This document shows positions 1 through 64,000 of a stretch of 64,000 nucleotides of DNA, piece by piece. How positions within the stretch are numbered: position 1 is the first letter of the stretch; each line of letters opens with the position of its first letter. This stretch comes from Gemmatimonadota bacterium (GTDB lineage: Bacteria; Gemmatimonadota; Gemmatimonadetes; Gemmatimonadales; GWC2-71-9): positions 1-64,000 of the forward strand of contig JANYLJ010000002.1 in assembly GCA_025357945.1 (NCBI GenBank), in the 5' to 3' direction. The notes below the pieces were generated by a model. It was not told where the DNA came from and searched no databases. It was given only the letters and a program-made list of their open reading frames with translations. A program made the translations under genes and the position numbers.

Positions 1-854
1 CCGGCGAGCAGTTGCGGGACGTGGCGGAAGCGATCGATCTCAGCACGACCACGGTGCGCCGGTGGTGGAAGCGGTATCAGGCGGAGGGGGACGCGGGGCT
101 CCGGGACCGCTCGAGCCGGCCGCACCGCTCACCGCGCGCGCTGCCCCGCTGTCGGCGGCGACAGATCACGCGCCGTCGGCACTGGGGCTGGAGCTCGCTC
201 CGCATTGCGCGCGATCTGCAGCTGCCGCTCCCCACGGTCGTGCCTGTGCAGCGCCGGCTGGGGCTGGCGCGGATTCCGCGGCCGGCGCCACCGCCGGTCG
301 TGCGGTATGAGCGCGCCGAGCCTGGGGAGCTGGTCCACCTGGACATCAAGAAGCTCGGGCGCTTCCAGCGGGTGGGGCACCGCATTCACGGGGATCGCAC
401 CCGGCACACGCCGCGGGCGGGCTACGACTACTTGCCCATCGCGATCGACGATCGGACGCGGCTGGCCTATGGCGCCCTGCTCCCCGACGAGACCGGCGCC
501 AGCGCGGCGGCTTTTCTGACCGTGGCGCAGCGCTGGTTTGCACGAAAGGGCGTCCGGATCCAGGCCCTGCTGACCGACAACGGCAGCGCGTATCGGAGCC
601 ACCTGTTTGCGGCGGCCTGCCGGGCGCTCGGGATCCGGCATCATCGCACCCGGCCGTACTCGCCGCAGACCAACGGCAAGGCGGAGCGCTTTATCCGCAC
701 CTGCTTGAGCGAATGGGCGTACGCGCGGTCCTATCGCACCTCGGTGGCGCGGGCGAGCGCGCTGTCGGATTTCCTGCGATACTACAATCAGGATCGCTTT
801 CACATGGGCATCAACGGGCTCACTCCCATGCAACGCCTGCTGGGGCATCAGTGA
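1..854 (+). CDS. IS481-family transposase (5' truncated by window)
   Basis: This DDE/RNase H-fold integrase is expected to cut and join the ends of its own insertion sequence. The visible 280-odd residues start with the recognition part of a helix-turn-helix (DVAEAIDLSTTTVRRWWKRY), followed by an arginine-rich linker and the rve catalytic core. Counting from the TTG at 12, the catalytic triad is D111 (HLDIKKL), D189 (TDNGSAY) and E225 (NGKAERF), all intact. The reading frame stays open upstream of that TTG (GEQLRDVAEA), so the true start lies outside the window. No frameshift is seen, so the element may be active. Family assignment is secure; activity is an inference. Confidence 0.93.
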   Translation, partial: GEQLRDVAEAIDLSTTTVRRWWKRYQAEGDAGLRDRSSRPHRSPRALPRCRRRQITRRRHWGWSSLRIARDLQLPLPTVVPVQRRLGLARIPRPAPPPVVRYERAEPGELVHLDIKKLGRFQRVGHRIHGDRTRHTPRAGYDYLPIAIDDRTRLAYGALLPDETGASAAAFLTVAQRWFARKGVRIQALLTDNGSAYRSHLFAAACRALGIRHHRTRPYSPQTNGKAERFIRTCLSEWAYARSYRTSVARASALSDFLRYYNQDRFHMGINGLTPMQRLLGHQ

Positions 855-875
855 ACAACGTCTTCATCAACAACA
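1..875 (+). mobile_element. IS481-family insertion sequence, left part outside window
   Basis: The element contains one DDE transposase frame that runs in from beyond the left edge. Directly after its stop codon comes an AACAACGTCTTCATCAAC stretch that ends in ACA near 875. IS481-family elements end in ...ACA, so the right terminus is placed there by inference. The left inverted repeat and any target duplication are not visible. Non-mobile sequence (the end of a minus-strand membrane protein gene) begins by 903. Confidence 0.7.
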
Positions 876-902
876 TCTAGTTCGCGCCGCTACGCGCTCG
901 CT

Positions 903-1421
903 CTACAGATACCTCAGGTACCGCGCCGTCGCCATCGCCACCACGGCGATGACCAGGAAGATCGTCGCGACCTTTCCGAACGCGATCAGCCGCGCCCGTG
1001 CCGCATCGACCTGCGCTGAGATGGCCACTCGCGATTCGGCTGGCGCCTGCATCATCTCCGCGCCGAGTGCGCCGAGCCGCTTCAACGCCGGGTTGATCGC
1101 CAGTAATCCAATCAGGAAGGCGACGATCGCCGCGATCATCCCGGTCGTGTATCCGATGCCGTCGGGCGAGTGAAACCAATTGGGTGTGAAGTTCCCGGAA
1201 TCCCGCCGCACCAGGTCGAGCCCGGAGAGAATCGTCAGCGTCGCAGCGCCGAGAATGACGTGGAAATAGCGCCGCTTGATGAGCTCCTGCATCACCCGAA
1301 AACCTGCCGGGCCGGCCGCAGCGATCGCAGGACCGACCAGGAAGTTCATCAACATCACCCCGCCGGCCCAGAACACCGCACAGCCGATGTGCACGATTCG
1401 CAGTACGATGACGGCACCCAT
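903..1421 (-). CDS. four-TM membrane protein, CopD-like, unknown function
   Basis: The 172-residue protein has four hydrophobic segments at about residues 3-28, 50-68, 88-108 and 148-168. The first carries an early His and a Trp (IVHIGCAVFWAGG), a layout seen in CopD/DUF2269-like integral membrane proteins. I do not recognise a specific function. It is the last gene after nfeD and flotillin on the same strand, 47 nt downstream of flotillin, and has a GGAGG ribosome-binding site just before its ATG, so it is probably co-transcribed with them. A haem or metal role is possible from the conserved-looking His in TM1 but is not demonstrated. Confidence 0.8.
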   Translation of the reverse strand: MGAVIVLRIVHIGCAVFWAGGVMLMNFLVGPAIAAAGPAGFRVMQELIKRRYFHVILGAATLTILSGLDLVRRDSGNFTPNWFHSPDGIGYTTGMIAAIVAFLIGLLAINPALKRLGALGAEMMQAPAESRVAISAQVDAARARLIAFGKVATIFLVIAVVAMATARYLRYL

Positions 1422-1468
1422 GCTCCCTCCCTGAGTGTGTGTGTGAAATGTCGCGACTGCTGCGGCGA

Positions 1469-2824
1469 TTACCGCGTCTTCGATGCCGGCGGCTGGGCCA
1501 CCGGCGGCGGCGTATCGGCGCGTGCCGCTACGTCGGCGACGTTACCGAGGAGGCCGCCGCGGCTGACCAACTGCGCCGCGAGCACCGTCTGGATCACGCT
1601 CACGATGTTGCTGGTCGTCGTCTCGGCAGCACCGGCACCGCCACCCCCGGAAATCGTGACCATCTTCGCATTCGACAACGCCTCGGCGATCACCGGGGCG
1701 ATCTGCGGCAACATCTCGATCTGGCGATAGCGGAAATAGCTTTCGCCCCCCGCCTGAATCGCCTGATTTACCTTCTGGATGCTTTCCGCCGTCGCGTCCG
1801 CGACACGACGGATGCGGATCGCTTCGGCGTCGGCCGACGCTTCTGCCTCGAGCCGTACCCGCGCGGCGTCGGCCTTCGCCTGCGCGATCTGCGTGGCGTC
1901 GAGTTCGGCGACACGCTGCAGCCCCTGCGCTTCCTGGCGCTTCGCCTCGGCCTGTGCGATCAATGCCGCGTTGGATGCCTTGGTCTGCTCCAGTTCGCGT
2001 TGCTTGTCGGAGATCGCCCGCTCGGCATCAAGCTGGGCTTCTTTCGACCGGCGCGCCTGGTTCGCCGCTACGATCTCGGAGTTCGCCTGCGCCTCTGCCG
2101 CCGACTGCCGACGCCGTGCCTCGGCGACTTCCGACTGCACGATCTTGATGTTGAGCGAATTGAAGATCAGTCCCAGGTCGGTCAGTTCGCGCGAACACGC
2201 CTTGCGGATGATCACCGCGAGCGGGTCGTCGTCGTCCTCCATGACGGCAACTTCGGCCGCAGTCATCCCGGTGGTGTCATGCACCTTCACCGGGACCGGC
2301 TGCACCATCGGCGCCGCGTTGGCTCCCGGGAGCAGCGACCGCGACGCGCTCGGCGTGGCCTTCGCCGAGAAGAGCTGATCGTGCGTGAGCAGGTTGATGG
2401 CGCGGCGCCCTGAGCTCGACAGCAGGTCGGTGAGCGTGCTGAGCTGGTCGCCATCGCTCTTGGAAAAGAAGCGGTTGGCCGCCGTGCGAATCAGCACGTC
2501 GCTGTCGCCCACCGAGACGATCGCGCTGGCAAGGACGCGCACCTTGATCGGTCGTGGCGTGCCGGTATCGTCGATATCGGCGGTCTGGTCCGTGATGTCG
2601 AGGTCGACGTTGATCACCTTGCTGGAGATCGTTGTCCCGGTCGTGAGCAACGGGATCTCCTTCGACTTGCCGGGGCCGCGATAGATCACGGTGCCGCCCT
2701 GCAACCAGCTCACCATGCGAATCGTCCCCGCTTCCACGTTGCGCAGAAAGCTGGCGACGATGACCGGAACAACGATGACGACGAAGACGACCCCGCCGAC
2801 GATGACCAACAATCCCGAACTCAT
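1469..2824 (-). CDS. flotillin-like SPFH/Band-7 membrane scaffold protein
   Basis: Bacterial flotillins organise membrane microdomains and help assemble or stabilise membrane complexes. This 451-residue protein has the family order. An N-terminal hydrophobic anchor (about residues 4-26) is followed by an SPFH/Band-7 domain to about residue 230. An Ala/Glu/Arg-rich coiled coil with repeated EA heptads spans about residues 230-345, and a Gly-rich hinge (ISGGGGAGAAETTTSNIVSVIQ) leads to the C-terminal oligomerisation tail. It lies 36 nt after an NfeD-type gene, the classical flotillin partner, so the two form one operon. Length and architecture match FloT/YuaG-type proteins. Confidence 0.93.
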   Translation of the reverse strand: MSSGLLVIVGGVVFVVIVVPVIVASFLRNVEAGTIRMVSWLQGGTVIYRGPGKSKEIPLLTTGTTISSKVINVDLDITDQTADIDDTGTPRPIKVRVLASAIVSVGDSDVLIRTAANRFFSKSDGDQLSTLTDLLSSSGRRAINLLTHDQLFSAKATPSASRSLLPGANAAPMVQPVPVKVHDTTGMTAAEVAVMEDDDDPLAVIIRKACSRELTDLGLIFNSLNIKIVQSEVAEARRRQSAAEAQANSEIVAANQARRSKEAQLDAERAISDKQRELEQTKASNAALIAQAEAKRQEAQGLQRVAELDATQIAQAKADAARVRLEAEASADAEAIRIRRVADATAESIQKVNQAIQAGGESYFRYRQIEMLPQIAPVIAEALSNAKMVTISGGGGAGAAETTTSNIVSVIQTVLAAQLVSRGGLLGNVADVAARADTPPPVAQPPASKTR

Positions 2825-2860
2825 GCACTGCTCCGTGACTCGAGAAACGTGAATGACATG

Positions 2861-3499
2861 TTACAGCAACGACACCGTGCAACGCTGGCGTGCAGCGTCG
2901 ACGTCTTCGATACGCACCAGTTGGCCCGCCCGAACCTTCGCACCGGTTGCCCGATCGGCCGACGACAACGTCGCCAGGACCTGCTGCACCTGGCCGTCGA
3001 CTTCCACCGCGATGACCCCCTGGCCGTTCTTGTCGAAATTGGAAACGACCGTCGCCTCACTGGTAATCGCGGACTCGAGTGTGATTGCCGGATTGGAGGC
3101 GAAGCGCATCGACAACTGCCACAGCGGCGCCACGAGCAGGCGCTCGATGGCGATCCCGCCCGCGATCGCGGCGCCGAGGAGAATCGCCCCGCCAACCCAC
3201 GACCTGAGCGCCACTCCGACGAGTCCGAAGCCCAGCATACCGGCGAACAGGAAGCGCGGCGACATGAGCATCCACGTCGCCGCCTGCGCGCCGATGCCCT
3301 GAGTCGGCGCGCCCCCGTGGCCGTGCGCCTGCCCGCCGGCATGACCGTGGGAGCCATGACCGTGGCCGCCGGCATGTCCATGCCCGCCGCCGTGACCACC
3401 ATGGCCGTGGGCCCCGCCGCCGTGGCGACCAAGGCCGCTCACTGCCATCGTAGCGAGGCCAACCATGCCCAGGATCAGGCAGAAGAGATAAATGTCCAT
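2861..3499 (-). CDS. NfeD-like membrane protein with histidine-rich segment
   Basis: This NfeD-family protein without the ClpP-like protease domain is typical of flotillin operons, where it is thought to work with flotillin in the membrane. The chosen ATG gives 212 residues starting MDIYLFCLILGM. There is a TM helix at about residues 2-23, then a glycine/histidine segment (residues 25-63, 12 His), two more hydrophobic stretches (about 75-122), and a C-terminal OB-like beta domain ending in VRIEDVDAARQRCTVSLL. Longer frames upstream lack membrane-protein character, so the ATG at 3499 is preferred. The His-rich insertion is not a normal part of the family and suggests metal binding (inference). 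Confidence 0.88.
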   Translation of the reverse strand: MDIYLFCLILGMVGLATMAVSGLGRHGGGAHGHGGHGGGHGHAGGHGHGSHGHAGGQAHGHGGAPTQGIGAQAATWMLMSPRFLFAGMLGFGLVGVALRSWVGGAILLGAAIAGGIAIERLLVAPLWQLSMRFASNPAITLESAITSEATVVSNFDKNGQGVIAVEVDGQVQQVLATLSSADRATGAKVRAGQLVRIEDVDAARQRCTVSLL

Positions 3500-3853
3500 G
3501 TATTGAGCCGCAAAGAATAATGCTTCCGGGCAACAGCGGTGCGTTTGACGGTGCGGTGCTTTCGGTGTATCGTCGGTTTCCAACAAAACGTGACGGAAGG
3601 TTTGCCAGCGTGGATTACCAACCAGAACAACATATTATCGCACAAAATCGCGAGAATATACCCGAATCGGTCCCGAAAACTGGCCGAATCGCCAGATCTG
3701 GTACCGCCATGATTACGGCGTACGCGTCGCCTGCTCATCGGGTTGAATCAGTTGCCAAACATGCGGCTGGGCGCGCTACGGGTGACCAAGCGGCAGGCTG
3801 AGCCCTGTGCCGGTGCGGCTCCACCGCGAAGCAGTTCGAGCCCGCAGGCCGGC
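3500..3853. other. intergenic region upstream of nfeD-flotillin
   Basis: This 354-nt gap separates the nfeD start from the end of the quinone oxidoreductase gene, both on the minus strand. Its middle (about 3580-3680) is clearly more AT-rich than the genes around it, which suits a promoter. I found no credible small gene, tRNA or long inverted repeat in it. Short frames there have no family resemblance. Confidence 0.6.
3634..3642 (-). promoter_or_regulatory. possible extended -10 element for nfeD operon
   Basis: Read on the minus strand, the AT-rich patch contains TGCGATAAT, an extended -10 type sequence (TGn plus a one-mismatch TATAAT), about 140 nt before the nfeD ATG. No good -35 hexamer is seen at 17 nt. 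This is a weak, sequence-only suggestion. Confidence 0.3.
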
Positions 3854-4813
3854 TCACCACGCCAGGACCACCTTCCCGAACGTTTCATTCCCCTGCATCG
3901 CTCGGTGTGCCTCAGCGATCTCCCGCATCGGCAGCACCCGATCCACGATCGGTACCAGGCGACCGTCACCGAACATCGGTAGCACCTGCCGCGCGAACCG
4001 CGCGACGAGCTCGATCCGCTCGTCGAGCGGCCGCACTCGCATCGCAGTTCCGATGATCTCCAATCGCTTCCGCAGCACCAGGCTGAGGTCGATTCCGGGA
4101 GCACTTGCGCCGGTCATCGTTCCAAGGACGACCAGGCGACCGCGCGGTGCAAGTAGTGCCAGGTTCTGCTCCAGTGCCTTCGCACCAAGCGTGTCAACGA
4201 TCACCTGTACCGGCTCGCCCACGCGGGCCGGCCAGTCGGCGTCGGTGGTCAGCACACCCGCGGCCATTCCGAGCGGGCGGCACCGTTCGAGCTTCGCCGC
4301 CGTACGTGATGTTCCGACGATCACCAGCTGCAACGCGCGACCGACCTGCGCTGCCGCTGTGCCGACACCGCTCCCGATCGCATGCACCAGCACACGATCT
4401 CCCGCGGCCGCCCGGCCACGCAGCACCATGGCATCCCACGCCGTGAGGAAGGCTTCAGGAATTGCCGCGGCGTCCGGGAAGCCCAGGGCCGGCGGAATCG
4501 GCAGTGCCTCCCGCTCGTCCACCACCACGAGCTCCGCGTGTGCCCCGCCACCGACCAGTCCCATCACGCGATCACCAACGCGCCAGCGCGTCACGCCAGA
4601 CCCGATCGCGCGAACCTCGCCGGCATACTCGAGTCCGGGGATGTCGGCCGGCCACCCCGGCGGGGCGGGATACTTGCCGGCGCGCTGCAACAGGTCGGCG
4701 CGATTCAGCCCGGCGGCCCGCACGGCGACCAGAATCTGTTGATCACCGGGAACCGCATCGGGGCGTTCGGTGATTGCGATGACGTCGGGCGACGGGTGCG
4801 TGATCGCGAGCAT
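3854..4813 (-). CDS. NAD(P)H quinone oxidoreductase, PIG3/zeta-crystallin type
   Basis: This is a medium-chain dehydrogenase/reductase that lacks structural zinc and would transfer electrons from NADPH to quinones. The 319-residue protein has the GroES-like N-domain (GLNRADLLQRAGKYPAPPGWPADIPGLEYAGEV) and a Rossmann fold with the glycine signature IGSGVGTAAAQ. It ends with the family tail GNETFGKVVLAW. The ATG at 4813 (MLAITHPSPD) is preferred over a TTG ten codons upstream because family members begin with a short beta strand of this kind. It is monocistronic as far as can be seen: the M28 peptidase behind it ends 113 nt upstream on the same strand. Confidence 0.92.
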   Translation of the reverse strand: MLAITHPSPDVIAITERPDAVPGDQQILVAVRAAGLNRADLLQRAGKYPAPPGWPADIPGLEYAGEVRAIGSGVTRWRVGDRVMGLVGGGAHAELVVVDEREALPIPPALGFPDAAAIPEAFLTAWDAMVLRGRAAAGDRVLVHAIGSGVGTAAAQVGRALQLVIVGTSRTAAKLERCRPLGMAAGVLTTDADWPARVGEPVQVIVDTLGAKALEQNLALLAPRGRLVVLGTMTGASAPGIDLSLVLRKRLEIIGTAMRVRPLDERIELVARFARQVLPMFGDGRLVPIVDRVLPMREIAEAHRAMQGNETFGKVVLAW

Positions 4814-4926
4814 GCAGCCAAAGGTGCCCCTCGCGCTGGGCAAAGCGAAGGGCGGCCGGTCTCAAGTCCCCCGTACCGCCGCGCACCCATTTGCCGAGGC
4901 CCATCGCAGCGCCCATCGAATCAGGC

Positions 4927-6399
4927 TCAGTGCGGCATCATCCCGTCGCGCATGGCGGCGTGCCACGCGAAAGAGGCCAGCACCACGGCGGCTTCCTTGA
5001 GGTCATCCGGGCGCACCCGTTCGTAGAAGTCCATGTTGGTGTGGTGCTCGCGTGTGTCGTAGCCGCGATAGTCCTGCAGGCTGTTGAAGCCGGGGACCCC
5101 GAGCGCGGTGAACGAGAGGTGATCGGTGCTGCCGATCTTTTCGATCACATTGCGCCGCGCGCCAAGGTCACGGAACGGCGCCAACCAGGCATCGAAGATC
5201 GGCGTGACCGCCTGGTTCCCTTCGAGGTACCAGCCGTAGATCGGGCCAGTCCCCGGATCCTGGTTGAGGTACACCGACAACTTCGCGCGCGCCGCGGCGT
5301 TGGCCTCGCCGGCATAGTGCTGCTGCACGTACGCCCGCGAACCGAGCAACCCCTCTTCCTCGCCACCCCAGAGCGCCATCCGGATCGTGCGCCGCGGCGC
5401 TGCCCCGATTGTCCTGAGGATTCGCATCGCCTCCATCACCGTGGCGACGGCATCCGCGTTGTCGGTCGCACCGGTCGCCGCATGCCAAGAGTCGAGATGC
5501 GCTCCCAGCAATACCACCTCGTCGCCGATGCGCGCGTCGCGGCCCGGAATCTCCGCAATCACGTTGTAGCCGTTGGTGTCGCCGGCAAAGTACCGCGTGG
5601 TCACGTTCACCTTGAGCGTGACCGGCGCACCGCCCTGTAGCGCTCGCACGATCAGGTTGTAGTGCTCCGGCGCCACGATTATCGATGGCACCGCATCGTC
5701 TCGCGTGGTGCGCTGACCAAGGACAAACACCGTTCCATCGGTGCCCTGGCTCGGCTGCAGCACCGCCGCAGCGTGAACCTCGCGCAGTAGCGTGGCGAGC
5801 GCCGCGCCGCGCAATGGTCCGCTCGCATTGATCATTGGCGGCGCCCCGATCGGCACCGGTTGATCGTGCTCGCTCGGCTGAGGCCGATCCGCCGTGATGA
5901 ATCGCTCCTGCGGCCGCGTCGCGAGCACGATCGCACCACGCAGCTCCGCGGCGCGAGCCCGCACGGCGTCCGCCGTCGCCAGGTCGCCGATGTACACCGG
6001 CCTGCCGACGATCTCACCCGCCGTCGACGGCGTCCACGCTTCGGCGTATCCGATCAGCGGGAAATATCGCGGCGTGAGCATTTCCAGCGTTTGCTGCTCG
6101 AGTGCCCAGCCACGCCCGAACGGCCAGCTCTCCTGGTGCACGTCGGCAAGTCCGTACAGCGTCAACTGTGCCGCCGACCAATCGGCGGCGCGCTTGAACG
6201 CCGGACTGCCGGTGAGCCGCGGTCCAACCACGTTCGTGAGGTGGTCGAACAGGTCGAGCACGCGCGAGCGATTGAGTCCCTCGTCGCGGATCCGGGCATT
6301 CATCGCCGAGTCGATCCGTTCGGCGGCGGGTGCCTGGGCCGCGGCACCGGTCGCCACGATAACGGTCGCCAGTCCCGCCAGTCCCCATCGAAATCGCAT
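4927..6399 (-). CDS. secreted M28-family metallopeptidase
   Basis: This is a zinc aminopeptidase or carboxypeptidase-Q-like enzyme for extracytoplasmic peptide breakdown. From the ATG at 6399, preceded by a GAGGTG ribosome-binding site, the 490-residue product starts with a signal peptide (MRFRWGLAGLATVIVATGAAAQ). A PA-like insert domain follows, then the M28 core with the co-catalytic zinc ligands and acids in order: the His and Asp of GAHLDSWHAATGATDNADA, the Glu pair of WGGEEEGLLGS, the Asp of NQDPGTG and the His of GSTDHLSF. It is divergent from the kinase gene that starts at 6582. Substrate preference cannot be read from the sequence. Confidence 0.93.
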   Translation of the reverse strand: MRFRWGLAGLATVIVATGAAAQAPAAERIDSAMNARIRDEGLNRSRVLDLFDHLTNVVGPRLTGSPAFKRAADWSAAQLTLYGLADVHQESWPFGRGWALEQQTLEMLTPRYFPLIGYAEAWTPSTAGEIVGRPVYIGDLATADAVRARAAELRGAIVLATRPQERFITADRPQPSEHDQPVPIGAPPMINASGPLRGAALATLLREVHAAAVLQPSQGTDGTVFVLGQRTTRDDAVPSIIVAPEHYNLIVRALQGGAPVTLKVNVTTRYFAGDTNGYNVIAEIPGRDARIGDEVVLLGAHLDSWHAATGATDNADAVATVMEAMRILRTIGAAPRRTIRMALWGGEEEGLLGSRAYVQQHYAGEANAAARAKLSVYLNQDPGTGPIYGWYLEGNQAVTPIFDAWLAPFRDLGARRNVIEKIGSTDHLSFTALGVPGFNSLQDYRGYDTREHHTNMDFYERVRPDDLKEAAVVLASFAWHAAMRDGMMPH

Positions 6400-6581
6400 T
6401 CGGACACCTCGCGTGATGAATCGGAAATCTCGTCGCTCGACCGGAACTGGGCCAGCTCTCCTTGTCCGGCGGGACCTCGATGAGGCAGTGGAGGCGTTCA
6501 GGCAGGGTCCGGCTGCTGGCTGACATCGCGCCGCCACGGTATTCTGCATCCTCGGGCCACTTCCCTTCGCCAGGCCGCAAC

Positions 6582-8558
6582 ATGCACGAATTTGCCAACA
6601 CGGTAGTCGCCGATCGATACGCCATCGAGCGAGAGCTCGGCCGGGGCGGAATGGCCACCGTCTGGCTGGCCCGTGACCTGCGCCACGAACGCCTCGTCGC
6701 GATCAAGATCCTCCATCCAGAGCTGGCCGGGGCGATTGGGGTGGACCGATTTGTCCGCGAGGTGAAGCTCACCGGCCGGCTTCAGCATCCCAACATTGTG
6801 CCGATTCTGGACTCTGGTGTGCTCCGCGGCCCCGATGGGGTGTCGTTGCCGTGGTATGCGATGTCGTACCTCGAGGGTGAATCGCTACGCACCTCGCTCG
6901 CCCGGGAGCAACAGCTGCCAATCGAAGAGGCGTTGCGGATCACCGAAGCGGTGGCCGGCGCGCTCCAGGCGGCGCACCGGCAAGGTATCGTCCACCGGGA
7001 CATCAAACCGGAGAACGTGCTCCTCGCGGATGGTGTTGTCTACGTCGTCGATTTCGGGATCGCCAAAGCGTTGATCGAAACCGGAGGCGAACGCCTCACC
7101 AGCACGGGCCTTGCGATCGGCACTCCCGCCTATATGAGCCCCGAACAGGCGTCGGGTGGTCAGGTCGATGCCCGGACTGATCAGTACAGCCTCGCTACCG
7201 TGCTCTACGAGATGCTGGCGGGCGAACCGCCATTCAACGGCCCCACAGCCCAGGCCATCATGGCCCGCCGTCTCGCCGAGCCGGCCCGGCCGCTACACGC
7301 CGTAAGGTCGACCGTGCCGGAGCCGGTCGAACGGGCGGTGCTCAAGGCGTTGGAACGCGTGCCGGTTGATCGCTTCCCCGACGTGTCTGCGTTTGCCGCG
7401 GCACTTAACGCTCCCGCTTCGTCCCGGATGTCTCGAAACGTCCGCCGTCTGGACCCGCGCCGCGTCGTCGTTGCCGCTGCGCTGCTCGCCGTCGCCGCGA
7501 CCGGGGTCTGGCTGCTCGCGTCGCGTGGCCGGGTCGGCCAGGCGCATACCACGACACCCGAAGTCACCGCCCTCTACCAGCGCGGCCTCCGAGCGTACGA
7601 CCGGCGGACCCCGGGCGGAATCGTCGAGGCCATCTCGGCCTTCAACGCGGCCATTGGGCGCGACTCGGCCTACGCACCCGCGTGGACCGCATTGGCAAAG
7701 TCGTACGTCCGCGCCGAAGAGCGGTTGTTCGCGGTTCCCGGGCTTCCCGAGGAAAACTTGCTGGAGCGGGCGGTCGCTGCGGTGGACCGGGCGCTCGCCA
7801 TAGACTCGGGAAGCGCCGATGCGTGGCTCACCCGGGGCATGGTGAGCTTTCGCGTCGATCCGACCGACGACGGGCCGGCACTCCGCGCGATCCGGCAAGC
7901 CATCAAGCTCGATTCGACCCAGGCCCAGGCCTGGCACTTTCTGGCACGCGCGCTGGTCGAACAGGGGGACGCGGCTGGGGCAGTTGTGGCTTGGCGTCGC
8001 TGCGTGAGACTGAGCCCGACCTACACGCAGGGCGTCGCGTTCCTGGCGCTGGCGTACTATTGGCGCCGCCAGTACGACAGCGCCGCGGTCTGGGCCGACA
8101 GCGCCATCGCCCTGGATCCCAGCTACCTCTTAGGGCGCTCGGCTTCCGGCTACGTCGCCGTCGAGCGCGGCGACTTTCCGCGAGGCGCGGCGGCTTTCGA
8201 CGCCGCACGGCGGCTCAGTACCAACGTGGAAGTGGTGAATGCGCTCGCTGGTCGTGCGCTGGTGGACGCTCGGGCCGGGCGACGCCCGGAGGCTCGGGCC
8301 GACCTCCATAGGGTAGACTCACTCGCGGCCGTCTACGTACCGTTCCCGCTGCACACCGCCGTGTCCCTAGCTCAAGTCTACGCGGCGCTCGGTGAAGTCG
8401 ATCGGGCCGTACAGTGGCTCACCAGGTACGCGACCCGTCGAGACCTCCACTTCCAGCTCCACCTGCGCTGCGACCCGCCGTTCGACCCGATCAGGGGCGA
8501 CCAGCGCTTCCGGTCACTCCTCATCTCGCCGGCTCCGCCGCCGGGGCGGGGCTGCTAG
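6582..8558 (+). CDS. Hanks-type Ser/Thr protein kinase with TM helix and TPR domain
   Basis: This is a membrane-anchored signalling kinase. The ATG at 6582 gives 658 residues. The kinase domain occupies residues 13-270, with glycine loop GRGGMATV (20-27), ATP-binding K42, catalytic HRDIKPEN (D140), DFG (157-159) and activation segment [11 protein letters not shown]. All key residues are present, so it should be active. A single TM helix (RRVVVAAALLAVAATGVWLLA) follows near residue 290. The C-terminal half, presumably extracytoplasmic, is built of TPR-like helical repeats, a common sensor or scaffold arrangement in Acidobacteria- and Gemmatimonadota-like genomes. The stop codon TAG (8556-8558) coincides with the left part of an inverted repeat described separately. 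Confidence 0.95.
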   Translation: MHEFANTVVADRYAIERELGRGGMATVWLARDLRHERLVAIKILHPELAGAIGVDRFVREVKLTGRLQHPNIVPILDSGVLRGPDGVSLPWYAMSYLEGESLRTSLAREQQLPIEEALRITEAVAGALQAAHRQGIVHRDIKPENVLLADGVVYVVDFGIAKALIETGGERLTSTGLAIGTPAYMSPEQASGGQVDARTDQYSLATVLYEMLAGEPPFNGPTAQAIMARRLAEPARPLHAVRSTVPEPVERAVLKALERVPVDRFPDVSAFAAALNAPASSRMSRNVRRLDPRRVVVAAALLAVAATGVWLLASRGRVGQAHTTTPEVTALYQRGLRAYDRRTPGGIVEAISAFNAAIGRDSAYAPAWTALAKSYVRAEERLFAVPGLPEENLLERAVAAVDRALAIDSGSADAWLTRGMVSFRVDPTDDGPALRAIRQAIKLDSTQAQAWHFLARALVEQGDAAGAVVAWRRCVRLSPTYTQGVAFLALAYYWRRQYDSAAVWADSAIALDPSYLLGRSASGYVAVERGDFPRGAAAFDAARRLSTNVEVVNALAGRALVDARAGRRPEARADLHRVDSLAAVYVPFPLHTAVSLAQVYAALGEVDRAVQWLTRYATRRDLHFQLHLRCDPPFDPIRGDQRFRSLLISPAPPPGRGC

Positions 8559-8621
8559 CCCAGTCGGCCGCCGCCGACCGCTGACCAGCTCGGACCGGGC
8601 GGGGCTCAACTGGTGTTAGCG
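8555..8621 (+). repeat. imperfect inverted repeat, attC-like, left of higBA
   Basis: CTAGCCCAGTCGGCCGCC at the left and GGGGCTCAACTGGTGTTAG at the right form an imperfect hairpin. The right end reads GGGGCTCAACTGGTGTTAGCG, which resembles the L'-R' half of class-1 cassette attC sites (for example GGCTTAACTCAAGCGTTAG). The left core box (CTAGC) is poor. It may be a degenerate attC site or simply a secondary GTT insertion point next to the kinase gene. Confidence 0.4.
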
Positions 8622-8637
8622 CCTACAGAGTCAAGCC

Positions 8638-8666
8638 TTGACATTAGTAACGTCGCGCGTTACTAT
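8638..8666 (+). promoter_or_regulatory. higBA promoter with palindromic operator
   Basis: A perfect -35 hexamer TTGACA (8638-8643) is followed by exactly 17 nt and the -10 hexamer TACTAT (8661-8666). Between them, and covering the first bases of the -10, lies the perfect inverted repeat AGTAACG-N5-CGTTACT (8646-8664), a good fit for autorepression by the HigA dimer. The predicted start of transcription (about 8672-8673) coincides with the toxin ATG at 8672, so the mRNA would be leaderless. Confidence 0.75.
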
Positions 8667-8671
8667 TCCCC

Positions 8672-8953
8672 ATGATTCGGAGCTTCGCGGACCGGGACAC
8701 GGAACGTCTCTTCGACCGCGAATCGGTCCGCCGGTTTCCGGCATCTCTCCAGCGAACCATGCTCCGAAAACTGGTCGTGCTGGATGCGGCCGATGCGTTG
8801 CAGGACCTGCTGTCACCGCCTGGCAATCGCCTGGAGAAGTTGCGCGGGGACCGCGCGGGCCAGCGTCGCATCCGGGTGAATGATCAATGGCGCATTTGTT
8901 TTCGGTGGCGCGATGGCGATGCACACGATGTCGAGATCGTCGACTATCACTAG
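8672..8953 (+). CDS. higB: HigB-type toxin (RelE/ParE superfamily)
   Basis: HigB is a ribosome-dependent mRNA endonuclease that halts translation when not bound by its antitoxin. The 93-residue protein shows the HigB pattern: an N-terminal SFADRDTERLFD strand, a helix RFPASLQRTMLRKLVVLDAA, the NRLEKLRGDRAGQRRIRVNDQWRICFRW core strands and a C-terminal acidic VEIVDYH. It precedes the antitoxin, the inverted gene order typical of higBA. There is no Shine-Dalgarno sequence, and the promoter places the transcript start at or next to the ATG. The antitoxin gene starts 8 nt after its stop. Confidence 0.93.
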   Translation: MIRSFADRDTERLFDRESVRRFPASLQRTMLRKLVVLDAADALQDLLSPPGNRLEKLRGDRAGQRRIRVNDQWRICFRWRDGDAHDVEIVDYH

Positions 8954-8961
8954 GAGCATGG

Positions 8962-9264
8962 ATGGCGCACCGTAAACTGGCCCCAATTCACCCCGGCGAG
9001 GTGCTTCTCGAGGACTACCTCGAGCCGCTGGAGTTGTCCCAATATCGACTGGCGCACGATATCAGCGTCCCCGCACGCCGCATCAATGAAATCGTTCACG
9101 GCAAGCGGGCGGTGTCAGCGGATACGGCACTACGTCTCGCCCGGTATTTCAGCACGAGCGACCGATTCTGGCTCAACCTCCAGGCGCGCTTCGACCTCGA
9201 GACCGAACGGAATCGCCTTGGCCGGCGGCTGGTGGAAGAGGTCGCCGTACTAGCGGGCACCTAA
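8962..9264 (+). CDS. higA: HigA-type antitoxin, XRE-family DNA-binding protein
   Basis: HigA neutralises HigB and represses the operon. The 100-residue product from the ATG at 8962, preceded by AGGAG (8952-8956), begins with the family signature HPGEVLLEDYLEPLELSQYRLA. A Cro/XRE helix-turn-helix with recognition helix VPARRINEIVHGKRAVSADTA and the tail RLARYFSTSDRFWLNLQARFDLE follow. A longer frame from 8887 only reads through the toxin gene and is rejected. Its stop codon TAA (9262-9264) lies inside the left core box of the attC-like site. The probable binding target is the AGTAACG palindrome at 8646-8664 (inference). Confidence 0.94.
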   Translation: MAHRKLAPIHPGEVLLEDYLEPLELSQYRLAHDISVPARRINEIVHGKRAVSADTALRLARYFSTSDRFWLNLQARFDLETERNRLGRRLVEEVAVLAGT

Positions 9265-9345
9265 CAAACAAATGCAGCCGACGAGCGCGCACATCACGCG
9301 GCTGCGCCGCAAGCGCGCTCGCAGCAGAGTTGGGGTCCGTTAGCC
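9259..9345 (+). other. attC-like recombination site
   Basis: The site begins with ACCTAAC (9259-9265), which matches the left core consensus RYYYAAC, and ends with GTTAGCC (9339-9345), close to the right core GTTRRRY. Inside are a GCAGCCGACG box (9274-9283) typical of the L'' arm, and the pair GAGCGCGC (9283-9290) and GCGCGCTC (9313-9320), which can form a stem. The 87-bp length is within the attC range. The L' arm near R' is poorly matched, so this could be a decayed site. Confidence 0.5.
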
Positions 9346-9397
9346 TTCACACCGCCGCGACCGCAGCGCGCGTGACGCCATCGAGCGAGACACCCTG

Positions 9398-10327
9398 ATG
9401 CACCCGAACTGGCCCACGCCCGAAGCAGTCGCCGCACTCGCGGCACGGCTGTCGCCGCTGGTTCGGTTCGGCACGTCCTCCTGGACCTACCCGGGCTGGC
9501 GGGGGCTGATCTACCACCGCGACTACCCGGCGACCGGTGCCGTAGCGAAGCAGTTGGGCGAATACGCCCGATGGCCGCTGTTCCGAACCGTCGGGATTGA
9601 CTCGTTCTTCTACCGGCCGCCGTCGGTGGCAACCCTCCAGTCCTACGCGGCGGTGTTGCCAGCCGACTTTCGCTGCGTCAGCAAGGTCTGGGACCGGATC
9701 ACCGCGCACACGTTCAACTCGCCGCGCGATCCGGCCCACCACGGCGAGCGGAATCCTGACTGGCTCAACCCACAACTCTTTATCGCCGAAGTCCTCGACC
9801 CGATGCGCGAGCACTTCGGCGAGCACCTCGGCCCATTGGTGTTCGAGTTTCAGGCGATCGGCAAGCGCGAGGGGTGTTCCCCGGATCAATTCATTCAGGC
9901 GCTCGATCGATTCTTCGGCGCGCTGCCGGCGGGCGCGCCGTATGCGGTCGAAGTGCGCAATCCGGAATTCCTTTCGCCAGGATACTTCGCCGTGCTGCGC
10001 GAACACGGCGTGGCACACGTCTTCAACGCGTGGACGCGGATGCCCCCGATTGGTGAGCAGCTGCTGTTGCACGAATCGATCACCGCGGATTTCGTCGTCG
10101 CCCGAGCACTGCTGCGCCCAGGACGCACCTATGCGCAGGCGGTCGATGCCTTCGCCCCGTACGATCATATCCAGGACGAGAACCCCCTGCTGCGCAACGA
10201 TCTCGTGGCACTTGCCCGCACCGCGATCAACCTGCGCATTCCAGCGTATGTCATCGCGAACAATCGTGCCGAAGGCTGCTCACCACTCACGATCGCAGCC
10301 GTGGCGCAGCTGCTCGCCGATGCGTAG
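9398..10327 (+). CDS. DUF72 (YecE-like) family protein
   Basis: This 309-residue protein belongs to the DUF72/YecE family of TIM-barrel proteins, whose biochemical role is not established. Family hallmarks are the opening FGTSSWTYPGW, the internal DSFFYRPPS, the VSKVWDRITAH segment, the EVRNPEF strand and a late FAPYDHIQDENP. It is followed 10 nt later by a DUF167 gene on the same strand. No convincing ribosome-binding site precedes the ATG at 9398. Assignment to family is strong; the function remains unknown. Confidence 0.88.
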   Translation: MHPNWPTPEAVAALAARLSPLVRFGTSSWTYPGWRGLIYHRDYPATGAVAKQLGEYARWPLFRTVGIDSFFYRPPSVATLQSYAAVLPADFRCVSKVWDRITAHTFNSPRDPAHHGERNPDWLNPQLFIAEVLDPMREHFGEHLGPLVFEFQAIGKREGCSPDQFIQALDRFFGALPAGAPYAVEVRNPEFLSPGYFAVLREHGVAHVFNAWTRMPPIGEQLLLHESITADFVVARALLRPGRTYAQAVDAFAPYDHIQDENPLLRNDLVALARTAINLRIPAYVIANNRAEGCSPLTIAAVAQLLADA

Positions 10328-10337
10328 GGAGACGGCG

Positions 10338-10646
10338 ATGCCGCCAATCATCACGGCCACAACGACCGGCGTGCGGCTGCGGATCCACGTCCAGCCCGGT
10401 GCCTCGAAGACCGAAATCGTCGGCCGACACGGCGACGCGCTGCGGGTGCGTGTCGCCACGCCACCGGTCGATGGCCGCGCGAACGAGGCACTGGTCCGCT
10501 ACCTGGCGGAACGACTCGACGTGCCGCGTCGAGCGATCCAGATCGCGACCGGCGCGACGTCGCGCCGAAAAGTGGTGGACGTGGCCGGGATCAACGTCGC
10601 CGCTGCGACCGAGCGCCTGCTCGGCGCCGACGAATCGATCAAGTGA
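10338..10646 (+). CDS. DUF167/YggU family protein
   Basis: This small protein of 102 residues is of the DUF167 (YggU) family, a mixed alpha/beta fold of unknown role. The family fingerprint is present: VRLRIHVQPGASKTEIVGRHGDALRVRVATPPVDGRANEALVRYLAERL, with the VDGRAN motif at its centre, then ATSRRKVVDVAG. The ATG at 10338 is in a different frame from DUF72 and follows it closely. It overlaps the convergent regulator gene by 8 nt at its 3' end. Confidence 0.92.
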   Translation: MPPIITATTTGVRLRIHVQPGASKTEIVGRHGDALRVRVATPPVDGRANEALVRYLAERLDVPRRAIQIATGATSRRKVVDVAGINVAAATERLLGADESIK

Positions 10647-11310
10647 GCGTCCGCTGGCTGACCTGCCCTGCCAGCAACGACGCCAACGACGACCCCGCCA
10701 GCAGCTCTGACTCGCGTACGTTCCGCACCGCGGCCGGCGTTCTGCTGCGCCACATCGCGCGCGCCGTCGCGAGGTCGTAGCACATCACCTTCAGTTCGAC
10801 GCCGAATCGCAATGCGATCGCCTCACCTGCCGCGTCGAACGCGCCGCGACAGCGCGGCACCCCTGCCGCATCGGCGACGAAGATGACAACCTCCAGCGCA
10901 CCACCGAGCACTTCCTCACGACGCGCCGCCGCACCCACGATCGCCGCGCCGAGCAGTCCATCCCGCCGACACGCCTCAGCCACGGTTCGCAGTTCCACGC
11001 GAAGCGCGGCGAAATAGTCCGACTCCACCAGCATCAGCGTGGCGATCGCCGGCGCCAGCCGGTGTCCGGCACAAAGCTGCACCCGGCGCTCGCGCCCGCC
11101 GGTGAGTTCCGCCACGAGCCCGGCCTGGGTGAGCTCGCCCAACGCGAGGTCGATGCTCCGGTACGCCATCCCGGACCGGCGAACCACCTCTCGGTACGGA
11201 ATCGCCGTCTCGGCGCGCCAGAGGACCCGCAACGCCGCGACCTTGCCGCGGGTGCCGAGAACGGCGGTCAGCGGTTCGTGGATCCAACCGACAAGCTTTT
11301 TCTTCGCCAT
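10639..11310 (-). CDS. winged-helix regulator fused to degenerate nucleotidyltransferase domain
   Basis: The first 85 residues form an ArsR/MarR-like winged helix (GKVAALRVLWRAETAIPYREVVRRSGMAYRSIDLALGELTQAGLVAELTGGRERRVQL). The remainder resembles the MNT-type nucleotidyltransferase fold. However, the GS-x(9)-DxD active site is replaced by GAAARREEVLGGALEVVIF, so both catalytic acids and the serine are gone. I infer a transcription factor whose second domain binds a ligand or partner without catalysis. A perfect TAGGC-N4-GCCTA palindrome between its -10 box and ATG suggests autoregulation. The gene sits alone, convergent with DUF167. Confidence 0.7.
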   Translation of the reverse strand: MAKKKLVGWIHEPLTAVLGTRGKVAALRVLWRAETAIPYREVVRRSGMAYRSIDLALGELTQAGLVAELTGGRERRVQLCAGHRLAPAIATLMLVESDYFAALRVELRTVAEACRRDGLLGAAIVGAAARREEVLGGALEVVIFVADAAGVPRCRGAFDAAGEAIALRFGVELKVMCYDLATARAMWRSRTPAAVRNVRESELLAGSSLASLLAGQVSQRTLT

Positions 11311-11321
11311 ATTGTATAAAG

Positions 11322-11340
11322 TAGGCTATTGCCTATTATA
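11322..11340 (-). promoter_or_regulatory. -10 box and palindromic operator of winged-helix gene
   Basis: On the minus strand a perfect TATAAT (11340-11335) is followed by the inverted repeat TAGGC-AATA-GCCTA (11335-11322), 12 nt before the ATG at 11310. No clear -35 is visible. The repeat covers the likely transcription start, so a protein bound there would repress; the adjacent winged-helix protein is the obvious candidate. Confidence 0.55.
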
Positions 11341-11356
11341 TGCAACATAACTTCAG

Positions 11357-11386
11357 AAAAATGCCGCCATCGCAGAAAAGGTGGCA
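11357..11386 (-). terminator. intrinsic terminator after ispH
   Basis: Read on the minus strand, TGCCACC and GGCGGCA pair over seven bases with one mismatch around an 11-nt loop, and are followed at once by TTTTTC. It lies 42 nt after the ispH stop codon and is the clearest Rho-independent terminator in the window. Confidence 0.7.
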
Positions 11387-11427
11387 ATCTGGCTGATCTG
11401 AGCTGATTATCGTGGTATTTTAGCTGG

Positions 11428-12633
11428 TTACAGCGAAAAACTTGTACCGGCCGTTTCACACACCCTGGCAACGGTCTCGCCAATCTTGTTGTTTGGTGTC
11501 GACGCGCCGGCGGTCACCCCGATGTTCGTGGCACCGCCCAGCCATTCCGCCTGGGTGACTTCCTGCTTGCTCCCCACTGGCTGGTGCCGGATCGACTGCC
11601 CCGCCACATCGATGTTGTCGGCGTCCTCGATGTGATACGCCCGCACGCCGCGACTCTCCGCCAGGGCCGCCAGGGCACAAGTGTTCGAGGAGTTGTAACC
11701 ACCGATCACCAGCATGACATCGATCGGTTGCTCCAGCAGCTGCACTACCGCGTCCTGGCGTTCCTGCGTCGCCGAGCAGATGGTGTCGAACGAACGAAAA
11801 TGCTCGGCGATCTGCTCGTCACCGTATCGCCGGGCGAGGGCCTTCCGGAATTCCGCCGCGATCGCCAGCGATTCACCGGAGAGCATCGTGGTCTGGTTCG
11901 CCACGCCCACCCGCTCGAGGTCGCGGGTAAAGTCGAAGCCGTCGGACGCCGCGGCCGCAAAGCGGCTCGCGAGCGCGTTGACGTCGCCGCTCACCTTCCC
12001 CTCGATCCAGTCGCACACGCTGCGGGCTTCGGCCATGTTGAACACGATCAGGTGCTTGCCACCGGGGTGACGGAGCACCTGGCTCGCCGTCGCCTTGGTC
12101 TCCTCGTGGTAGTGCTTGCCGTGAATCACCGCGGTAAAGCCATCGCGCGCGTAGCTCTCGACCCGCTTCCACACGTTCAGTACCGACCCGCAGGTGGTAT
12201 CGACGACAACGCAGCCGATGTCGCGCAAGCGCTGGAAGTCCCGCATCGTCACACCAAAGGCGGGGATGATCACCACATCGTCAGCGCCAATACCCGAAAA
12301 GTCGAATTCTCCGGCACTGGAATCGCGATACAGGAACGTCACGCCCATCTTGGCAAGATTGGCGTTGACGTGCGGATTGTGAATGATTTCACCCACGAGA
12401 AAGAGCCGCCGGTCGGGGAACTTCGCCCGCGTTTCGTAGGCGTAGTCCACCGCGCGGTCGACGCCGTAGCAAAAGCCGAATTCCTGGGCGAGATGAAAGG
12501 TCAGCGGGCCGGCGCGGAGGCGATTGCCCTCCGCGCGCATCGACTCCACGATGGCGCTGTGGTAGTCCGCCGATCGCTGGCCTTCAATCTCGGCCTTGAG
12601 CCCGAAGCCGCGGCGGAAGTAGGTGGATTCCAT
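11428..12633 (-). CDS. ispH: 4-hydroxy-3-methylbut-2-enyl diphosphate reductase
   Basis: IspH is the last enzyme of the methylerythritol phosphate pathway and reduces HMBPP to IPP and DMAPP with a [4Fe-4S] cluster. The 401-residue protein is the long form with an extended N-terminus (MESTYFRRGFGLKAEIE). The cluster cysteines are in EFGFCYGVDRAV (C55), DTTCGSV and SSNTCALAALA, and the catalytic region SATQERQDAV is intact. It is the last gene of a unit with the anchored 179-residue protein (17 nt upstream) and is followed by an intrinsic terminator. Its coupling to an outer-membrane gene rather than to isoprenoid genes is unusual. Confidence 0.97.
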   Translation of the reverse strand: MESTYFRRGFGLKAEIEGQRSADYHSAIVESMRAEGNRLRAGPLTFHLAQEFGFCYGVDRAVDYAYETRAKFPDRRLFLVGEIIHNPHVNANLAKMGVTFLYRDSSAGEFDFSGIGADDVVIIPAFGVTMRDFQRLRDIGCVVVDTTCGSVLNVWKRVESYARDGFTAVIHGKHYHEETKATASQVLRHPGGKHLIVFNMAEARSVCDWIEGKVSGDVNALASRFAAAASDGFDFTRDLERVGVANQTTMLSGESLAIAAEFRKALARRYGDEQIAEHFRSFDTICSATQERQDAVVQLLEQPIDVMLVIGGYNSSNTCALAALAESRGVRAYHIEDADNIDVAGQSIRHQPVGSKQEVTQAEWLGGATNIGVTAGASTPNNKIGETVARVCETAGTSFSL

Positions 12634-12650
12634 GCCGGGAAGATAAGGCG

Positions 12651-13190
12651 TCAGCTACACCCCGCCGCCGTCGTCACCACCGGCACATCGCGAAAGACCG
12701 CTTGCATCACCAGCGTGTCGTTCGCCGCGAGGGCCCGCATGCGTACGTTGATATCGCCCGATCCCTTGCCGCCGACGAAGTTGATTCGCACCGTGCCACC
12801 CTGCGACCGGAACCCGGTGACCGCCGTGTCCCGGTCGGTCCGCATCCATCGCATGACCACCGTGGCGCCCGGCGTGGCGATCGACGCGGCCATGTCAGGG
12901 CTCCCGACGGTGTGCGGTCCGTTCGTGAGTGAATCCCGTTCGTACAGCACGACGGCAACACCACTGTCGCCGGAAATCGCCTCGAGGATGCCGCGACGGG
13001 TTCCCGGACACCAGTTGATTCTCGCCGGAAGCGTCATATTCCCCTGATACTTCCCGCTCCAGCGCACCACGAGGTGTGCCGCCCGGGCGCTCAGCGACGT
13101 GGCCCCGCCGTTTTGGCCGAAGAGCCACCAGCCGCCCACGCCGAAGGCGCCGAGGATCACCGCAATCGCAACGACGCGGGCGCCTTTCAT
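12651..13190 (-). CDS. membrane-anchored periplasmic protein, unknown function
   Basis: This 179-residue protein has an N-terminal membrane anchor or uncleaved signal (KGARVVAIAVILGAFGVGGWWLFGQ). A soluble, beta-rich domain (WSGKYQGNMTLPARINWCPGTRRGILEAISGDSGVAVVLYERDS) follows, with two widely spaced cysteines, one next to the C-terminus. I recognise no family. Its ATG overlaps the stop codon of the Omp85-like gene by 4 nt (ATGA), so the two proteins are translationally coupled and probably work together at the envelope. Confidence 0.75.
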   Translation of the reverse strand: MKGARVVAIAVILGAFGVGGWWLFGQNGGATSLSARAAHLVVRWSGKYQGNMTLPARINWCPGTRRGILEAISGDSGVAVVLYERDSLTNGPHTVGSPDMAASIATPGATVVMRWMRTDRDTAVTGFRSQGGTVRINFVGGKGSGDINVRMRALAANDTLVMQAVFRDVPVVTTAAGCS

Positions 13191-15346
13191 CGCGCCCCCC
13201 CAAAGACGAGGTCGAAGCGGAAGCCGCGTCCCTGCGCTTCGGTGATCGGGTGACTCAACTCCGCTCGGACGACCCCCCCCAGCACCGAGATGCCCACGCC
13301 GGCGCCGGATAGCACTCGCGACGCCGCGAAGTCTGAGCGAAATCCGGCCTGGCCGGCGTCGATGAATCCCACCCATTTCACCGCGCTCCGGCTCGGCGTG
13401 CTGATATCGAGCTGCGCCGCCCAGAGCAGATCACCCTGCTGCACGCCGAAGTCGTATCCGCGCACGGTGTTGAGTCCACCGGCGCGGAGCGCGAGTTGCG
13501 GCACCGAGTCGACGCCGAACGCCACGCCGCCCTTGACGCGCAGGGTGGCCCAACCGGCAGCGAGCTGCGGGAAGCGCAGCTCAGCGGCGAGCTGGGCGCC
13601 ACCCTGTCCGCCGACCACGAGCCCCTCACCAGCGAGCAGCCATCGGGTGCTCACGCCAGTGTGTTCAAACCGCAGCCCGGCACCGGTCGCGAATCCTTCA
13701 CGCACCGGTGTGGTCTCAGGGAAGTAACCGTCGGTACCCACCATCCGCGGGAAAAACGCCCGCGCCTTGCTCGTCACAGTTCGCTCGTTTTCGGCGCGAG
13801 CGCTGAGCATCACCTCGGTACCGCGACCCGCCGACGTTTCAAAGGAGAGCCGACCGCCCTGCGCGAGCAGATACGCACCATCGTCGTGCCCAGTGAAGAT
13901 GGCGCGCAACGAGTTGCCGAACGTGAGTCCGTGTGAAAATGGGTCGATGTCCACCAGGTCGCTCATCCCGGCGACGATGAATCGTCCACCGGGCGCGTCG
14001 CGCACCGCGGCGACGCGGGCCATCGGGCGCTCATCGGCCAGGCCAATGCGCCCCGTGGCGAAAACATCCGTGAACGAAATCGGTGCCGGAATCCGCACGC
14101 CGATCGACAGGGTCGTGCCGTTCACGCGATTGTACCGCAGGATGTCGGACACTTTTTCCCACGCAACGCCGAATTGCGGGCGCCCGGTCATCGCCGAGGG
14201 CAATGCGGCCGTAATGTGCGCCACGTCCGACATCGCCTGCTGCAGCCGACGGCGGTCGGCGTCATTCTCCTGCAGCACGAGGGAATCGCTCCAGCCAGTG
14301 TACTTCCGCATCGAATCGAGTGACGGACGATGAATCTCGTACTTGCCGCCACCAGCGAGGTACCCGGTGCGATTGCGGAAGCGAGAGCGGTTCGCGGCGA
14401 TGAACCTCCCGCCATTGCGACCGCGCGCGTTCGTGTCGCGCGGGAACGCGGCGTCGAAAACCACTTTCTTGCCACTGTTGACGGTGTAGTCACCGAATGT
14501 CGTCTTCGCCTCGAAGGGCACCGCGAAGTCGATGCCGAAGGGCACCGACACCTTTCCCGCAATCACCTGACGGTACGGCATCCAGTGGGCGTTGTCCTGC
14601 AGCGAGAACTCCAGGTCCGCATTCAACTCGAGGATCTGCGAGACGAACTTGCTGTCACGCACCGCCGCCGCGCTGTCCCGGGCGTTATGCGCCCCGTCCG
14701 TGTCGACCCAGAGCTGCGTGCCGACAAAGCGGAAGGTGAACCGAACGATGTCGCCGCTCGACACGTCGAGCCAGAGCCGGCCGGCCACGTAGGCGCCGTC
14801 GGCGTACTTCGGGGTGATCGTGACGCTCTGGATGGTGATGCGTCGGGTGGCATTCGTGATGATAACCGAATCGCCGGCGGCGTAGCGATAGAACTGGTCG
14901 GCGCCGCGGGCCAGCGGATGCGGAGCGGCGCGCGACGGCGTCTGGCTCGCACCGAAGATCCGGAGCGAGTCGCCCAGCGTGCGGGGGACGAACCAGGGGT
15001 GCGAAAAGGTGGCCGAGAGGTCGACCCCCTCGAACTGACTCGCGCTGCGCCGGCCGAGCATGTCGACGCGAAGATCGTTGGGCAGCTGCCACGAAAGCGT
15101 TGCGTCCTGCTCCTCGACTGCTACCGGAAGCGGGTCGCCCCATTTCCGTCGCGCAAATCCGAACGACACCCGGTAGCGGAGCTTGGCGGTGTAGTCACGG
15201 ACCGACGAATCCTGCTCCAGATGGCGCATCATCGCCCGGACCACCAGTTGCTGGGTGGCCCGGTCGGCATACGTCGTTGTGTCAGATGGGAAAGCGCCGC
15301 AGAGGAGCTGCCCGAGGCTCAGGCAGTGGAGGAGTGCTGGTCCCAT
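13187..15346 (-). CDS. Omp85/BamA-like outer-membrane beta-barrel protein
   Basis: The 719-residue protein carries a weak signal-like N-terminus (MGPALLHCLSLGQLLCGAFP), a long N-terminal region without recognisable POTRA repeats, and a C-terminal third typical of the D15/Omp85 barrel. The hallmark LRAGGLNTVRGYDFGVQQGDLLWAAQLDI contains the conserved RGY/RGF lid-lock motif. Glycine- and aromatic-alternating strands continue to RGFRFDLVFGGAR. The chain ends four residues after the expected terminal aromatic, slightly unlike BamA. A role in protein or lipid export to the outer membrane is inferred. It starts inside the last 28 nt of the PAS-Fis regulator gene. Confidence 0.8.
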   Translation of the reverse strand: MGPALLHCLSLGQLLCGAFPSDTTTYADRATQQLVVRAMMRHLEQDSSVRDYTAKLRYRVSFGFARRKWGDPLPVAVEEQDATLSWQLPNDLRVDMLGRRSASQFEGVDLSATFSHPWFVPRTLGDSLRIFGASQTPSRAAPHPLARGADQFYRYAAGDSVIITNATRRITIQSVTITPKYADGAYVAGRLWLDVSSGDIVRFTFRFVGTQLWVDTDGAHNARDSAAAVRDSKFVSQILELNADLEFSLQDNAHWMPYRQVIAGKVSVPFGIDFAVPFEAKTTFGDYTVNSGKKVVFDAAFPRDTNARGRNGGRFIAANRSRFRNRTGYLAGGGKYEIHRPSLDSMRKYTGWSDSLVLQENDADRRRLQQAMSDVAHITAALPSAMTGRPQFGVAWEKVSDILRYNRVNGTTLSIGVRIPAPISFTDVFATGRIGLADERPMARVAAVRDAPGGRFIVAGMSDLVDIDPFSHGLTFGNSLRAIFTGHDDGAYLLAQGGRLSFETSAGRGTEVMLSARAENERTVTSKARAFFPRMVGTDGYFPETTPVREGFATGAGLRFEHTGVSTRWLLAGEGLVVGGQGGAQLAAELRFPQLAAGWATLRVKGGVAFGVDSVPQLALRAGGLNTVRGYDFGVQQGDLLWAAQLDISTPSRSAVKWVGFIDAGQAGFRSDFAASRVLSGAGVGISVLGGVVRAELSHPITEAQGRGFRFDLVFGGAR

Positions 15347-15792
15347 TTCGTCCGCCCGTCGCGGTGTAGGCCGTACGCCCGCAGCCGCCGCCAGAGCGTC
15401 GTTCGCGAGATGCCGAGTGTTTTCGCCGTCTCCGCCAGGCGCCAGGCATGGGCCTCGAGCGACCGGACGATGGCATCCCGCTCACGTTCGGCGAGCGTTG
15501 TGGGACCCTCACGGTGCGGCAGGAATATCGCCTCGCCCAAGTCCAGTCCGCCGACCCGCAGCGGCGAAAGCCGTCCGCCGATCGCCGCCAGTTCCGGGAG
15601 CAGGTCGTCCTTCTCGCCGGTCGGGTCCAATCCCGCTTCGGTCAGGACAGCCCGGCCAGCAGCATTCGAGTAGAGGATTCGACCCTGCGCGTCAAAAACC
15701 ACCACCCCTTCCTGGAACGCGTCCAGGAGGACTTTGGCGAGCGGCGAAAAGACCGATGGCAGTGTCGTCGCGGCCATCATCGGCTGTGTCAT
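15319..15792 (-). CDS. PAS-like domain plus Fis-type HTH regulator
   Basis: From the ATG at 15792 the protein has 157 residues. A PAS-like sensor (FSPLAKVLLDAFQEGVVVFDAQGRILYSNAAGRAVL) is joined directly to a C-terminal Fis/HTH_8 DNA-binding domain (TLAERERDAIVRSLEAHAWRLAETAKTLGISRTTLWRRLRAYGL). The AAA+ domain of NtrC-type activators is absent, so it cannot drive sigma-54 open-complex formation and is more likely a simple activator or repressor. It overlaps the downstream Omp85-like gene and is divergent from the chemotaxis-type receptor at 15887, a natural target for its control (inference). Confidence 0.82.
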   Translation of the reverse strand: MTQPMMAATTLPSVFSPLAKVLLDAFQEGVVVFDAQGRILYSNAAGRAVLTEAGLDPTGEKDDLLPELAAIGGRLSPLRVGGLDLGEAIFLPHREGPTTLAERERDAIVRSLEAHAWRLAETAKTLGISRTTLWRRLRAYGLHRDGRTKWDQHSSTA

Positions 15793-15886
15793 GCTAAAGA
15801 ATACGTCAGATTCGACGTGAAGGTTGCAAAAGGTGACATCGTACCATGCGTGGAACGGTCCCGACCCCTCATATTGCTGTCGGTCC

Positions 15887-17914
15887 ATGAGTGAATCCCC
15901 CACGCCAGACCTGGCCCTACAGGCCGTCGATCGTTCCCGGATTGCGTCCGGGTGGCCGATGCTGCTCGCCGTTGCCGCTTGGCCGGTCGGGCTCCCGCTG
16001 TTGCCGCAACTCGCCACGAGCCGGGTCACCGGGACCGCCACGGCCACGTTGGTCGGCTTTGCGGTCCTCGCGGTCCTGACCGCCGGCGTAGCCCTGCTTC
16101 GCATGCCAGCAGACCCGGTGACCGCGCCTTTCGTCGGGCTTGCGGCCACGGTGGCGACGTTGCTGGCACTCGCCCCGCTCGATCGGCCCGCGGCGAGTGG
16201 TGCCCTGATCAGCTTCCTGCTCGTTGCTCCGTGGCGATACGCACTGACCCCCCTGGTTGTTCATTTCGCCTTGGAGGTCGGCTGGCCGCACCGGCGACCG
16301 CGCTGGGCGGGCTGGATTCTCGGCTGGTATGCGCTCGAGGTCGGGATGCTGGTGGTCGTTGCGGTCGGCCTGGTGATCGACGAGAGGGCATTGGTCGATG
16401 CCGTGGATCGCACCTTCCGCGCGAGCGTGCTCGAACCAGCCGGTGCAGCGACCGCAGTGATCGGCACATTGCTGGCGCTCGCCACACCCGTGCGTGGCCG
16501 CGTGCTGCAACGTGCGTTGGCGTGGACCGCCGCGGCGGTCGCCATCGGACTGGCCCCGCTGCTGCTGGCGCCATACCTCCCGGTACTTGCGCGATCGCTC
16601 GACGGCGCCGTGACGCCGGCTCGCCTCGCGTTGTTCGTTGTGCCCGTGTTCGGGTTGATCGCGGTGCTGTCGTTGCCCTTCCGCGACGCCGCTGCACGCG
16701 ACCTGCTCGCGCACCGGCTCGCGGCGGGACTCCTCGAGGGAACCGACCTCGCCGGTGGCCTGCGCCAGATCGCGGTCGCCCTGCACGAGACATTCAACAC
16801 CCGTGGCGTGGTGGTGCGCGTTACCGAACCCGACACGGTCGCCACGATCGGCGAAGTCGCGCCGCAGGTGCTGCGTGGGCCGATCGTCCCGGAGATGGAA
16901 ACTGGCGACGAGCAACAAGAGCTCGTCGCTCCGATCGGCCGCGCCGGGAATCCGTTGGGAGAGGTACGCCTCGAAGGTCGTTTTGCCGGAGCGTTCGGAC
17001 CGACGGAACGTGACTGGCTCGCCGCCCTGCTGCTGCCGATCGCAGGCGCACTACGTGCCCGCCGCCGCGAAATCGCCACGAACCAGCGGAACGATGCCCT
17101 CGCGAGCCACCTCGCCAGCACAATCGGTGCCCTCGCGAGCGCTGCACACGCGCTGCCGCTCGCGCCGACGGACGGCGGGATGGCGGTGCCACCGCCGGTA
17201 GATGCCCGGGAGGTCCTGGAACAGATGAGCGACGGTGTCACCGGTATTGCGCGATACGGTGAGGGGCTGGCCGCGTCGGCCGGCGAAGCGCGCGACCGCG
17301 CCCGCGGTGCCAGCGATTCCGTCGCTCGCGGACTCGACGCGTTGAGTGCGCTCAGCGCCGAGGTCGCCCGGCTGTCGCGCTACGGCGAGGAGATCGCCGC
17401 AAGCAACGACACGGTCAGCGGCGTGGCGTTTCGCACCAACCTGGTGGCGAACAACGCCGCCCTCGAAGCGATCCGCGCCGGGGCCGCTGGGCGTACCTTC
17501 GGCGTGTTGGCCGAAGAGGTGCGCCGCCTGGCTGACACCACGGCCGCGACGTCGGCTGCGATCGGTGAACGGACCGCCGCGTTGGCCACCGAGGTCGCCA
17601 ACGTCGGGACCACGCTGGACGGCACGCGTCAGGCGCTCGCCGCGGCGATCCGTGAGGCTGAGGCGGGCGAGGCGGCGGCACAACGACTCAACGATGCGGC
17701 CGTGGAGCTCGAGGACACGGCGCGGTCACTCCGTCCGGTGGTCGCAGAAGCGAACGCAGTGGCCAAGCGTCGCACCGCCCGCGACCAGCACCTGACGGCG
17801 ACGATGGAGCGATTCCTCAATGAGCGCGCGGCGCTCTCCCGCGCCCTCACGCTGCACCGCGACGCGATGGACCGACTGGCGACGACGCTGGCGCAGCTGG
17901 CCCGCAGCAACTAG
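15887..17914 (+). CDS. methyl-accepting chemotaxis-type receptor with polytopic membrane sensor
   Basis: The 675-residue protein begins with about seven hydrophobic segments within residues 20-260 in place of the usual periplasmic ligand domain. A soluble GAF-like region (about 265-395; LRQIAVALHETFNTRGVVVRV) and a C-terminal helical signalling domain follow. The MCP hairpin is recognisable as VAFRTNLVANNAALEAIRAGAAGRTFGVLAEEVRRLAD, close to the consensus that contacts CheA/CheW, but no HAMP domain is seen. No che genes are nearby. The start at MSESPTPDLALQ is chosen because upstream residues are not family-like. Its stop interlocks with that of the convergent helicase gene. Confidence 0.85.
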   Translation: MSESPTPDLALQAVDRSRIASGWPMLLAVAAWPVGLPLLPQLATSRVTGTATATLVGFAVLAVLTAGVALLRMPADPVTAPFVGLAATVATLLALAPLDRPAASGALISFLLVAPWRYALTPLVVHFALEVGWPHRRPRWAGWILGWYALEVGMLVVVAVGLVIDERALVDAVDRTFRASVLEPAGAATAVIGTLLALATPVRGRVLQRALAWTAAAVAIGLAPLLLAPYLPVLARSLDGAVTPARLALFVVPVFGLIAVLSLPFRDAAARDLLAHRLAAGLLEGTDLAGGLRQIAVALHETFNTRGVVVRVTEPDTVATIGEVAPQVLRGPIVPEMETGDEQQELVAPIGRAGNPLGEVRLEGRFAGAFGPTERDWLAALLLPIAGALRARRREIATNQRNDALASHLASTIGALASAAHALPLAPTDGGMAVPPPVDAREVLEQMSDGVTGIARYGEGLAASAGEARDRARGASDSVARGLDALSALSAEVARLSRYGEEIAASNDTVSGVAFRTNLVANNAALEAIRAGAAGRTFGVLAEEVRRLADTTAATSAAIGERTAALATEVANVGTTLDGTRQALAAAIREAEAGEAAAQRLNDAAVELEDTARSLRPVVAEANAVAKRRTARDQHLTATMERFLNERAALSRALTLHRDAMDRLATTLAQLARSN

Positions 17915-20520
17915 CGGCGGGGCCGGCCTCGCGGCCCGCGGCCGCGGAATCCCTTCGGTTCACCGCGACGCGGCTGGTGGCGCTTCACGACATGATCGTT
18001 CCGGCCCACCGCCGGGGGCCCGCTCCGTTCCAGCAGCTCCTGCAGCGCCGCCACGGTCTCGGCCTGGATCACGTCACCGCGCCGCCGCACCGCGAACGCC
18101 AGCGGCCGATCGAGCACCGGCAGGTCCGATTCCCTGAGCCGACGCGCCTGCCCTTCGCGCAACGACACCCGCACGATCCCGTGGCCGTCACGCACTTCGT
18201 ACGCCAACGGTGCCGTGTCACCGCGCAGGTGCAGGCTCGCTGGCAGCGCGTCGAGGTGTGCCCGCGCCTCTGCCGGCACCAGCGCCGTCACGTCGAGCTG
18301 AACCGGCGTGCGCTGGAACTCCTGCCACGAGGTGACGTCTTCGAGCTGGGCGCGAATCAATGCGCGGAGTGACGCGGGATCGATCCTTGCGAGCACGCCA
18401 CCCGACCGTTTCCAGTACTCGCTGAGCGCCGTGAGTGCGCGCTCCAGACGGGTGTGATCCGGATGCTCCGCTTCACCAGCAAGCAGCGTGTTGGCGAGCA
18501 CGGCGCGCGCTTCGTCCAGAAACTCCGCCGGAATGTCGCCGTGGATGCGATCCGCGCCGCGTTCCAGTTCGAACCCGAAATACTGCAGCCGCCGGGCGAT
18601 CGCGAGGCCCTGGCGTTGCTTGTGACGGGTGAGCACCACGGTGGCCGGCCCGTGCACCGCGTACTTGCGAAGCAGCTCGAATGGCACCGTGGTACCCTCG
18701 ATGCTGGCACGCGCGACACCCGATCGATCGGCGAAGTAGCGCAGCGGTCCGGCGACCGCCCCCCAGGTGCCAGCCACCGACGTCTTCGAGATGCGAACGT
18801 TCTGTCCGTCGGCGGTGTGCTCGTCGAGCACGAGATCGAACGGCTCGATCCGCGCCACGAGATCGATGAAGCGCGCGCACAGTGCGTGATCGGCGTACGG
18901 CAGGACGTCGGGCAGGGCGGCGTCGAGCGCACGGTAGGCGGACGCCATTCCGAGCGCACCGTCTTCGATCGCCTTCGTCAGGACGCCGCGTCGCTCGGAC
19001 CATTCGGCAAGCCGGGTCTCGTCGAACACGTGCCGAGGCAGCCCGTGCACCTCGCCGATCGTGCCGCAGGTGTTGACCGCCTCGGCGAGGAGGTTGTACG
19101 CCGTGAGGTGATCACTCCCCGGCACCAGGACGCCGTGCAAGTCGCGCTCCTCGCGCGTCAAGCGATGCAACGAGTTGATGCCGCTCGCGCCGGCGACCAG
19201 CGGCAACTGCTCCGCATCCGCATGCACCAGCAGCTCGGCCCACGGTCGTTCCACTGGCAGCGCTTCGACCTGCCGACCGTACCTGGTCAACCGCCCGTCC
19301 TCGATCAGCCCGCGCGCGGTGAGGTGAGCGAGGGAACGGCGGTAGGCAGTACGATCGAGCGGCACCGGCAGTTCGAGATCAGTCGCGTCGACGCCGAGCG
19401 CCGCACAGGTGAGCGCGACACGATCGGTGTCGCCTGCAAGCTGGAATTCGGGCGACCCCGGACGCAGCGACGCGAAATCGAGGTCGCGCTCTGAGAGGAT
19501 CGCCACTTCGCCGCCCGCAACGCGGCCGTGTACGCGGCCGGCCATCTGGAGGATCTCGTTGGGCCCGAGAGGGAGCCGGTGCAGCACGTTTCGTCCGCGC
19601 TCCACGACGTTGCCGTAGCGGGCATCGTAGATCACCACCGTGTCGAGCCCGGGGAGGTTCAACGCCGACTGCCCCGCCGCGGTCATCGCCAGCAAGTAAG
19701 GCTTCTGCACCTCGCCTTCGAGAAACGGACGAAGCACCCGGATTGGCTCGCCACCGTGATAGAAGGCGGTCGACAAACGGGGAAAGCGGGAGCCGAGCTC
19801 GGCGCCGAGACGTTCGACTTCAGCACGGGTGGGCAGGAATACGGCAACGCCACGGCGTGCGCTGATGAAACGCCGCACCGTGCGGTCGTCCAGGAATTCC
19901 GCCGGTTGCTGGCGCGTCACCGACACCTTCGCCTTCAGCGCCGGATCGAACGCACTGGTCTCCAGCACTTCGTCGCTGCCGAGGTAGCTGCGATAGATCG
20001 CTGGATCGACCGTCGCCGAGAGCCAGATGAAACGGGCACCAATGCGCTTGCCGAGCGCGAGACAGAGCTCGAGTTCGGCCGACGTCTGGTGGATCTCGTC
20101 CACGATAATCGTGTCGCGCCGGCTGATCAGATCGTCGGCCAACCACCGCCTGGCGATCCCGGTCGTGACGACGACAACGTTCCATTGTGGTGTCTCGGGT
20201 GTGGCCTCACGTTCGCGATTCACGACGCCCACCAGCAGCGGCGCGTCGAGAATCTCCTCGGCGATCAGGCGGATGCCGAGCGTCTTGCCGGTGCCCGTGC
20301 CGGCGACGATACCGAAGGCTTTCCCCTCGCGAGCCCATTGCCGCACGGTCGCCCCGTGCTGGCGCTCGAGCAGGGTGTCGATGTGGGTATGCAGTGCCAG
20401 CTCGATCGTTTCGCATGCCGCCCGCGTCGGCGCGATAACGATGACGCGCCCGCGCGGGTGCAGCGCGTGCCGGTAGGCGTCGATATCGAGCGGGAGGAGG
20501 TGATCGCGGACGGGGAGCAT
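17911..20520 (-). CDS. DEAH-type RNA helicase, HrpA/HrpB-like
   Basis: This is a superfamily-2 helicase that would unwind RNA with NTP. Visible motifs in its 869 residues are Walker A GTGTGKT (74-80), the DEIH box (141-144), SAT (168-170) and a variant motif VI QMAGRVHGR (325-333, where HrpA proteins have QRxGRxGR). The C-terminal half resembles the OB/DUF3418-like region of HrpA. The protein ends in a basic, glycine/arginine tail (EPKGFRGRGPRGRPRR), likely RNA-binding. It is shorter than E. coli HrpA (about 1300 residues). The substrate is unknown; a ribosome or mRNA-decay role is conjecture. Confidence 0.8.
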   Translation of the reverse strand: MLPVRDHLLPLDIDAYRHALHPRGRVIVIAPTRAACETIELALHTHIDTLLERQHGATVRQWAREGKAFGIVAGTGTGKTLGIRLIAEEILDAPLLVGVVNREREATPETPQWNVVVVTTGIARRWLADDLISRRDTIIVDEIHQTSAELELCLALGKRIGARFIWLSATVDPAIYRSYLGSDEVLETSAFDPALKAKVSVTRQQPAEFLDDRTVRRFISARRGVAVFLPTRAEVERLGAELGSRFPRLSTAFYHGGEPIRVLRPFLEGEVQKPYLLAMTAAGQSALNLPGLDTVVIYDARYGNVVERGRNVLHRLPLGPNEILQMAGRVHGRVAGGEVAILSERDLDFASLRPGSPEFQLAGDTDRVALTCAALGVDATDLELPVPLDRTAYRRSLAHLTARGLIEDGRLTRYGRQVEALPVERPWAELLVHADAEQLPLVAGASGINSLHRLTREERDLHGVLVPGSDHLTAYNLLAEAVNTCGTIGEVHGLPRHVFDETRLAEWSERRGVLTKAIEDGALGMASAYRALDAALPDVLPYADHALCARFIDLVARIEPFDLVLDEHTADGQNVRISKTSVAGTWGAVAGPLRYFADRSGVARASIEGTTVPFELLRKYAVHGPATVVLTRHKQRQGLAIARRLQYFGFELERGADRIHGDIPAEFLDEARAVLANTLLAGEAEHPDHTRLERALTALSEYWKRSGGVLARIDPASLRALIRAQLEDVTSWQEFQRTPVQLDVTALVPAEARAHLDALPASLHLRGDTAPLAYEVRDGHGIVRVSLREGQARRLRESDLPVLDRPLAFAVRRRGDVIQAETVAALQELLERSGPPAVGRNDHVVKRHQPRRGEPKGFRGRGPRGRPRR

Positions 20521-20546
20521 GGCAGGAAGCTAGCCGGGAAATGGAT

Positions 20547-20619
20547 GTCATCCCGAGCGCCGCGAGGGATCGCCTCGTCACGGATCGATCCCTCAGTCGC
20601 TCCGCTCCTTCGGGATGAC
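20547..20619. repeat. palindromic GTCATCC element, copy A (short form)
   Basis: Perfect 10-bp terminal inverted repeats, GTCATCCCGA (20547-20556) and TCGGGATGAC (20610-20619), enclose a second inner stem GAGGGATCG/CGATCCCTC. It fills the divergent gap between the helicase and short-chain dehydrogenase genes. Related elements occur at 30828, 37902 and 47756. Confidence 0.85.
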
Positions 20620-20660
20620 AAGGCCCCCGCCACTATATTGTCCCGCTTCACGGAGGAGTA

Positions 20661-21545
20661 ATGCCGGGCAAGGTGTATCTCGTCACGGGAGCCAATCGGG
20701 GCATCGGCCGCGCCACGGTCGAGGGACTTGCACGCCAGGGGGCCACCGTGCTGATGGTGTGCCGCAACCGCGAGGCAGGCGAGGCGACGAAGGCGGCGAT
20801 CGCGGCGGCAACCGGCAACAGCAATCTCGAATTGTTCGTCGCCGACCTGTCGGTGCAGGCCGACGTGCGGCGCTTGGCCGAAGAGATCAAGGCGAGTCAT
20901 GCCCGACTCGACGGGCTGGTCAGCAACGCCGGCGTGTTCCTGCTGCACCGCATCGATACGGTCGACGACATCGAGATGACGTTCGCGGTAAACCACCTTG
21001 CCGGCTTCATCCTGGTCAACGAACTCGCGGACCTGCTCCGGGCGAGTGCGCCGGCGCGCGTCGTCGTGGTTGCGTCGGAGGCGCACCAGCGAGTCAGCGA
21101 TCCCGAGGACTGGGTGAGCGTCAAGACATACAACGGACGCGCCGCATACAACCGATCCAAGCTGGCGAACGTGGTGTTCTCCTACGACCTCGCGCATCGA
21201 CTTGAAGGCAGCGGCGTCACGGTGAACTGCTGCGATCCCGGGTGGGTCAACACGCACGTGCTCGAGAGCATGTATGACCGGTGGTGGCTGCGCTGGCTCT
21301 GGCCCTTCGCCCAGAAGTTCTTCACCGTCACGCCGGCGGAAGGCGCCAAGCCGGTGCTCTACCTGGCGACGTCAGCCGACGTGGAAGGGGTCACGGGGAA
21401 GTACTTCAAGATCATGCAGCCGGCGACATCGTCGCTGATCTCACACGATCCAGTGATCGGCGCCCGGTTGTGGAACCTGTCGCTTCGCCTCACCGGCGAG
21501 TTGCCGCCGGTGACCATCACCGGCGAGATCATCGCCGCGCACTAG
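20661..21545 (+). CDS. short-chain dehydrogenase/reductase, retinol-dehydrogenase-like
   Basis: This NAD(P)-dependent oxidoreductase has the classical SDR layout in 294 residues: cofactor loop TGANRGIG near the N-terminus, NAG (LVSNAGVF), and the catalytic Tyr-Lys pair in AYNRSKLAN. The RN of VCRNREAG after beta-2 suggests NADPH preference. The C-terminal region (ESMYDRWWLRWLWPFAQKFF) resembles the membrane-associated helix of RDH11-14-type enzymes. A GGAGG ribosome-binding site precedes the ATG. The substrate is unknown; a lipophilic carbonyl is plausible. Confidence 0.92.
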   Translation: MPGKVYLVTGANRGIGRATVEGLARQGATVLMVCRNREAGEATKAAIAAATGNSNLELFVADLSVQADVRRLAEEIKASHARLDGLVSNAGVFLLHRIDTVDDIEMTFAVNHLAGFILVNELADLLRASAPARVVVVASEAHQRVSDPEDWVSVKTYNGRAAYNRSKLANVVFSYDLAHRLEGSGVTVNCCDPGWVNTHVLESMYDRWWLRWLWPFAQKFFTVTPAEGAKPVLYLATSADVEGVTGKYFKIMQPATSSLISHDPVIGARLWNLSLRLTGELPPVTITGEIIAAH

Positions 21546-21555
21546 CCGCGGTGGT

Positions 21556-22173
21556 TCAGTGTGGCCTCGGGCGCGACCGGTCGCCATTGCGTGCCGGCGG
21601 GTCGTTTCGACCATCCTGCGGAGCGGACCGCACGTCCTGCCGGTTCCGACCGTCCTGTGGCACCGGGCGACCCTCCCATCCGCTGCGGCCGTGGCGCGGC
21701 TCCGGGCGGTACTTCTTGTCATCGCGGTCATCGCGGCCGTCGCGCGGTTGGCGATACTGCCATTCATCGCGATCGTTGCGCGGCATCTGCCGATACGCCC
21801 GACCGATGTCGCGGTAGTCCCGGCGCTCGCGCCACTGAATGAATTCGCGCTGACGGGGGGCGAAGAAGATATCGTTCCGGTACCGGTAGACCACGACCGG
21901 CTGGGCGTACGCGAAAATCGGATAGTCGTAGTAGTAGCCGTCGCAGAGGTACACCGTTTCCGGTACCCATTCGTCGAAGTAGTCGCCCCAGTCACCGTAG
22001 CGACGCTGGTCGTACTCGCGCACCATGAGCTGGTGGCGCGGCGAAGCATAGGCGCCCCCGGGCTGACGACCAATCGGGATATCAATGTGCACGCGAGCCG
22101 ACACCTGGCCCTCGGCCGGGAGAGCGCTGAGAGCGACGAGCAACGGGACGGCCGCCAGTAATGACGCGCGCAT
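21556..22173 (-). CDS. secreted low-complexity protein rich in Arg, Asp, Tyr
   Basis: The ATG at 22173, preceded by GGAGGT, gives 205 residues with a clear signal peptide (MRASLLAAVPLLVALSALPAEGQ). The mature part has a tyrosine-rich middle (YLCDGYYYDYPIFAYAQPVVVYRYR) followed by a C-terminal half built of charged RDD, PRDGR and PQDGRN motifs that looks disordered. No family is recognised. The gene is divergent from queD across a 214-nt region holding a 15-bp palindrome. Similar YxYxW/RDD-rich exported proteins occur in this kind of genome, but a role is not known. Confidence 0.75.
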   Translation of the reverse strand: MRASLLAAVPLLVALSALPAEGQVSARVHIDIPIGRQPGGAYASPRHQLMVREYDQRRYGDWGDYFDEWVPETVYLCDGYYYDYPIFAYAQPVVVYRYRNDIFFAPRQREFIQWRERRDYRDIGRAYRQMPRNDRDEWQYRQPRDGRDDRDDKKYRPEPRHGRSGWEGRPVPQDGRNRQDVRSAPQDGRNDPPARNGDRSRPRPH

Positions 22174-22235
22174 GCATAACCTCCAGTCGAACGAGTGATC
22201 TACGACAGGAGACAAAGCGACCTCCGTGCCAATTT

Positions 22236-22250
22236 ATAACACGTTGTTAT
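22236..22250. promoter_or_regulatory. 15-bp palindrome, candidate operator
   Basis: ATAACA-CGT-TGTTAT is a perfect inverted repeat in a locally AT-rich patch between the divergent genes at 22173 and 22388. It has the size of a dimeric repressor site. No regulator gene is adjacent, so the binding protein is unknown. Confidence 0.4.
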
Positions 22251-22387
22251 GCAACGACTTAGCGCACGGGATGGAGTCTGGACATGTTCCGCACTCTGGA
22301 CAGAAATGCTCCCGGACCGGAATGGTCGGGCAGTCCCGGTGCTTATGTTGCTCCCCTCTGTCGGCCCGCCTAGCTCCGGAGTCCGCG

Positions 22388-22891
22388 ATGGGCACCTTTC
22401 GCATCAGCGTCAGCAAGGACTATCTCGCCTTCGCCGCTGCGCACTTCATCACCTTTCGCGGGCATGCCTGCGAGTCGTTGCACGGCCACAACTATCGCGT
22501 CGGCATCGTCATCCAGGGTCCGATCGATCCGGAGTGTCACTTCGTGGTTGATTTTGCCGTGCTCAAGCGGATCGTCCGCGGCCGAGTGGATCTGCTCGAT
22601 CATCGCGTCTTGCTGCCCACGGCAAATCCGAAGCTTGCCTTTCGCGAAGCGGACGGGATGACGTTTGTGAACTACCTCGGCCGGCAGACGTATCAGTTCC
22701 CCACCCGGGACTGCGCGATGCTTCCGATCGCGAACACAACGGCCGAGATGATCGCCGAATGGTTTGCCGGCCAAGTGCAGGACGAACTCAGCCGGGCAGG
22801 AGGAACCGTCGACCTGCTCGAGATCGAAGTCGAGGAATCCGCGGGCCAGTCGGCGATCTACAGCGAACGGCGCGGCGAACGTCACCCCTGA
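22388..22891 (+). CDS. queD: 6-pyruvoyl-tetrahydropterin synthase/QueD family (CExxHGH type)
   Basis: COG0720 enzymes convert 7,8-dihydroneopterin triphosphate. QueD makes carboxytetrahydropterin for queuosine, while PTPS-III variants make 6-hydroxymethyl-dihydropterin for folate. The 167-residue protein has zinc ligands H19 (AAHF), H32 and H34 (LHGHNY), catalytic C28 and the later LDHRVLL motif. The sequence C28-E29-x-x-H32-G-H34 contains both the Cys of the CxxxHGH (QueD) motif and the Glu of the ExxHGH (PTPS-III) motif. It heads a cluster with pterin dehydratase and pabBA, which favours a folate role or a dual one (inference). Confidence 0.88.
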   Translation: MGTFRISVSKDYLAFAAAHFITFRGHACESLHGHNYRVGIVIQGPIDPECHFVVDFAVLKRIVRGRVDLLDHRVLLPTANPKLAFREADGMTFVNYLGRQTYQFPTRDCAMLPIANTTAEMIAEWFAGQVQDELSRAGGTVDLLEIEVEESAGQSAIYSERRGERHP

Positions 22892-22904
22892 CCAGGATGC
22901 CGAC

Positions 22905-23258
22905 GTGAAGACGAACGAACCGGTGTACGATGGTGCCGCCCTGACCCCCAAGCTCGCCGGACTCCCGCGCTGGACAGACCGCGACGGCTGGCTGCACCGC
23001 GAATTCACGACCGATGGGTGGCGGAGCACGATGCTGCTGGTGAACGCCATCGCGTTCGTTGCGGAGGCGGCCAACCATCACCCTGATCTCGAGGTCCACT
23101 GGAGCCGTGTCGTGGTGCGATTGCAAACGCACTCGGCCGGCGGGATTACCGACAAGGATCTCCAGTTGGCGGCCCGGATCGACGCGACCGCACTCTGGCG
23201 CCCGATCGGCGGATTCCCGGGCCTCGAGGGGCAGTCGAGCGGGTGGATCAGCAGCTGA
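22905..23258 (+). CDS. 4a-hydroxytetrahydrobiopterin dehydratase (PCD/DCoH)
   Basis: This enzyme dehydrates 4a-hydroxy-tetrahydropterin and recycles pterin cofactor. The 117-residue protein begins at a GTG (VKTNEPVYDG), 13 nt after queD. Its core, AIAFVAEAANHHPDLEVHWSRVVVRLQTHSAGGITDKDLQLAARID, contains the family signature with the catalytic HHP and a later Asp. The extra C-terminal segment LWRPIGGFPGLEGQSSGWISS is a little longer than usual. Its place between queD and pabB supports a role in pterin supply. No phenylalanine hydroxylase gene is in the window. Confidence 0.92.
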   Translation: MKTNEPVYDGAALTPKLAGLPRWTDRDGWLHREFTTDGWRSTMLLVNAIAFVAEAANHHPDLEVHWSRVVVRLQTHSAGGITDKDLQLAARIDATALWRPIGGFPGLEGQSSGWISS

Positions 23259-23290
23259 CCGGGACCTGAACGCTGACAGCTTCCGCGCCG

Positions 23291-24646
23291 TTGGTCATTC
23301 GACTCGATGCGACGCGCTCACCGCTCGACGCACTGTCGCAATTCGTCGACCTGCCCGATCCATCGCTGCTGCAGAGCGCAGCGGACGGGCACCCACTCAG
23401 TCGGTACAGCTTCCTCACTGCTGACCCGGTGGCCCGCATCACCGCCGGCGCGAACGAGTGGCCATCGGTCCGCGAGCGTGTGCGCGGGACGCTCGGTACC
23501 CCGCCGGCGCACGCGGCGCAGCTCCCGCCGTTTCAGGGCGGCTGGATCGGCTGGTTCTGTTACGAACTCGGTACCGCGTTCGATCGGGTCACCCGCCACC
23601 CACACCAGCCGTACCCGGTTGCCGACATCGCACTCGGCCTGTACGACTGGGTGATCGCCTGGGACCACGCCTTGGGCGACGCGTGGCTGATCAGTACGGG
23701 TATCGATGCGGCTGGCGACGGCGACGGGCGCCGGGCCCGCCAACGTGCCGACACGGTCCTCCAACGCTGGCACGCCGACCGGTGCACCGAGCCGAGCCGT
23801 GCGAACGAGTCCGGTGCATCGCCCCGATCCGACTTCAGCGCTGCGCAGTACCAGGCGGCAGTCGAGCAAGTGATCGCGTATGTACTTGCGGGCGACATTT
23901 TCCAGGCGAACCTGGCGCAGCGATTCAGTACTTCATTCGACGGCGATCCGTTCGCGCTGTACGCCAACCTGACCGGGGGTTCGCCGGCGCCGATGGCGGC
24001 GTTCATGCGGCGAGGCCGGGTGTCGGTGGCGAGCGCGTCGCCGGAACGATTTGTCCAACTGGACATGCCCTCGCGGCACGTCGAGACCCGCCCGATCAAG
24101 GGAACCCGCCCGCGACATGCCGACGCGGCACGCGACGCGGAGCTCGCCCGCGCGCTCGAGGCCAGCGCCAAGGATCGTGCGGAGAACGTGATGATCGTCG
24201 ACCTGATGCGGAATGATCTTTCGCGCGTGTGTGTGCCGGGATCGGTCCGCACGCCGTCGCTGTGCGCACTCGAATCGCACCCGACCGTGCATCATCTTGT
24301 GTCGACCGTCACCGGCGACCTGCGTGCGGATTGCGACGCCCTGGACCTGCTCGCCGCGACCTTCCCGGGCGGCTCGATCACCGGCGCACCGAAGCTGCGC
24401 GCGATGGAAATCATCAGCGAACTCGAGCCGGTTGCCCGCGGCGTGTACGCCGGGGCGATCGGTTGGATCGGGCTCGATGGCGCGATGGACACCAGCATCG
24501 CGATCCGCACCGTGACCGTCGCGGACAACGTCGCGACGGTGCACGCGGGCGGCGGGATCACGGCCCGATCGATACCGACCGACGAGTACCAGGAATCGCT
24601 GGACAAGGCGCGGGCATTGATCGCCGCAATCATGGCGGCGCGATGA
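23291..24646 (+). CDS. pabB: aminodeoxychorismate synthase component I
   Basis: PabB combines chorismate with ammonia from PabA to give 4-amino-4-deoxychorismate, the p-aminobenzoate precursor for folate. The 451-residue chorismate-binding protein carries ETRPIKGTRPR. The Lys of PIKGT (about K270) is the residue that separates PabB from TrpE, where PIAGT is usual. FPGGSITGAPKLRAMEII and DTSIAIRTV are also intact. The best start is a TTG at 23291, 32 nt after the dehydratase stop, as no ATG lies in a sensible place. Its stop overlaps the pabA start by 4 nt. Confidence 0.93.
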   Translation: MVIRLDATRSPLDALSQFVDLPDPSLLQSAADGHPLSRYSFLTADPVARITAGANEWPSVRERVRGTLGTPPAHAAQLPPFQGGWIGWFCYELGTAFDRVTRHPHQPYPVADIALGLYDWVIAWDHALGDAWLISTGIDAAGDGDGRRARQRADTVLQRWHADRCTEPSRANESGASPRSDFSAAQYQAAVEQVIAYVLAGDIFQANLAQRFSTSFDGDPFALYANLTGGSPAPMAAFMRRGRVSVASASPERFVQLDMPSRHVETRPIKGTRPRHADAARDAELARALEASAKDRAENVMIVDLMRNDLSRVCVPGSVRTPSLCALESHPTVHHLVSTVTGDLRADCDALDLLAATFPGGSITGAPKLRAMEIISELEPVARGVYAGAIGWIGLDGAMDTSIAIRTVTVADNVATVHAGGGITARSIPTDEYQESLDKARALIAAIMAAR

Positions 24647-25206
24647 TCCTCCTCCTTGATCATGACGATTCGTTCGTGTTCACCCTCGCGGCCTACGTGG
24701 CGGAGCTTGGCGGGGAGCCGGCCGTGATTCGCGCCCACGATACCACGGTCCAAGCGATCGCCGCGCTGGGTCCCCAGCGGATCATCCTGTCGCCGGGGCC
24801 TCGCACACCGCGGGAATGCCCGGTTGCCCTGGACGTGATCCGGCGGCTCGGCGCGAGGATACCGGTGCTCGGGGTATGTCTCGGCCATCAGTGTATCGCT
24901 GCTGCCTTCGGCGCGGCCGTCGAGCCGACGGCGCACCCGCGCCACGGCAGTACGTCGGCGATTACACACGACGGGCGCGGCCTCTTCGCCGGCGTGCCCA
25001 GTCCTTTTCGCGCGACACGGTACCATTCGCTCGCGGTCGTCGCGTCGAGCGTACCACCGATGCTGGAAGTAACCGCGGTTGCCGACGACGGCGACATCAT
25101 GGGCGTCCGGCATCGCGGGCACAGGATCGAGGGTGTGCAATTCCACCCAGAGTCGGTGCTGACCGAGTGGGGACACCGCATCCTCGCCAACTTTCTCGGC
25201 GCGTAG
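24643..25206 (+). CDS. pabA: aminodeoxychorismate/anthranilate synthase glutamine amidotransferase
   Basis: This class-I glutamine amidotransferase feeds ammonia to PabB. The 187-residue protein has the full triad: nucleophile C79 in GVCLGHQ, and H168 and E170 in VQFHPES. The opening LLLDHDDSFVFTLAAYVAELG is the PabA/TrpG signature (normally DNYDSF). The ATG at 24643 overlaps the pabB stop (ATGA), so synthesis is coupled and stoichiometric. Because its partner is PabB-like, folate rather than tryptophan synthesis is favoured; in some bacteria one such subunit serves both. Confidence 0.94.
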   Translation: MILLLDHDDSFVFTLAAYVAELGGEPAVIRAHDTTVQAIAALGPQRIILSPGPRTPRECPVALDVIRRLGARIPVLGVCLGHQCIAAAFGAAVEPTAHPRHGSTSAITHDGRGLFAGVPSPFRATRYHSLAVVASSVPPMLEVTAVADDGDIMGVRHRGHRIEGVQFHPESVLTEWGHRILANFLGA

Positions 25207-25226
25207 TGTCCATTATCCTTGACACC

Positions 25227-26174
25227 ATGCCCGTCACCGCGCGACGAACACTGCTGACACTGCTGTGGAGTACCGCCGCGATCAGCATGGCGCAGGCCGC
25301 CGCCGCCCAGGCGCCCGCGCGGAAGGTCCACCGACCGGCCGCGGTGCGCGACTCCACCAAGCGAAAACGAAACATCGTCTGGCCGGTCGTGCCGGTGCTG
25401 CCCGGCGCGCTGCTGCCGGCGTCGCGCATCGTCGCCTACTACGGCAATCCGTTATCCACCGGCATGGGTATTCTCGGCGCGATCCCCCCGCAGCAGATGC
25501 TGGACAAGCTCGCCGCGACCGCGCAGGAATGGGCGAAGGCCGACAGCACACACACGGTACGTCCGGCGTTGCAGCTGATCGCGACGGTGGCACAGGATCA
25601 CAAGGGAGTCGACGGGAAGTATCGCGTCCGGCATTCCGATTCACTGATCGCGAAGGTCGCCGGATGGGCGGAGCAGCGAAACTGGCTGATGTTCCTGGAC
25701 GTGCAGGTCGGCTGGAGCACGGTGCCGGCAGAGCTGCAACGATTTATTCCGTGGCTCAGGAAGCCATGGGTGCACCTGGCGCTCGACCCCGAATTCGCCA
25801 TGTACGACGGCCGCATTCCGGGGAAGAAGTTCGGCACACTCGACGCGCGCGATATCAACTACGCCATCGAATTCCTCGCGAAGATCGTTGACGAGGAGCA
25901 CCTGCCGCCCAAGGTGCTCGTGGTGCATCGCTTCACGGACGACATGTTGACCAATTACCGGCTCATCAAGAAGGACCCAAGGGTGCAGGTCGTCATCGAC
26001 ATGGACGGTAACGGCGGGCCACAGGTGAAGAAGCACATGTACGACATCATCGTCGCACCACACCCGGTGCAGTTCACCGGGTTCAAGCTGTTCTACAAGC
26101 AAGACCAACCGATGATGACCCTGGCGCAGGTGCTCGCCTTGCAACCGATGCCACTGTATATCCAGTACCAGTGA
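25227..26174 (+). CDS. secreted protein of unknown function, probable TIM-barrel
   Basis: The 315-residue protein starts with a signal peptide (TARRTLLTLLWSTAAISMAQAAAAQ). Regularly alternating strand/helix segments follow: RIVAYYGNP, LMFLDVQVGW, VHLALDPEFAM, VLVVHRFTDDM, VQVVIDMDGNGG and TGFKLFYKQDQP. This pattern, with acidic residues at strand ends (DVQ, DPEF, DMDG), suggests a TIM barrel with a carbohydrate-active or cell-wall role, but I do not recognise a named family. The ATG at 25227 is favoured by the signal peptide; a GTG at 25206 would also be in frame and abuts the pabA stop codon. Confidence 0.75.
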   Translation: MPVTARRTLLTLLWSTAAISMAQAAAAQAPARKVHRPAAVRDSTKRKRNIVWPVVPVLPGALLPASRIVAYYGNPLSTGMGILGAIPPQQMLDKLAATAQEWAKADSTHTVRPALQLIATVAQDHKGVDGKYRVRHSDSLIAKVAGWAEQRNWLMFLDVQVGWSTVPAELQRFIPWLRKPWVHLALDPEFAMYDGRIPGKKFGTLDARDINYAIEFLAKIVDEEHLPPKVLVVHRFTDDMLTNYRLIKKDPRVQVVIDMDGNGGPQVKKHMYDIIVAPHPVQFTGFKLFYKQDQPMMTLAQVLALQPMPLYIQYQ

Positions 26175-26419
26175 GACAGCGGCACCGAAGTGGAGCCGGT
26201 GGTGTGAGAAGCGGGAGAAACCGTACCGATCAAGTGGGAGTCATACCTGCTACTCCGTCACTCAAGTTACATAGCTGCAATATGATAGCTGCCGGTATCG
26301 GCGCCGTAGTATTACTGGCAACTTTCCATTCGGGCGACTGGTTTTGAGGCAGCAAATCGATTAGGTTCTCTTCGCCTTCCGCTGAGTTGACTTCGGACCC
26401 TGCTTGAGAGGAGTCGCGC

Positions 26420-27538
26420 CTGGACCTCCCCACTTCACATCGCGTCCCGCTATCGTGGCTTACCGAGCATGGCGGACCGGCGGTCCGATTCCGGACGTTA
26501 TTCGAACTGGCGCCGACGGGGGCTTTCGACGCCGCCACGCTGACCGAAGCGCTCCGCCTGCTGGTCCAGTCCCCGGAAGTCTCGGCGGTGACGACTCGCC
26601 AGGCAGACAACGGACTCTGGGGGAACAACTTCCTGGCGTTCCAACCTTCCGAGCGCGACGACATCGCCGAGGTCGGGACGGTCGCCCAATACCGCCGGCT
26701 GGTCCAGCTCGGCGTCCCGAACGCCACCCGACCCTTTCGCCTCGCCGACCGGATGTTGTTCCGCACGCTTTCGCGGGACGAGGATCCCGAGTTGCTCGGC
26801 GAGTTCGCCGATCCCGCCAGCGATGACCCGCGCGGCACCGAAACGTTTCGCAGCCTGATCCGTGAGGGCACCTGCGCTGCGCTCGCCGAAGCGGGTCGCG
26901 ATGCCGATCCGCGGTTACGCGGTGCCTCCCACAAGATTCTGAATTCGGTGTCGGCCTTCCTGCGTTCGCCGTTGGCGGACGATCCGTTCATCAAGAAGGG
27001 TGGCGGCTTCCAGTTGCACCCCGACGCGACACCGCCGACGTGGTGGTCGCTGGCGATGTTGTCGGCGATGCCCTCGTTGCAGCGGGAACGCGCCGGATTC
27101 CTCGACCGTCTCGGCCAGTATCTCGCGCAACCAGCGCCGGATCGCTCCTATATGGCGGCGATCGGCGGGTACACCATGAAGCCGATCCATATTCTGCTGG
27201 GTGACCCGATCGAGCTCGACCCGAAGGCGGGCGGGATGCCGAAAGACATTCCGCTCGCCCTGCACTACGTCGAACTGCTCGCCGGTATGGGTGCGCCGCA
27301 ATTGGCCGCGGCGCCCAACGCGTCGCACGGCTTCCTGCGCCTGCTGGAAGACGTCGACGCCGACGGGATCTGGCACCCGAAGAACCTGCGATCGCAGCCC
27401 AAAGCTGCCACACCGCTCACGTATCATTGCTGGCCGCTGGCACCCGACGACGGCGAGCTCGCGTCGCGCCAGGCGGACATCACCTTCCGGCTGGCGTGCA
27501 TCGCGAAGCGTCTCGGCTGGCAGCTCGAGTATTCGTGA
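26420..27538 (+). CDS. toroid-fold (prenyltransferase-like) protein, probable CTG start
   Basis: The frame is open from 26408, and the sequence from a CTG at 26420 (LDLPTSHRVPLSWLTEHGGPAVRFRTLFEL) looks like the normal N-terminus of alpha/alpha-toroid proteins related to squalene cyclases and prenyltransferases. An AGGAG box (26409-26413) ends 6 nt before this CTG. The first conventional start is a GTG at 26588, 56 codons later, which would cut into the domain. The product from CTG has 372 residues with repeated DNGLWG, GGGFQLHPDATPPTWWSL, DGIWHPKNL and CWPL motifs. No catalytic function is evident. It is first in an operon with a TrmB-like regulator. Confidence 0.65.
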   Translation: MDLPTSHRVPLSWLTEHGGPAVRFRTLFELAPTGAFDAATLTEALRLLVQSPEVSAVTTRQADNGLWGNNFLAFQPSERDDIAEVGTVAQYRRLVQLGVPNATRPFRLADRMLFRTLSRDEDPELLGEFADPASDDPRGTETFRSLIREGTCAALAEAGRDADPRLRGASHKILNSVSAFLRSPLADDPFIKKGGGFQLHPDATPPTWWSLAMLSAMPSLQRERAGFLDRLGQYLAQPAPDRSYMAAIGGYTMKPIHILLGDPIELDPKAGGMPKDIPLALHYVELLAGMGAPQLAAAPNASHGFLRLLEDVDADGIWHPKNLRSQPKAATPLTYHCWPLAPDDGELASRQADITFRLACIAKRLGWQLEYS

Positions 27539-27539
27539 G

Positions 27540-28226
27540 ATGCCCGGCGCCATCGACCTCACCTCGTTCGGGTTCACCCCGACCGAAAGCCTGATCTACG
27601 AGGTGCTCCTCCGCGGCGGCCCGGGCACGGGCTACACCATTGCCCGCGCGGCTGGGTTGGCGCGGGCGAATGTGTATGCCGCCCTGGAAGGGTTGGTGGG
27701 AAAGGGGGCCGCGCGTGTCGGCGACGGGAGGCCGAAACAGTTCCGGCCGGAGCCGCCGAGCACGTTGCTGGCACGACTGAGTGACCGACAGGGGGAGGCG
27801 ATGGACCAGCTCAGCGCGGCGCTGGCCACGCTCGCTGTACCGGAAACACCGACGCTGGTCGAGTTGGCGTCGCCGCGCGGGGCGGTGCAATTGATGGGAC
27901 ACGAAATCGCGCGGGCGACCGAGCGCGTCGTGCTGATCGCACCGCCTGACGGTTGCCTGGCGCTGGCGCCGCAATTGCGCCGTGCGGCATCGGTCGGGGT
28001 CGAGCTTGACGTCGCGTCGACGGCGGCCGTTCCGCTCGGGGCCGTACATGTCGTCACAATTCCGCACGCGGATTGGCCCGGTGAGCCCGTGCTGCTGGTG
28101 GTCGACGACCGCGCCGCGTTGATCGGCAGTCGCGATGGCGAGAGCTTTTCGGGCCACTGGGGAACCGGCCCGGCGTTCGTCGCGGCCGCACGCCGCACCT
28201 GCCTGGCGCTGAGAGAGGGCCGGTGA
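27540..28226 (+). CDS. TrmB-like transcriptional regulator
   Basis: The 228-residue protein has an N-terminal winged helix of the TrmB/Sugar-specific regulator type (FGFTPTESLIYEVLLRGGPGTGYTIARAAGLARANVYAALEGLVGKGAARV), then a short coiled segment. A C-terminal effector domain resembles the phospholipase D-like fold of TrmBL proteins (VELASPRGAVQLMGHEIARATERVVLIAPPDG) but lacks an HKD motif. The ATG lies 1 nt after the preceding stop, and its own stop overlaps the next GTG by 4 nt. It may therefore regulate its own operon, including the diguanylate cyclase. The ligand is unknown. Confidence 0.82.
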   Translation: MPGAIDLTSFGFTPTESLIYEVLLRGGPGTGYTIARAAGLARANVYAALEGLVGKGAARVGDGRPKQFRPEPPSTLLARLSDRQGEAMDQLSAALATLAVPETPTLVELASPRGAVQLMGHEIARATERVVLIAPPDGCLALAPQLRRAASVGVELDVASTAAVPLGAVHVVTIPHADWPGEPVLLVVDDRAALIGSRDGESFSGHWGTGPAFVAAARRTCLALREGR

Positions 28227-29833
28227 CCGAGCCGGGTGAGGAGCCGGATGAAGCGGTCGCCGCGCTCAAGCGCGACTATCTCCGCGACGCGCCCGAGCGG
28301 CTGGCTGAGTTGCGCAAGGACGTTGCCGCGTTGCGCGCGGGCGAGCACGACGCGCTGGAGTCGTTGCGACAACGGTTTCACCGACTGGCGGGGTCGGGCG
28401 GATCGTACGGGTTCCCGCGCGTCACCGACGTGTCGCGCGAGATGGAGCAGCGGATGCTCACCCCGCCCGTGCCAACCGCCGCCGACGCCGATCTCTTCGA
28501 ACAGGCGATTCAGGATCTTCGCGCCGCGTTCGACAATGCGGCGACCGACCTTGACATGCCGATGGTGCTCGGGCGACTGCCCGGGTTCGCCTATCGCGCC
28601 TTGATCGTCATGCAGGCGACACCGCTCCGCGACAGCATCGCCGCGGCGCTCCAGAAGGCCGGGTTCGAGCTCGATCTGCACAGCGGCGACGTCGATCCGT
28701 GGGACATCCCGCCGTCGAAACGGCCAGATCTGGTGGTGATCGGTACCGATATCGGTGAAAATGCGTTGATGCTCGCACGCTACTGGGCCGCTCCCACGCC
28801 GGAGCGGCCCCGCGCGGTGGTGCTTGCCGACACCGACGAGAAGCTCGACCGACTGCGCACGGCAGCTGCCGGACTGGATGCGGTGTTCGGGCTGGCGGCG
28901 TTGCCGGGTGAACTGGCGCTGTTCGCCCGCGGACTGGCCCGCGTCGGTGCGCCGCCGCCGAATGTGGTGCTTGTGGAGGATGACCCGGCTCAGGCACTGC
29001 TGATGGCCACGTGGCTCGGCCAGATCAACGCGCGTGTTTCGTTGTGTGGCACGGCACAGTCTGCGACGGAAACACTGGCGCGCGAACTCCCCGATCTGGT
29101 CCTCCTCGACGTGGACCTGCCGGACGTGGACGGATACGCGATTGCGCGCCTGATGCGCCAGGACCCGCGGCTCGCCCTGGTACCGATCGTCTTCCTCACG
29201 GCGCGACGGACGCTCGCGGACGAGATGGAAGGGCTCCGGGCCGGGGGCGACGACTTCCTCGCGAAGCCCGTCGAGCGAAGTCACTTGCTGCAGGTCGTGC
29301 TGACCCGCGCGGAGCGGGGTCGGCGGATCCGGGAGCTGGTGCATCGCGACGGGCTGACCGGCCTGCTCAACCATGCGAGCTTGATGGCGGAACTACAACA
29401 CGCAATCGCTTTTTCGGCGCGCCACAACGAGCCACTCTGTTTCCTGATGCTCGACCTCGATCATTTCAAGCGAATCAACGACACGCACGGACACCTGATC
29501 GGCGACCAGGTGCTGACGCACGTATCGGCGGTGTTCCGCAAGGCGATCCGGAGTTCCGACTTGATCGGTCGCTATGGTGGTGAGGAGTTCGGGATCATCC
29601 TGCGGCGCTGCCCGGCCGAGAACGGCCGGATCATCGCCGAGAAGCTGCGGATGTCGCTGGCGAACACGCCGGCGCCGGTACGCGGCGGGGTCGAGCTCGC
29701 GCCGCGCGTCAGCATCGGCGTCGTCGCGTTCGTCGGCGACGCGGAGCGGTCTGTGGCCGACGTGACGGCCGACGCGGACCGGGCGCTGTATCAGGCCAAG
29801 GCGTCGGGACGGGATCGAGTGGAGATGGCGTAG
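28223..29833 (+). CDS. Hpt-pseudoREC-REC-GGDEF diguanylate cyclase
   Basis: This signalling protein would make cyclic di-GMP. Its 536 residues are arranged as follows: an Hpt-like domain with phosphorylatable H53 (RFHRLAGSGGSYGF); a pseudo-receiver at about 123-240 in which the phospho-acceptor position reads VVIGTDI; a true receiver (acidic pair D253/D254, acceptor D296, K348); and a GGDEF domain with active site GGEEF (452-456). An inhibitory I-site RSSD (443-446) is placed exactly five residues before the active site. The layout resembles PleD with an added Hpt. The GTG start overlaps the TrmB-like stop. Confidence 0.93.
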   Translation: MTEPGEEPDEAVAALKRDYLRDAPERLAELRKDVAALRAGEHDALESLRQRFHRLAGSGGSYGFPRVTDVSREMEQRMLTPPVPTAADADLFEQAIQDLRAAFDNAATDLDMPMVLGRLPGFAYRALIVMQATPLRDSIAAALQKAGFELDLHSGDVDPWDIPPSKRPDLVVIGTDIGENALMLARYWAAPTPERPRAVVLADTDEKLDRLRTAAAGLDAVFGLAALPGELALFARGLARVGAPPPNVVLVEDDPAQALLMATWLGQINARVSLCGTAQSATETLARELPDLVLLDVDLPDVDGYAIARLMRQDPRLALVPIVFLTARRTLADEMEGLRAGGDDFLAKPVERSHLLQVVLTRAERGRRIRELVHRDGLTGLLNHASLMAELQHAIAFSARHNEPLCFLMLDLDHFKRINDTHGHLIGDQVLTHVSAVFRKAIRSSDLIGRYGGEEFGIILRRCPAENGRIIAEKLRMSLANTPAPVRGGVELAPRVSIGVVAFVGDAERSVADVTADADRALYQAKASGRDRVEMA

Positions 29834-29835
29834 GC

Positions 29836-29870
29836 GACGAGAGACGAGAGACGAGAGACGAGAGACGAGA
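29836..29870. repeat. tandem repeat, five copies of GACGAGA
   Basis: Five perfect 7-bp copies lie immediately after the diguanylate cyclase stop codon and just before the end of the convergent hydrolase gene. A similar 7-bp array (GGGTCGA) occurs at 37875. Such arrays expand and contract by slippage. Confidence 0.9.
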
Positions 29871-29881
29871 ACAACGTCGCA

Positions 29882-30808
29882 CTACCGCCGCAGAAACGCC
29901 AGCAACGCCGGGTGCACGGTCCGCGGATCTTCCCAGTGCGGCAAGTGTCCCGCCGAATCCACCACCACAAACTGACTCTTCGGAAACGCCGCCAACAGCT
30001 GCTTGCTCGCGATGATCGGGACGGTGGAGTCCTGTTTCCCCCAGACGATCAAGACCGGTCGATCCGATTTCGAGAGGCGATCGATCTCGCCCTGCTGGTC
30101 GAGGTTGGGGGCGTCGGCCGCGTCGGCGAGACGCGCCCGGCGGAAGCCGCGGTAGTGCAGCTGCGGCCGGTAGCGCACCGGCCAATCGGGGAATCGCGTC
30201 GGGTGGAGAAAGTCGGCGAGCTGTCCATCAGCTGCCGATCGCTCCCCGAGCAAGGCGGCGACATCCCGGACCAGGGGGAGTCGCATCACGAATGGCAGCG
30301 GAACCCGCCGGCGGATGTAAGGATCGACGTAGATCAATCGCTTGACACGCGCGGGAAACCGATCGGTGAAGGACGTGACTACCGAGCCGCCGAACGAGAG
30401 CCCGGCCAGGTTGATCGGCCCGGCGATCCGCAGAGAGTCGAGCAGCTCGGCCAATTGCCGGACGTAAAGATCCTCGTCGTAGGCAACGTCGGGGCGATCG
30501 GAATAGCCGCGCCCGTAATAGTCGTACCGCAGTACGCGCAATCCGGAATCTGCGAGCACCTTGAACGTCGGATACCAGATGTAATAGGGCACGCTCCTCC
30601 CGGCGGCGAGCACTACGACGTCGCCATTCGCTGGTCCAGCAAGTTCGTAGTGCGTAAAGCCGTCGGAGAGGTGGGCGAAGCGGCCGGGCACCAGTGAGCG
30701 GACCGTGGGCGTGATGTCGAGCTGTTCGGGATCGGCGAGCCGAAAGGCGATGGTCGCCGAGACGGCGATGACAAGGAGCCCGGCAGCGATCCAGCGGAAG
30801 AAGCGCAT
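29882..30808 (-). CDS. alpha/beta hydrolase, membrane-anchored or secreted
   Basis: The 308-residue alpha/beta-hydrolase begins with a hydrophobic segment (RFFRWIAAGLLVIAVSATIAF) that would anchor or export it. The catalytic triad is visible as Ser in GLSFGGS, Asp in WGKQDSTVP and His in AGHLPHWEDP. The cap region lies between RVLRYDYYGRGYSDRP and the late strands. The fold is that of esterases, epoxide hydrolases or haloperoxidases, and sequence alone does not decide the substrate. It is preceded by the palindromic element copy B, which separates it from lon on the same strand. Confidence 0.9.
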   Translation of the reverse strand: MRFFRWIAAGLLVIAVSATIAFRLADPEQLDITPTVRSLVPGRFAHLSDGFTHYELAGPANGDVVVLAAGRSVPYYIWYPTFKVLADSGLRVLRYDYYGRGYSDRPDVAYDEDLYVRQLAELLDSLRIAGPINLAGLSFGGSVVTSFTDRFPARVKRLIYVDPYIRRRVPLPFVMRLPLVRDVAALLGERSAADGQLADFLHPTRFPDWPVRYRPQLHYRGFRRARLADAADAPNLDQQGEIDRLSKSDRPVLIVWGKQDSTVPIIASKQLLAAFPKSQFVVVDSAGHLPHWEDPRTVHPALLAFLRR

Positions 30809-30827
30809 GGAGGAAAGCTACAGCGTT

Positions 30828-30959
30828 GTCATCCTGAGCGGAGCGCACCGCAGGTGCGCGCAGTCGAAGGACCTCGGCTCCGAGCGCAGAAGCATGGCTT
30901 CATGCCTGGAACCGAGGTCCTTCGACTTCGGCGGCCTCGCCGCCTACGCTCAGGATGAC
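30828..30959. repeat. palindromic GTCATCC element, copy B (132 bp)
   Basis: The ends are perfect inverted repeats, GTCATCCTGAGCG and its complement with one extra base (CTCAGGATGAC at the right). Inside, AGTCGAAGGACCTCGG and CCGAGGTCCTTCGACT form a second long stem, so the whole unit can fold as a cruciform. It shares both stems with copy C at 37902, showing a dispersed family with about 132-134 bp length. Confidence 0.9.
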
Positions 30960-30966
30960 AGCGCGA

Positions 30967-33510
30967 CTAGTGTCGAAACTGCGTCGACAGCGCGACCACG
31001 TCCCGCGGGTTCTCGTCGCCGAACAAGAGCTTGCCTTCCGAGTACCGTGCATCGCGAAGCGCCAGCGCCAGCACCTCGCCCAACTCCTCGACCGGGTGAA
31101 TCTCCAGCCGCTTGCGTGCTTCGGCCGGCAGGTCGTCGAGATCGGGTTCGTTCTGCTTCGGGATGATGATCTTGGTGATTCCCGCGCGCAGTGCGCCCAG
31201 CAACTTTTCCTTCACGCCGCCGATCGGCAGAACGCGCCCGCGGAGGGTTACCTCGCCGGTCATCGCGATATCGTGCCGCACTTCGCGCCCCGACAACGCC
31301 GACACGAGGGCGATCGACATCGTGATGCCGGCGCTGGGGCCGTCCTTCGGAATCGCGCCGGCCGGCACGTGGATATGCACGTCGCGGTCGAACATCTCAT
31401 CCTTGATGTGCAGGGCGGCGGCGTGCGAGCGGGCGTATGTCCACGCCGCGCGCGCCGACTCCTTCATCACGTCACCCAACTGCCCGGTGAGCACAAGTTC
31501 ACCCTTGCCGCGCATGGTCGTCGCTTCGACGAACATGATGTCGCCGCCCATCGGCGTGTAATACATGCCGGTGGCCACGCCCACCTGATCGCTGCCGGAC
31601 TTCTCTTCCGGATGCAGCCTGGGTCGCCCGAGCAGCTCACGCACCAGCGCTGGCGTGACGTCGACGACGGCGGCATCGCCGCCGGCGATGCGGCGTGCCA
31701 CCTTGCGGGCAACCTTGCCAACCTCGCGTTCGAGCTGACGCACGCCGGCTTCGCGGGTGTAGCGCTGCACCAGTTCGAGCAGGGCCGGGCCGGTGAACGC
31801 CAACTGGTCTGTCGTCAGGCCGTTCTCATCCAATTGGCGCGGGACCAGGTACTTCTCGGCGATCGCCACCTTCTCGACCTCGATGTAGCCGGAGAACTCG
31901 ACGATCTCCATGCGATCGAGCAGGGGGCCCGGGATATTCTGCAGCAGGTTCGACGTGGCGATGAACATGACCTCGCTCAGGTCGAACGGCACACCGAGGT
32001 AGTGATCGGTAAACGAGTCGTTCTGCGCTGGATCGAGCACCTCGAGCAGTGCCGCGGCCGGGTCGCCCTGGAACGATACGCCGAGCTTGTCTACTTCGTC
32101 GAGCAGGAAGACGGGGTTCTTGGTGCCCGCCTGCTTCATCCCCATGATGATGCGGCCCGGCATCGCGCCGACATAGGTGCGGCGATGGCCGCGGATGTCG
32201 GCTTCATCGCGCGCGCCGCCAAGCGAGATGCGAACGTACTTGCGCCCCATCGCACGCGCGATGCTCTTGGCGACCGACGTCTTGCCCACGCCCGGCGGCC
32301 CGACGAAGAGCAGGATCGGCGAATGCTTGCGTCCTTCGGCGACCGCATCGGTGGCGGGCGGCGGCACCTCCGCCGCGCCCGGAACGCCACCGGACTCCGG
32401 GACCTCACCAGCCGCCTGGGAGGCCGGAATGTCCGGCTTCTGGACACCGGTGTCCTTGTCCCTCTGCATCCGCATCGCGCGTACCGCGAGAAACTCGAGC
32501 ACCCGGTCCTTCACGTCGCCCAGGGCGTAGTGGTCCTGATCGAGGATCTTGGCGGCCTCCGCCATGTCGAGCCGCTCCTCGGTGCGGTTGCTCCATGGCA
32601 GTTCGGCGATGTGTTCGAGGTAGGTGCGAATGACCTGCGCCTCCATCGACTCGCGCCCGGCACGGCGCAACCGGGCGAGTTCGCGATTGACTTCCTTGCG
32701 TGCCTCGTCGGGGAGTTCGAGCTTGACGAGGCGCTGTTCCAACTCGTCCATCTCGCCCGCTTCGTCCTCGTCGCCGAGTTCGCGACGAATCGTCTTGAGC
32801 TGTTCGCGCAGGTATACCTCGCGCTGCCGCTCACCAAGTTCTTCCTGGACCTGGCTCTTGATGTCTTCCTGCGCATCGAGCACACCGACCTGGCGCTGCA
32901 CGTGCACCAGCACGCGACGCAACCGTTCGTCCACCGCGAGCGTTTCGAGCAACTCCTGGCGCTGTGCGGCGTCGAGGTCGAGATACCCGGCCACGAGATC
33001 CGCGAAACGTCCGGGCTCGTCGACGCCGTTGAGCACCTGCTGCACCACTTCCTCGGGCAGGCCGGACTTCTGGCCGAGTTCCGCCGAGCGGGCGCGCAGT
33101 TCCTTGTGCAGCGCCACGAACGACGCATCGGCAGCGTTGACGGGCGGCATGTCGTCGAGCGGACGGACCACAGCCACCAGGTGGCCGTGTTCCTCGGTCA
33201 CGTGCATGATCATGGCGCGGCGTTCGCCGTGCAGCAGAAGCTGCATCCCCGACATGCCGCGCTGCAGCTGGCCAATGCGCGCGATGGTGCCCACCGCGTA
33301 GAGACCTTCGGGAGTCACGCCTTCGATGTTTTCACGCTGGGCCACCGCGAACACCAGTTTGTCCGGCGAGGCGAGGGCCGCTTCGATCGACTTGATGGTC
33401 ATCGGACGTCCGGCCCCGATCGGGGCAGTCACGCCGGGGAACAGAACGACGTCCCGGAGCGGAAGCACCGGAATCGTCAGACGGTCAGCCAACTTGGGTT
33501 CTCCTTCCAT
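30967..33510 (-). CDS. lon: ATP-dependent Lon protease
   Basis: Lon degrades misfolded and regulatory proteins in the cytoplasm. The 847-residue protein has the N-terminal substrate-binding domain (LPLRDVVLFPGVTAPIGAGR), a long coiled region, the AAA+ module with Walker A GPPGVGKTS and Walker B FLLDEVDKL, and the C-terminal protease domain with the Ser-Lys dyad S726 (DGPSAG) and K769 (GGVKEK). A linker insertion rich in Gly, Pro and Glu (QASQAAGEVPESGGVPGAAEVPPP-like) precedes the AAA+ domain. The ATG at 33510 has an AGGTGA box; a TTG six codons later also has one. No CIRCE element is seen. Confidence 0.97.
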   Translation of the reverse strand: MEGEPKLADRLTIPVLPLRDVVLFPGVTAPIGAGRPMTIKSIEAALASPDKLVFAVAQRENIEGVTPEGLYAVGTIARIGQLQRGMSGMQLLLHGERRAMIMHVTEEHGHLVAVVRPLDDMPPVNAADASFVALHKELRARSAELGQKSGLPEEVVQQVLNGVDEPGRFADLVAGYLDLDAAQRQELLETLAVDERLRRVLVHVQRQVGVLDAQEDIKSQVQEELGERQREVYLREQLKTIRRELGDEDEAGEMDELEQRLVKLELPDEARKEVNRELARLRRAGRESMEAQVIRTYLEHIAELPWSNRTEERLDMAEAAKILDQDHYALGDVKDRVLEFLAVRAMRMQRDKDTGVQKPDIPASQAAGEVPESGGVPGAAEVPPPATDAVAEGRKHSPILLFVGPPGVGKTSVAKSIARAMGRKYVRISLGGARDEADIRGHRRTYVGAMPGRIIMGMKQAGTKNPVFLLDEVDKLGVSFQGDPAAALLEVLDPAQNDSFTDHYLGVPFDLSEVMFIATSNLLQNIPGPLLDRMEIVEFSGYIEVEKVAIAEKYLVPRQLDENGLTTDQLAFTGPALLELVQRYTREAGVRQLEREVGKVARKVARRIAGGDAAVVDVTPALVRELLGRPRLHPEEKSGSDQVGVATGMYYTPMGGDIMFVEATTMRGKGELVLTGQLGDVMKESARAAWTYARSHAAALHIKDEMFDRDVHIHVPAGAIPKDGPSAGITMSIALVSALSGREVRHDIAMTGEVTLRGRVLPIGGVKEKLLGALRAGITKIIIPKQNEPDLDDLPAEARKRLEIHPVEELGEVLALALRDARYSEGKLLFGDENPRDVVALSTQFRH

Positions 33511-33675
33511 ATCTCACCTTACGCTTCCGTTGGGGGTCCGGATCGCAACTTCGCACCGGTCGGAGTCTACCGGGCATCCCGCGTGCCACGGCTGAGCCAT
33601 AATCACCTGCCGGGGTGGCGGGAAGGCGACGGGAGCACCATGCCATCAGGGCACGGCGGGCAGAACCACACCCGC

Positions 33676-33700
33676 GGGACCTGTCGCGACGGCAGGTCCC
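33676..33700. other. hairpin in lon/kinase divergent region
   Basis: GGGACCTG (33676-33683) and CAGGTCCC (33693-33700) form a perfect 8-bp stem with a 9-nt loop, 82 nt before the kinase ATG and 165 nt upstream of lon. No T-run follows on either side, so a transcription terminator is unlikely. It may be a 5' UTR structure or an operator. Confidence 0.45.
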
Positions 33701-33782
33701 CTCTGGCACGTTGCTCGACCATGCATCTCCGTGCAGATTCAAGGGTTAGTTCACCAGCTGCCCCCCTCGATTCAGGATCAGC

Positions 33783-35744
33783 ATGAACGATCCGGCCCAG
33801 CACTCGTTGCCGATGCTCCTCAAAGAAGCGCTTGGTGACGCCTATACGATCGAAGGGGAGATCGGCCGCGGCGGTATGGGGGTGGTGTACCGCGCCCGCG
33901 ACGAACGACTGCAACGCCGGGTCGCGATCAAGGTCCTGCCGCCGGAACTGGCGTTTTCTTCCGAGATCCGGGCCCGGTTCACCCGCGAAGCACAGACCGC
34001 AGCGCGGCTGTCGCACCCGCACATCGTGCCGATTCACGACGTGGGTGAAGGCCAGGGCATCGTCTACTTCGTGATGGGGCTGATCGAGGGCGAATCACTC
34101 GCGGCCCGAATTCGACGTCGAGGTCGGGTGCCTGCGGAAGAAACCCGGCGCATCATCCGCGAAACTGCCGACGCGCTGTCGGCCGCACACGCACTGTCGA
34201 TTATCCATCGCGACATCAAGCCCGACAACATCCTGCTGGAAGGAACCCGCGGGCGCGTGATGGTCACCGACTTCGGCATCGCGAAGGCGCTGTCGGCGGC
34301 AAGTGGCTCGACGCTCACAAGCGCCGGCATGGCGATCGGCACGCCGGCGTACATGTCGCCGGAGCAGGCGGCCGGCGAGCGGGAGATCGACGGCAGGAGT
34401 GATCTCTACTCGGTTGGCATCGTGGCCTATCAGATGCTCTCGGGCGAATTGCCGTTCAATGCGCCCACGGTGGCCGGGATCCTGATGAAACAGATCACCG
34501 AGACCGCACCGCTGTTGCACGAGAAATATCCCGACGTACCGGAAGATCTCTCGCTGGCGGTGGCGCGGTGCCTGGAAAAGGATCCAGCAAACCGGTGGCC
34601 TTCCGCCGACGCGCTGCGCCGCTCGCTCGAAAGCCGAAACGTGGCAGGGTACCGGCCGACGGGGCTGGGGTGGAAGGCGCAGCCGCGGGACGCAACGTCG
34701 CCGGTGCGGCCATCGCCGACCCGTGGGCTCCGTCCGCTTACCGAGCGGCCCGCACCGGTGCGGCCAATGCCGCCGATTCGTCCCGGGACGGGGCGTCCGA
34801 CTCGCCCGGGCGAGCGCGTGCGTGTCGGCGTACAGCTTGGCAACCGCGACGGCGGCTTCGCCTCCAGGGCAGACGCCCGGGCGGTTGAACGGGAGGCACG
34901 CCGGGACCAGAAGGCGCTGCGGCGCGAGGTGAAGGAAGGCCTGCGCGACACCGGCGAGCCGCTGGTCGTGGTGCGGGCGCGAAAAGCATTCGCGTCGTTC
35001 CTCGCGACAACGGGCGGCTGTTTCCTGATCAACACGATGGCTCCCGGGCTCCATTTTCCGTGGTTTCTCTTTGTCGCGTTCGGCACCGGCATGGGGGTGA
35101 TGAAGAGCTATTCGCTCCTCTGGCAATCCGGCTATTCGTGGCGCGACGTTTTGCATCGCCCCGACGCACCGGACGCGGTTGGCTCCAGCACGAGGATCAA
35201 GGGCGTGAAGCAGGTCGCTGAACCCAAGACAGCCGAGTTCGGCGGGTACCAGGACCGGATGCAGCAAGTGTACAAGGACCGGGGCGTGATTCTGTCGCTG
35301 ATGAGCCAGCTGAGCCCAGCGGACAAGGAGGTGCTTCCCGACATCGTCGACACGACCGAGGGACTCTATGCGCGCGCGGCGCAGCTGGCGGGGACGCTCG
35401 GCTCGATCGATTCACTCGGCGTCGAGGAAGCGCCCCGGATCGAAGGGCGCTTGGCGGACCTCAAACAGCGGCCGGCGGGAGAAGAGCGTGACCGGCAGAT
35501 CTCCCTGCTCGAACAGCAGCTGCAGCGTTACCAGGAGCTGAACGCCCAGCGGACGCAGTTCGCCGATCGCTTCGAGAGTTGCGTGCTGGCGATGCAAAAC
35601 GTGCGGCTGGACCTGATGCGGCTGAAGCAGAGCGGCATCGGCGCCGTACTCAATGGGTTGACGATGGCGACGCAGCAAGCGCGCGCACTCAGCCGCGATG
35701 TGGACAATGCGATCGGCGCGGCGGCGGAAGTGAAACTGCTTTAG
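33783..35744 (+). CDS. Hanks-type Ser/Thr protein kinase with 2 TM and coiled-coil tail
   Basis: This is an active-looking kinase of 653 residues. Glycine loop GRGGMGVV (29-36), K50, catalytic HRDIKPDN (D144), DFG (163-165) and [11 protein letters not shown] are all intact. A proline/arginine-rich linker (about 290-345) leads to a basic helix and a hairpin of two TM segments ([38 protein letters not shown]). A C-terminal cytoplasmic region with coiled coil ([22 protein letters not shown]) follows. Both ends are thus cytoplasmic, unlike the TPR kinase at 6582. Its stop interlocks with the stop of the convergent E1 gene (TTAG). Confidence 0.95.
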
Positions 35745-37858
35745 TACGCCAGTATCTCCGCCATCGCCTTCTGCAAGCTTTCCACCTGCGGCAGAATCAC
35801 GTCCTCGAGCTCCGGTGCATACGCGACGAAGGTATCGGTCGCCGCGACGCGCTTCACCGGCGCGTCGAGCCATTCGAACATGTCGCTGGCGATTTTCGCC
35901 GAGATCTCGGAACCGTACCCCCACGACAACGAGTCTTCGTAGGCCACGATCACGCGGTTGGTCTTGCGCACCGATGTGGCGATGGTGTCCCAGTCCACGG
36001 GATTGAGCGAGCGCAGGTCGATCACCTCGACACTCTGTCCGGTGGCCTCTTCGAGATTCCTGGCGGCCTGGAGCGTCCGCTGCACCACGGCACCGTAGGT
36101 GATCACCGTGGCGTCGGTGCCGGCGCGCACGACGTTCGCCTTGCCGAACGGAATCATGAAGTTCGGTCCCGGGTACATCCCCTTGTTGTACGCCTGGCGA
36201 TACAGGTGCTTGTGCTCGAGGAAGAGGACCGGATCCTCGCAGCGAATGGCGGTGCGCAGCAGCCCGTTGGCGTCGAGTGCGGTGGCTGGACAGATGACGC
36301 GGAGGCCAGGCACACCGGTGAAGATCGCGGCACCGGTCTGCGAGTGATACACTGCGCCACCCTTGAGGTAGCCGCCGTAGGTGACGCGCACGACGACCGG
36401 CGACGCGTTGGCGTTGTTGGAGCGCCAGCGCATCAGCGCCATCTCATCACGCAGCTGCATGTACGCCGGCCAGATGTAATCGAAAAACTGGATCTCGACC
36501 ACCGGCTTCATGCCGCGCGTCGCGAGCCCGATGGCTCGCCCGACGATGTTCGCTTCGGCCAACGGTGAGTTGTAGACGCGGATGCCGCCGAACTGCTTCT
36601 GCAGGCCCCAGGTCACCTTGAAGACGCCACCCTTCCCCTTCACTTCGCCCAGGTTGGCTTCGCGCGATACGTCGGCCACATCCTGGCCAAAGAGGAGGAT
36701 GCGTGGATCGCGCACCATCTCGTCGCGCAGGCAGGAGTTGATGAGGTCGACCATCGTGGTCGGCGCACCGCTGAACTGCGGGTCGTCTTCGGTGTCGAAC
36801 TGCTCCGCCGTGGGATCCACGTCGGGCGAATAGACATACCTGTAGATCGTGTCCGTGGCGGGCTGCGGCGAGGCCAGTGCGATGTCGGTGGCGACATCGA
36901 TCTCCTCCGCCACCTGGGTCGCGATCAACGCCAGTTCCGCTTCGGTGGCGACGCCCTCGGCGAGCAGGTGCGCCGGGAACGTCTTGAGCGGATCACGCGC
37001 CGCATCGGCGTCGCGCTCCGATGCAGACCGGTAGTGCACCTCGTCGTCGGACAGCGAATGCGAGTACGGTCGGATGACGTGGGCGTGCACCAGCGCCGGT
37101 CCCTTGCGTTGGCGGGCGTAGTCATGCGCCTTGAGCATCACGTCGTAGGATGCGAGTGGATCGCAGCCGTCGACTTCCTGGATGAGCAAATTGGGGAACG
37201 ACTGGACCAGCTTCGAGATCGATCCGCCCGCGGTGTTGACCTCGACCGGAACCGAAATCGCGTAGCCGTTGTCCTCGATCAGGAAGACCACCGGCAGCTT
37301 CAGGTTGCACGCCGTGTTGAGTGCTTCCCAGAACTCGCCCTCGCTCGTGGTGCCCTCGCCGGCGGTACAGAGCACAACTTCGTCGCCGGGCGACAGGTCG
37401 CGGGTGCGCTCGTCTGCCAGTGCCCGCAAGGACGTTTCCGCCGCACCGACGGCCTGCAGAAACTGCGTTCCGGTCGGACTCGACATGTTGACGATATTGA
37501 GATCCTTGTGACCCCAGTGCGACGGCATCTGGCGGCCGCCGGAATTCGGGTCATCGGCGGCCGCGACGGCCGACAACAGCTGTTCGGTGGCGGTCATGCC
37601 AAGGCCAAGACAGAGGGCCCGGTCGCGGTAGTAGAGGTAGAACCAGTCGTAGCCGGGCCGGAAAACCTTCGCGGCGGCGGCGGTGACCGCCTCATGGCCG
37701 GCGCTGGAAATCTGGAAGAAGATGCGCTGTTGGCGCTTGAGCTGGATTTCCTTGTCGTCGAGTCGACGTGAGAGCAGCATCAGGCGGTACAGTTCGAGCA
37801 GGTCGGCCTTTTCCAGCCGGATGGCGGATCGGGACCGGGACTGGGTGCGGGTAGCCAT
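35741..37858 (-). CDS. 2-oxoacid dehydrogenase E1, fused alpha and beta subunits
   Basis: This thiamine-diphosphate enzyme carries out the first step of a branched-chain or pyruvate dehydrogenase complex. The 705-residue chain joins E1-alpha to E1-beta. In E1-alpha the TPP motif runs from [24 protein letters not shown] to EDNGYAIS. E1-beta starts near residue 360 ([28 protein letters not shown]) and includes [18 protein letters not shown] and FLEHKHLYR. The ATG at 37858 is chosen because longer frames run through repeat copy C. No E2 or E3 gene is in the window, so the complex partners are elsewhere. Branched-chain substrate is favoured by resemblance to fused 2-oxoisovalerate E1 proteins. 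Confidence 0.93.
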
Positions 37859-37874
37859 GGCGGGAAAGGTAAGA

Positions 37875-37897
37875 GGGTCGAGGGTCGAGGGTCGAGG
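37875..37897. repeat. tandem repeat GGGTCGA x3
   Basis: Three 7-bp copies plus a partial copy lie between the E1 start codon and repeat copy C, in the leader of the E1 gene. It is similar in period to the GACGAGA array at 29836. Confidence 0.85.
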
Positions 37898-37901
37898 GGT
37901 T

Positions 37902-38035
37902 GTCATCCTGAGCGAGCGCCCGCCGGGCGCGCAGTCGAAGGACCCCGGCCCCAAGCGCAGGAACAAGCGGTTGGCGCCGGAAACCGAGGTCCTTCGACTG
38001 CGCAACGGCGCCGCCGTTGCTCCGCTCAGGATGAC
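37902..38035. repeat. palindromic GTCATCC element, copy C (134 bp)
   Basis: GTCATCCTGAGCG at the left and CGCTCAGGATGAC at the right are perfect terminal inverted repeats. Inner arms GCGCAGTCGAAGGACC and AGGTCCTTCGACTGCGC also pair. It is clearly homologous to copy B, differing mainly in the central loop. It lies upstream of the E1 gene and just after the end of the S41 peptidase gene. Confidence 0.9.
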
Positions 38036-38053
38036 ACGCCTGTATGGCGCTCC

Positions 38054-39592
38054 CTACTTGTGCAGAATCTCCGCCACCCGACCAAACAACGCCATCGCCG
38101 CGATCACATCGGGATCGTTCCGGATCGACACTTCGCGCCCCACGTCCTCGCCCCAGCGAACGGCCGCCGCCTCAGCGGCGAGCTTGCGGGCCATCGCGAC
38201 GCGGGTGGGCGCGTCAAGTGCGGCCGGTATCGCCAGGCGAGTGCGAACCCGAGCAAGGAACGGCGGCAACAACCGATCAGCCCACGCAGCGGAATCACGG
38301 ACCCACGCGGTACTTGCCGCGCTACCGGTGGTGAGCGTGTTCGCGACGCTGTCGGCCACGGCACGGTCCCAGCCGCTGTCCGCCGCGACGGTCCACCAGC
38401 GCGGGGCGGTTGCCGGCGCTGGCAAGGCGACATCGGGCGCGATCCCGCCGCCCCCCTTCACCGGTCGGCCGTGTACGGTCTTGAAGACCCGGCTGGTGTC
38501 CTGCCACGCCGAATCGCCCGCGAACGCGTAGTACTGCTCGAGCTGAAGCCCGGTGTATGGTCGCTGGATGTAACGGCCGCTCGGTGAGATGACGTGGCCA
38601 ATCGTCAGCTCGACGAAACCTTCGGGTACCAGGAAGCCGGTTTGCATCAGTGCCTTGCCGAACGATCGGCGGCCGGCGATGATCGCGCGGTCGTTGTCCT
38701 GCAATGAGCCGGCGAGTGCTTCGGCCGCACTCGCGCTCCCCTGATCCACGAGCACCACCATTGGCAGGTTCTGGAAATCTCCGCCGCCCTTGGTAGTGAA
38801 CACCTCGTTCACGGAGCGCTGGCGTCCCTTGGTGCTGAACACCACCGAATTCGCGGGGAGAAACTCCGAAGCCATGTCGACGGCTTCAGTGACTATGCCG
38901 CCCGGGTTGCCGCGGAGATCGAGGATCAGGTGCGTTGCCTTCTGGCCACGGAGCGACTTGACGGCGTTGTGTACTTCGTCGGCGGACTTGGTGCCGAACT
39001 CGCCGAGTTTGACATACCCGGTCGAGGCGTCGAGCATCAGGGTGGCGCGCACGAAATGTTGCGGCTTGGCCATCTCGCGCTTGATCACCACGCTGACACT
39101 GTCGGGTTCGAGCCGGGGACCGCGTTCGAGGAGGAGGCGGACGCGCACGCCCTTCTCGCCAGCCAGTCGCAGTGCGATCGCCCGGGCGTTGAGCCCGGCG
39201 GTTGGCACGCCGTCGACCGAGCGCAAGCGATCGCCGGGGCGCACGCCGGCACGATCGGCTGGCGACGCGTCGGTGACCGCGAGGATCGTCGGCACACCGT
39301 CAGCAAGTTCGAGCGACACACCAATCACAGCGAGCTCGCCGCGCTCGAGGGCGTTAAAACGGGCGTTGTCCGCGCTGCTGAGGAACCAGCTGTGCGGGTC
39401 GAGCCCGCGCAACATGCCATCGATTGCCGAATGCACCAGCTGTCGGTAGGTGACCGAATCGACATAGTTGGCGCGAATGTGACTGAGCACGGCGGAGAAC
39501 CGGGTCAGCTCCTCCGACGAACCCTGCGCGCCGAGCGGCGTCGCCGATACGGTGCAAACAATCGCGCCCACCGCCAGCCAGCACCGCCTCAT
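38054..39592 (-). CDS. S41-family C-terminal processing peptidase
   Basis: This periplasmic serine protease of the Ctp/tail-specific family has 512 residues: a signal peptide (RRCWLAVGAIVCTVSATPLGAQ), an N-terminal helical domain, a PDZ domain (VIGVSLELADGVPTILAVTDASPADRAGVRPGDRLRSVDG) and the catalytic core. The Ser-Lys dyad lies in QGSASAAEALAG and GRRSFGKALMQ. Its ATG overlaps the TPR gene stop (ATGA). The C-terminal 120 residues are an extension, with Ala/Asp-rich helices, beyond the typical core. Co-expression with a secreted TPR protein suggests the latter presents or tethers substrates (inference). Confidence 0.93.
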   Translation of the reverse strand: MRRCWLAVGAIVCTVSATPLGAQGSSEELTRFSAVLSHIRANYVDSVTYRQLVHSAIDGMLRGLDPHSWFLSSADNARFNALERGELAVIGVSLELADGVPTILAVTDASPADRAGVRPGDRLRSVDGVPTAGLNARAIALRLAGEKGVRVRLLLERGPRLEPDSVSVVIKREMAKPQHFVRATLMLDASTGYVKLGEFGTKSADEVHNAVKSLRGQKATHLILDLRGNPGGIVTEAVDMASEFLPANSVVFSTKGRQRSVNEVFTTKGGGDFQNLPMVVLVDQGSASAAEALAGSLQDNDRAIIAGRRSFGKALMQTGFLVPEGFVELTIGHVISPSGRYIQRPYTGLQLEQYYAFAGDSAWQDTSRVFKTVHGRPVKGGGGIAPDVALPAPATAPRWWTVAADSGWDRAVADSVANTLTTGSAASTAWVRDSAAWADRLLPPFLARVRTRLAIPAALDAPTRVAMARKLAAEAAAVRWGEDVGREVSIRNDPDVIAAMALFGRVAEILHK

Positions 39593-40824
39593 TGCAGGAC
39601 GGCCAGATGCTGCTTCGCCTGTGCCACCAGCGCTTGCATGCGGCTGGGTGCGAGCGCCACGACGCGCTCGAACGCGGTCCTCGCCGCCGCCTTCTTGCCG
39701 AGTTGTTGCTCGGCAATGCCCAGCCAGTACCAAGCCACTGTATTGCGCGGCAGGCCATCGGTGGACGTCCGCAGTGCCTCTTCCGCCTCGACGAACCGTC
39801 CGGCACGCCCGAGCGTCACGCCGAGGTCCATTTGCAGCGACAGATCGTCCGGGTTGGCGTTTACGGCGTTGTGGCGCTCGTCGACCGCCTTGGCCAGGTC
39901 CTTTCGCACCTCATAGATCTCGGCGAGACGGACGTGCGCGGCATACAGCCCAAGGTCGTTTTCGAGCGCCACGCGGTAGAGCCGTTCTGCCTCATTCGTG
40001 TTGCCGGCGGCGGCGTTGAACGCCGCCATGAAATAGCGGTACTCGTTGGTCTTGAGCGGAACGCGGAGCAGGCCCTTGGCCTGGATCTTCTTCACGTCGG
40101 CTTGTTCGCGATCGATCAGGAACTGGAAATCCTTGAGGGCCAGGTCGTAGTGCTTCTCGTGGGCGGCAGCAAGGCCTTGATACCAGTAGATATCGCTGGG
40201 CAGCGCACCGAGGTGGCGGGCGTCCTTCCAGTCGGCGAGCAAGCGGGCTAATGTGGCCTCACAATCGGTGTAGCGGCCCTCGGAACAGTCGATCTTGCCC
40301 TGGTAATACAGTGCCGCAATCGAGCCGAGCACGTCCTGTACATCCCAGAACGACACGGTCGACGGCGTGGCGGCGGCGATGATTCGCATGTCGACCATCG
40401 GATCGATCAAGAACGCCTGGCGGTACTCACGGTCAGACTCGGTGATCACCTTTCGCAAGTCGGCCGCGACGTCATGCGTCGCTTCAGCCAGATCCCTCCA
40501 GATATGTACCTGCCGCGCGTATGGCAGAAAGGCGAGGGCAAGATGTGCCTCGGCGAAGCGGGGTTCCAGCTTGACGGCGACCTGCAGCTCGCGATCAACC
40601 TCGACCCACTTGCGGGCATTCCAGTATGCCAGCGCGACGTTGTAATGTGCCGCAGGATCGTTCGAGTCGGCCTTGACGCGTTTCTCGAGTTCGGCAGGCG
40701 TGACGGACAGGTCGATATGGCCCTGGGCCGGGAGGGGACGGGGCAGGATTGCAATGGTGAGCAGCCCGGAGCCCAGGGCCCAGAGCCCTGAGGTGAATCG
40801 CGTGAGACCGGCTTTGATCCTCAT
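39589..40824 (-). CDS. secreted TPR-repeat protein
   Basis: The 411-residue protein has a signal-like N-terminus (TRFTSGLWALGSGLLTIAILPRPLPAQG). TPR-like helical repeats cover most of the mature chain, for example DPAAHYNVALAYWNARKWVEVDRELQVAVKLEP, DLGLYAAHVRLAEIYEVRKDLAKAVDERHNAVNANPDDL and NTVAWYWLGIAEQQLGKKAAARTAFERVVAL. TPR proteins scaffold protein complexes. It overlaps both neighbours by 4 nt (ATGA), the 82-residue protein upstream and the S41 peptidase downstream, so the three are made together. Confidence 0.9.
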   Translation of the reverse strand: MRIKAGLTRFTSGLWALGSGLLTIAILPRPLPAQGHIDLSVTPAELEKRVKADSNDPAAHYNVALAYWNARKWVEVDRELQVAVKLEPRFAEAHLALAFLPYARQVHIWRDLAEATHDVAADLRKVITESDREYRQAFLIDPMVDMRIIAAATPSTVSFWDVQDVLGSIAALYYQGKIDCSEGRYTDCEATLARLLADWKDARHLGALPSDIYWYQGLAAAHEKHYDLALKDFQFLIDREQADVKKIQAKGLLRVPLKTNEYRYFMAAFNAAAGNTNEAERLYRVALENDLGLYAAHVRLAEIYEVRKDLAKAVDERHNAVNANPDDLSLQMDLGVTLGRAGRFVEAEEALRTSTDGLPRNTVAWYWLGIAEQQLGKKAAARTAFERVVALAPSRMQALVAQAKQHLAVLQ

Positions 40825-41069
40825 CGTCCGGTCAGCCGTCGCAATGCCTGCAGCTGCTCGATGGCACTCTTTCCCGACGTGGCGGGCGCGGCGGGCGTAA
40901 CGGCGAAGAGGTCGCGGATGTCGAGGAGGATCTCGAGCATCAGCTGGTCGCGCATATACGCGTTGTCGAGGTCGAACATGCGGGCCGTATTCTCGGCCTT
41001 GCGGGCATGGTCGAACGATTCGCGGTAGATCTGCTCGAGATTGCCGAGGATCCGTTCTCGGGACCGCAT
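40821..41069 (-). CDS. small helical protein, unknown function
   Basis: This 82-residue protein has high helical propensity (RERILGNLEQIYRESFDHARKAENTARMFDLDNAYMRDQLMLEILLDIRDLFAV) and a C-terminal SGKSAIEQLQALRRLTGR. It has no signal peptide or TM segment and no recognised family. It is the first gene of the operon with the TPR protein and S41 peptidase, and is divergent from mazG (37 nt between start codons). A cytoplasmic regulatory or adaptor role is possible. Confidence 0.75.
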   Translation of the reverse strand: MRSRERILGNLEQIYRESFDHARKAENTARMFDLDNAYMRDQLMLEILLDIRDLFAVTPAAPATSGKSAIEQLQALRRLTGR

Positions 41070-41106
41070 GGGATGTCCGGGGTGGAGAAGAGGTTAATAT
41101 AGGTCC

Positions 41107-41424
41107 ATGTCGCTGACCGAATCGCAAGGCCGCGTGGACGCCTGGATCGCCCAGTTCGAGGCGGGGTATTTCGACCCGCTCACCAATATTGCCCGGTTGA
41201 GCGAGGAAGTCGGCGAACTGGCGCGGGAAGTGAACCACCGCTTCGGCCAGAAGACCAAAAAGAAGGACGAAGCGCCTGGCGACATGGCGATGGAGATGGC
41301 CGACATCCTGTTCGTGCTCATCTGCATGGCCAACCGGGAAGGAATCGATCTGCAGGCTGCCTTCGACGCGATGATGACCAAAGTGGAGAACCGCGATGCC
41401 AAACGCTGGGCGCGAAAGCAGTAG
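41107..41424 (+). CDS. MazG-type nucleotide pyrophosphohydrolase
   Basis: This small all-alpha NTP-PPase would hydrolyse (d)NTPs to monophosphates and pyrophosphate for pool sanitation. The 105-residue single-domain protein has the metal-binding motif E-x2-E ... E-x2-D: E34 and E37 (SEEVGELAREV), then E63 and D66 (MEMADILFVL). The lysine-rich insert KTKKKDEAPGD lies between the two halves. The short form resembles YpjD/MazG-like enzymes rather than full-length MazG. Its last 29 nt overlap the start of the cysteine-repeat lipoprotein gene. Confidence 0.92.
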   Translation: MSLTESQGRVDAWIAQFEAGYFDPLTNIARLSEEVGELAREVNHRFGQKTKKKDEAPGDMAMEMADILFVLICMANREGIDLQAAFDAMMTKVENRDAKRWARKQ

Positions 41425-42733
41425 CCCGACCGGCTCGAAGCGGAGCGCCGTCACAGTAGCGCTCGCCGCGGCGCTGCTGCTGGGCGGCGCCGCGTGCGCG
41501 AGACCGCAAGCCGCTGGCGCCGTGGAAATCGATGCGATGGCGACGAAGGGCGATACCGTTGGTTTGGCACGCCTCGCGGAACGGGAGTGCAAGGGCCGGG
41601 CGGCGGAAGCGAGGCAGACGTGCTATGAGGACTATTTCGTCACGCTGGCCCGAAGCGACCGGGTTCGCGTGGCACTTGGTGCGCTCGCGTCACTTGCGGC
41701 CGATCACCCCGAGGTGGCGCGTGACGGGCACGGCTACACCCATGTCATCGGCATCCGCGCCTGGCAGCCGGGCGGCGACGTCAAGGCGATTTTTGCCAGT
41801 TGCAACGGCTTGTTCCAGTCGGGCTGCTATCACGGCGTGATCCAGGCGTATCTCATGCAAGGCGGCGCCGTGGACTCGGCGCGCGCGGTCAAGCTTTGCA
41901 ATGAGATCGCGCCGGAGGACAAGGACCGTTGGCTGCGCTTCCAGTGCGTACATGGCATCGGGCACGGTTTTGAAATGGCGTGGAACTGGGACCTGCCCAA
42001 GGCGCTCAAGGGGTGTGACTGGCTCGGGACGAGTTGGGACCGGTACTCATGTTATGGTGGCGTCTTCATGGAGAACGCCGTCGCATCGATGCCTGGCGCG
42101 CATCACCACACAGCGGTCCGCGCGTTGTCGGCAACAACACCGATGAACGATTCAGCGATGGCTCGCCACGACATGGCCGCAATGGAGCACAGTGGCTCGC
42201 CGGACCCCACGAAGATCACGTTCAAGATGCGCGATTCGGTTGACGCGCTCTATCCCTGTTCGATCGTGGACACGATGTACCAGTTCTCCTGCTATCAACT
42301 GCAGGGCGGCCTGATCCTGTCGCGAGTCCAGAGCGACTTTGCCAAGGCCGCGGCGGAGTGCGACAAGGCGCCGCCGCTCGGCCGTTCGCAGTGCTACGTG
42401 AGCCTGGGCACCAACGCGAGCGGCATCACGGTGCAGAACACGAGCAGGACGATCGCTTTTTGCTCGCACGGCGATCCGGGATACCAGCCGTTCTGTTTTG
42501 TCGGCGCGGTGAAGAACTACATCGATGTGACGGCAAAACCGACCGATGGGATCGCCTTTTGCAAGGCGGTGCCGCCGGGGGCGAACCGCGCATCGTGCTT
42601 CGGAGCGGTGGGTGAAGAACTTACCGTGCTCTATTCGACCGATATGTCGGCGCGGCAGCGCGAGTGTGCGAAGGCGGGGGTGGATGGCGAGGCGGAGTGC
42701 GGGCGGGGGGCGGAGTTGGGGGGGAGGCGGTAG
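41396..42733 (+). CDS. exported cysteine-pair repeat protein, probable lipoprotein
   Basis: The 445-residue protein has a basic N-region and hydrophobic stretch (VTVALAAALLLGGAAC) ending in a lipobox-like Cys at 34. The mature chain contains nine cysteine pairs spaced 7-15 residues, the second Cys usually followed by Tyr or Phe: 65/76, 136/144, 168/184, 207/219, 288/299, 322/333, 356/367, 389/401 and 424/435. This regular pattern recalls the disulfide-bridged helical pairs of Sel1/Hcp-type solenoids, but I do not recognise the family. A GGAG box inside mazG precedes the ATG, so it is coupled to mazG. Function unknown. Confidence 0.8.
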   Translation: MPNAGRESSSPTGSKRSAVTVALAAALLLGGAACARPQAAGAVEIDAMATKGDTVGLARLAERECKGRAAEARQTCYEDYFVTLARSDRVRVALGALASLAADHPEVARDGHGYTHVIGIRAWQPGGDVKAIFASCNGLFQSGCYHGVIQAYLMQGGAVDSARAVKLCNEIAPEDKDRWLRFQCVHGIGHGFEMAWNWDLPKALKGCDWLGTSWDRYSCYGGVFMENAVASMPGAHHHTAVRALSATTPMNDSAMARHDMAAMEHSGSPDPTKITFKMRDSVDALYPCSIVDTMYQFSCYQLQGGLILSRVQSDFAKAAAECDKAPPLGRSQCYVSLGTNASGITVQNTSRTIAFCSHGDPGYQPFCFVGAVKNYIDVTAKPTDGIAFCKAVPPGANRASCFGAVGEELTVLYSTDMSARQRECAKAGVDGEAECGRGAELGGRR

Positions 42734-42737
42734 GGAC

Positions 42738-43646
42738 CTACTCCCAATCCTCGGGGAGGTCCGCAAGCTCCGCATGGAGCGCGAGATACGTGTCGTAGCG
42801 CGTCCGCGGCACGACAGCACTCTCGATCAGTGCGCGCACTGCGCAGCCCGGCTCGGTGCGGTGGGTACAATCATCGAAACGACATTCACCGATGACCGGT
42901 CGGAACTCCGGGAAGCACTCATCGAGATGCGCCCGGTCGATCGCCCACATGCCGACCTCCGAAAAGCCAGGCGTATCGACGACAAATCCGCCGATCACCA
43001 GCGGCACCATGATCGCCGACACGGTCGTGTGCGTACCACGCCGAAGCTTGGCGGAGACTTCACCAATTCGCAGCCCAAGCCCAGGTTCGAGCGCGTTCAT
43101 CAACGACGACTTGCCCGCGCCGCTCGGGCCAGTGAATACCGACACCTTCCCGCTGAGCACGTTGCGCAGCTGCTCGAGTCCGTCGCCGCGTTTCGCCGCC
43201 GTCAGCAGGATCTCGTAACCAGAGGCCGCGAGGTGGGCGACCACGTCGGTGGCGGGCGCCAGGTCGACCTTGTTGATGACCACAACCGCGGGGATGTCGT
43301 TCGCTTCGGCGACGACAAGCAGGCGATCGAGCAGTTGCGGAATCGGCGGCGGATCCGCAGCCGCGATGACAACAACCACTTTATCGACGTTGGCCGCTAC
43401 GGGGCGCGTCCCGCGTCCATCGGGGATGCGCCGCTCCAGCAACGAGGTCCGCGGCTCGACCGCTTCGATGCCGAGGACGTCTTCGGTGAGGGTGGCCGGG
43501 TCGAAGCGCACCCGGTCGCCAGCGACGGCGCGGTCGCGCTCCCGCTTGGCCTTGCCGCGGAGAATAGCCTGCCGTTCGACCCCGTCGACCAGCACACGAT
43601 AGGCGCCGCCCTCGCGCGCCAGCACGACGCCGACGGGTGCGGTCAC
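42738..43646 (-). CDS. rsgA: ribosome small subunit-dependent GTPase RsgA
   Basis: RsgA is a circularly permuted GTPase that checks late maturation of the 30S subunit. The 302-residue protein has an N-terminal OB fold and then GTPase motifs in the permuted order: G4 NKVDL, G1 GPSGAGKSSLMN and G3 DTPGF. A C-terminal zinc site C-x4-C-x-H-x5-C (CRFDDCTHRTEPGC) follows. The start is a GTG at 43646 that overlaps the stop of the 105-residue protein gene (GTGA). It converges on the cysteine-repeat gene with a 4-nt gap. Confidence 0.96.
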   Translation of the reverse strand: MTAPVGVVLAREGGAYRVLVDGVERQAILRGKAKRERDRAVAGDRVRFDPATLTEDVLGIEAVEPRTSLLERRIPDGRGTRPVAANVDKVVVVIAAADPPPIPQLLDRLLVVAEANDIPAVVVINKVDLAPATDVVAHLAASGYEILLTAAKRGDGLEQLRNVLSGKVSVFTGPSGAGKSSLMNALEPGLGLRIGEVSAKLRRGTHTTVSAIMVPLVIGGFVVDTPGFSEVGMWAIDRAHLDECFPEFRPVIGECRFDDCTHRTEPGCAVRALIESAVVPRTRYDTYLALHAELADLPEDWE

Positions 43647-43960
43647 GTTTCCTCCGAGCGTCCGGCGGCGATCAATTCGTCGAGCAGCGCCTTGACGTCG
43701 TAGAGCGAAAGCGCGCCGAGTCGCTCGGTGGCTTCCTCCGGCGTGCGGCCCCAGACCAGGTAGTCGGATTCGCGATGACCATCCGGTGTGTCACCAGCGC
43801 CGGTCCAGCGCACGAAGAGAAGTGCCCCGCCGAAGCGGCCACGCGGATCGGGCTCGTCGTCAATCCAGAGCGCCACCGAGTACGGCAGGCCATCACTCCC
43901 GGTGAAGGCGGCGGCCCGTTCGTGTGCGGCCATGTATCCGCCGAGCGTGAACTCCGTCAC
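43643..43960 (-). CDS. small protein of unknown function between putA-like and rsgA
   Basis: This 105-residue protein starts at a GTG (VTEFTLGGYMAAHERAAAFTGSDG). A beta-rich first half (LPYSVALWIDDEPDPRGRFGGALLFVRWTG) leads to a C-terminal helical part (TPEEATERLGALSLYDVKALLDELIAAGR). It has no signal or TM segment and no known family. It overlaps the proline dehydrogenase stop and the rsgA start by 4 nt each (GTGA), so it is locked into their translation. Longer upstream frames just read antisense-like sequence of proline dehydrogenase and are rejected. Confidence 0.78.
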   Translation of the reverse strand: MTEFTLGGYMAAHERAAAFTGSDGLPYSVALWIDDEPDPRGRFGGALLFVRWTGAGDTPDGHRESDYLVWGRTPEEATERLGALSLYDVKALLDELIAAGRSEET

Positions 43961-44889
43961 ACTCGCCGCGTGCCTTCCTTGATCACGTTGCCGAGGATGA
44001 ACATGATGTTGGCTGGGCGTTCGGCAAGGCGCCTCATGAGATAGGGATACCACTGCGTGCCGAACGGGATATACACCCGCATGCGATATCCCTCGCGCGC
44101 CAGGGCTTCCTGCAGGTCGCGGCGCACGCCGTAGAGCATCTGGAACTCGAAGCGATCGCGGGCGATGTTGTTGGCCGCCGCGAACTGCTTGGCGTGCGCG
44201 ATGATCTGCTCGTCGTGGGTAGCGATACCAACGTAGTCGCCGCTGGTGAGCAGCTGCTCCAGCAGGCGGACGTAATGGGCATCCACGTCTTTCTTGTCCG
44301 GAAACGCCACATCCGGTTTCTCGAGATAGGCTCCCTTGCAGAGCCGCACCCGGGCGCCGAGGCGGACGAGCTTCGCGACGTCGTCGGTGGAGCGCCGCAG
44401 CGCCGCCTGGATCACCACGCCGACGTTGGCACCAAAGTCGGCGAACAGCCGTTGCTCGAAGAAGTCCAGCGTCTTCTGGGTGTATGCCGACCCTTCCATG
44501 TCGAGCCGGACGAACGCGCCGATGCCCTTGGCAAGCCCGAGGATCTGACGAATATTCCGTTCGCAAAGGGCCGCGTCAATGTCGAGTCCCATCTGGGTAA
44601 GCTTGACCGACACGTTTACTTCGACGCCGGCCGCTTGCATGGCCTGCAGCATGGCGATGTAGGTGTCGCGGGCCTGCTCGGCCTCGGCGGGTTTCGCCAC
44701 ACTTTCACCGAGCATATCGAGCGACACCGTGATGCCTCGCGCCTGCAAGTCCTTGGCGGCGGCCACCGCCTCGCCGATCGTCTCGCCAGCGACGAAGCGC
44801 GAGGCGAACTTCTTCGCCAGGCGATTGCGGCGCACGAAGTTGAAAATCGATTGGCGCTTCGAGAGCCAGAGGAGAAACGAGCGCATCAT
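43957..44889 (-). CDS. proline dehydrogenase
   Basis: This flavoenzyme oxidises proline to 1-pyrroline-5-carboxylate and feeds electrons to quinone. The 310-residue monofunctional form is a beta/alpha barrel with family motifs VSLDMLGESV, VSVKLTQMGLDID, FVRLDMEGSAY, VRLCKGAYLEKPDVAF and ATHDEQII. The C-terminal FEFQMLYGVRRDLQ ... VYIPFGTQWYPYLMRRLAERP contains the substrate-binding YxxRRLAERP. The P5C dehydrogenase partner is not in the window. It starts a tight operon with a small unknown and rsgA. Two adjacent Met codons (MM) begin the frame. Confidence 0.96.
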   Translation of the reverse strand: MMRSFLLWLSKRQSIFNFVRRNRLAKKFASRFVAGETIGEAVAAAKDLQARGITVSLDMLGESVAKPAEAEQARDTYIAMLQAMQAAGVEVNVSVKLTQMGLDIDAALCERNIRQILGLAKGIGAFVRLDMEGSAYTQKTLDFFEQRLFADFGANVGVVIQAALRRSTDDVAKLVRLGARVRLCKGAYLEKPDVAFPDKKDVDAHYVRLLEQLLTSGDYVGIATHDEQIIAHAKQFAAANNIARDRFEFQMLYGVRRDLQEALAREGYRMRVYIPFGTQWYPYLMRRLAERPANIMFILGNVIKEGTRRV

Positions 44890-44943
44890 CGCGGGTCAGG
44901 TCCTTGCGGAGATAGGCGATCCGGGCGTTAAAGTAGTGCCATA

Positions 44944-45020
44944 AGCCGTGCGCCATGAGCCCGCAGGTTGGGCTAGCGTGCGCCTGGCACGCGCTAGCTT
45001 ACCGTTCGGGGCTCACGGCT
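44944..45020. repeat. large imperfect inverted repeat upstream of permease
   Basis: The outer arm AGCCGTG plus AGCCC at the left (44944-44962, with a 7-nt bulge) pairs with GGGCTCACGGCT at the right (45009-45020). Inner arms GCTAGCGTGC and GCACGCGCTAGC also pair around a 5-nt loop. The 77-bp structure fills most of the gap between proline dehydrogenase and the permease start. It may be a REP-like mobile palindrome or a leader hairpin. Confidence 0.65.
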
Positions 45021-45041
45021 CGTCGTTGCGAAAGGATTCGC

Positions 45042-46367
45042 TTGACCGCACCATCCTCCACCACCACCTACGCTCGCCGTCTTGGCCTCTTCTCCGCCAC
45101 GATGATGGTCATCGGCGGCATCATCGGATCGGGGATCTTCCTCAATCCGGCCGTCGTGGCTGCGCGGGTGAAGACCGCAGCGATGACTTTGACCGCCTGG
45201 GGGCTCGGCGCAGTCATCGCCCTGATCGGGGCGTTCGTCTTTGCCGAACTGGGTGGCAGGCGGCCGACCGTAGGCGGCGGCTACGCGTACCTGCGCGAGG
45301 CGTTCGGGCCGCTGACAGGATTCATGTACGCGTGGGCGCTCCTGCTGGTGATGGCAACCGGTGCGATCGCCGCCGTGGCGGTGACATTCGCCAGTTACCT
45401 CGGATCGTTGATGGGGTGGCCGGTGAGCGCCCAGCCCGTGGTCGCCGCCGGTGCCATCGTCCTGCTGACGTTGATCAACATACGCGGCGTGCGCCCCGGC
45501 GCCGTGACGCAAAACGTGTTCACCGTCCTCAAGCTTACCGCGATTGCTGCCCTGGTGATCGCGGCGTTCGTGGCCGCGCCGCACCCGAACGCGGCGGCAC
45601 CAGCCCCGCTGCCGAACGGTTCGCTGGTGCTGGCTCTGGGCGCCGCACTCGTGCCGGTGCTATTCGCCTTCGGCGGATGGCAGCAAACCAACTTCATTGC
45701 CGAAGAGCTGCTCCAACCTGAACGCAACCTGCCACGGGCGCTGATCATCGGCGTGCTCGCCGTGGTCACGGCGTACCTTCTGGTCAACGTCGCCTACATT
45801 CGCACACTCGGAATCAACGGCCTTGCCGCGAGCAATGCGCCTGCCGCGGAGACAATGAGGGTGGTTGCCGGCCCGCTCGGCGAGCGCCTGATCGGTGCCG
45901 GGATCGTGGCGTCGACGTTCGGGTTCCTGAACCTCGTGATCCTGGTCTCTCCCCGCGTCTATCAGGCCATGGCGCGCGACGGACTCTTCTTCAGCTCGTT
46001 CGCACGATTGCATCCGACGTGGCGCACGCCGGTTGCCGCGCTCGTCCTCCAGGGAGTCTGGGCCGTCCTGCTGCTGTTTTCCAAAAAGTACGGCGACCTG
46101 CTCGACTACGTCGTGTTCGGCGACTGGATCTTCTTCGGGCTGAACGGCGTCGCGCTCTTCGTCCTCCGCGCGCGCGATGGCGACCGCCGCGTCCCGTTCC
46201 GGACACCACTGCACCCGATCACGACCGTGCTCTTCATTGCGTCGGCCGTCTATGTTGTGATCGGGTCGATTGCTTCGAAACCCTCGAACGCCATCTGGGG
46301 CAGCGTCATCCTGCTGGCCGCCGTGCCGATCTTCTTCATCTGGCGCAGTCGCGCCGCGAGCCACTGA
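45042..46367 (+). CDS. APC-family amino-acid permease
   Basis: This proton-coupled amino-acid importer of the inner membrane has 441 residues and about twelve TM helices. The APC hallmark GGIIGSGIFLNPAVVA lies in TM1 and FGGWQQTNFIAEE in TM6. The start is taken as a TTG (LTAPSSTTTYARRLGLF) because AAGGA lies 5 nt before it. A longer ATG frame at 44955 would be encoded by the inverted repeat and is unlikely. The stop codon is directly followed by the tryptophanase ATG, so tryptophan or a related aromatic amino acid is a likely substrate (inference). Confidence 0.9.
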   Translation: MTAPSSTTTYARRLGLFSATMMVIGGIIGSGIFLNPAVVAARVKTAAMTLTAWGLGAVIALIGAFVFAELGGRRPTVGGGYAYLREAFGPLTGFMYAWALLLVMATGAIAAVAVTFASYLGSLMGWPVSAQPVVAAGAIVLLTLINIRGVRPGAVTQNVFTVLKLTAIAALVIAAFVAAPHPNAAAPAPLPNGSLVLALGAALVPVLFAFGGWQQTNFIAEELLQPERNLPRALIIGVLAVVTAYLLVNVAYIRTLGINGLAASNAPAAETMRVVAGPLGERLIGAGIVASTFGFLNLVILVSPRVYQAMARDGLFFSSFARLHPTWRTPVAALVLQGVWAVLLLFSKKYGDLLDYVVFGDWIFFGLNGVALFVLRARDGDRRVPFRTPLHPITTVLFIASAVYVVIGSIASKPSNAIWGSVILLAAVPIFFIWRSRAASH

Positions 46368-47765
46368 ATGTTCGAGCCCCGCACCATCATCGAGCCGTTC
46401 CGGATCAAGAGCGTCGAACCGATCCGTCAGACCACGGTGACCGAACGGTCAGATGCGCTCAAGGCGGCGCACTACAACCTGTTCAAGCTGCGGGCGCGGG
46501 ATGTATTGATCGACCTGCTGACGGACTCCGGCACCGGCGCAATGTCATCACGCCAGTGGGCGGGGATGATGCGCGGCGACGAATCGTATGCCGGGGCGGA
46601 TTCGTGGTACCGCTTCGAGGCCGCCGTCCAGAAGATCACGCGCCTCAAGCACGTGATCCCGACACATCAGGGGCGCGCGGCGGAGCGGATCCTGTTTGGC
46701 GCCATGGTGAACGCTGGCGACGTGGTCCCGAACAACACCCATTTCGACACGACGCGCGCAAACGTGGAGGCACGCGGTGCCACGGCCCTCGACATCCCGA
46801 TTGCCGAGGGCCGGCATCCGGCAGTGGTGCACCCGTTCAAGGGGAACATGGACCTTGACGCGCTCGAACGGATCCTGACGGAGCACCAGGGGCGGGTACC
46901 GTTGGTGATGATGACGGTGACCAACAACTCCGGTGGCGGCCAGCCGGTGTCGCTGGAAAACCTTCGCGGCGCGCGGGCGATCTGCCGCAAGCATGGTGTG
47001 CCGCTTTTCCTGGACGCCTGCCGGTTTGCGGAGAATTCGTGGTTCATCAAGGAGCGCGAGCCGGGCCAGCACGACCGGCGGCCGATCGAAATCGTGCAGG
47101 AAATGTTCGCCGAGGTGGATGGGGCGACGATGAGCGCCAAGAAGGATGGCATGGCAAACATCGGCGGCTTCCTGGCGATGAACGACGACGATCTCGCGCG
47201 TCGCTGCCGCGACAACCTGATTCTCACCGAGGGGTTCGTCACCTACGGTGGGCTGGCGGGGTATGACCTGGAAGCGATCGCCATCGGGCTCGAGGAGGCG
47301 TTGGACGAGGACTACTTGCGGTATCGTATCCGATCGGTGGCGTATCTGGCGGACCGACTCGCGGCCGCTGGTGTGCCGATGGTGACCCCACCGGGCGGAC
47401 ACGCGCTCTACATCGACGCCAAGGCAATGCTGCCGCACATACCGCAGGCCGAGTACCCGGCGTGGGCGCTGTCGTGTGCATTGTACCTCGTGGGTGGTGT
47501 GCGGTCAGTGGAGATCGGGACGGTGATGTTCGGACAACAGCCCGACGGCAGCGAGAAGCCGGCCGCGATGGAGCTCGTGCGCCTGGCGTTTCCGCGGCGG
47601 GTGTACACCCAGAGCCACGTGGACTATCTCGCGGAGGTGCTGCTGTATGTCCATGAGCGGCGCGACAGGATCCGTGGCATGAAGATCGTGGAGCAGCCGC
47701 CGGCGCTGCGACATTTTACGGCGAAGCTGCTGCCGGCGCATGGTGAGGTGTTGCTGTCATCCTGA
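46368..47765 (+). CDS. tnaA: tryptophanase / beta-eliminating lyase
   Basis: This PLP enzyme would cleave tryptophan to indole, pyruvate and ammonia; tyrosine phenol-lyase is the close alternative. The 465-residue protein has THQGRAAERILF, FDTTRANVE, the PLP lysine in SAKKDGMANIGGF and the C-terminal VEIGTVMFGQQ. FDTT and VEIG are more like TnaA than tyrosine phenol-lyase, which has FTTT and MERG. It is translationally adjacent to an amino-acid permease, as in tna operons. The last three codons and the stop are contributed by the palindromic element at 47756, giving the unusual end GEVLLSS. Confidence 0.88.
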   Translation: MFEPRTIIEPFRIKSVEPIRQTTVTERSDALKAAHYNLFKLRARDVLIDLLTDSGTGAMSSRQWAGMMRGDESYAGADSWYRFEAAVQKITRLKHVIPTHQGRAAERILFGAMVNAGDVVPNNTHFDTTRANVEARGATALDIPIAEGRHPAVVHPFKGNMDLDALERILTEHQGRVPLVMMTVTNNSGGGQPVSLENLRGARAICRKHGVPLFLDACRFAENSWFIKEREPGQHDRRPIEIVQEMFAEVDGATMSAKKDGMANIGGFLAMNDDDLARRCRDNLILTEGFVTYGGLAGYDLEAIAIGLEEALDEDYLRYRIRSVAYLADRLAAAGVPMVTPPGGHALYIDAKAMLPHIPQAEYPAWALSCALYLVGGVRSVEIGTVMFGQQPDGSEKPAAMELVRLAFPRRVYTQSHVDYLAEVLLYVHERRDRIRGMKIVEQPPALRHFTAKLLPAHGEVLLSS

Positions 47766-47820
47766 GCGAAGCGAAGGATCGGCACGCCGCGAAGCGACCC
47801 CTCGCTTCGCCAGGGACGAC
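47756..47820. repeat. palindromic GTCATCC element, copy D (65 bp, imperfect)
   Basis: GTCATCCTGAGCGAAGCGAA at the left pairs imperfectly with a right arm ending in GGGACGAC. The inner CGAAGCGA/TCGCTTCG pairs are exact. The TGA within its terminal repeat (47763-47765) is the stop codon of the tryptophanase gene. It lies 22 nt upstream of the CocE-type hydrolase start. Confidence 0.8.
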
Positions 47821-47842
47821 GGATCCTGAAGCAATTGGAGGC

Positions 47843-49690
47843 ATGATGCGACGTTCAACCATCACCGCTGCTCTGGCCTTCCTGAGTGTTACAGGAATTG
47901 GCGCACAAACGCCCGCCCCCTCGTACACCTACGTCAAGGTCATCGACTCGATGGTCGCGATGCGTGATGGCGTGTGCCTGCACACCACCGTGTGGGTGCC
48001 ACAGGGCTACACCGGCCCGCTCGCGATCGTCTTCCGGCGAACGCCCTATGGTATCGACGGCGCCAGCGGAGCCGGCTTCACCGCTGCGACTTCCTCCATG
48101 CGCGAACTTGCAAGTGACGGTTACGCCATTGCGCTCCAGGAGATCCGCGGCAAGTACAAGAGCGAAGGAAAGTTTGTGATGCAGCGCCCGCCGCGGGACC
48201 GGCGCGACGCCAAGGCGATCGACGAAGGGACTGACGCGTGGGACACGATGGATTGGCTGACCAAGCGCGTGCCCGACAACAACGGTCGCGTCGGCATGCT
48301 GGGCGTGTCGTACGACGGGTGGCTGGTGGTGCAGGCGTTGATGGACCCCCATCCGGCGTTCAAGGCGGCGTCACCGCAGGCCTCGCCGGCCGACATGTGG
48401 CTGGGCGACGACTTTCATCATCAAGGCGCGTTCCGGCTTTCGTATGGATTCGAGTATGCCTATGAGATGGAGCACGCGCAGGGATTTGACACCGGCTTTC
48501 CGTTCGACCGTGCCGACACGTACAGCTGGTACCTCAACCTGGGACCGTTGTCGCGCGTGAAAACTGAGGTGTTCAAGGGCAAGATCCCCACGTGGAATGA
48601 CTACGTGGCACATCCCGACTACGACGACTTCTGGCAGAAGCAGGCGGCCGTCCCGTACCTGAATCATCCGGTGACGGTACCGACGTTGAACGTCGCTGGC
48701 TGGTGGGATCAGGAGGATTTCTACGGTGCCGTCACCATCTATCGCGAGATGGAGAAGCACGACCCGAACAACCTGAACTTCCTGGTGGTAGGGCCGTGGA
48801 ACCACGGCGGCTGGGGAGGCACCGGAAAGTCTCTCGGCGCGATCGACTTCGGGTCGAACACGGCGGACTGGTACCGCGCCGAAGTGCAGCGCCCGTTCTT
48901 CGCGTGCCACCTCAAGGGTGCCGCGACCGGGTGCAAGCCAGCGGAGGCGACGCTGTTTCGGAGCGGCGAGAACAAGTGGGTCACGAGCACAAAGTTTCCG
49001 CGACGGGACGGCGTCAAGGCGACACCGATCTTGCCCGCCAGCGGCGGTCGTCTGGTGTTCGATGGGCTGACCCGCGCGATCGGAGCAGACTCGTTCATAT
49101 CTGATCCGGCCAACCCGGTTCCGTACCGCAAGCGGCCGATTCAGCCGACCTACGGGCCGGGCTCGACGTGGCGGACCTGGCTCGTGGAAGACCAGCGGTT
49201 CGTCGAGCACCGACCGGACGTGTTGAACTGGCAGACGGACCCGCTCGACAAGCCGATCACGATCAGCGGCGAGATCAGTGCGACACTGTATGCCTCCACG
49301 ACCGGCAGCGATGCTGACTGGATCGTGAAGCTGATCGACGTCTATCCCGACTCACTGGGCCCAGTGATGGGTGGCTACGAGCTGATGGTGGCGAATGACG
49401 TCCTGCGGGGCCGTTACGTCGATTCGTTCTCAAAACCGCGTGCATTGGTGCCTGGCAAGGTGGAAAAGTTCACCGTCGACATGCACACCCAGGAGTACAC
49501 CTTCCAGCGGGGCCACCGGATCATGGTGCAGGTGCAGAGCACCTGGTTCCCGATCATCGACAGGAATCCCCAGCGATTCGTGCCGAACATCTTCATGGCA
49601 CAGGTAATGGATTTCCGGAAGGCGACGCATGTGATATACCGGTCGGCGCGGTACCCGACGCACCTGACGTTGCCGGTGGTGGGGCCGTAG
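47843..49690 (+). CDS. secreted CocE/NonD-family hydrolase (X-Pro dipeptidyl-peptidase S15 type)
   Basis: This secreted serine hydrolase of the alpha-amino-acid ester hydrolase/CocE group has 615 residues: signal peptide (RRSTITAALAFLSVTGIGAQ), an S15 alpha/beta-hydrolase domain and a C-terminal jelly-roll domain. The nucleophile elbow is GVSYDGW. YAIALQEIRGKYKSEGKF provides the oxyanion region, and candidate acid and base are in AGWWDQEDFYG and VVGPWNHGGW. A GGAGG box precedes the paired ATG codons. Likely substrates are peptide or amino-acid esters and beta-lactam-like amides. Co-location with tryptophanase suggests amino-acid scavenging (inference). Confidence 0.93.
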   Translation: MMRRSTITAALAFLSVTGIGAQTPAPSYTYVKVIDSMVAMRDGVCLHTTVWVPQGYTGPLAIVFRRTPYGIDGASGAGFTAATSSMRELASDGYAIALQEIRGKYKSEGKFVMQRPPRDRRDAKAIDEGTDAWDTMDWLTKRVPDNNGRVGMLGVSYDGWLVVQALMDPHPAFKAASPQASPADMWLGDDFHHQGAFRLSYGFEYAYEMEHAQGFDTGFPFDRADTYSWYLNLGPLSRVKTEVFKGKIPTWNDYVAHPDYDDFWQKQAAVPYLNHPVTVPTLNVAGWWDQEDFYGAVTIYREMEKHDPNNLNFLVVGPWNHGGWGGTGKSLGAIDFGSNTADWYRAEVQRPFFACHLKGAATGCKPAEATLFRSGENKWVTSTKFPRRDGVKATPILPASGGRLVFDGLTRAIGADSFISDPANPVPYRKRPIQPTYGPGSTWRTWLVEDQRFVEHRPDVLNWQTDPLDKPITISGEISATLYASTTGSDADWIVKLIDVYPDSLGPVMGGYELMVANDVLRGRYVDSFSKPRALVPGKVEKFTVDMHTQEYTFQRGHRIMVQVQSTWFPIIDRNPQRFVPNIFMAQVMDFRKATHVIYRSARYPTHLTLPVVGP

Positions 49691-49740
49691 GGACTAGCGA
49701 AAACGCTCCGGCTTCGCCTGATTTGTGCCAGCCGTGCCCC

Positions 49741-49758
49741 CCTCGACTGTGATCGAGG
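49741..49758. promoter_or_regulatory. small inverted repeat upstream of ankyrin-rho
   Basis: CCTCGA-N6-TCGAGG is a perfect 6-bp inverted repeat in the 120-nt gap before the ankyrin gene. It could be a regulator site or a short hairpin in the leader; nothing else supports either. Confidence 0.3.
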
Positions 49759-49810
49759 TGCCCGTCGACCGGGCTCGTGATGACGCGCGGCTCCCTTTTA
49801 TCCGGCTCGA

Positions 49811-50380
49811 ATGCTCGAAGAATTGCTCGAGGCCTGCCGGCGGAACGACTTGGAGCGGGTACAATCGCTCGTCGCCGCCGACCCCACATTGCTGACCCGC
49901 CAAGCTGCCACCGGCGAGACTCCGTTGCTGACGGCGCTCTATCACCGCAGCAGGGAGACCGCGTCGTGGCTTGGTGGTCAAGGCTGGTCGCGGACCGCGT
50001 TCGAGGCGGCCGCGGTGAATGACGTCGACCGCCTGCGTGACATCCTTGCGGCAGATCCGGCGGCGGCCGATACCTATTCCGTTGACGGTTGGACGCCATT
50101 GCACCTCGCTGCCTTTTTCGGCTCGGCGCAGGCCGCCGACCTGCTTCTCTCTCACGGCGCCGATCACCGGCGCATTGCCAGGAACACCGTGGCCAACACC
50201 CCGTTACATGCGGCCCTTGCCGCCAAACACCTGCCGCTCGTGGAGCGACTCCTCGACGCCGGCGCCGACCCCCTCATCGAGTGCGAGGGCCACACACCAC
50301 TCGCGATCGCCGAGGCCGGAGGATTCGACGCCGGTGCGGCGCTGGTGCGAGCGGCATTGGCGCGGGGAGTGACGCAGTGA
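49811..50380 (+). CDS. ankyrin-repeat protein
   Basis: The 189-residue cytoplasmic protein consists almost wholly of ankyrin repeats. Clear units are VDGWTPLHLAAFFGSAQAADLLLSHGADHR, NTPLHAALAAKHLPLVERLLDAGADPL and ECEGHTPLAIAEAGGFDAGAALVRAAL; the two N-terminal repeats are more diverged. Ankyrin stacks bind proteins. Its stop codon overlaps the GTG start of rho by 4 nt, so the protein is made with Rho and may modulate it (inference). No signal peptide is present. Confidence 0.92.
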   Translation: MLEELLEACRRNDLERVQSLVAADPTLLTRQAATGETPLLTALYHRSRETASWLGGQGWSRTAFEAAAVNDVDRLRDILAADPAAADTYSVDGWTPLHLAAFFGSAQAADLLLSHGADHRRIARNTVANTPLHAALAAKHLPLVERLLDAGADPLIECEGHTPLAIAEAGGFDAGAALVRAALARGVTQ

Positions 50381-51696
50381 ATCAGCCGGGCGGTGGGAAT
50401 GGCGGCGGCGGCAATCGCGGTGGTGGCGATGGTGGCGGTGGCGCTGGCGGTGGTCGGCCCCATCGCCGGCGTGGCGGGCGTGGCCGTGGACGGAGGCCGG
50501 GCGGCGGGCCCGGGAACACCGGTGGCGGGAATGATGGCGTCGGGGAGGGCGGCGGTACCACCGCCCTGCAGATGCCCCGCACACCGGCGGACAACGGCCA
50601 GCGCATCGCGGTCGAAGGAGTGCTGGAGCTATCGGATCGGAGCGGCGGGTTCCTGCGCCTGCGGTCGGCGAGCTACCTGCCGAGCGATGGTGACGTTCAC
50701 GTTCAGCCGGGTGTTATCGCGAAGTACAGCCTCCGCGCCGGGGATGAAATCACCGGCATGGCGTTTCCGCCACGCGGTGGCCGCGGGCCGTCACTCGAGT
50801 CGGTGACCACAATCTTTGGCCGCGACCCCGCCGCCATCGAAGGGCGCCCCGACTTCGCCCGGCTGCCAGCCACCCACCCGACCGAGATGTTGCGGCTGAC
50901 CGCACCTGGGCCGCTCGCGCGTGGCGCCGATCCGACCGCCGCGATCGTGGACCTGATGGTACCCCTCGGCAAGGGACAACGCGCCCTGCTTGTTGCGCCA
51001 GCGAAGGCAGGGAAGACGACGCTGCTGACGGCGATCGCGCGCGGCATCATCACGCACCAGCCCGACGCCACCGTGTACATCCTGCTGGCCGATGAGCGCC
51101 CCGAAGAAGTGACCGAGATGGAGATGGCGAACGCCGGTGAGGTGATCGCGTCGAGTTTCGATCACGGTGCCGATCGACATGTTGCGATTTCGGAGATGAC
51201 GCTTGAGCGCGCCCGGCGCCGCGTCGAACTCGGCGAAGACGTGGTGATCATTCTCGACTCGCTGACGCGCCTCGCCCGGGCATACAACACGATCGACAAG
51301 GGATCGGGGCGCACGCTTTCGGGCGGCATCGGCGCGGAAGCGCTGGAGCGGCCAAAGCGGTTCTTCGGCAGCGCGCGAGCGGTGGACCCACGGGTCGGCA
51401 AGGGATCGCTGACGATCATCGCCACCGCGCTCAAGGACACCGGCTCCAAGGCCGACGAAGTCATTTTCGAGGAGTTCAAGGGGACCGGCAACGCCGAGAT
51501 CGTGCTGAGCCGCGAACTGGCGGATCGGCGGGTGTTTCCGGCGATCGATGTCGCGGCGAGCGGGACGCGGCGCGAAGAACTGTTGCTCGATCCGATCTCG
51601 CTCAAACGATCGCACGAGATGCGTGCGGCCACGGCGGGCCTCCCGACGGTGAAGCAGATCGAGGTGGTGCGGGAGTTGTTGCAGCGGGGCGTCTAG
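50377..51696 (+). CDS. rho: transcription termination factor Rho
   Basis: Rho is a hexameric RNA helicase that ends transcription at unstructured C-rich RNA. The 439-residue protein starts at a GTG inside the ankyrin stop. It has a long Gly/Arg-rich N-terminus (residues 1-55, with RPHRRRGGRGRGRRPGG). An RNA-binding OB/CSD domain follows (EGVLELSDRSGGFLRLRSASYLPSDGDVHVQPGVIAKYSLRAGD). The ATPase core has Walker A APAKAGKTT, Walker B VVIILDSLTRLARAYN, an R-loop KGSGRTLSGGI and the closing RVFPAIDVAASGTRREELL. The Gly/Arg segment replaces the usual N-terminal helical domain, a feature of several high-GC lineages. Its stop interlocks with that of the Rieske gene. Confidence 0.96.
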   Translation: MNQPGGGNGGGGNRGGGDGGGGAGGGRPHRRRGGRGRGRRPGGGPGNTGGGNDGVGEGGGTTALQMPRTPADNGQRIAVEGVLELSDRSGGFLRLRSASYLPSDGDVHVQPGVIAKYSLRAGDEITGMAFPPRGGRGPSLESVTTIFGRDPAAIEGRPDFARLPATHPTEMLRLTAPGPLARGADPTAAIVDLMVPLGKGQRALLVAPAKAGKTTLLTAIARGIITHQPDATVYILLADERPEEVTEMEMANAGEVIASSFDHGADRHVAISEMTLERARRRVELGEDVVIILDSLTRLARAYNTIDKGSGRTLSGGIGAEALERPKRFFGSARAVDPRVGKGSLTIIATALKDTGSKADEVIFEEFKGTGNAEIVLSRELADRRVFPAIDVAASGTRREELLLDPISLKRSHEMRAATAGLPTVKQIEVVRELLQRGV

Positions 51697-52769
51697 GTCA
51701 AATACTCGTGCAGCAGGGAGTGGAAGTGGTGGACGCCATTTTCCCGCGTCGGCGAATACCTGCCCCGGTCATATGAGCGCGACCGCAGGTTCTTCTGTAC
51801 CTGCTCGCAGATTTCGATGTCCTCCGCCTGAATCTCATCACTGAACGCCATCAACTTCGACCAGGTGGGATCGGTCGTCACATCGGCGGGTGGCTGGTTG
51901 GCGTACCACTCGAATACCACTTCGCACGCGTCGTGACCTCGCGGGATGACGATGTTCGTCTGCATCTGTCCCAGATAGACGTTGAGCATCAGGTTGGGGA
52001 AGATCCAGTAGTACTGCGCCTCTTCGCCCGCAGTGCCGGCCTGGTACTTCCGGTCACCGCCACGCCCGGCGCGGATCGGGGCGTGCTGGAGCGAGTAGTA
52101 GCGGTGCAACTCGACCTGGTACTGGTCGTAGTCGAGTTCCCTGTGGAGCGACGGATGCACCACCGGGATGTGATAGCCTTCGAGATAGTTATCGACGTAC
52201 GCCTTCCAGTTGCAGGCGACAATCCACGACTTCCGACCGACATAGCGCATGCTGGCTACGGCGAACTTTGCGCTGCGCTCACTGATGTCGTCGAAGAAGT
52301 GTCCGAGCGGCGGCGCCTGCATGTCCAGGTTGGCGAGGACGAGCGGCCCCCAGGTGGCAACCTGCACCGGCATCAGGTGCATCGCGTCCGCGGTGAAGTC
52401 GCAGGCCGTTTCCATTTCGGGCGCCCGTAGCAGCGAACCATTCAGCCGATAGGTCCAGCCGTGGTAGCGGCATTGCAGCGTCTGGCGCCGGCCAGCGCCC
52501 TGGGCCACCGGACCCGCGCGGTGCAGGCAGATGTTGTGAAACCCGCGCAGCGTCTCGCCGTCACGTACTACGACGATCGCTTCTGGCCCGATGTCGGCCG
52601 TGACATACTGGCCGGACTCGGCCAATTGATCGACACGCCCGACCAGTTGCCAGGTGCGGCCGAAGATCTTCTCCTCTTCACGTGCGAGCCAGGCGGGATC
52701 AGTATAGAGCCGAGCGGGGATGGTCGACGCGAAGTGGATGTCGGGGTTGAATGGGAAGGTCAGAGTCAT
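51693..52769 (-). CDS. Rieske-type ring-hydroxylating oxygenase, alpha subunit
   Basis: This is the oxygenase component of a two- or three-part non-haem iron system acting on an aromatic or quaternary-amine substrate. From the ATG at 52769 it has 358 residues. The Rieske [2Fe-2S] site is CLHRAG ... CRYHGWTY. The catalytic domain has the iron ligands in NYLEGYHIPVVHPSL (two His), with a likely Asp or Glu nearer the C-terminus. The sequence is of the carnitine/choline monooxygenase-like subgroup by general pattern, but the substrate is uncertain. The 70-residue lipoprotein gene ends 4 nt upstream on the same strand. No reductase gene is adjacent. Confidence 0.92.
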   Translation of the reverse strand: MTLTFPFNPDIHFASTIPARLYTDPAWLAREEEKIFGRTWQLVGRVDQLAESGQYVTADIGPEAIVVVRDGETLRGFHNICLHRAGPVAQGAGRRQTLQCRYHGWTYRLNGSLLRAPEMETACDFTADAMHLMPVQVATWGPLVLANLDMQAPPLGHFFDDISERSAKFAVASMRYVGRKSWIVACNWKAYVDNYLEGYHIPVVHPSLHRELDYDQYQVELHRYYSLQHAPIRAGRGGDRKYQAGTAGEEAQYYWIFPNLMLNVYLGQMQTNIVIPRGHDACEVVFEWYANQPPADVTTDPTWSKLMAFSDEIQAEDIEICEQVQKNLRSRSYDRGRYSPTRENGVHHFHSLLHEYLT

Positions 52770-52773
52770 CGCG

Positions 52774-52986
52774 TTACGGCCGCGACGCAGAGTCCAGCCG
52801 GGTGTTTCGAGCCGTCTGAGAATCCGCCAGACGCATCGCGCCGCGGACGCCGGTGGCACCGGGGAGCTTGGTAGCTCCGATTACGCTGTCATGCTGGCGC
52901 TGCGTGAGTGGCGTGGGTTTCGGCCTGGAATCGCCGCACGCCGCCAGCAGGCACGCGGCCATGACGATCGCCGGCCATCGATGCAT
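52774..52986 (-). CDS. small lipoprotein, unknown function
   Basis: The 70-residue protein has a textbook lipoprotein signal (IVMAACLLAACGDS, Cys at the lipobox) and a strong AAGGAGGGG ribosome-binding site before its ATG. The mature 54 residues contain the compact segment VIGATKLPGATGVRGAMRLADSQTAR. No family is recognised. It is 4 nt upstream of the Rieske oxygenase gene and so very probably co-expressed with it. Confidence 0.75.
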   Translation of the reverse strand: MHRWPAIVMAACLLAACGDSRPKPTPLTQRQHDSVIGATKLPGATGVRGAMRLADSQTARNTRLDSASRP

Positions 52987-53015
52987 TTCCCCTCCTTCGA
53001 GTTGCCAGCGGTTGC

Positions 53016-53189
53016 TCAGAACTCGCGCCGCTTCATTTCCTTGAACATGTGCTTGCGTTCTTCATCTTCTGCCGACTCCGGTGTACGCGTGGCGCGCAAC
53101 GTCGGGTCGACGAACCGATCCTTCTTGGTCTTCTGCAGCGGCTGGCCAGACACCTTGCGAATCAGCTTCTCGAGCTTCTTGTCCTTCAT
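53016..53189 (-). CDS. small charged protein, unknown function
   Basis: The 57-residue protein (MKDKKLEKLIRKVSGQPL ... HMFKEMKRREF) is rich in Lys, Arg and Glu, with no Cys and no membrane segment, and has a GGAG box before the ATG. It lies in a row of minus-strand genes, 57 nt after the FAD oxidoreductase. It could be a small nucleic-acid- or ribosome-associated protein, but nothing shows this directly. The frame is short, so the call rests on ribosome-binding site, composition and position. Confidence 0.6.
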   Translation of the reverse strand: MKDKKLEKLIRKVSGQPLQKTKKDRFVDPTLRATRTPESAEDEERKHMFKEMKRREF

Positions 53190-53246
53190 GCCACAACTCC
53201 TTTGGGGACGGCGTAACGTGACAGGGAGGCGGGACGGGAGCAAGGG

Positions 53247-54359
53247 TTAGCGGAGTTCGCTGAGCAGTTCCGACCTGCCTTGAACCGCGAGCTGGGCGAC
53301 CCCCCGGCCGCACAACGCGCCCAACACGTTGCCGGTGCCGTTGTAGCCGCCGATCGCCCATACGCCCGGCCGGACCTCCTCGACGATCGGCAGGCCGCTT
53401 GTCGAGTAGCCAACCACCCCGGCCCACCGGTGGGTGATCGGCGCCGTGACGTGCAATCGTTCGCGGAGGATCATCTCGAGGCCCATCTGCAAGTCGTCGG
53501 TGACCACGGCGGCATCGGTCCATTCCACGTCGCCAGCACGGTCGCGTAATCCGCCGAGGGCGATACGCCGGTCCGGCAGCTGCTGCCAGTACTCGTAGCC
53601 CCATCGCTGGTAGACGGGTCGAGGGAGGTCGATGTTGAGCGCCGGCGCGGTGGCGAGCATCTGCAATCGTGCGCTGCGCACTCTCGCCCCGAGCTCCGGC
53701 AGTACCATGTCGAGGCGCCCATCGACCGCGACGACAACACGCCGGCAGCGGACCGTGCCCTGCTCCGTCCGGACCCGATCGCCGCGAATCTCCACGGCGG
53801 CAGAACGTTCGAACAATTGCGCACCGTCTGCCGAAACGCGCTCGGCCAACAGGCGACAACGCAGCAATGGATTGAAGGCGCCGTCGGTCGGGATCAGGAT
53901 GCCACGCCCCTCGGGACCATCATACGGCTCACCAGGAAGTCCATCCGCGCACATCAACGCGAGCTGCTCGGCGCAATCGGCGAGCTCCGCGTCATCATCG
54001 GCGATGCGCAACGACCCGACGCGCCGAATCGCCTGCGGCGTCTCCTCGGTCATCCGATCCAGCTCGGCCAGGGTGCGCCGGTACACAGCGCACACTCGTT
54101 CCCGTCCGAACTTCGCCGCGGCCTGGTGGTAGAAGGACGGTAATCCGGCAAGCAAGAAGCCACCGTTGCTTCCGGCCGCGCCACCGCCGATCGACGTGGC
54201 ATCGAGGCCGACGACGCGCTGCCCAAGCCGCAGCATTTCGGCGATACATGACAGCCCCGACCCGCCGAGGCCGACGACGCAGACGTCCGCGTCGAGGTCG
54301 CCGCGTAGCGCGGGAAGCGGCGACCAGGTACCGTCCTCCCATACGGGTCCGCTATTCAC
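53247..54359 (-). CDS. FAD-dependent oxidoreductase, DAO family
   Basis: This amine or amino-acid oxidase-like flavoprotein has 370 residues. The dinucleotide-binding motif is VCVVGLGGSGLSCIAEMLRLGQRVVGLDA at residues 27-55, with GGGAAGSNGGFLLAG as the second FAD contact. The C-terminal PIVEEVRPGVWAIGGYNGTGNVLGALCGRGVAQL is the DAO signature. A substrate such as glycine, sarcosine or another N-methyl amine is typical of the family, and the sequence does not decide between them. It is divergent from the aldo/keto reductase at 54609 and followed by the small charged protein. Confidence 0.92.
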   Translation of the reverse strand: MNSGPVWEDGTWSPLPALRGDLDADVCVVGLGGSGLSCIAEMLRLGQRVVGLDATSIGGGAAGSNGGFLLAGLPSFYHQAAAKFGRERVCAVYRRTLAELDRMTEETPQAIRRVGSLRIADDDAELADCAEQLALMCADGLPGEPYDGPEGRGILIPTDGAFNPLLRCRLLAERVSADGAQLFERSAAVEIRGDRVRTEQGTVRCRRVVVAVDGRLDMVLPELGARVRSARLQMLATAPALNIDLPRPVYQRWGYEYWQQLPDRRIALGGLRDRAGDVEWTDAAVVTDDLQMGLEMILRERLHVTAPITHRWAGVVGYSTSGLPIVEEVRPGVWAIGGYNGTGNVLGALCGRGVAQLAVQGRSELLSELR

Positions 54360-54608
54360 GGCGACTCAGCACGATCAACAGCATGTTGCCGACGGTGCGC
54401 TCGACGGTGCGCCGCGTTGCTTGTCCGACGGCGTGTTGACGACCCCGCGAGGAGGCGACGGTGCACCACTCCGGGAGCCACCATGACCGTGACGACCGAG
54501 TCGGGCCGTTGCCCCGCTAGCGGTACAGCCATTCCCGTCACGCTCAAGGTGAGGTACACTAGGCTTGGTCGCCACATCGTCGCCCCCTTTCGGCCCCACA
54601 GGATCATC

Positions 54609-55589
54609 ATGCAATACACGCAACTCGGCAAGACTGGCCTCACCGTGTCCCGCGTCTGTCTCGGCTGCATGAACTTTGGCGACCCGAAATGGCGCGCGTA
54701 CATCATGGACCGGGCCGCGGCAAAGCCGTACTTCGTGCGCGCACTCGAAGCCGGCATCAACTTCTTCGATACCGCCGACATGTACTCGCTTGGCGCCAGC
54801 GAGGAGGTCACCGGCCACTGGCTGCGCGATCTCGCTAACCGCGACGAGGTTGTGATCGCTACCAAGGTGCATTTCCCGATGACCGATCGACCAAACATGG
54901 GCGGCCTGTCGCGCAAGCACATCGTGCAAGCCTGTGAGGCGTCACTCAAGCGGCTCGGCATCGAGACGATCGACCTGTATCAGATTCACCGGTTCGATCC
55001 GAGAACACCGATCGAGGAAACCCTCGCCGCGTTAGACCTGCTCATCCAGCAGGGCAAGGTGCGCTACATCGGCGCCAGTGCCGGATACGCCTGGCAGTTT
55101 GCGCAGGCACTCCATGCGTCGGACAAGAACGGCTGGGCGCGATTCGTGTCGATGCAGAACCACTACAACCTGCTCTACCGCGAAGAAGAGCGGGAAATGA
55201 TGCCGCTGTGCCGACAGGAAGGGATCGGCGTGATCCCGTTTTCGCCACTCGCGCGCGGGCTCCTGGCGCGCGCCGAACGGCCGTGGGACAAGGGCGCGCA
55301 GCAGACGGCGCGATCGGGGAGCGACAGCTACGTGACGGAACGATACGATTCGCCAAACGATCCTGACGTGCTCGCAGGGCTGCGGGCGGTCGCCGCAGCA
55401 CGGGGCGAGTCACCGGCCGAGGTGGCGCTGGCGTGGCTGCTCGGACGGCCGGGTGTCACGGCGCCGATCGTTGGCGCAACCAAGATGGCACATCTCGATA
55501 CGGCGATCCGGGCACTGGACATTACGCTGACCGCGGAGGAAGTGGCCGCGCTGGAGGCGCCGTATCAGCCCCATGCGGTGCGGCACTGA
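54609..55589 (+). CDS. aldo/keto reductase
   Basis: This NADPH-dependent carbonyl reductase has a TIM-barrel fold. The 326-residue protein starts MQYTQLGKTGLTVSRVCLGCMNFGDP, typical of the YghZ/AKR13-like group. The catalytic tetrad is visible: Asp and Tyr in FFDTADMYSLGASEE, Lys in VVIATKVHF and His in LYQIHRFDP. The NADPH-binding end is GRPGVTAPIVGATKMAHL. A longer frame upstream (from 54417) has no family match and is ignored. It is convergent with the methyltransferase gene that ends at 55596. Confidence 0.95.
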   Translation: MQYTQLGKTGLTVSRVCLGCMNFGDPKWRAYIMDRAAAKPYFVRALEAGINFFDTADMYSLGASEEVTGHWLRDLANRDEVVIATKVHFPMTDRPNMGGLSRKHIVQACEASLKRLGIETIDLYQIHRFDPRTPIEETLAALDLLIQQGKVRYIGASAGYAWQFAQALHASDKNGWARFVSMQNHYNLLYREEEREMMPLCRQEGIGVIPFSPLARGLLARAERPWDKGAQQTARSGSDSYVTERYDSPNDPDVLAGLRAVAAARGESPAEVALAWLLGRPGVTAPIVGATKMAHLDTAIRALDITLTAEEVAALEAPYQPHAVRH

Positions 55590-55595
55590 AAAACG

Positions 55596-56417
55596 CTAGG
55601 TCGTTCCCGACGCAACGACAAACTCACCGGGCACCTGGTAGCCCTCGCCATGCTTCCACTCCGCGATAGAGTCGAGATACTCGCGGTGGGCGGCGTCGCG
55701 CGAGGCGTCATCGAAGCGTGAGTAGGCAAGTGCCACCGGTCCGCCAGCAAACACAGCCCCGCAGGCATCGTCACCGGATTCGTAGTTGAGCGTGGTGGCA
55801 ATCCGTTCCAGCACAACGTCGTTGAACCCGCCTTGCGTCATCGCCATACGGAGCGCATCGCCGCCGCCAAGCTGGAAAAACATCGGGCACACTTCGGACT
55901 GTACGAAGTGATCGACGATCGAGAAGATCTCTGCCCAACCACAGCTACTGCGGGCGCCCCAGATCGCGACGACGGCGCGGCCGCCCGGCTTGAGCGCGCG
56001 GTGCATCTCGCGAATCGCCGCAAAGGGATCGGGGACATACATCAATCCAAGGGCACAGAGTGCCACGTCGAAGGACGCCTCGGGCACGCCGAGTGCCTCT
56101 GCGTCGGCACGCTTCGTGGCGATGTTGGGAAGCCCCTGTTGGTCTGCTGTCTCCTTCAAGCGGGTGACCATCACCTCTGAAATGTCGGTCGCCAGGACGT
56201 TGCCACCTGGCCCAACGGCTCGTGCGGCTGGAAAGGTGACCAATCCGGTGCCGCAAGCGACCTCGATCACCCGTTCGCCGCGCTTGAGGGCGGCGAGTTC
56301 GAGGAGGCGGGCCTGGGCCGGCGCAAGTTGCGTCTGCCAGAACTGCTCGTAGTGATCGGCGGCCTTGTCCCAGCCATAGCGCTGCACCCGGAGCTGAAAC
56401 CGCGCGTCGAGCGTCAT
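55596..56417 (-). CDS. class I SAM-dependent methyltransferase (UbiE-like)
   Basis: The 273-residue SAM methyltransferase has motif I VIEVACGTGLVTFPAARAVG, motif II SFDVALCALGLMYVPDP and motif III ALKPGGRAVVAIWG, a layout like UbiE/COQ5 or arsenite-type class-I enzymes. The N-terminus WDKAADHYEQFWQTQLAPAQ also fits. The ATG overlaps the OsmC stop (ATGA), so the two are coupled. The substrate is unknown; a small molecule or lipid quinone-like compound is the usual kind. Confidence 0.92.
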   Translation of the reverse strand: MTLDARFQLRVQRYGWDKAADHYEQFWQTQLAPAQARLLELAALKRGERVIEVACGTGLVTFPAARAVGPGGNVLATDISEVMVTRLKETADQQGLPNIATKRADAEALGVPEASFDVALCALGLMYVPDPFAAIREMHRALKPGGRAVVAIWGARSSCGWAEIFSIVDHFVQSEVCPMFFQLGGGDALRMAMTQGGFNDVVLERIATTLNYESGDDACGAVFAGGPVALAYSRFDDASRDAAHREYLDSIAEWKHGEGYQVPGEFVVASGTT

Positions 56418-56935
56418 GTTGCCGCTCCGTTGATCTGCACGACGCGTTGCAGGTCGTTCGCGCGGGCGAAGACGTCGCGGTACGGACTGTATTTGTCGCC
56501 GGCGTCGATCACCCGCAGCACGTCCGCCTCCGGCGCGGGCGATTCGATCTTCACGGTGTAGCGGACCTGGGTGTAGCCGGGGAAGACGTCGTCGGAGACG
56601 CCCAGTTCGCCGCGAGCGTCGTAGTCGGCAGCCACCTCGACCTCGAGCGTGGTGAGCGGCACGCCAAGTCGCGCCGCCCACATGCTGTACCCGATCGCGA
56701 GACACGAGGCGAGCGCTCCGCGACCGAAGGTGCCCGGACCGGGTCCGGCGTTGTTGCCGCCGGACTTCTCGCCCATGCCGACCGTAAGCTTCCAGGCGCC
56801 GTCCTCGATTTCGCACTCAAGACCGGGTCGCAGCCGTGCCCTCGTTCGGCCAGTGTGCACGCCCAGGGACGGGCGGAACTCGACGGCCTTGGCGTTCCGT
56901 TCGAGGATTTCGCGGAGGCGGTGCTGGTCGTCCAT
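56414..56935 (-). CDS. OsmC-family protein lacking the second cysteine
   Basis: OsmC/Ohr proteins reduce peroxides with two cysteines on a dimer. This 173-residue member, from the ATG at 56935 with GAGG upstream, keeps one Cys at GALASCLAIGYSMWAARLGV. Where the family normally has a second Cys near the C-terminus (KCPVH-like), it reads GDKYSPYRDVF. It may therefore act by a one-Cys route or as a binding protein. An alternative TTG start 21 codons upstream is possible. It is translationally coupled to the methyltransferase. Confidence 0.83.
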   Translation of the reverse strand: MDDQHRLREILERNAKAVEFRPSLGVHTGRTRARLRPGLECEIEDGAWKLTVGMGEKSGGNNAGPGPGTFGRGALASCLAIGYSMWAARLGVPLTTLEVEVAADYDARGELGVSDDVFPGYTQVRYTVKIESPAPEADVLRVIDAGDKYSPYRDVFARANDLQRVVQINGAAT

Positions 56936-57077
56936 GGGTGCCTCGACTGGCGGGAGATTTCCGGGTCTGAGTATGCCGTGTTTCGAAGTCTCGGACAAGT
57001 TGGATCGTGTCGGGGGACCTCGGCGAGGCTCCCGCTCCCATCGGCGATTCGGTCGAGGACGGGCGAGTGATTGTTGG

Positions 57078-59288
57078 TCACTGTCCCGTAACCACCATGA
57101 TCGAATAGGGCGGCAGCGTCACCGTGCCCGCCTTCGCGGTCGTTGCATGGACCGGCGGCAGGCTGCGAACCGGATGTCCGTTCTCGGCGTCTTCCTGAAA
57201 CTCGTATTGCGCGCTCGAGTACTGCCACGTCTCCACCGGCCCGCGCAGCGCCCGCCCGCGGGCGCCACTGGTAGCCGCGATGCGCACGTCGACCACGCGT
57301 TCGCGACTGGGATCACGATTCACCAGCAGCAGCGACCAGCGGTGGTCCGGCCGTCGCAACGCGAACGCGCTGAGCAGTGAGTCCTTTCCCGGTACACCCG
57401 ATTGTTCGACGCGAACGGCATACTGACGGTGTACGCCGCCGGCCGAGTCTGCCCAGGCGTGCGTGAGGAGCCGGATGCCATAGTATCTCGGTAGGCGATA
57501 GCGGACTCCCCCGCTGCTGTCAGCGAGGAACATGATGAGGTTGCCCCAGTGCTCGCAGCCCGGCTGGTGTGCGAGATCCCCAGGTTCATACCCGAAGTAG
57601 AACGCCTTCGAGCCGCCGTGCGCGAAGAAGTTGGCGACCAGGTCCACGTCGAACAGCGCCGCCGGCAGGGTCACTTCGGCCGTCGAGAGGTGCGCGGAAT
57701 ACCCGTATTCGGTCATGATTCTCGGAATCGAATCCGGGAGACCCGCCGCCCTGAGCCGTTGCAGGTCACGGACCAGCATGCCGGGTGCCGCGGCCAGGTT
57801 TGGCGCGGGGTCGGCGCAGACGTTGTCGAACGGGTACCACTCGAACGAGAAGAAGCGGAAATCACTGGTTCGGTGACGCGCATCGATGTAGTCGAGAAAG
57901 CGCCCGATCCAGGTGGAGCGCGTGCCGGGTGATGCCCGGTCGGGCCAGATGGTCACCGGGTCATTCAGGAGGTTCTGCCAACTCGGGCCGCCGAGGCGAG
58001 CGCGCGGGTCCACGGCGTGGAGCGCGGTGGCAAACTGCAGGTAGAGCGCCGCGTAATCTTCCGGTGTGACGCGCTGGCCGTCCGGCTCCTCACCCAACTC
58101 GATCCCCTCGATCGGATAGCCGCGCGAGCGAAGGAATTGCAATTCAGTCGCGGCGTTTTCCGGCGTGTCGAAGAGCAATCCAACCGGGAGCAGCATTGGC
58201 CGGTGATTGGTGAGTCCGGTCCGGAAGATCAGATCGAACCCGGGCTGGGCGGTACCTTCATCGCGGTCGATCGCCCGATGCCACGGGTCGGTGGACGAGA
58301 CCAGCATCGCGCTCTGTCGCGACGCGATCGAATCGTGCCGCACGGCGTCATGAAACACGCCAGCGGTGTCGCGCTCACCGATGAACAGTTCGCGCAACGC
58401 GAAACCGAGACTGTCTCGCGGGTCACCGTTGCCGCGGGTCGCGGTGTGCGAACTCTCAAACATCACGACCCGGAGAAAGCGCGACGCCACTGGCGTGCGC
58501 GACAGCCGGATCTCTGCTGTCCCGCCGCGGCTGCCATTGACACCACCATTCTCGAATCGACGCCACCGTCCAGGCGGGTTGTCATCGATCAACTGCGTTT
58601 GGTCACCAGCCCAATACTCGACGTCGTAGCGGCGAGGATAGGGCACGCCCCACATCAGGCGGATATCGTGGACCGCGAACACTTCACCCAGATCGACCGT
58701 GAACCATTGCGGATGCTCCGCTTCCGGATCGTGGGTGTAGCGCGGGTCAAGATAGGGATTGGTTTTCCAGAATGACGTCGTATCACCGTCGTCGATACGT
58801 GAATAGCTGTCGTTGTTGGCATCGTCGATGGTGCGGCCGCGGCGCGGCAACCGGTATCCGAACGACATCTCGATCGGCTTACTCGTCCGCGCACTCGACA
58901 CCCAGTAACCCTGATCGTGCGCCGGGTCGCTCCAGTGTCCTTCGGGGTTCCAATGCCAGGTTTCGATGCCGAGTTCGGTCCGTAATCGATAAGTGATCGG
59001 GCCGAGACCGGCGGATTTCATCGCCGCGATGTTGGCCGCGGTGAACGTGGTCGACGCTTCGCTCAGGTCGTGGCCGTCGAGTGCGGCACCCCAGTCGCGG
59101 TCCGGGCGGAACGTCGCCAGCCGCCGCCCGGTGATGATGCTGACGACGGTGGGGGCCGACGGTGCGGGCCGCGTCTGGGCCGCGACCGGCCCGAGCAACA
59201 CCACGGCTAAAATGAGGAGAATTGTGGCAATGCCTGGTCGCACGATCGTCTCATTGGGCACGGGTGGTCGGCTTGCAGGCTGAAACAT
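57078..59288 (-). CDS. secreted discoidin-domain glycoside hydrolase-like protein
   Basis: The 736-residue protein has a signal anchor (GIATILLILAVVLLGPVAAQ), then a discoidin/F5-8C-like carbohydrate-binding domain (about 130-300; WFTVDLGEVFAVHDIRLMWG ... RVVMFESSHTATRG). A (beta/alpha)8 catalytic domain of clan GH-A style follows, with likely acid/base in IEGIELGEEPDGQ and nucleophile in IMTEYGYSAH. A C-terminal beta domain ends PYSIMVVTGQ. It is probably a polysaccharide-degrading enzyme related to GH39/GH79-like families; the exact family is unsure. The start is set by the signal peptide, and the longer frame overlaps the WxxGxW gene. Confidence 0.8.
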   Translation of the reverse strand: MFQPASRPPVPNETIVRPGIATILLILAVVLLGPVAAQTRPAPSAPTVVSIITGRRLATFRPDRDWGAALDGHDLSEASTTFTAANIAAMKSAGLGPITYRLRTELGIETWHWNPEGHWSDPAHDQGYWVSSARTSKPIEMSFGYRLPRRGRTIDDANNDSYSRIDDGDTTSFWKTNPYLDPRYTHDPEAEHPQWFTVDLGEVFAVHDIRLMWGVPYPRRYDVEYWAGDQTQLIDDNPPGRWRRFENGGVNGSRGGTAEIRLSRTPVASRFLRVVMFESSHTATRGNGDPRDSLGFALRELFIGERDTAGVFHDAVRHDSIASRQSAMLVSSTDPWHRAIDRDEGTAQPGFDLIFRTGLTNHRPMLLPVGLLFDTPENAATELQFLRSRGYPIEGIELGEEPDGQRVTPEDYAALYLQFATALHAVDPRARLGGPSWQNLLNDPVTIWPDRASPGTRSTWIGRFLDYIDARHRTSDFRFFSFEWYPFDNVCADPAPNLAAAPGMLVRDLQRLRAAGLPDSIPRIMTEYGYSAHLSTAEVTLPAALFDVDLVANFFAHGGSKAFYFGYEPGDLAHQPGCEHWGNLIMFLADSSGGVRYRLPRYYGIRLLTHAWADSAGGVHRQYAVRVEQSGVPGKDSLLSAFALRRPDHRWSLLLVNRDPSRERVVDVRIAATSGARGRALRGPVETWQYSSAQYEFQEDAENGHPVRSLPPVHATTAKAGTVTLPPYSIMVVTGQ

Positions 59289-59408
59289 GCCTACAAGGAG
59301 GCCCCGGATGCACTGAGCGGGCGCGATTAACACGCCGCCGCGAGAACGGTCATCATCAATGCGGGCCGGTACCATCGGGCCCGCCGTCCCCAGGTGGAGG
59401 ATTGATCG

Positions 59409-59738
59409 ATGTCTCGACGAACAACGACTGGCCCGGGCTGGCCACGGGTGACGCTCCTCGGCGTGCTGGCGATCGCGGCGTGCGCACCGGCGTACGCTCC
59501 CGCGGGTGTAGAGGTCCTGGCGCGCCGGCCGCCAGCCGAGCGGGTCGAGGTCCGTGGTGGACCGCCGGGACTGGGCTACGTCTGGATCAACGGGCACTAC
59601 GCCTGGCAGCGTGGTGACTATTTGTGGGTCGGCGGCCGGTGGGAAGCGCCGCCGCAGCCCCGGTACCGTCACTGGACGTCCGGTCACTGGGTGCACGTTC
59701 GGCAGGGCTGGTACTGGGTTGAGGGGCGCTGGCATTAG
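59409..59738 (+). CDS. WxxGxW-repeat small lipoprotein
   Basis: The 109-residue protein has a signal with lipobox-like LAIAACAPA. Tandem aromatic/glycine repeats typical of the YXWGXW family follow: GYVWINGHYAWQRGDYLWVGGRWEAPP and WTSGHWVHVRQGWYWVEGRW. Such proteins are envelope-associated and of unknown role. A GGAGG box precedes the ATG. The gene is divergent from the discoidin-glycosidase gene, with 120 nt between start codons. Confidence 0.88.
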   Translation: MSRRTTTGPGWPRVTLLGVLAIAACAPAYAPAGVEVLARRPPAERVEVRGGPPGLGYVWINGHYAWQRGDYLWVGGRWEAPPQPRYRHWTSGHWVHVRQGWYWVEGRWH

Positions 59739-59752
59739 CCGAAGCCCTGGAG

Positions 59753-59790
59753 GCTGGGTGGGGCCGGCGGCAGCCCGGTTTCCACCCAGC
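59753..59790. terminator. hairpin between convergent genes, terminator-like
   Basis: GCTGGGTGG (59753-59761) and CCACCCAGC (59782-59790) form a perfect 9-bp stem, with a further CCGG/CCGG pairing in the loop. It lies exactly between the ends of two convergent genes (59738 and 59796). No T-run follows in either direction, so it would act as an RNA 3' end stabiliser or a weak bidirectional terminator. Confidence 0.55.
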
Positions 59791-59795
59791 TTCAC

Positions 59796-60776
59796 CTAGC
59801 CAGCTGGTTCCCTCGCCCTGATCGCATCCAGCGCCACCATGTTGGCCACCGAATCCTCGAGGGTTAGCGGCACCTGACGACCATCGAGCACCGCCTCGGC
59901 AAACCGATCCACTTCTGCGACGAACTGATCACAGGCATCGACGACGATCTCCTGCACGTCACCGTCGCGATACAGCAGAATACGGGTCGGCTGGTCGCCG
60001 GGTGGATTGAACGGAAGCGGCAGCTCAATCCGACCCGCTGATCCGTGAAGGCTCACGGCCTGGTGCCACGCGAGTTGCGTGGCGCACGTTACCGTCGCGG
60101 TGCCGCGACCAAAATCCAGGACGGCCGATGTGAGGCGGTCGGTGCCGAACACCGGATCGATTTCCATTTTGCCGCGCACCGACACCGGCTCGGTGCCGAA
60201 GAGAAAACGGGCCACCGACACTCCGTAGCACCCGATGTCGAGCCACGCGCCGCCACCCATCGTCGCGTCGTTGCGAATGTCGGCCGGATCGCGGTTGTCG
60301 TAGCTGAAGACGGAATGGACGGTGCCGAGCTCGCCGATCGCGCCGTCAGTGACCAGATGCCGCACCATGTCCCAGCGGGGATGGCAGCGATACATGAATG
60401 CCTCCATCACCATGAGCTCCGGGCGCGCCCGCGCTGCGGTGCGCAGCGCGCGCGCCTCGCCCACATTGAGTCCGATCGGCTTTTCACACAGCACATGCTT
60501 GCCGGCCTCGATCGCGCGCAGTGACCACTCGAGGTGGAGATGGTTGGGCAACGGGATGTACACCGCGTCGATCATGTCGTCGGCGAGCAACTCCTGATAT
60601 GATCCGAACGCCCGCGTGATTCCGGCGTCGGCGGCGACCTTCCCTGCCCGGGTCCGGTCCCGCGACGCGATCGCAACCACCTCGCAGCGCGCCGAGGCGC
60701 GCAGTGCCGGAATCACCCGCCGGATCGCGATCGATGCGGTGCCGAGGACGCCCCAGCGCAGTCGCTTCGTGGTCAT
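59796..60776 (-). CDS. Gfo/Idh/MocA-family oxidoreductase
   Basis: This NAD(P)-dependent sugar or polyol dehydrogenase-like protein has 326 residues. An N-terminal Rossmann fold (RWGVLGTASIAIRRVIPALRAS) is followed by the family EKP motif in GKHVLCEKPIGLNVGEA and the C-terminal alpha/beta domain with GGGAWLDIGCYGVSVARFLFG. The GTASIA motif is nearer to dihydrodiol dehydrogenase-like members than to inositol dehydrogenase. The ATG at 60776 follows a GGAG box and lies 11 nt after the membrane protein stop. The substrate is unknown. Confidence 0.93.
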   Translation of the reverse strand: MTTKRLRWGVLGTASIAIRRVIPALRASARCEVVAIASRDRTRAGKVAADAGITRAFGSYQELLADDMIDAVYIPLPNHLHLEWSLRAIEAGKHVLCEKPIGLNVGEARALRTAARARPELMVMEAFMYRCHPRWDMVRHLVTDGAIGELGTVHSVFSYDNRDPADIRNDATMGGGAWLDIGCYGVSVARFLFGTEPVSVRGKMEIDPVFGTDRLTSAVLDFGRGTATVTCATQLAWHQAVSLHGSAGRIELPLPFNPPGDQPTRILLYRDGDVQEIVVDACDQFVAEVDRFAEAVLDGRQVPLTLEDSVANMVALDAIRAREPAG

Positions 60777-60787
60777 CTCCGGCGGCT

Positions 60788-61798
60788 TCAGCCCCGCACC
60801 GCCGCCTGCATCCAGCCGACGAAGAGCACCACCGCAGCCAGCTTCCCCCACCGGGGCAGCCTGGGCCACAGTCCTGCGACACTGACCACCAGGATGACGG
60901 CTGTGAGTGCGACCAGCGGCATCACGGCAGCGAGGTCAGGTTCCGGCGCACCTTGCACCAGGAGCGTGCGTCCAGCCAGCCCGATCGCCAATGCGGTCGC
61001 GAGCAGACCCGCCACCGGGTAGACGGACCGGAACACGGACGATTCTGCGGCGGCACGCCCGGCCTGGCGCCAACCCACCGCGATCACCGCGACGATGATC
61101 AGTGCGAGATCGGCGATGACGAGGAAACGCAACGCCGGATGGGCGATCGTCGGTGCCATCTGGTCGCCAATGATGGCGCCCGCCGCCCGCAGGCCGCGGT
61201 CGAGACCGCCACGCCATTCGAACACGACGTGATGCGGCCAGGCGCCGCCGAGCAGATGCGCCGGCAACAGCACGACGCCAGTTGGCACCAGGGCGAGCGC
61301 CACGCGTTGCCACCGGCCGTTTTCGCGCGCACGCTGAAGCAGGGCCCACGCCGCGGCAGCGAGCGGCAGACCAATGCCGTCGGTCGCGATAAAAAATCCG
61401 CCGATGGCGCCGAGCGTTCCGTACGCCAGCGAGAAGCGCGGGGCATGCACCATCGCGCCCAACATGAGCAGCGTGACGGCGAGCAGCGGCGGTCCGGTGA
61501 GCGAATCGCGATGCATCAACATGAACCCGGGGAGGGCGATCAGTACCACCGCGGCGAGCGCGCCGGCAAACGCGCCGGCTGCTGCGTCGGCGATCAACAA
61601 TGTCAGGGCGGCGCTGAGGCCCGCGCAGAGCGCCGGCAACAGCGGCCCGAGATTGGCCGACGCGTCGCCCTGCAGTCCGACGATGAAGAAAAAGCCGCTG
61701 GTTCGTGCCCGCCACCACACCAACGCGACGACGAGCACAAACGCGAGGAGGGCCCGCCGGCGCGCTCCGCTCAGCGACCCGCCGGTACTGGATACCAA
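60788..61798 (-). CDS. polytopic membrane protein, unknown function
   Basis: The 336-residue protein has about nine TM helices and short polar loops. It begins with an arginine-flanked TM (GARRRALLAFVLVVALVWW). One loop (GFFFIVGLQGDASANLGPLLPALCAG) carries an Asp where GT-C glycosyltransferases have their catalytic acid, but the typical DxD or DE motif is not clear. I therefore do not assign a family. The best start is a TTG at 61798, overlapping the fadJ 3' end by 28 nt. It is followed 11 nt later by the Gfo/Idh/MocA gene on the same strand. Confidence 0.72.
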   Translation of the reverse strand: MVSSTGGSLSGARRRALLAFVLVVALVWWRARTSGFFFIVGLQGDASANLGPLLPALCAGLSAALTLLIADAAAGAFAGALAAVVLIALPGFMLMHRDSLTGPPLLAVTLLMLGAMVHAPRFSLAYGTLGAIGGFFIATDGIGLPLAAAAWALLQRARENGRWQRVALALVPTGVVLLPAHLLGGAWPHHVVFEWRGGLDRGLRAAGAIIGDQMAPTIAHPALRFLVIADLALIIVAVIAVGWRQAGRAAAESSVFRSVYPVAGLLATALAIGLAGRTLLVQGAPEPDLAAVMPLVALTAVILVVSVAGLWPRLPRWGKLAAVVLFVGWMQAAVRG

Positions 61799-63903
61799 CG
61801 TTGTCCGGTACGTGCCATCTCTTGCAGTACCGGTGCGGGATCGAACCGCGCTCCGTGGGTTGCGACGAGCTTCTCAAGCCGTGCCACCGCTTCGGCGGCA
61901 CCCATCGTATCAAGCTCACGCAGGGGTCCGCCGCGGAAGGCCGGGAAGCCGATGCCGAAGAGCGCACCAATATCACCGTCGCGCGGCGTGCGCACCACGC
62001 CCTCACTCATTGCCCGCGCCGCTTCGTTGAGCATGGCGAACACCAGCCGGTCTTGCACCTTCTGTTGATCGACGTCACCGAGCGGGCGAACGCCAAGCAA
62101 CTGGTACACGCTGCCGTCGGCGCCGGTCTTGTGGCCGTCCTTGTAGAAGTAGAAGCCGCGGGCATTCTTGCGTCCGAGTCGATCGTCGGCGCGCATGACC
62201 GAGATCACCTTGGACGGACGCAGGCGTTCGCCGAGCGCCTGGTGCATCACCTTGCCAGCCTTTTCGCCCACGTCGAGGCCGACCTGGTCCATCAACGCGA
62301 TCGGACCGACCGGAAAGCCCCAGCGTGTCATCACGTCGTCGATGATCTCGATCGGCACTCCTTCTTCGATCATGAAGCCGGCTTCGTTCAGATATGGCAG
62401 CAGGATCCGGTTGACCCAGAAGCCGGGTGAATCGGCGACCACGATCACCGTCTTTCCCATCCGGCGGCCGAACTGGACCGCGGTGACGATCGCATCGGCC
62501 GATGTCAGGTCCGTCGGTATCACTTCCAACAGTGGCATCTTCTCCACCGGCGAGAAGAAGTGCATGCCGAGAATCCGCTCGGGATGCTGGGCGCCGAGGG
62601 CCACGTCGTGCACCGGGAGCGTGGAGGTGTTGGTGGCAATGACGGTCGTGGCCGGTAGGGCGGCCTCAAGTTCTTCAACCACCTGCCGCTTGATGGCGAG
62701 CTCTTCGAACACCGCTTCGATGACGACGTCGGTGCCGCCGAACCCTTCGAAGTCGCCAGAGCCGGTGAGATATGCCCGCTTGCGCGTGTACTCGAACGTG
62801 GTCAGCCGTCGCCGCGACAGCTCGGCCGTCAGGATGTCGGTCGCCGCCTTGAGCCCGCGACCCACCTTCGCGAGGTCGGCGTCCTTCATGCGCACCTCGA
62901 CGCCCGCCTGCAGCACGGCGGTGCCGGCGATCCCCGACCCCATGAACCCCGAGCCGACGACGCCGAGCCGGCGCACCGGGCGGGCGCGGCCGTAACCTGC
63001 CGGCACACCATCATCCTTCTTGAGTTCGGTGGTGGCGAAGAAAATCTCGACCAGCCGGCGCGAGACGTCGGTCATCGCGAGCTCGCCAAACGCCTGGGCT
63101 TCCGCCTCGAGCCCACGAGCCATGCCGTGTTCCAGTGCCGTGCGCACCACGTCGATGGCGCGGAGCGGCGCCGGATAATGGCCACCGGTCTTCCTGGCGA
63201 CCTGCCCCTTGGCTTTCCGGTACACGAGCATCCGGCCAATCGGGTTGCCGTCGAGCAGGAATGATCCGCCGCGCCGCGACGAAGTCTTGCCACCGCGGAT
63301 CAGACGCTCCGCGGCTGCCACCGCGATGTCGAGCAGGATCGCTTCCGGGACCAGCTCATCGATCAGGCCGATGGCAAGTGCCTTCTTGCTGCGCTCGTTG
63401 CGGGCAGTGAGGATCATGTCGAGCGCGGCGCGCGCACCGATCAGACGCGGCAGGCGGTTGGAGCCACCGGCGCCAGGAATCAGTCCGAGCTGCACCTCGG
63501 GAAAACCGAGCACCGTCCTGGCGTGATCACTCGCCACGCGATAGCTGCATGCCAGCGCCAGTTCGAGGCCGCCGCCGAGGCAGGCGCCGTGAATGGCGGC
63601 AACGACGGGCTTGGTCGAGCCGGCGATCCGCTGCATCAACAGCTGGCCGTCCTTCGACAAACGGGTCGCTTCTTCCACCGAGCGGAGTGCCACGAACTCC
63701 TCGATGTCGGCGCCGGCAATAAAAATGTCCGGCTTCCCGGAGCGCAGGACAATCGCCTTGATCACCTCGTCGGCTTCGAGACGCTGCATCAGGTCTTCGA
63801 GTTCCCAGCCAATCGCCTTGCTGATCTTGTTGACGGCATCGTGCGGCGTGTCGAACGTTACGACAGCGACCGCACCGCGCCGCTCGAAGGTGAAGGCGCT
63901 CAT
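61771..63903 (-). CDS. fadJ: fatty-acid oxidation complex alpha subunit (enoyl-CoA hydratase / 3-hydroxyacyl-CoA dehydrogenase)
   Basis: This bifunctional beta-oxidation enzyme has 710 residues. The N-terminal crotonase domain has the oxyanion-hole and catalytic regions IAGADIEEF, GACLGGGLELALACSYRVA and GFPEVQLGLIPGAGGSNRL. A central NAD-binding domain has GVVGSGFMGSGIAG. The C-terminal dehydrogenase domains contain MHFFSPVEKMPLLEVI and DSPGFWVNRIL. FadJ is favoured over FadB by general likeness; the two are close. The ATG overlaps the stop of a thiolase gene upstream (ATGA), the normal fadI-fadJ order. Confidence 0.94.
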   Translation of the reverse strand: MSAFTFERRGAVAVVTFDTPHDAVNKISKAIGWELEDLMQRLEADEVIKAIVLRSGKPDIFIAGADIEEFVALRSVEEATRLSKDGQLLMQRIAGSTKPVVAAIHGACLGGGLELALACSYRVASDHARTVLGFPEVQLGLIPGAGGSNRLPRLIGARAALDMILTARNERSKKALAIGLIDELVPEAILLDIAVAAAERLIRGGKTSSRRGGSFLLDGNPIGRMLVYRKAKGQVARKTGGHYPAPLRAIDVVRTALEHGMARGLEAEAQAFGELAMTDVSRRLVEIFFATTELKKDDGVPAGYGRARPVRRLGVVGSGFMGSGIAGTAVLQAGVEVRMKDADLAKVGRGLKAATDILTAELSRRRLTTFEYTRKRAYLTGSGDFEGFGGTDVVIEAVFEELAIKRQVVEELEAALPATTVIATNTSTLPVHDVALGAQHPERILGMHFFSPVEKMPLLEVIPTDLTSADAIVTAVQFGRRMGKTVIVVADSPGFWVNRILLPYLNEAGFMIEEGVPIEIIDDVMTRWGFPVGPIALMDQVGLDVGEKAGKVMHQALGERLRPSKVISVMRADDRLGRKNARGFYFYKDGHKTGADGSVYQLLGVRPLGDVDQQKVQDRLVFAMLNEAARAMSEGVVRTPRDGDIGALFGIGFPAFRGGPLRELDTMGAAEAVARLEKLVATHGARFDPAPVLQEMARTGQRWYPVPAGR

Positions 63904-64000
63904 GCCACCCGCTCCAGCACCATCGCGAATCCCATTCCGCCTTGAGCACAGATCGAGATCAGGCCGAACTGCACATCGCGCCGGACCATCTCGTTCGACA
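63900..64000 (-). CDS. thiolase (acetyl-CoA acyltransferase), 3' end only
   Basis: Only the last 32-33 codons are in the window. Read on the minus strand they give SNEMVRRDVQFGLISICAQGG followed by MGFAMVLERVA and a TGA. The CAQGGMG segment is the thiolase C-terminal active-site cysteine loop (consensus CxGGGxG). Its stop overlaps the fadJ start codon by 4 nt (ATGA), so this is the beta subunit of the same beta-oxidation complex. The rest lies beyond the right edge. Confidence 0.9.
   Translation of the reverse strand, partial: SNEMVRRDVQFGLISICAQGGMGFAMVLERVA

Follow-up and report, generated by a model that had tools for sequence, protein, structure and literature searches.

Proteins of the PTPS family are divided into subfamilies by motif, namely CxxxHGH in PTPS-I, CxxxxxHGH in PTPS-II and ExxHGH in PTPS-III (PMC5041015, a review by the group that established these subfamilies). 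The PTPS of Plasmodium falciparum and P. vivax (PTPS-III; 1y13 and 2a0s) converts dihydroneopterin triphosphate to 6-hydroxymethyl-7,8-dihydropterin, a reaction for which Glu38 is required (PMC2229834). Proteins with CExxHGH can exist as well, and PTPS-I/III hybrids work in both pathways in some organisms (PMC5041015); as that review relates it, Phillips et al. (2012) proposed that CExxHGH hybrids serve the folate and the queuosine pathways. The absence of folB from Acidobacteriota, Chloroflexota and Planctomycetota has also been noted (PMC4674097). FolB bypasses and CExxHGH hybrids are therefore already known, and the principle is not new. Our literature search found no paper joining Gemmatimonadetes, folate biosynthesis and folB, and what is added here is that the known kind reaches Gemmatimonadota, a connection with the long form of the Plasmodium enzyme, a quantitative account of folB replacement, and naturally occurring cases in which the two roles come apart.

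A PTPS gene upstream of pabB and pabA

The window, by which we mean the whole 64,000-nucleotide stretch of Gemmatimonadota DNA that was analysed, contains four consecutive genes on one strand (Table 1). A preliminary description of this DNA had claimed a C28-E29-x-x-H-G-H motif in a PTPS protein, with a pterin dehydratase, PabB with PIKGT, and PabA encoded after it, all on one strand. The motif is present as CESLHGH, and Pfam and NCBIfam searches find all three neighbors on the + strand. The PTPS reading frame starts with ATG downstream of a GGAG-like ribosome site, its product is a member of Pfam PTPS (83 bits, cut-off 22.4), PIKGT begins at residue 268 of PabB (base 24092), and pabB and pabA overlap by 4 bases. 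The gene was found in eight congeners, each of which keeps the order PTPS-PCD-pabB-pabA, and the same order is seen in further genera. Among 27 aligned orthologues of 46–83% identity, C28, E29, L31, H32, G33 and H34 are invariant. Since the motif is invariant in these orthologues and the gene order recurs across genera, the CExxHGH observation is confirmed as real and a chance motif is excluded.

Table 1. Features of the PTPS-pabA region, in window coordinates
Feature	Position	Strand	Evidence
PTPS/COG0720 protein, long (Plasmodium-like) type, CExxHGH, 167 aa	22388..22891	+	Pfam PTPS, nearest PDB, orthologue alignment, tree
Motif C28-E29-S30-L31-H32-G33-H34	22469..22489	+	Cys aligned as in QueD, Glu as in PTPS-III/Plasmodium; two His of Zn-ligand type
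Insertion of ~25-35 residues, LPTANPK...YQFPTRDCAMLPI	22622..22729 (bounds approximate)	+	phmmer alignment to 2a0s/1y13/3lze; long versus short match lengths
Pterin-4a-carbinolamine dehydratase (PCD/PhhB family)	22905..23258	+	Pfam PF01329, 93.3 bits; NCBIfam NF002017 above cut-off
PabB, aminodeoxychorismate synthase component I, PIKGT	23291..24646	+	NCBIfam TIGR00553, 350.9 bits (cut-off 328.4)
PabA, glutamine amidotransferase of aminodeoxychorismate synthase	24643..25206	+	TIGR00566 above cut-off; Pfam GATase

The window protein carries the CxxxHGH signature of QueD/PTPS-I (C28-ESL-HGH), the ExxHGH signature of PTPS-III (E29-S-L-HGH) and, with both, the CExxHGH signature of the PTPS-I/III hybrids. 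The CxxxxxHGH motif of PTPS-II (biopterin) was not found in it, the spacing being that of CxxxHGH. It has each sequence and context feature of a PTPS-I/III hybrid that could be tested, and by these features would be one. With QueD/PTPS-I (E. coli QueD, 4ntk, 3qn0) it shares the COG0720 fold, the Zn-type His residues and CxxxHGH, but QueD proteins are shorter and form a separate clade. Indeed, the window protein misses the cut-off of the NCBIfam QueD equivalog TIGR03367 (70.9 versus 89.25 bits), so that in the earlier label "QueD/PTPS" the family assignment holds, as Pfam indicates, and the QueD part is doubtful.

The closest PDB entries by sequence are those of Plasmodium PTPS (E 7e-22 to 7e-21), with E. 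coli QueD at 1.7e-10. In the phmmer alignment, the window protein and Plasmodium PTPS have in common an insertion, absent from short QueD proteins, that separates the DHR/DHH motif from the NTTAE/SSTEE helix, and E29 is in register with the catalytic Glu of the Plasmodium ExxHGH, within a shared ExxHGHNY. The two proteins are about 31% identical, and in Plasmodium PTPS an Arg, not a Cys, precedes the Glu, so that it has no CxxxHGH. The AlphaFold2 model of the window protein has a pLDDT of 88.9 overall, and the loop with C28 and E29 is poorly modelled (mean pLDDT 57 for residues 21-30). A fold search with this predicted model places four Plasmodium PTPS entries at the top (E 2.7e-16, TM 0.82) and QueD far lower (E about 3e-7, TM about 0.54). 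In a tree of 68 proteins, including long CE, Plasmodium, QueD, short QueD-like and PTPS-II proteins, the two Plasmodium proteins fall into a single clade (100/99) with the 31 long proteins that have the Cys-Glu pair (CE-long), which come from four phyla, and this clade stands apart from QueD, the short QueD-like proteins and PTPS-II; the placement of Plasmodium within this clade is weak (83/89), on a long branch of unusual composition. The likely "QueD" label of the window protein is thereby corrected, and bacterial relatives of the malarial folate enzyme are pointed out.

CExxHGH was also considered as a bypass marker on its own and was rejected, because three folB-positive relatives, G015 (L104), G031 (L107) and G033 (L111), have short QueD-like proteins that read CERMHGH or CERFHGH. 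The motif that had been taken as evidence of a bypass is thus real and weaker than assumed: by itself it is not diagnostic, whereas the long type together with gene context is, and CExxHGH must be read with the Plasmodium-type insertion and the gene neighborhood. G015 has its short CExxHGH protein although the searches found neither queC nor queF in that genome.

Mutually replacing distribution of folB and the long CE gene

The genome of the window, a 3.0 Mb Gemmatimonadota assembly that is 99.8% complete, was searched family by family for pathway genes. FolE (two copies), FolK, FolP, QueC, QueE and QueF each score above the NCBIfam cut-off, whereas FolB (PF02152) has no match in this genome or in nine congeners, although control genomes do match. 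The absence of FolB, on which the proposed bypass depends, is thus borne out, and Plasmodium likewise has no FolB. The two FolE (GTP cyclohydrolase I) genes, at G000:C40:40864 and G000:C31:3249, are of different subfamilies, and the folK gene sits between panB and trpA. QueC adjoins queE on a contig other than that of the window PTPS gene; several relatives have a QueD gene beside queC, which the window gene is not. The possibility that queC and queE would stand with another QueD was also checked: queC, queE and queF are present, and of the three PTPS-family genes in the genome only the window gene encodes CxxxHGH.

Among 61 relatives, none of the seven same-family genomes that have folB carries the long CE gene, and 26 of the 30 folB-negative ones do; three of the four folB-negative genomes without it are less than 90% complete. 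We then scored 150 Gemmatimonadota genomes, each at least 90% complete, for CExLHGHNY (as a DNA pattern), FolB and FolK. Each of the 35 members of the same family in this set has at least one of CE and folB, and the two co-occur in a single genome. Throughout the set, the 86 folK-positive genomes comprise 32 with CE only, 41 with folB only, four with both and nine with neither (Fisher p 3e-11 for the exclusion of CE and folB, 2e-7 when weighted by genus, phylogeny beyond genus being ignored). CE also predicts folK: among the 105 folB-negative genomes, folK is present in 32 of the 36 with CE versus 9 of the 69 without it (Fisher p 1e-14, genus-weighted 2e-6, again ignoring phylogeny beyond genus). 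FolB was above cut-off in none of the folK-negative genomes of the set. Furthermore, it was above cut-off in none of 19 further CE carriers whose own genomes, of completeness not given, were searched (seven Acidobacteriota, three Chloroflexota, eight Planctomycetota and one distant member of the Gemmatimonadota). The claim that this enzyme replaces FolB is thus strongly supported by comparative tests, comprising the CE and folB distributions, the further carriers without FolB, and gene order.

Several genomes of the 150 depart from this pattern. Nine have folK and neither FolB nor CExLHGHNY (G057, G069, G120, G123, G127, G128, G142, G162 and G167), and may depend on some other form of PTPS-III or on an aldolase other than FolB. 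In four with CE (G133, G135, G154 and G169), FolK was not found, which could reflect gaps in the assemblies or another kinase at the next step. G073, G052, G131 and G134 carry the CE gene alongside folB; G052 also has QueD beside queC, so its CE enzyme must have a further role or be in transition. Sixty genomes, of family f2 and others, are without FolB, FolK and the CE gene alike, which suggests that de novo folate synthesis has been lost in large parts of the phylum.

Gene neighborhoods were compared in 80 related loci by BLAST with the proteins of the window's genome, which limits the sensitivity accordingly. The CE gene clusters with folate genes, namely pabB/pabA in Gemmatimonadota and folK in Acidobacteriota and Chloroflexota, where folK lies directly downstream in two and three loci, respectively. 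PCD is near 44 of the 80 loci, and in this search queC, queE, queF or folE was found beside the CE gene in none. The PTPS-II gene adjoins folE in many relatives.

Proposed roles of the enzyme in folate and queuosine synthesis

FolK in this genome requires 6-hydroxymethyl-dihydropterin and QueE requires 6-carboxytetrahydropterin; with a single CxxxHGH gene present, one enzyme for both is plausible. In the pathway that we propose, the window enzyme would act on 7,8-dihydroneopterin triphosphate, the product of FolE, with Glu29 presumably serving as the active-site base for side-chain cleavage to 6-hydroxymethyl-7,8-dihydropterin, which would then be processed by FolK and FolP. The p-aminobenzoate half of folate would come from PabB and PabA, whose genes share the operon, and the window enzyme, presumably through Cys28, would probably also give 6-carboxytetrahydropterin for queuosine. 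The predicted folate intermediate is that made by FolB, and the distributions of the two enzymes replace each other, although FolB is of a different family and its substrate is dihydroneopterin, not the triphosphate. Judged from sequence and genome comparison, the folate role is very likely; that a long-type PTPS-I/III enzyme replaces FolB and probably supplies the queuosine precursor too is, as a whole, likely. The interpretation as a FolB bypass or dual enzyme, with which the analysis began, is supported overall, and for Gemmatimonadota it gives a genomically well-supported answer to the missing folate step. A FolB analogue of another fold may also be present in the genome.

That the window enzyme is, via Cys28, also the QueD of its genome seems on balance probable, by elimination only, because the genome has queC, queE and queF but no further paralogue with CxxxHGH. 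The folate half of the earlier dual claim therefore stands more firmly than the queuosine half. Four relatives that are 90–99% complete (G017, G024, G028 and G036) have, apart from weak queC/queF cross-matches, no queC, queF or folB that could be found, and all keep the CE enzyme, including its Cys. Queuosine is thus not what retains the gene, and conservation of the Cys is no proof of a queuosine role; these genomes led us to reject the view that queuosine is the sole reason for keeping the Cys. They also bear on the possible but rather unlikely alternative of a PTPS-III enzyme confined to folate, in which the Cys would be structural or accessory and the queuosine precursor would come from elsewhere, for instance from the paralogue that lacks the Cys or by salvage of the base. 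This alternative accords with the four genomes, with the lack of que genes beside the CE gene in the 80 loci, and with the fact that Plasmodium PTPS works with Glu alone. It leaves the window's genome and most CE-positive relatives, which keep queC and queF, in need of a source of 6-carboxytetrahydropterin with no other CxxxHGH protein at hand, and CExxHGH hybrids are reported to be active in both pathways (PMC5041015). A more speculative proposal, which we consider improbable, is that the long CExxHGH type is the ancestral bacterial bypass synthase, from which the Glu-only Plasmodium form arose when the gene was transferred and its Cys was lost, and that the bacterial Cys acts in the folate-type reaction, which would explain its invariance in lineages without queuosine synthesis.

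An ordinary QueD serving queuosine only, its position beside pabB and pabA being incidental, would agree with the CxxxHGH motif, with queC, queE and queF in the genome, and with the fact that short QueD-like proteins of folB-positive relatives can read CExxHGH. It is nonetheless very unlikely, since the protein falls below the QueD equivalog cut-off and groups with Plasmodium PTPS apart from QueD, and the gene is retained in genomes without queC and queF, replaces folB and predicts folK across genomes, and has folK directly downstream in other phyla; moreover, folate synthesis would then miss a step. Marginally less likely still is a role in biopterin synthesis as a 6-pyruvoyl-tetrahydropterin synthase, with PCD alongside to recycle biopterin. 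PCD is indeed the next gene and is frequent near related loci, but PCD has roles outside biopterin too (PMC3223725), the window protein is without CxxxxxHGH, and the genome has a separate PTPS-II-type paralogue (CNLPNYHGH) that is followed by an SDR gene, the arrangement expected of biopterin synthesis, its counterparts lying beside folE in many relatives. For the preferred reading, that of a long-type enzyme acting in place of FolB and probably for queuosine as well, the tabulated occurrences of CE, folB and folK, together with the lineages that lose queuosine genes and keep CE, offer a ready test of the roles of Cys and Glu.

The third PTPS paralogue of the genome has lost the catalytic Cys (GPPEDHGH; L046:8331-8723, G000:C36, about 88330-88722) and is encoded downstream of both gpmI and the gene for a putative outer-membrane protein. 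Such Cys-less forms are seen in CE-bearing relatives, whereas folB-positive relatives have a Cys-containing PTPS-II-like homologue instead.
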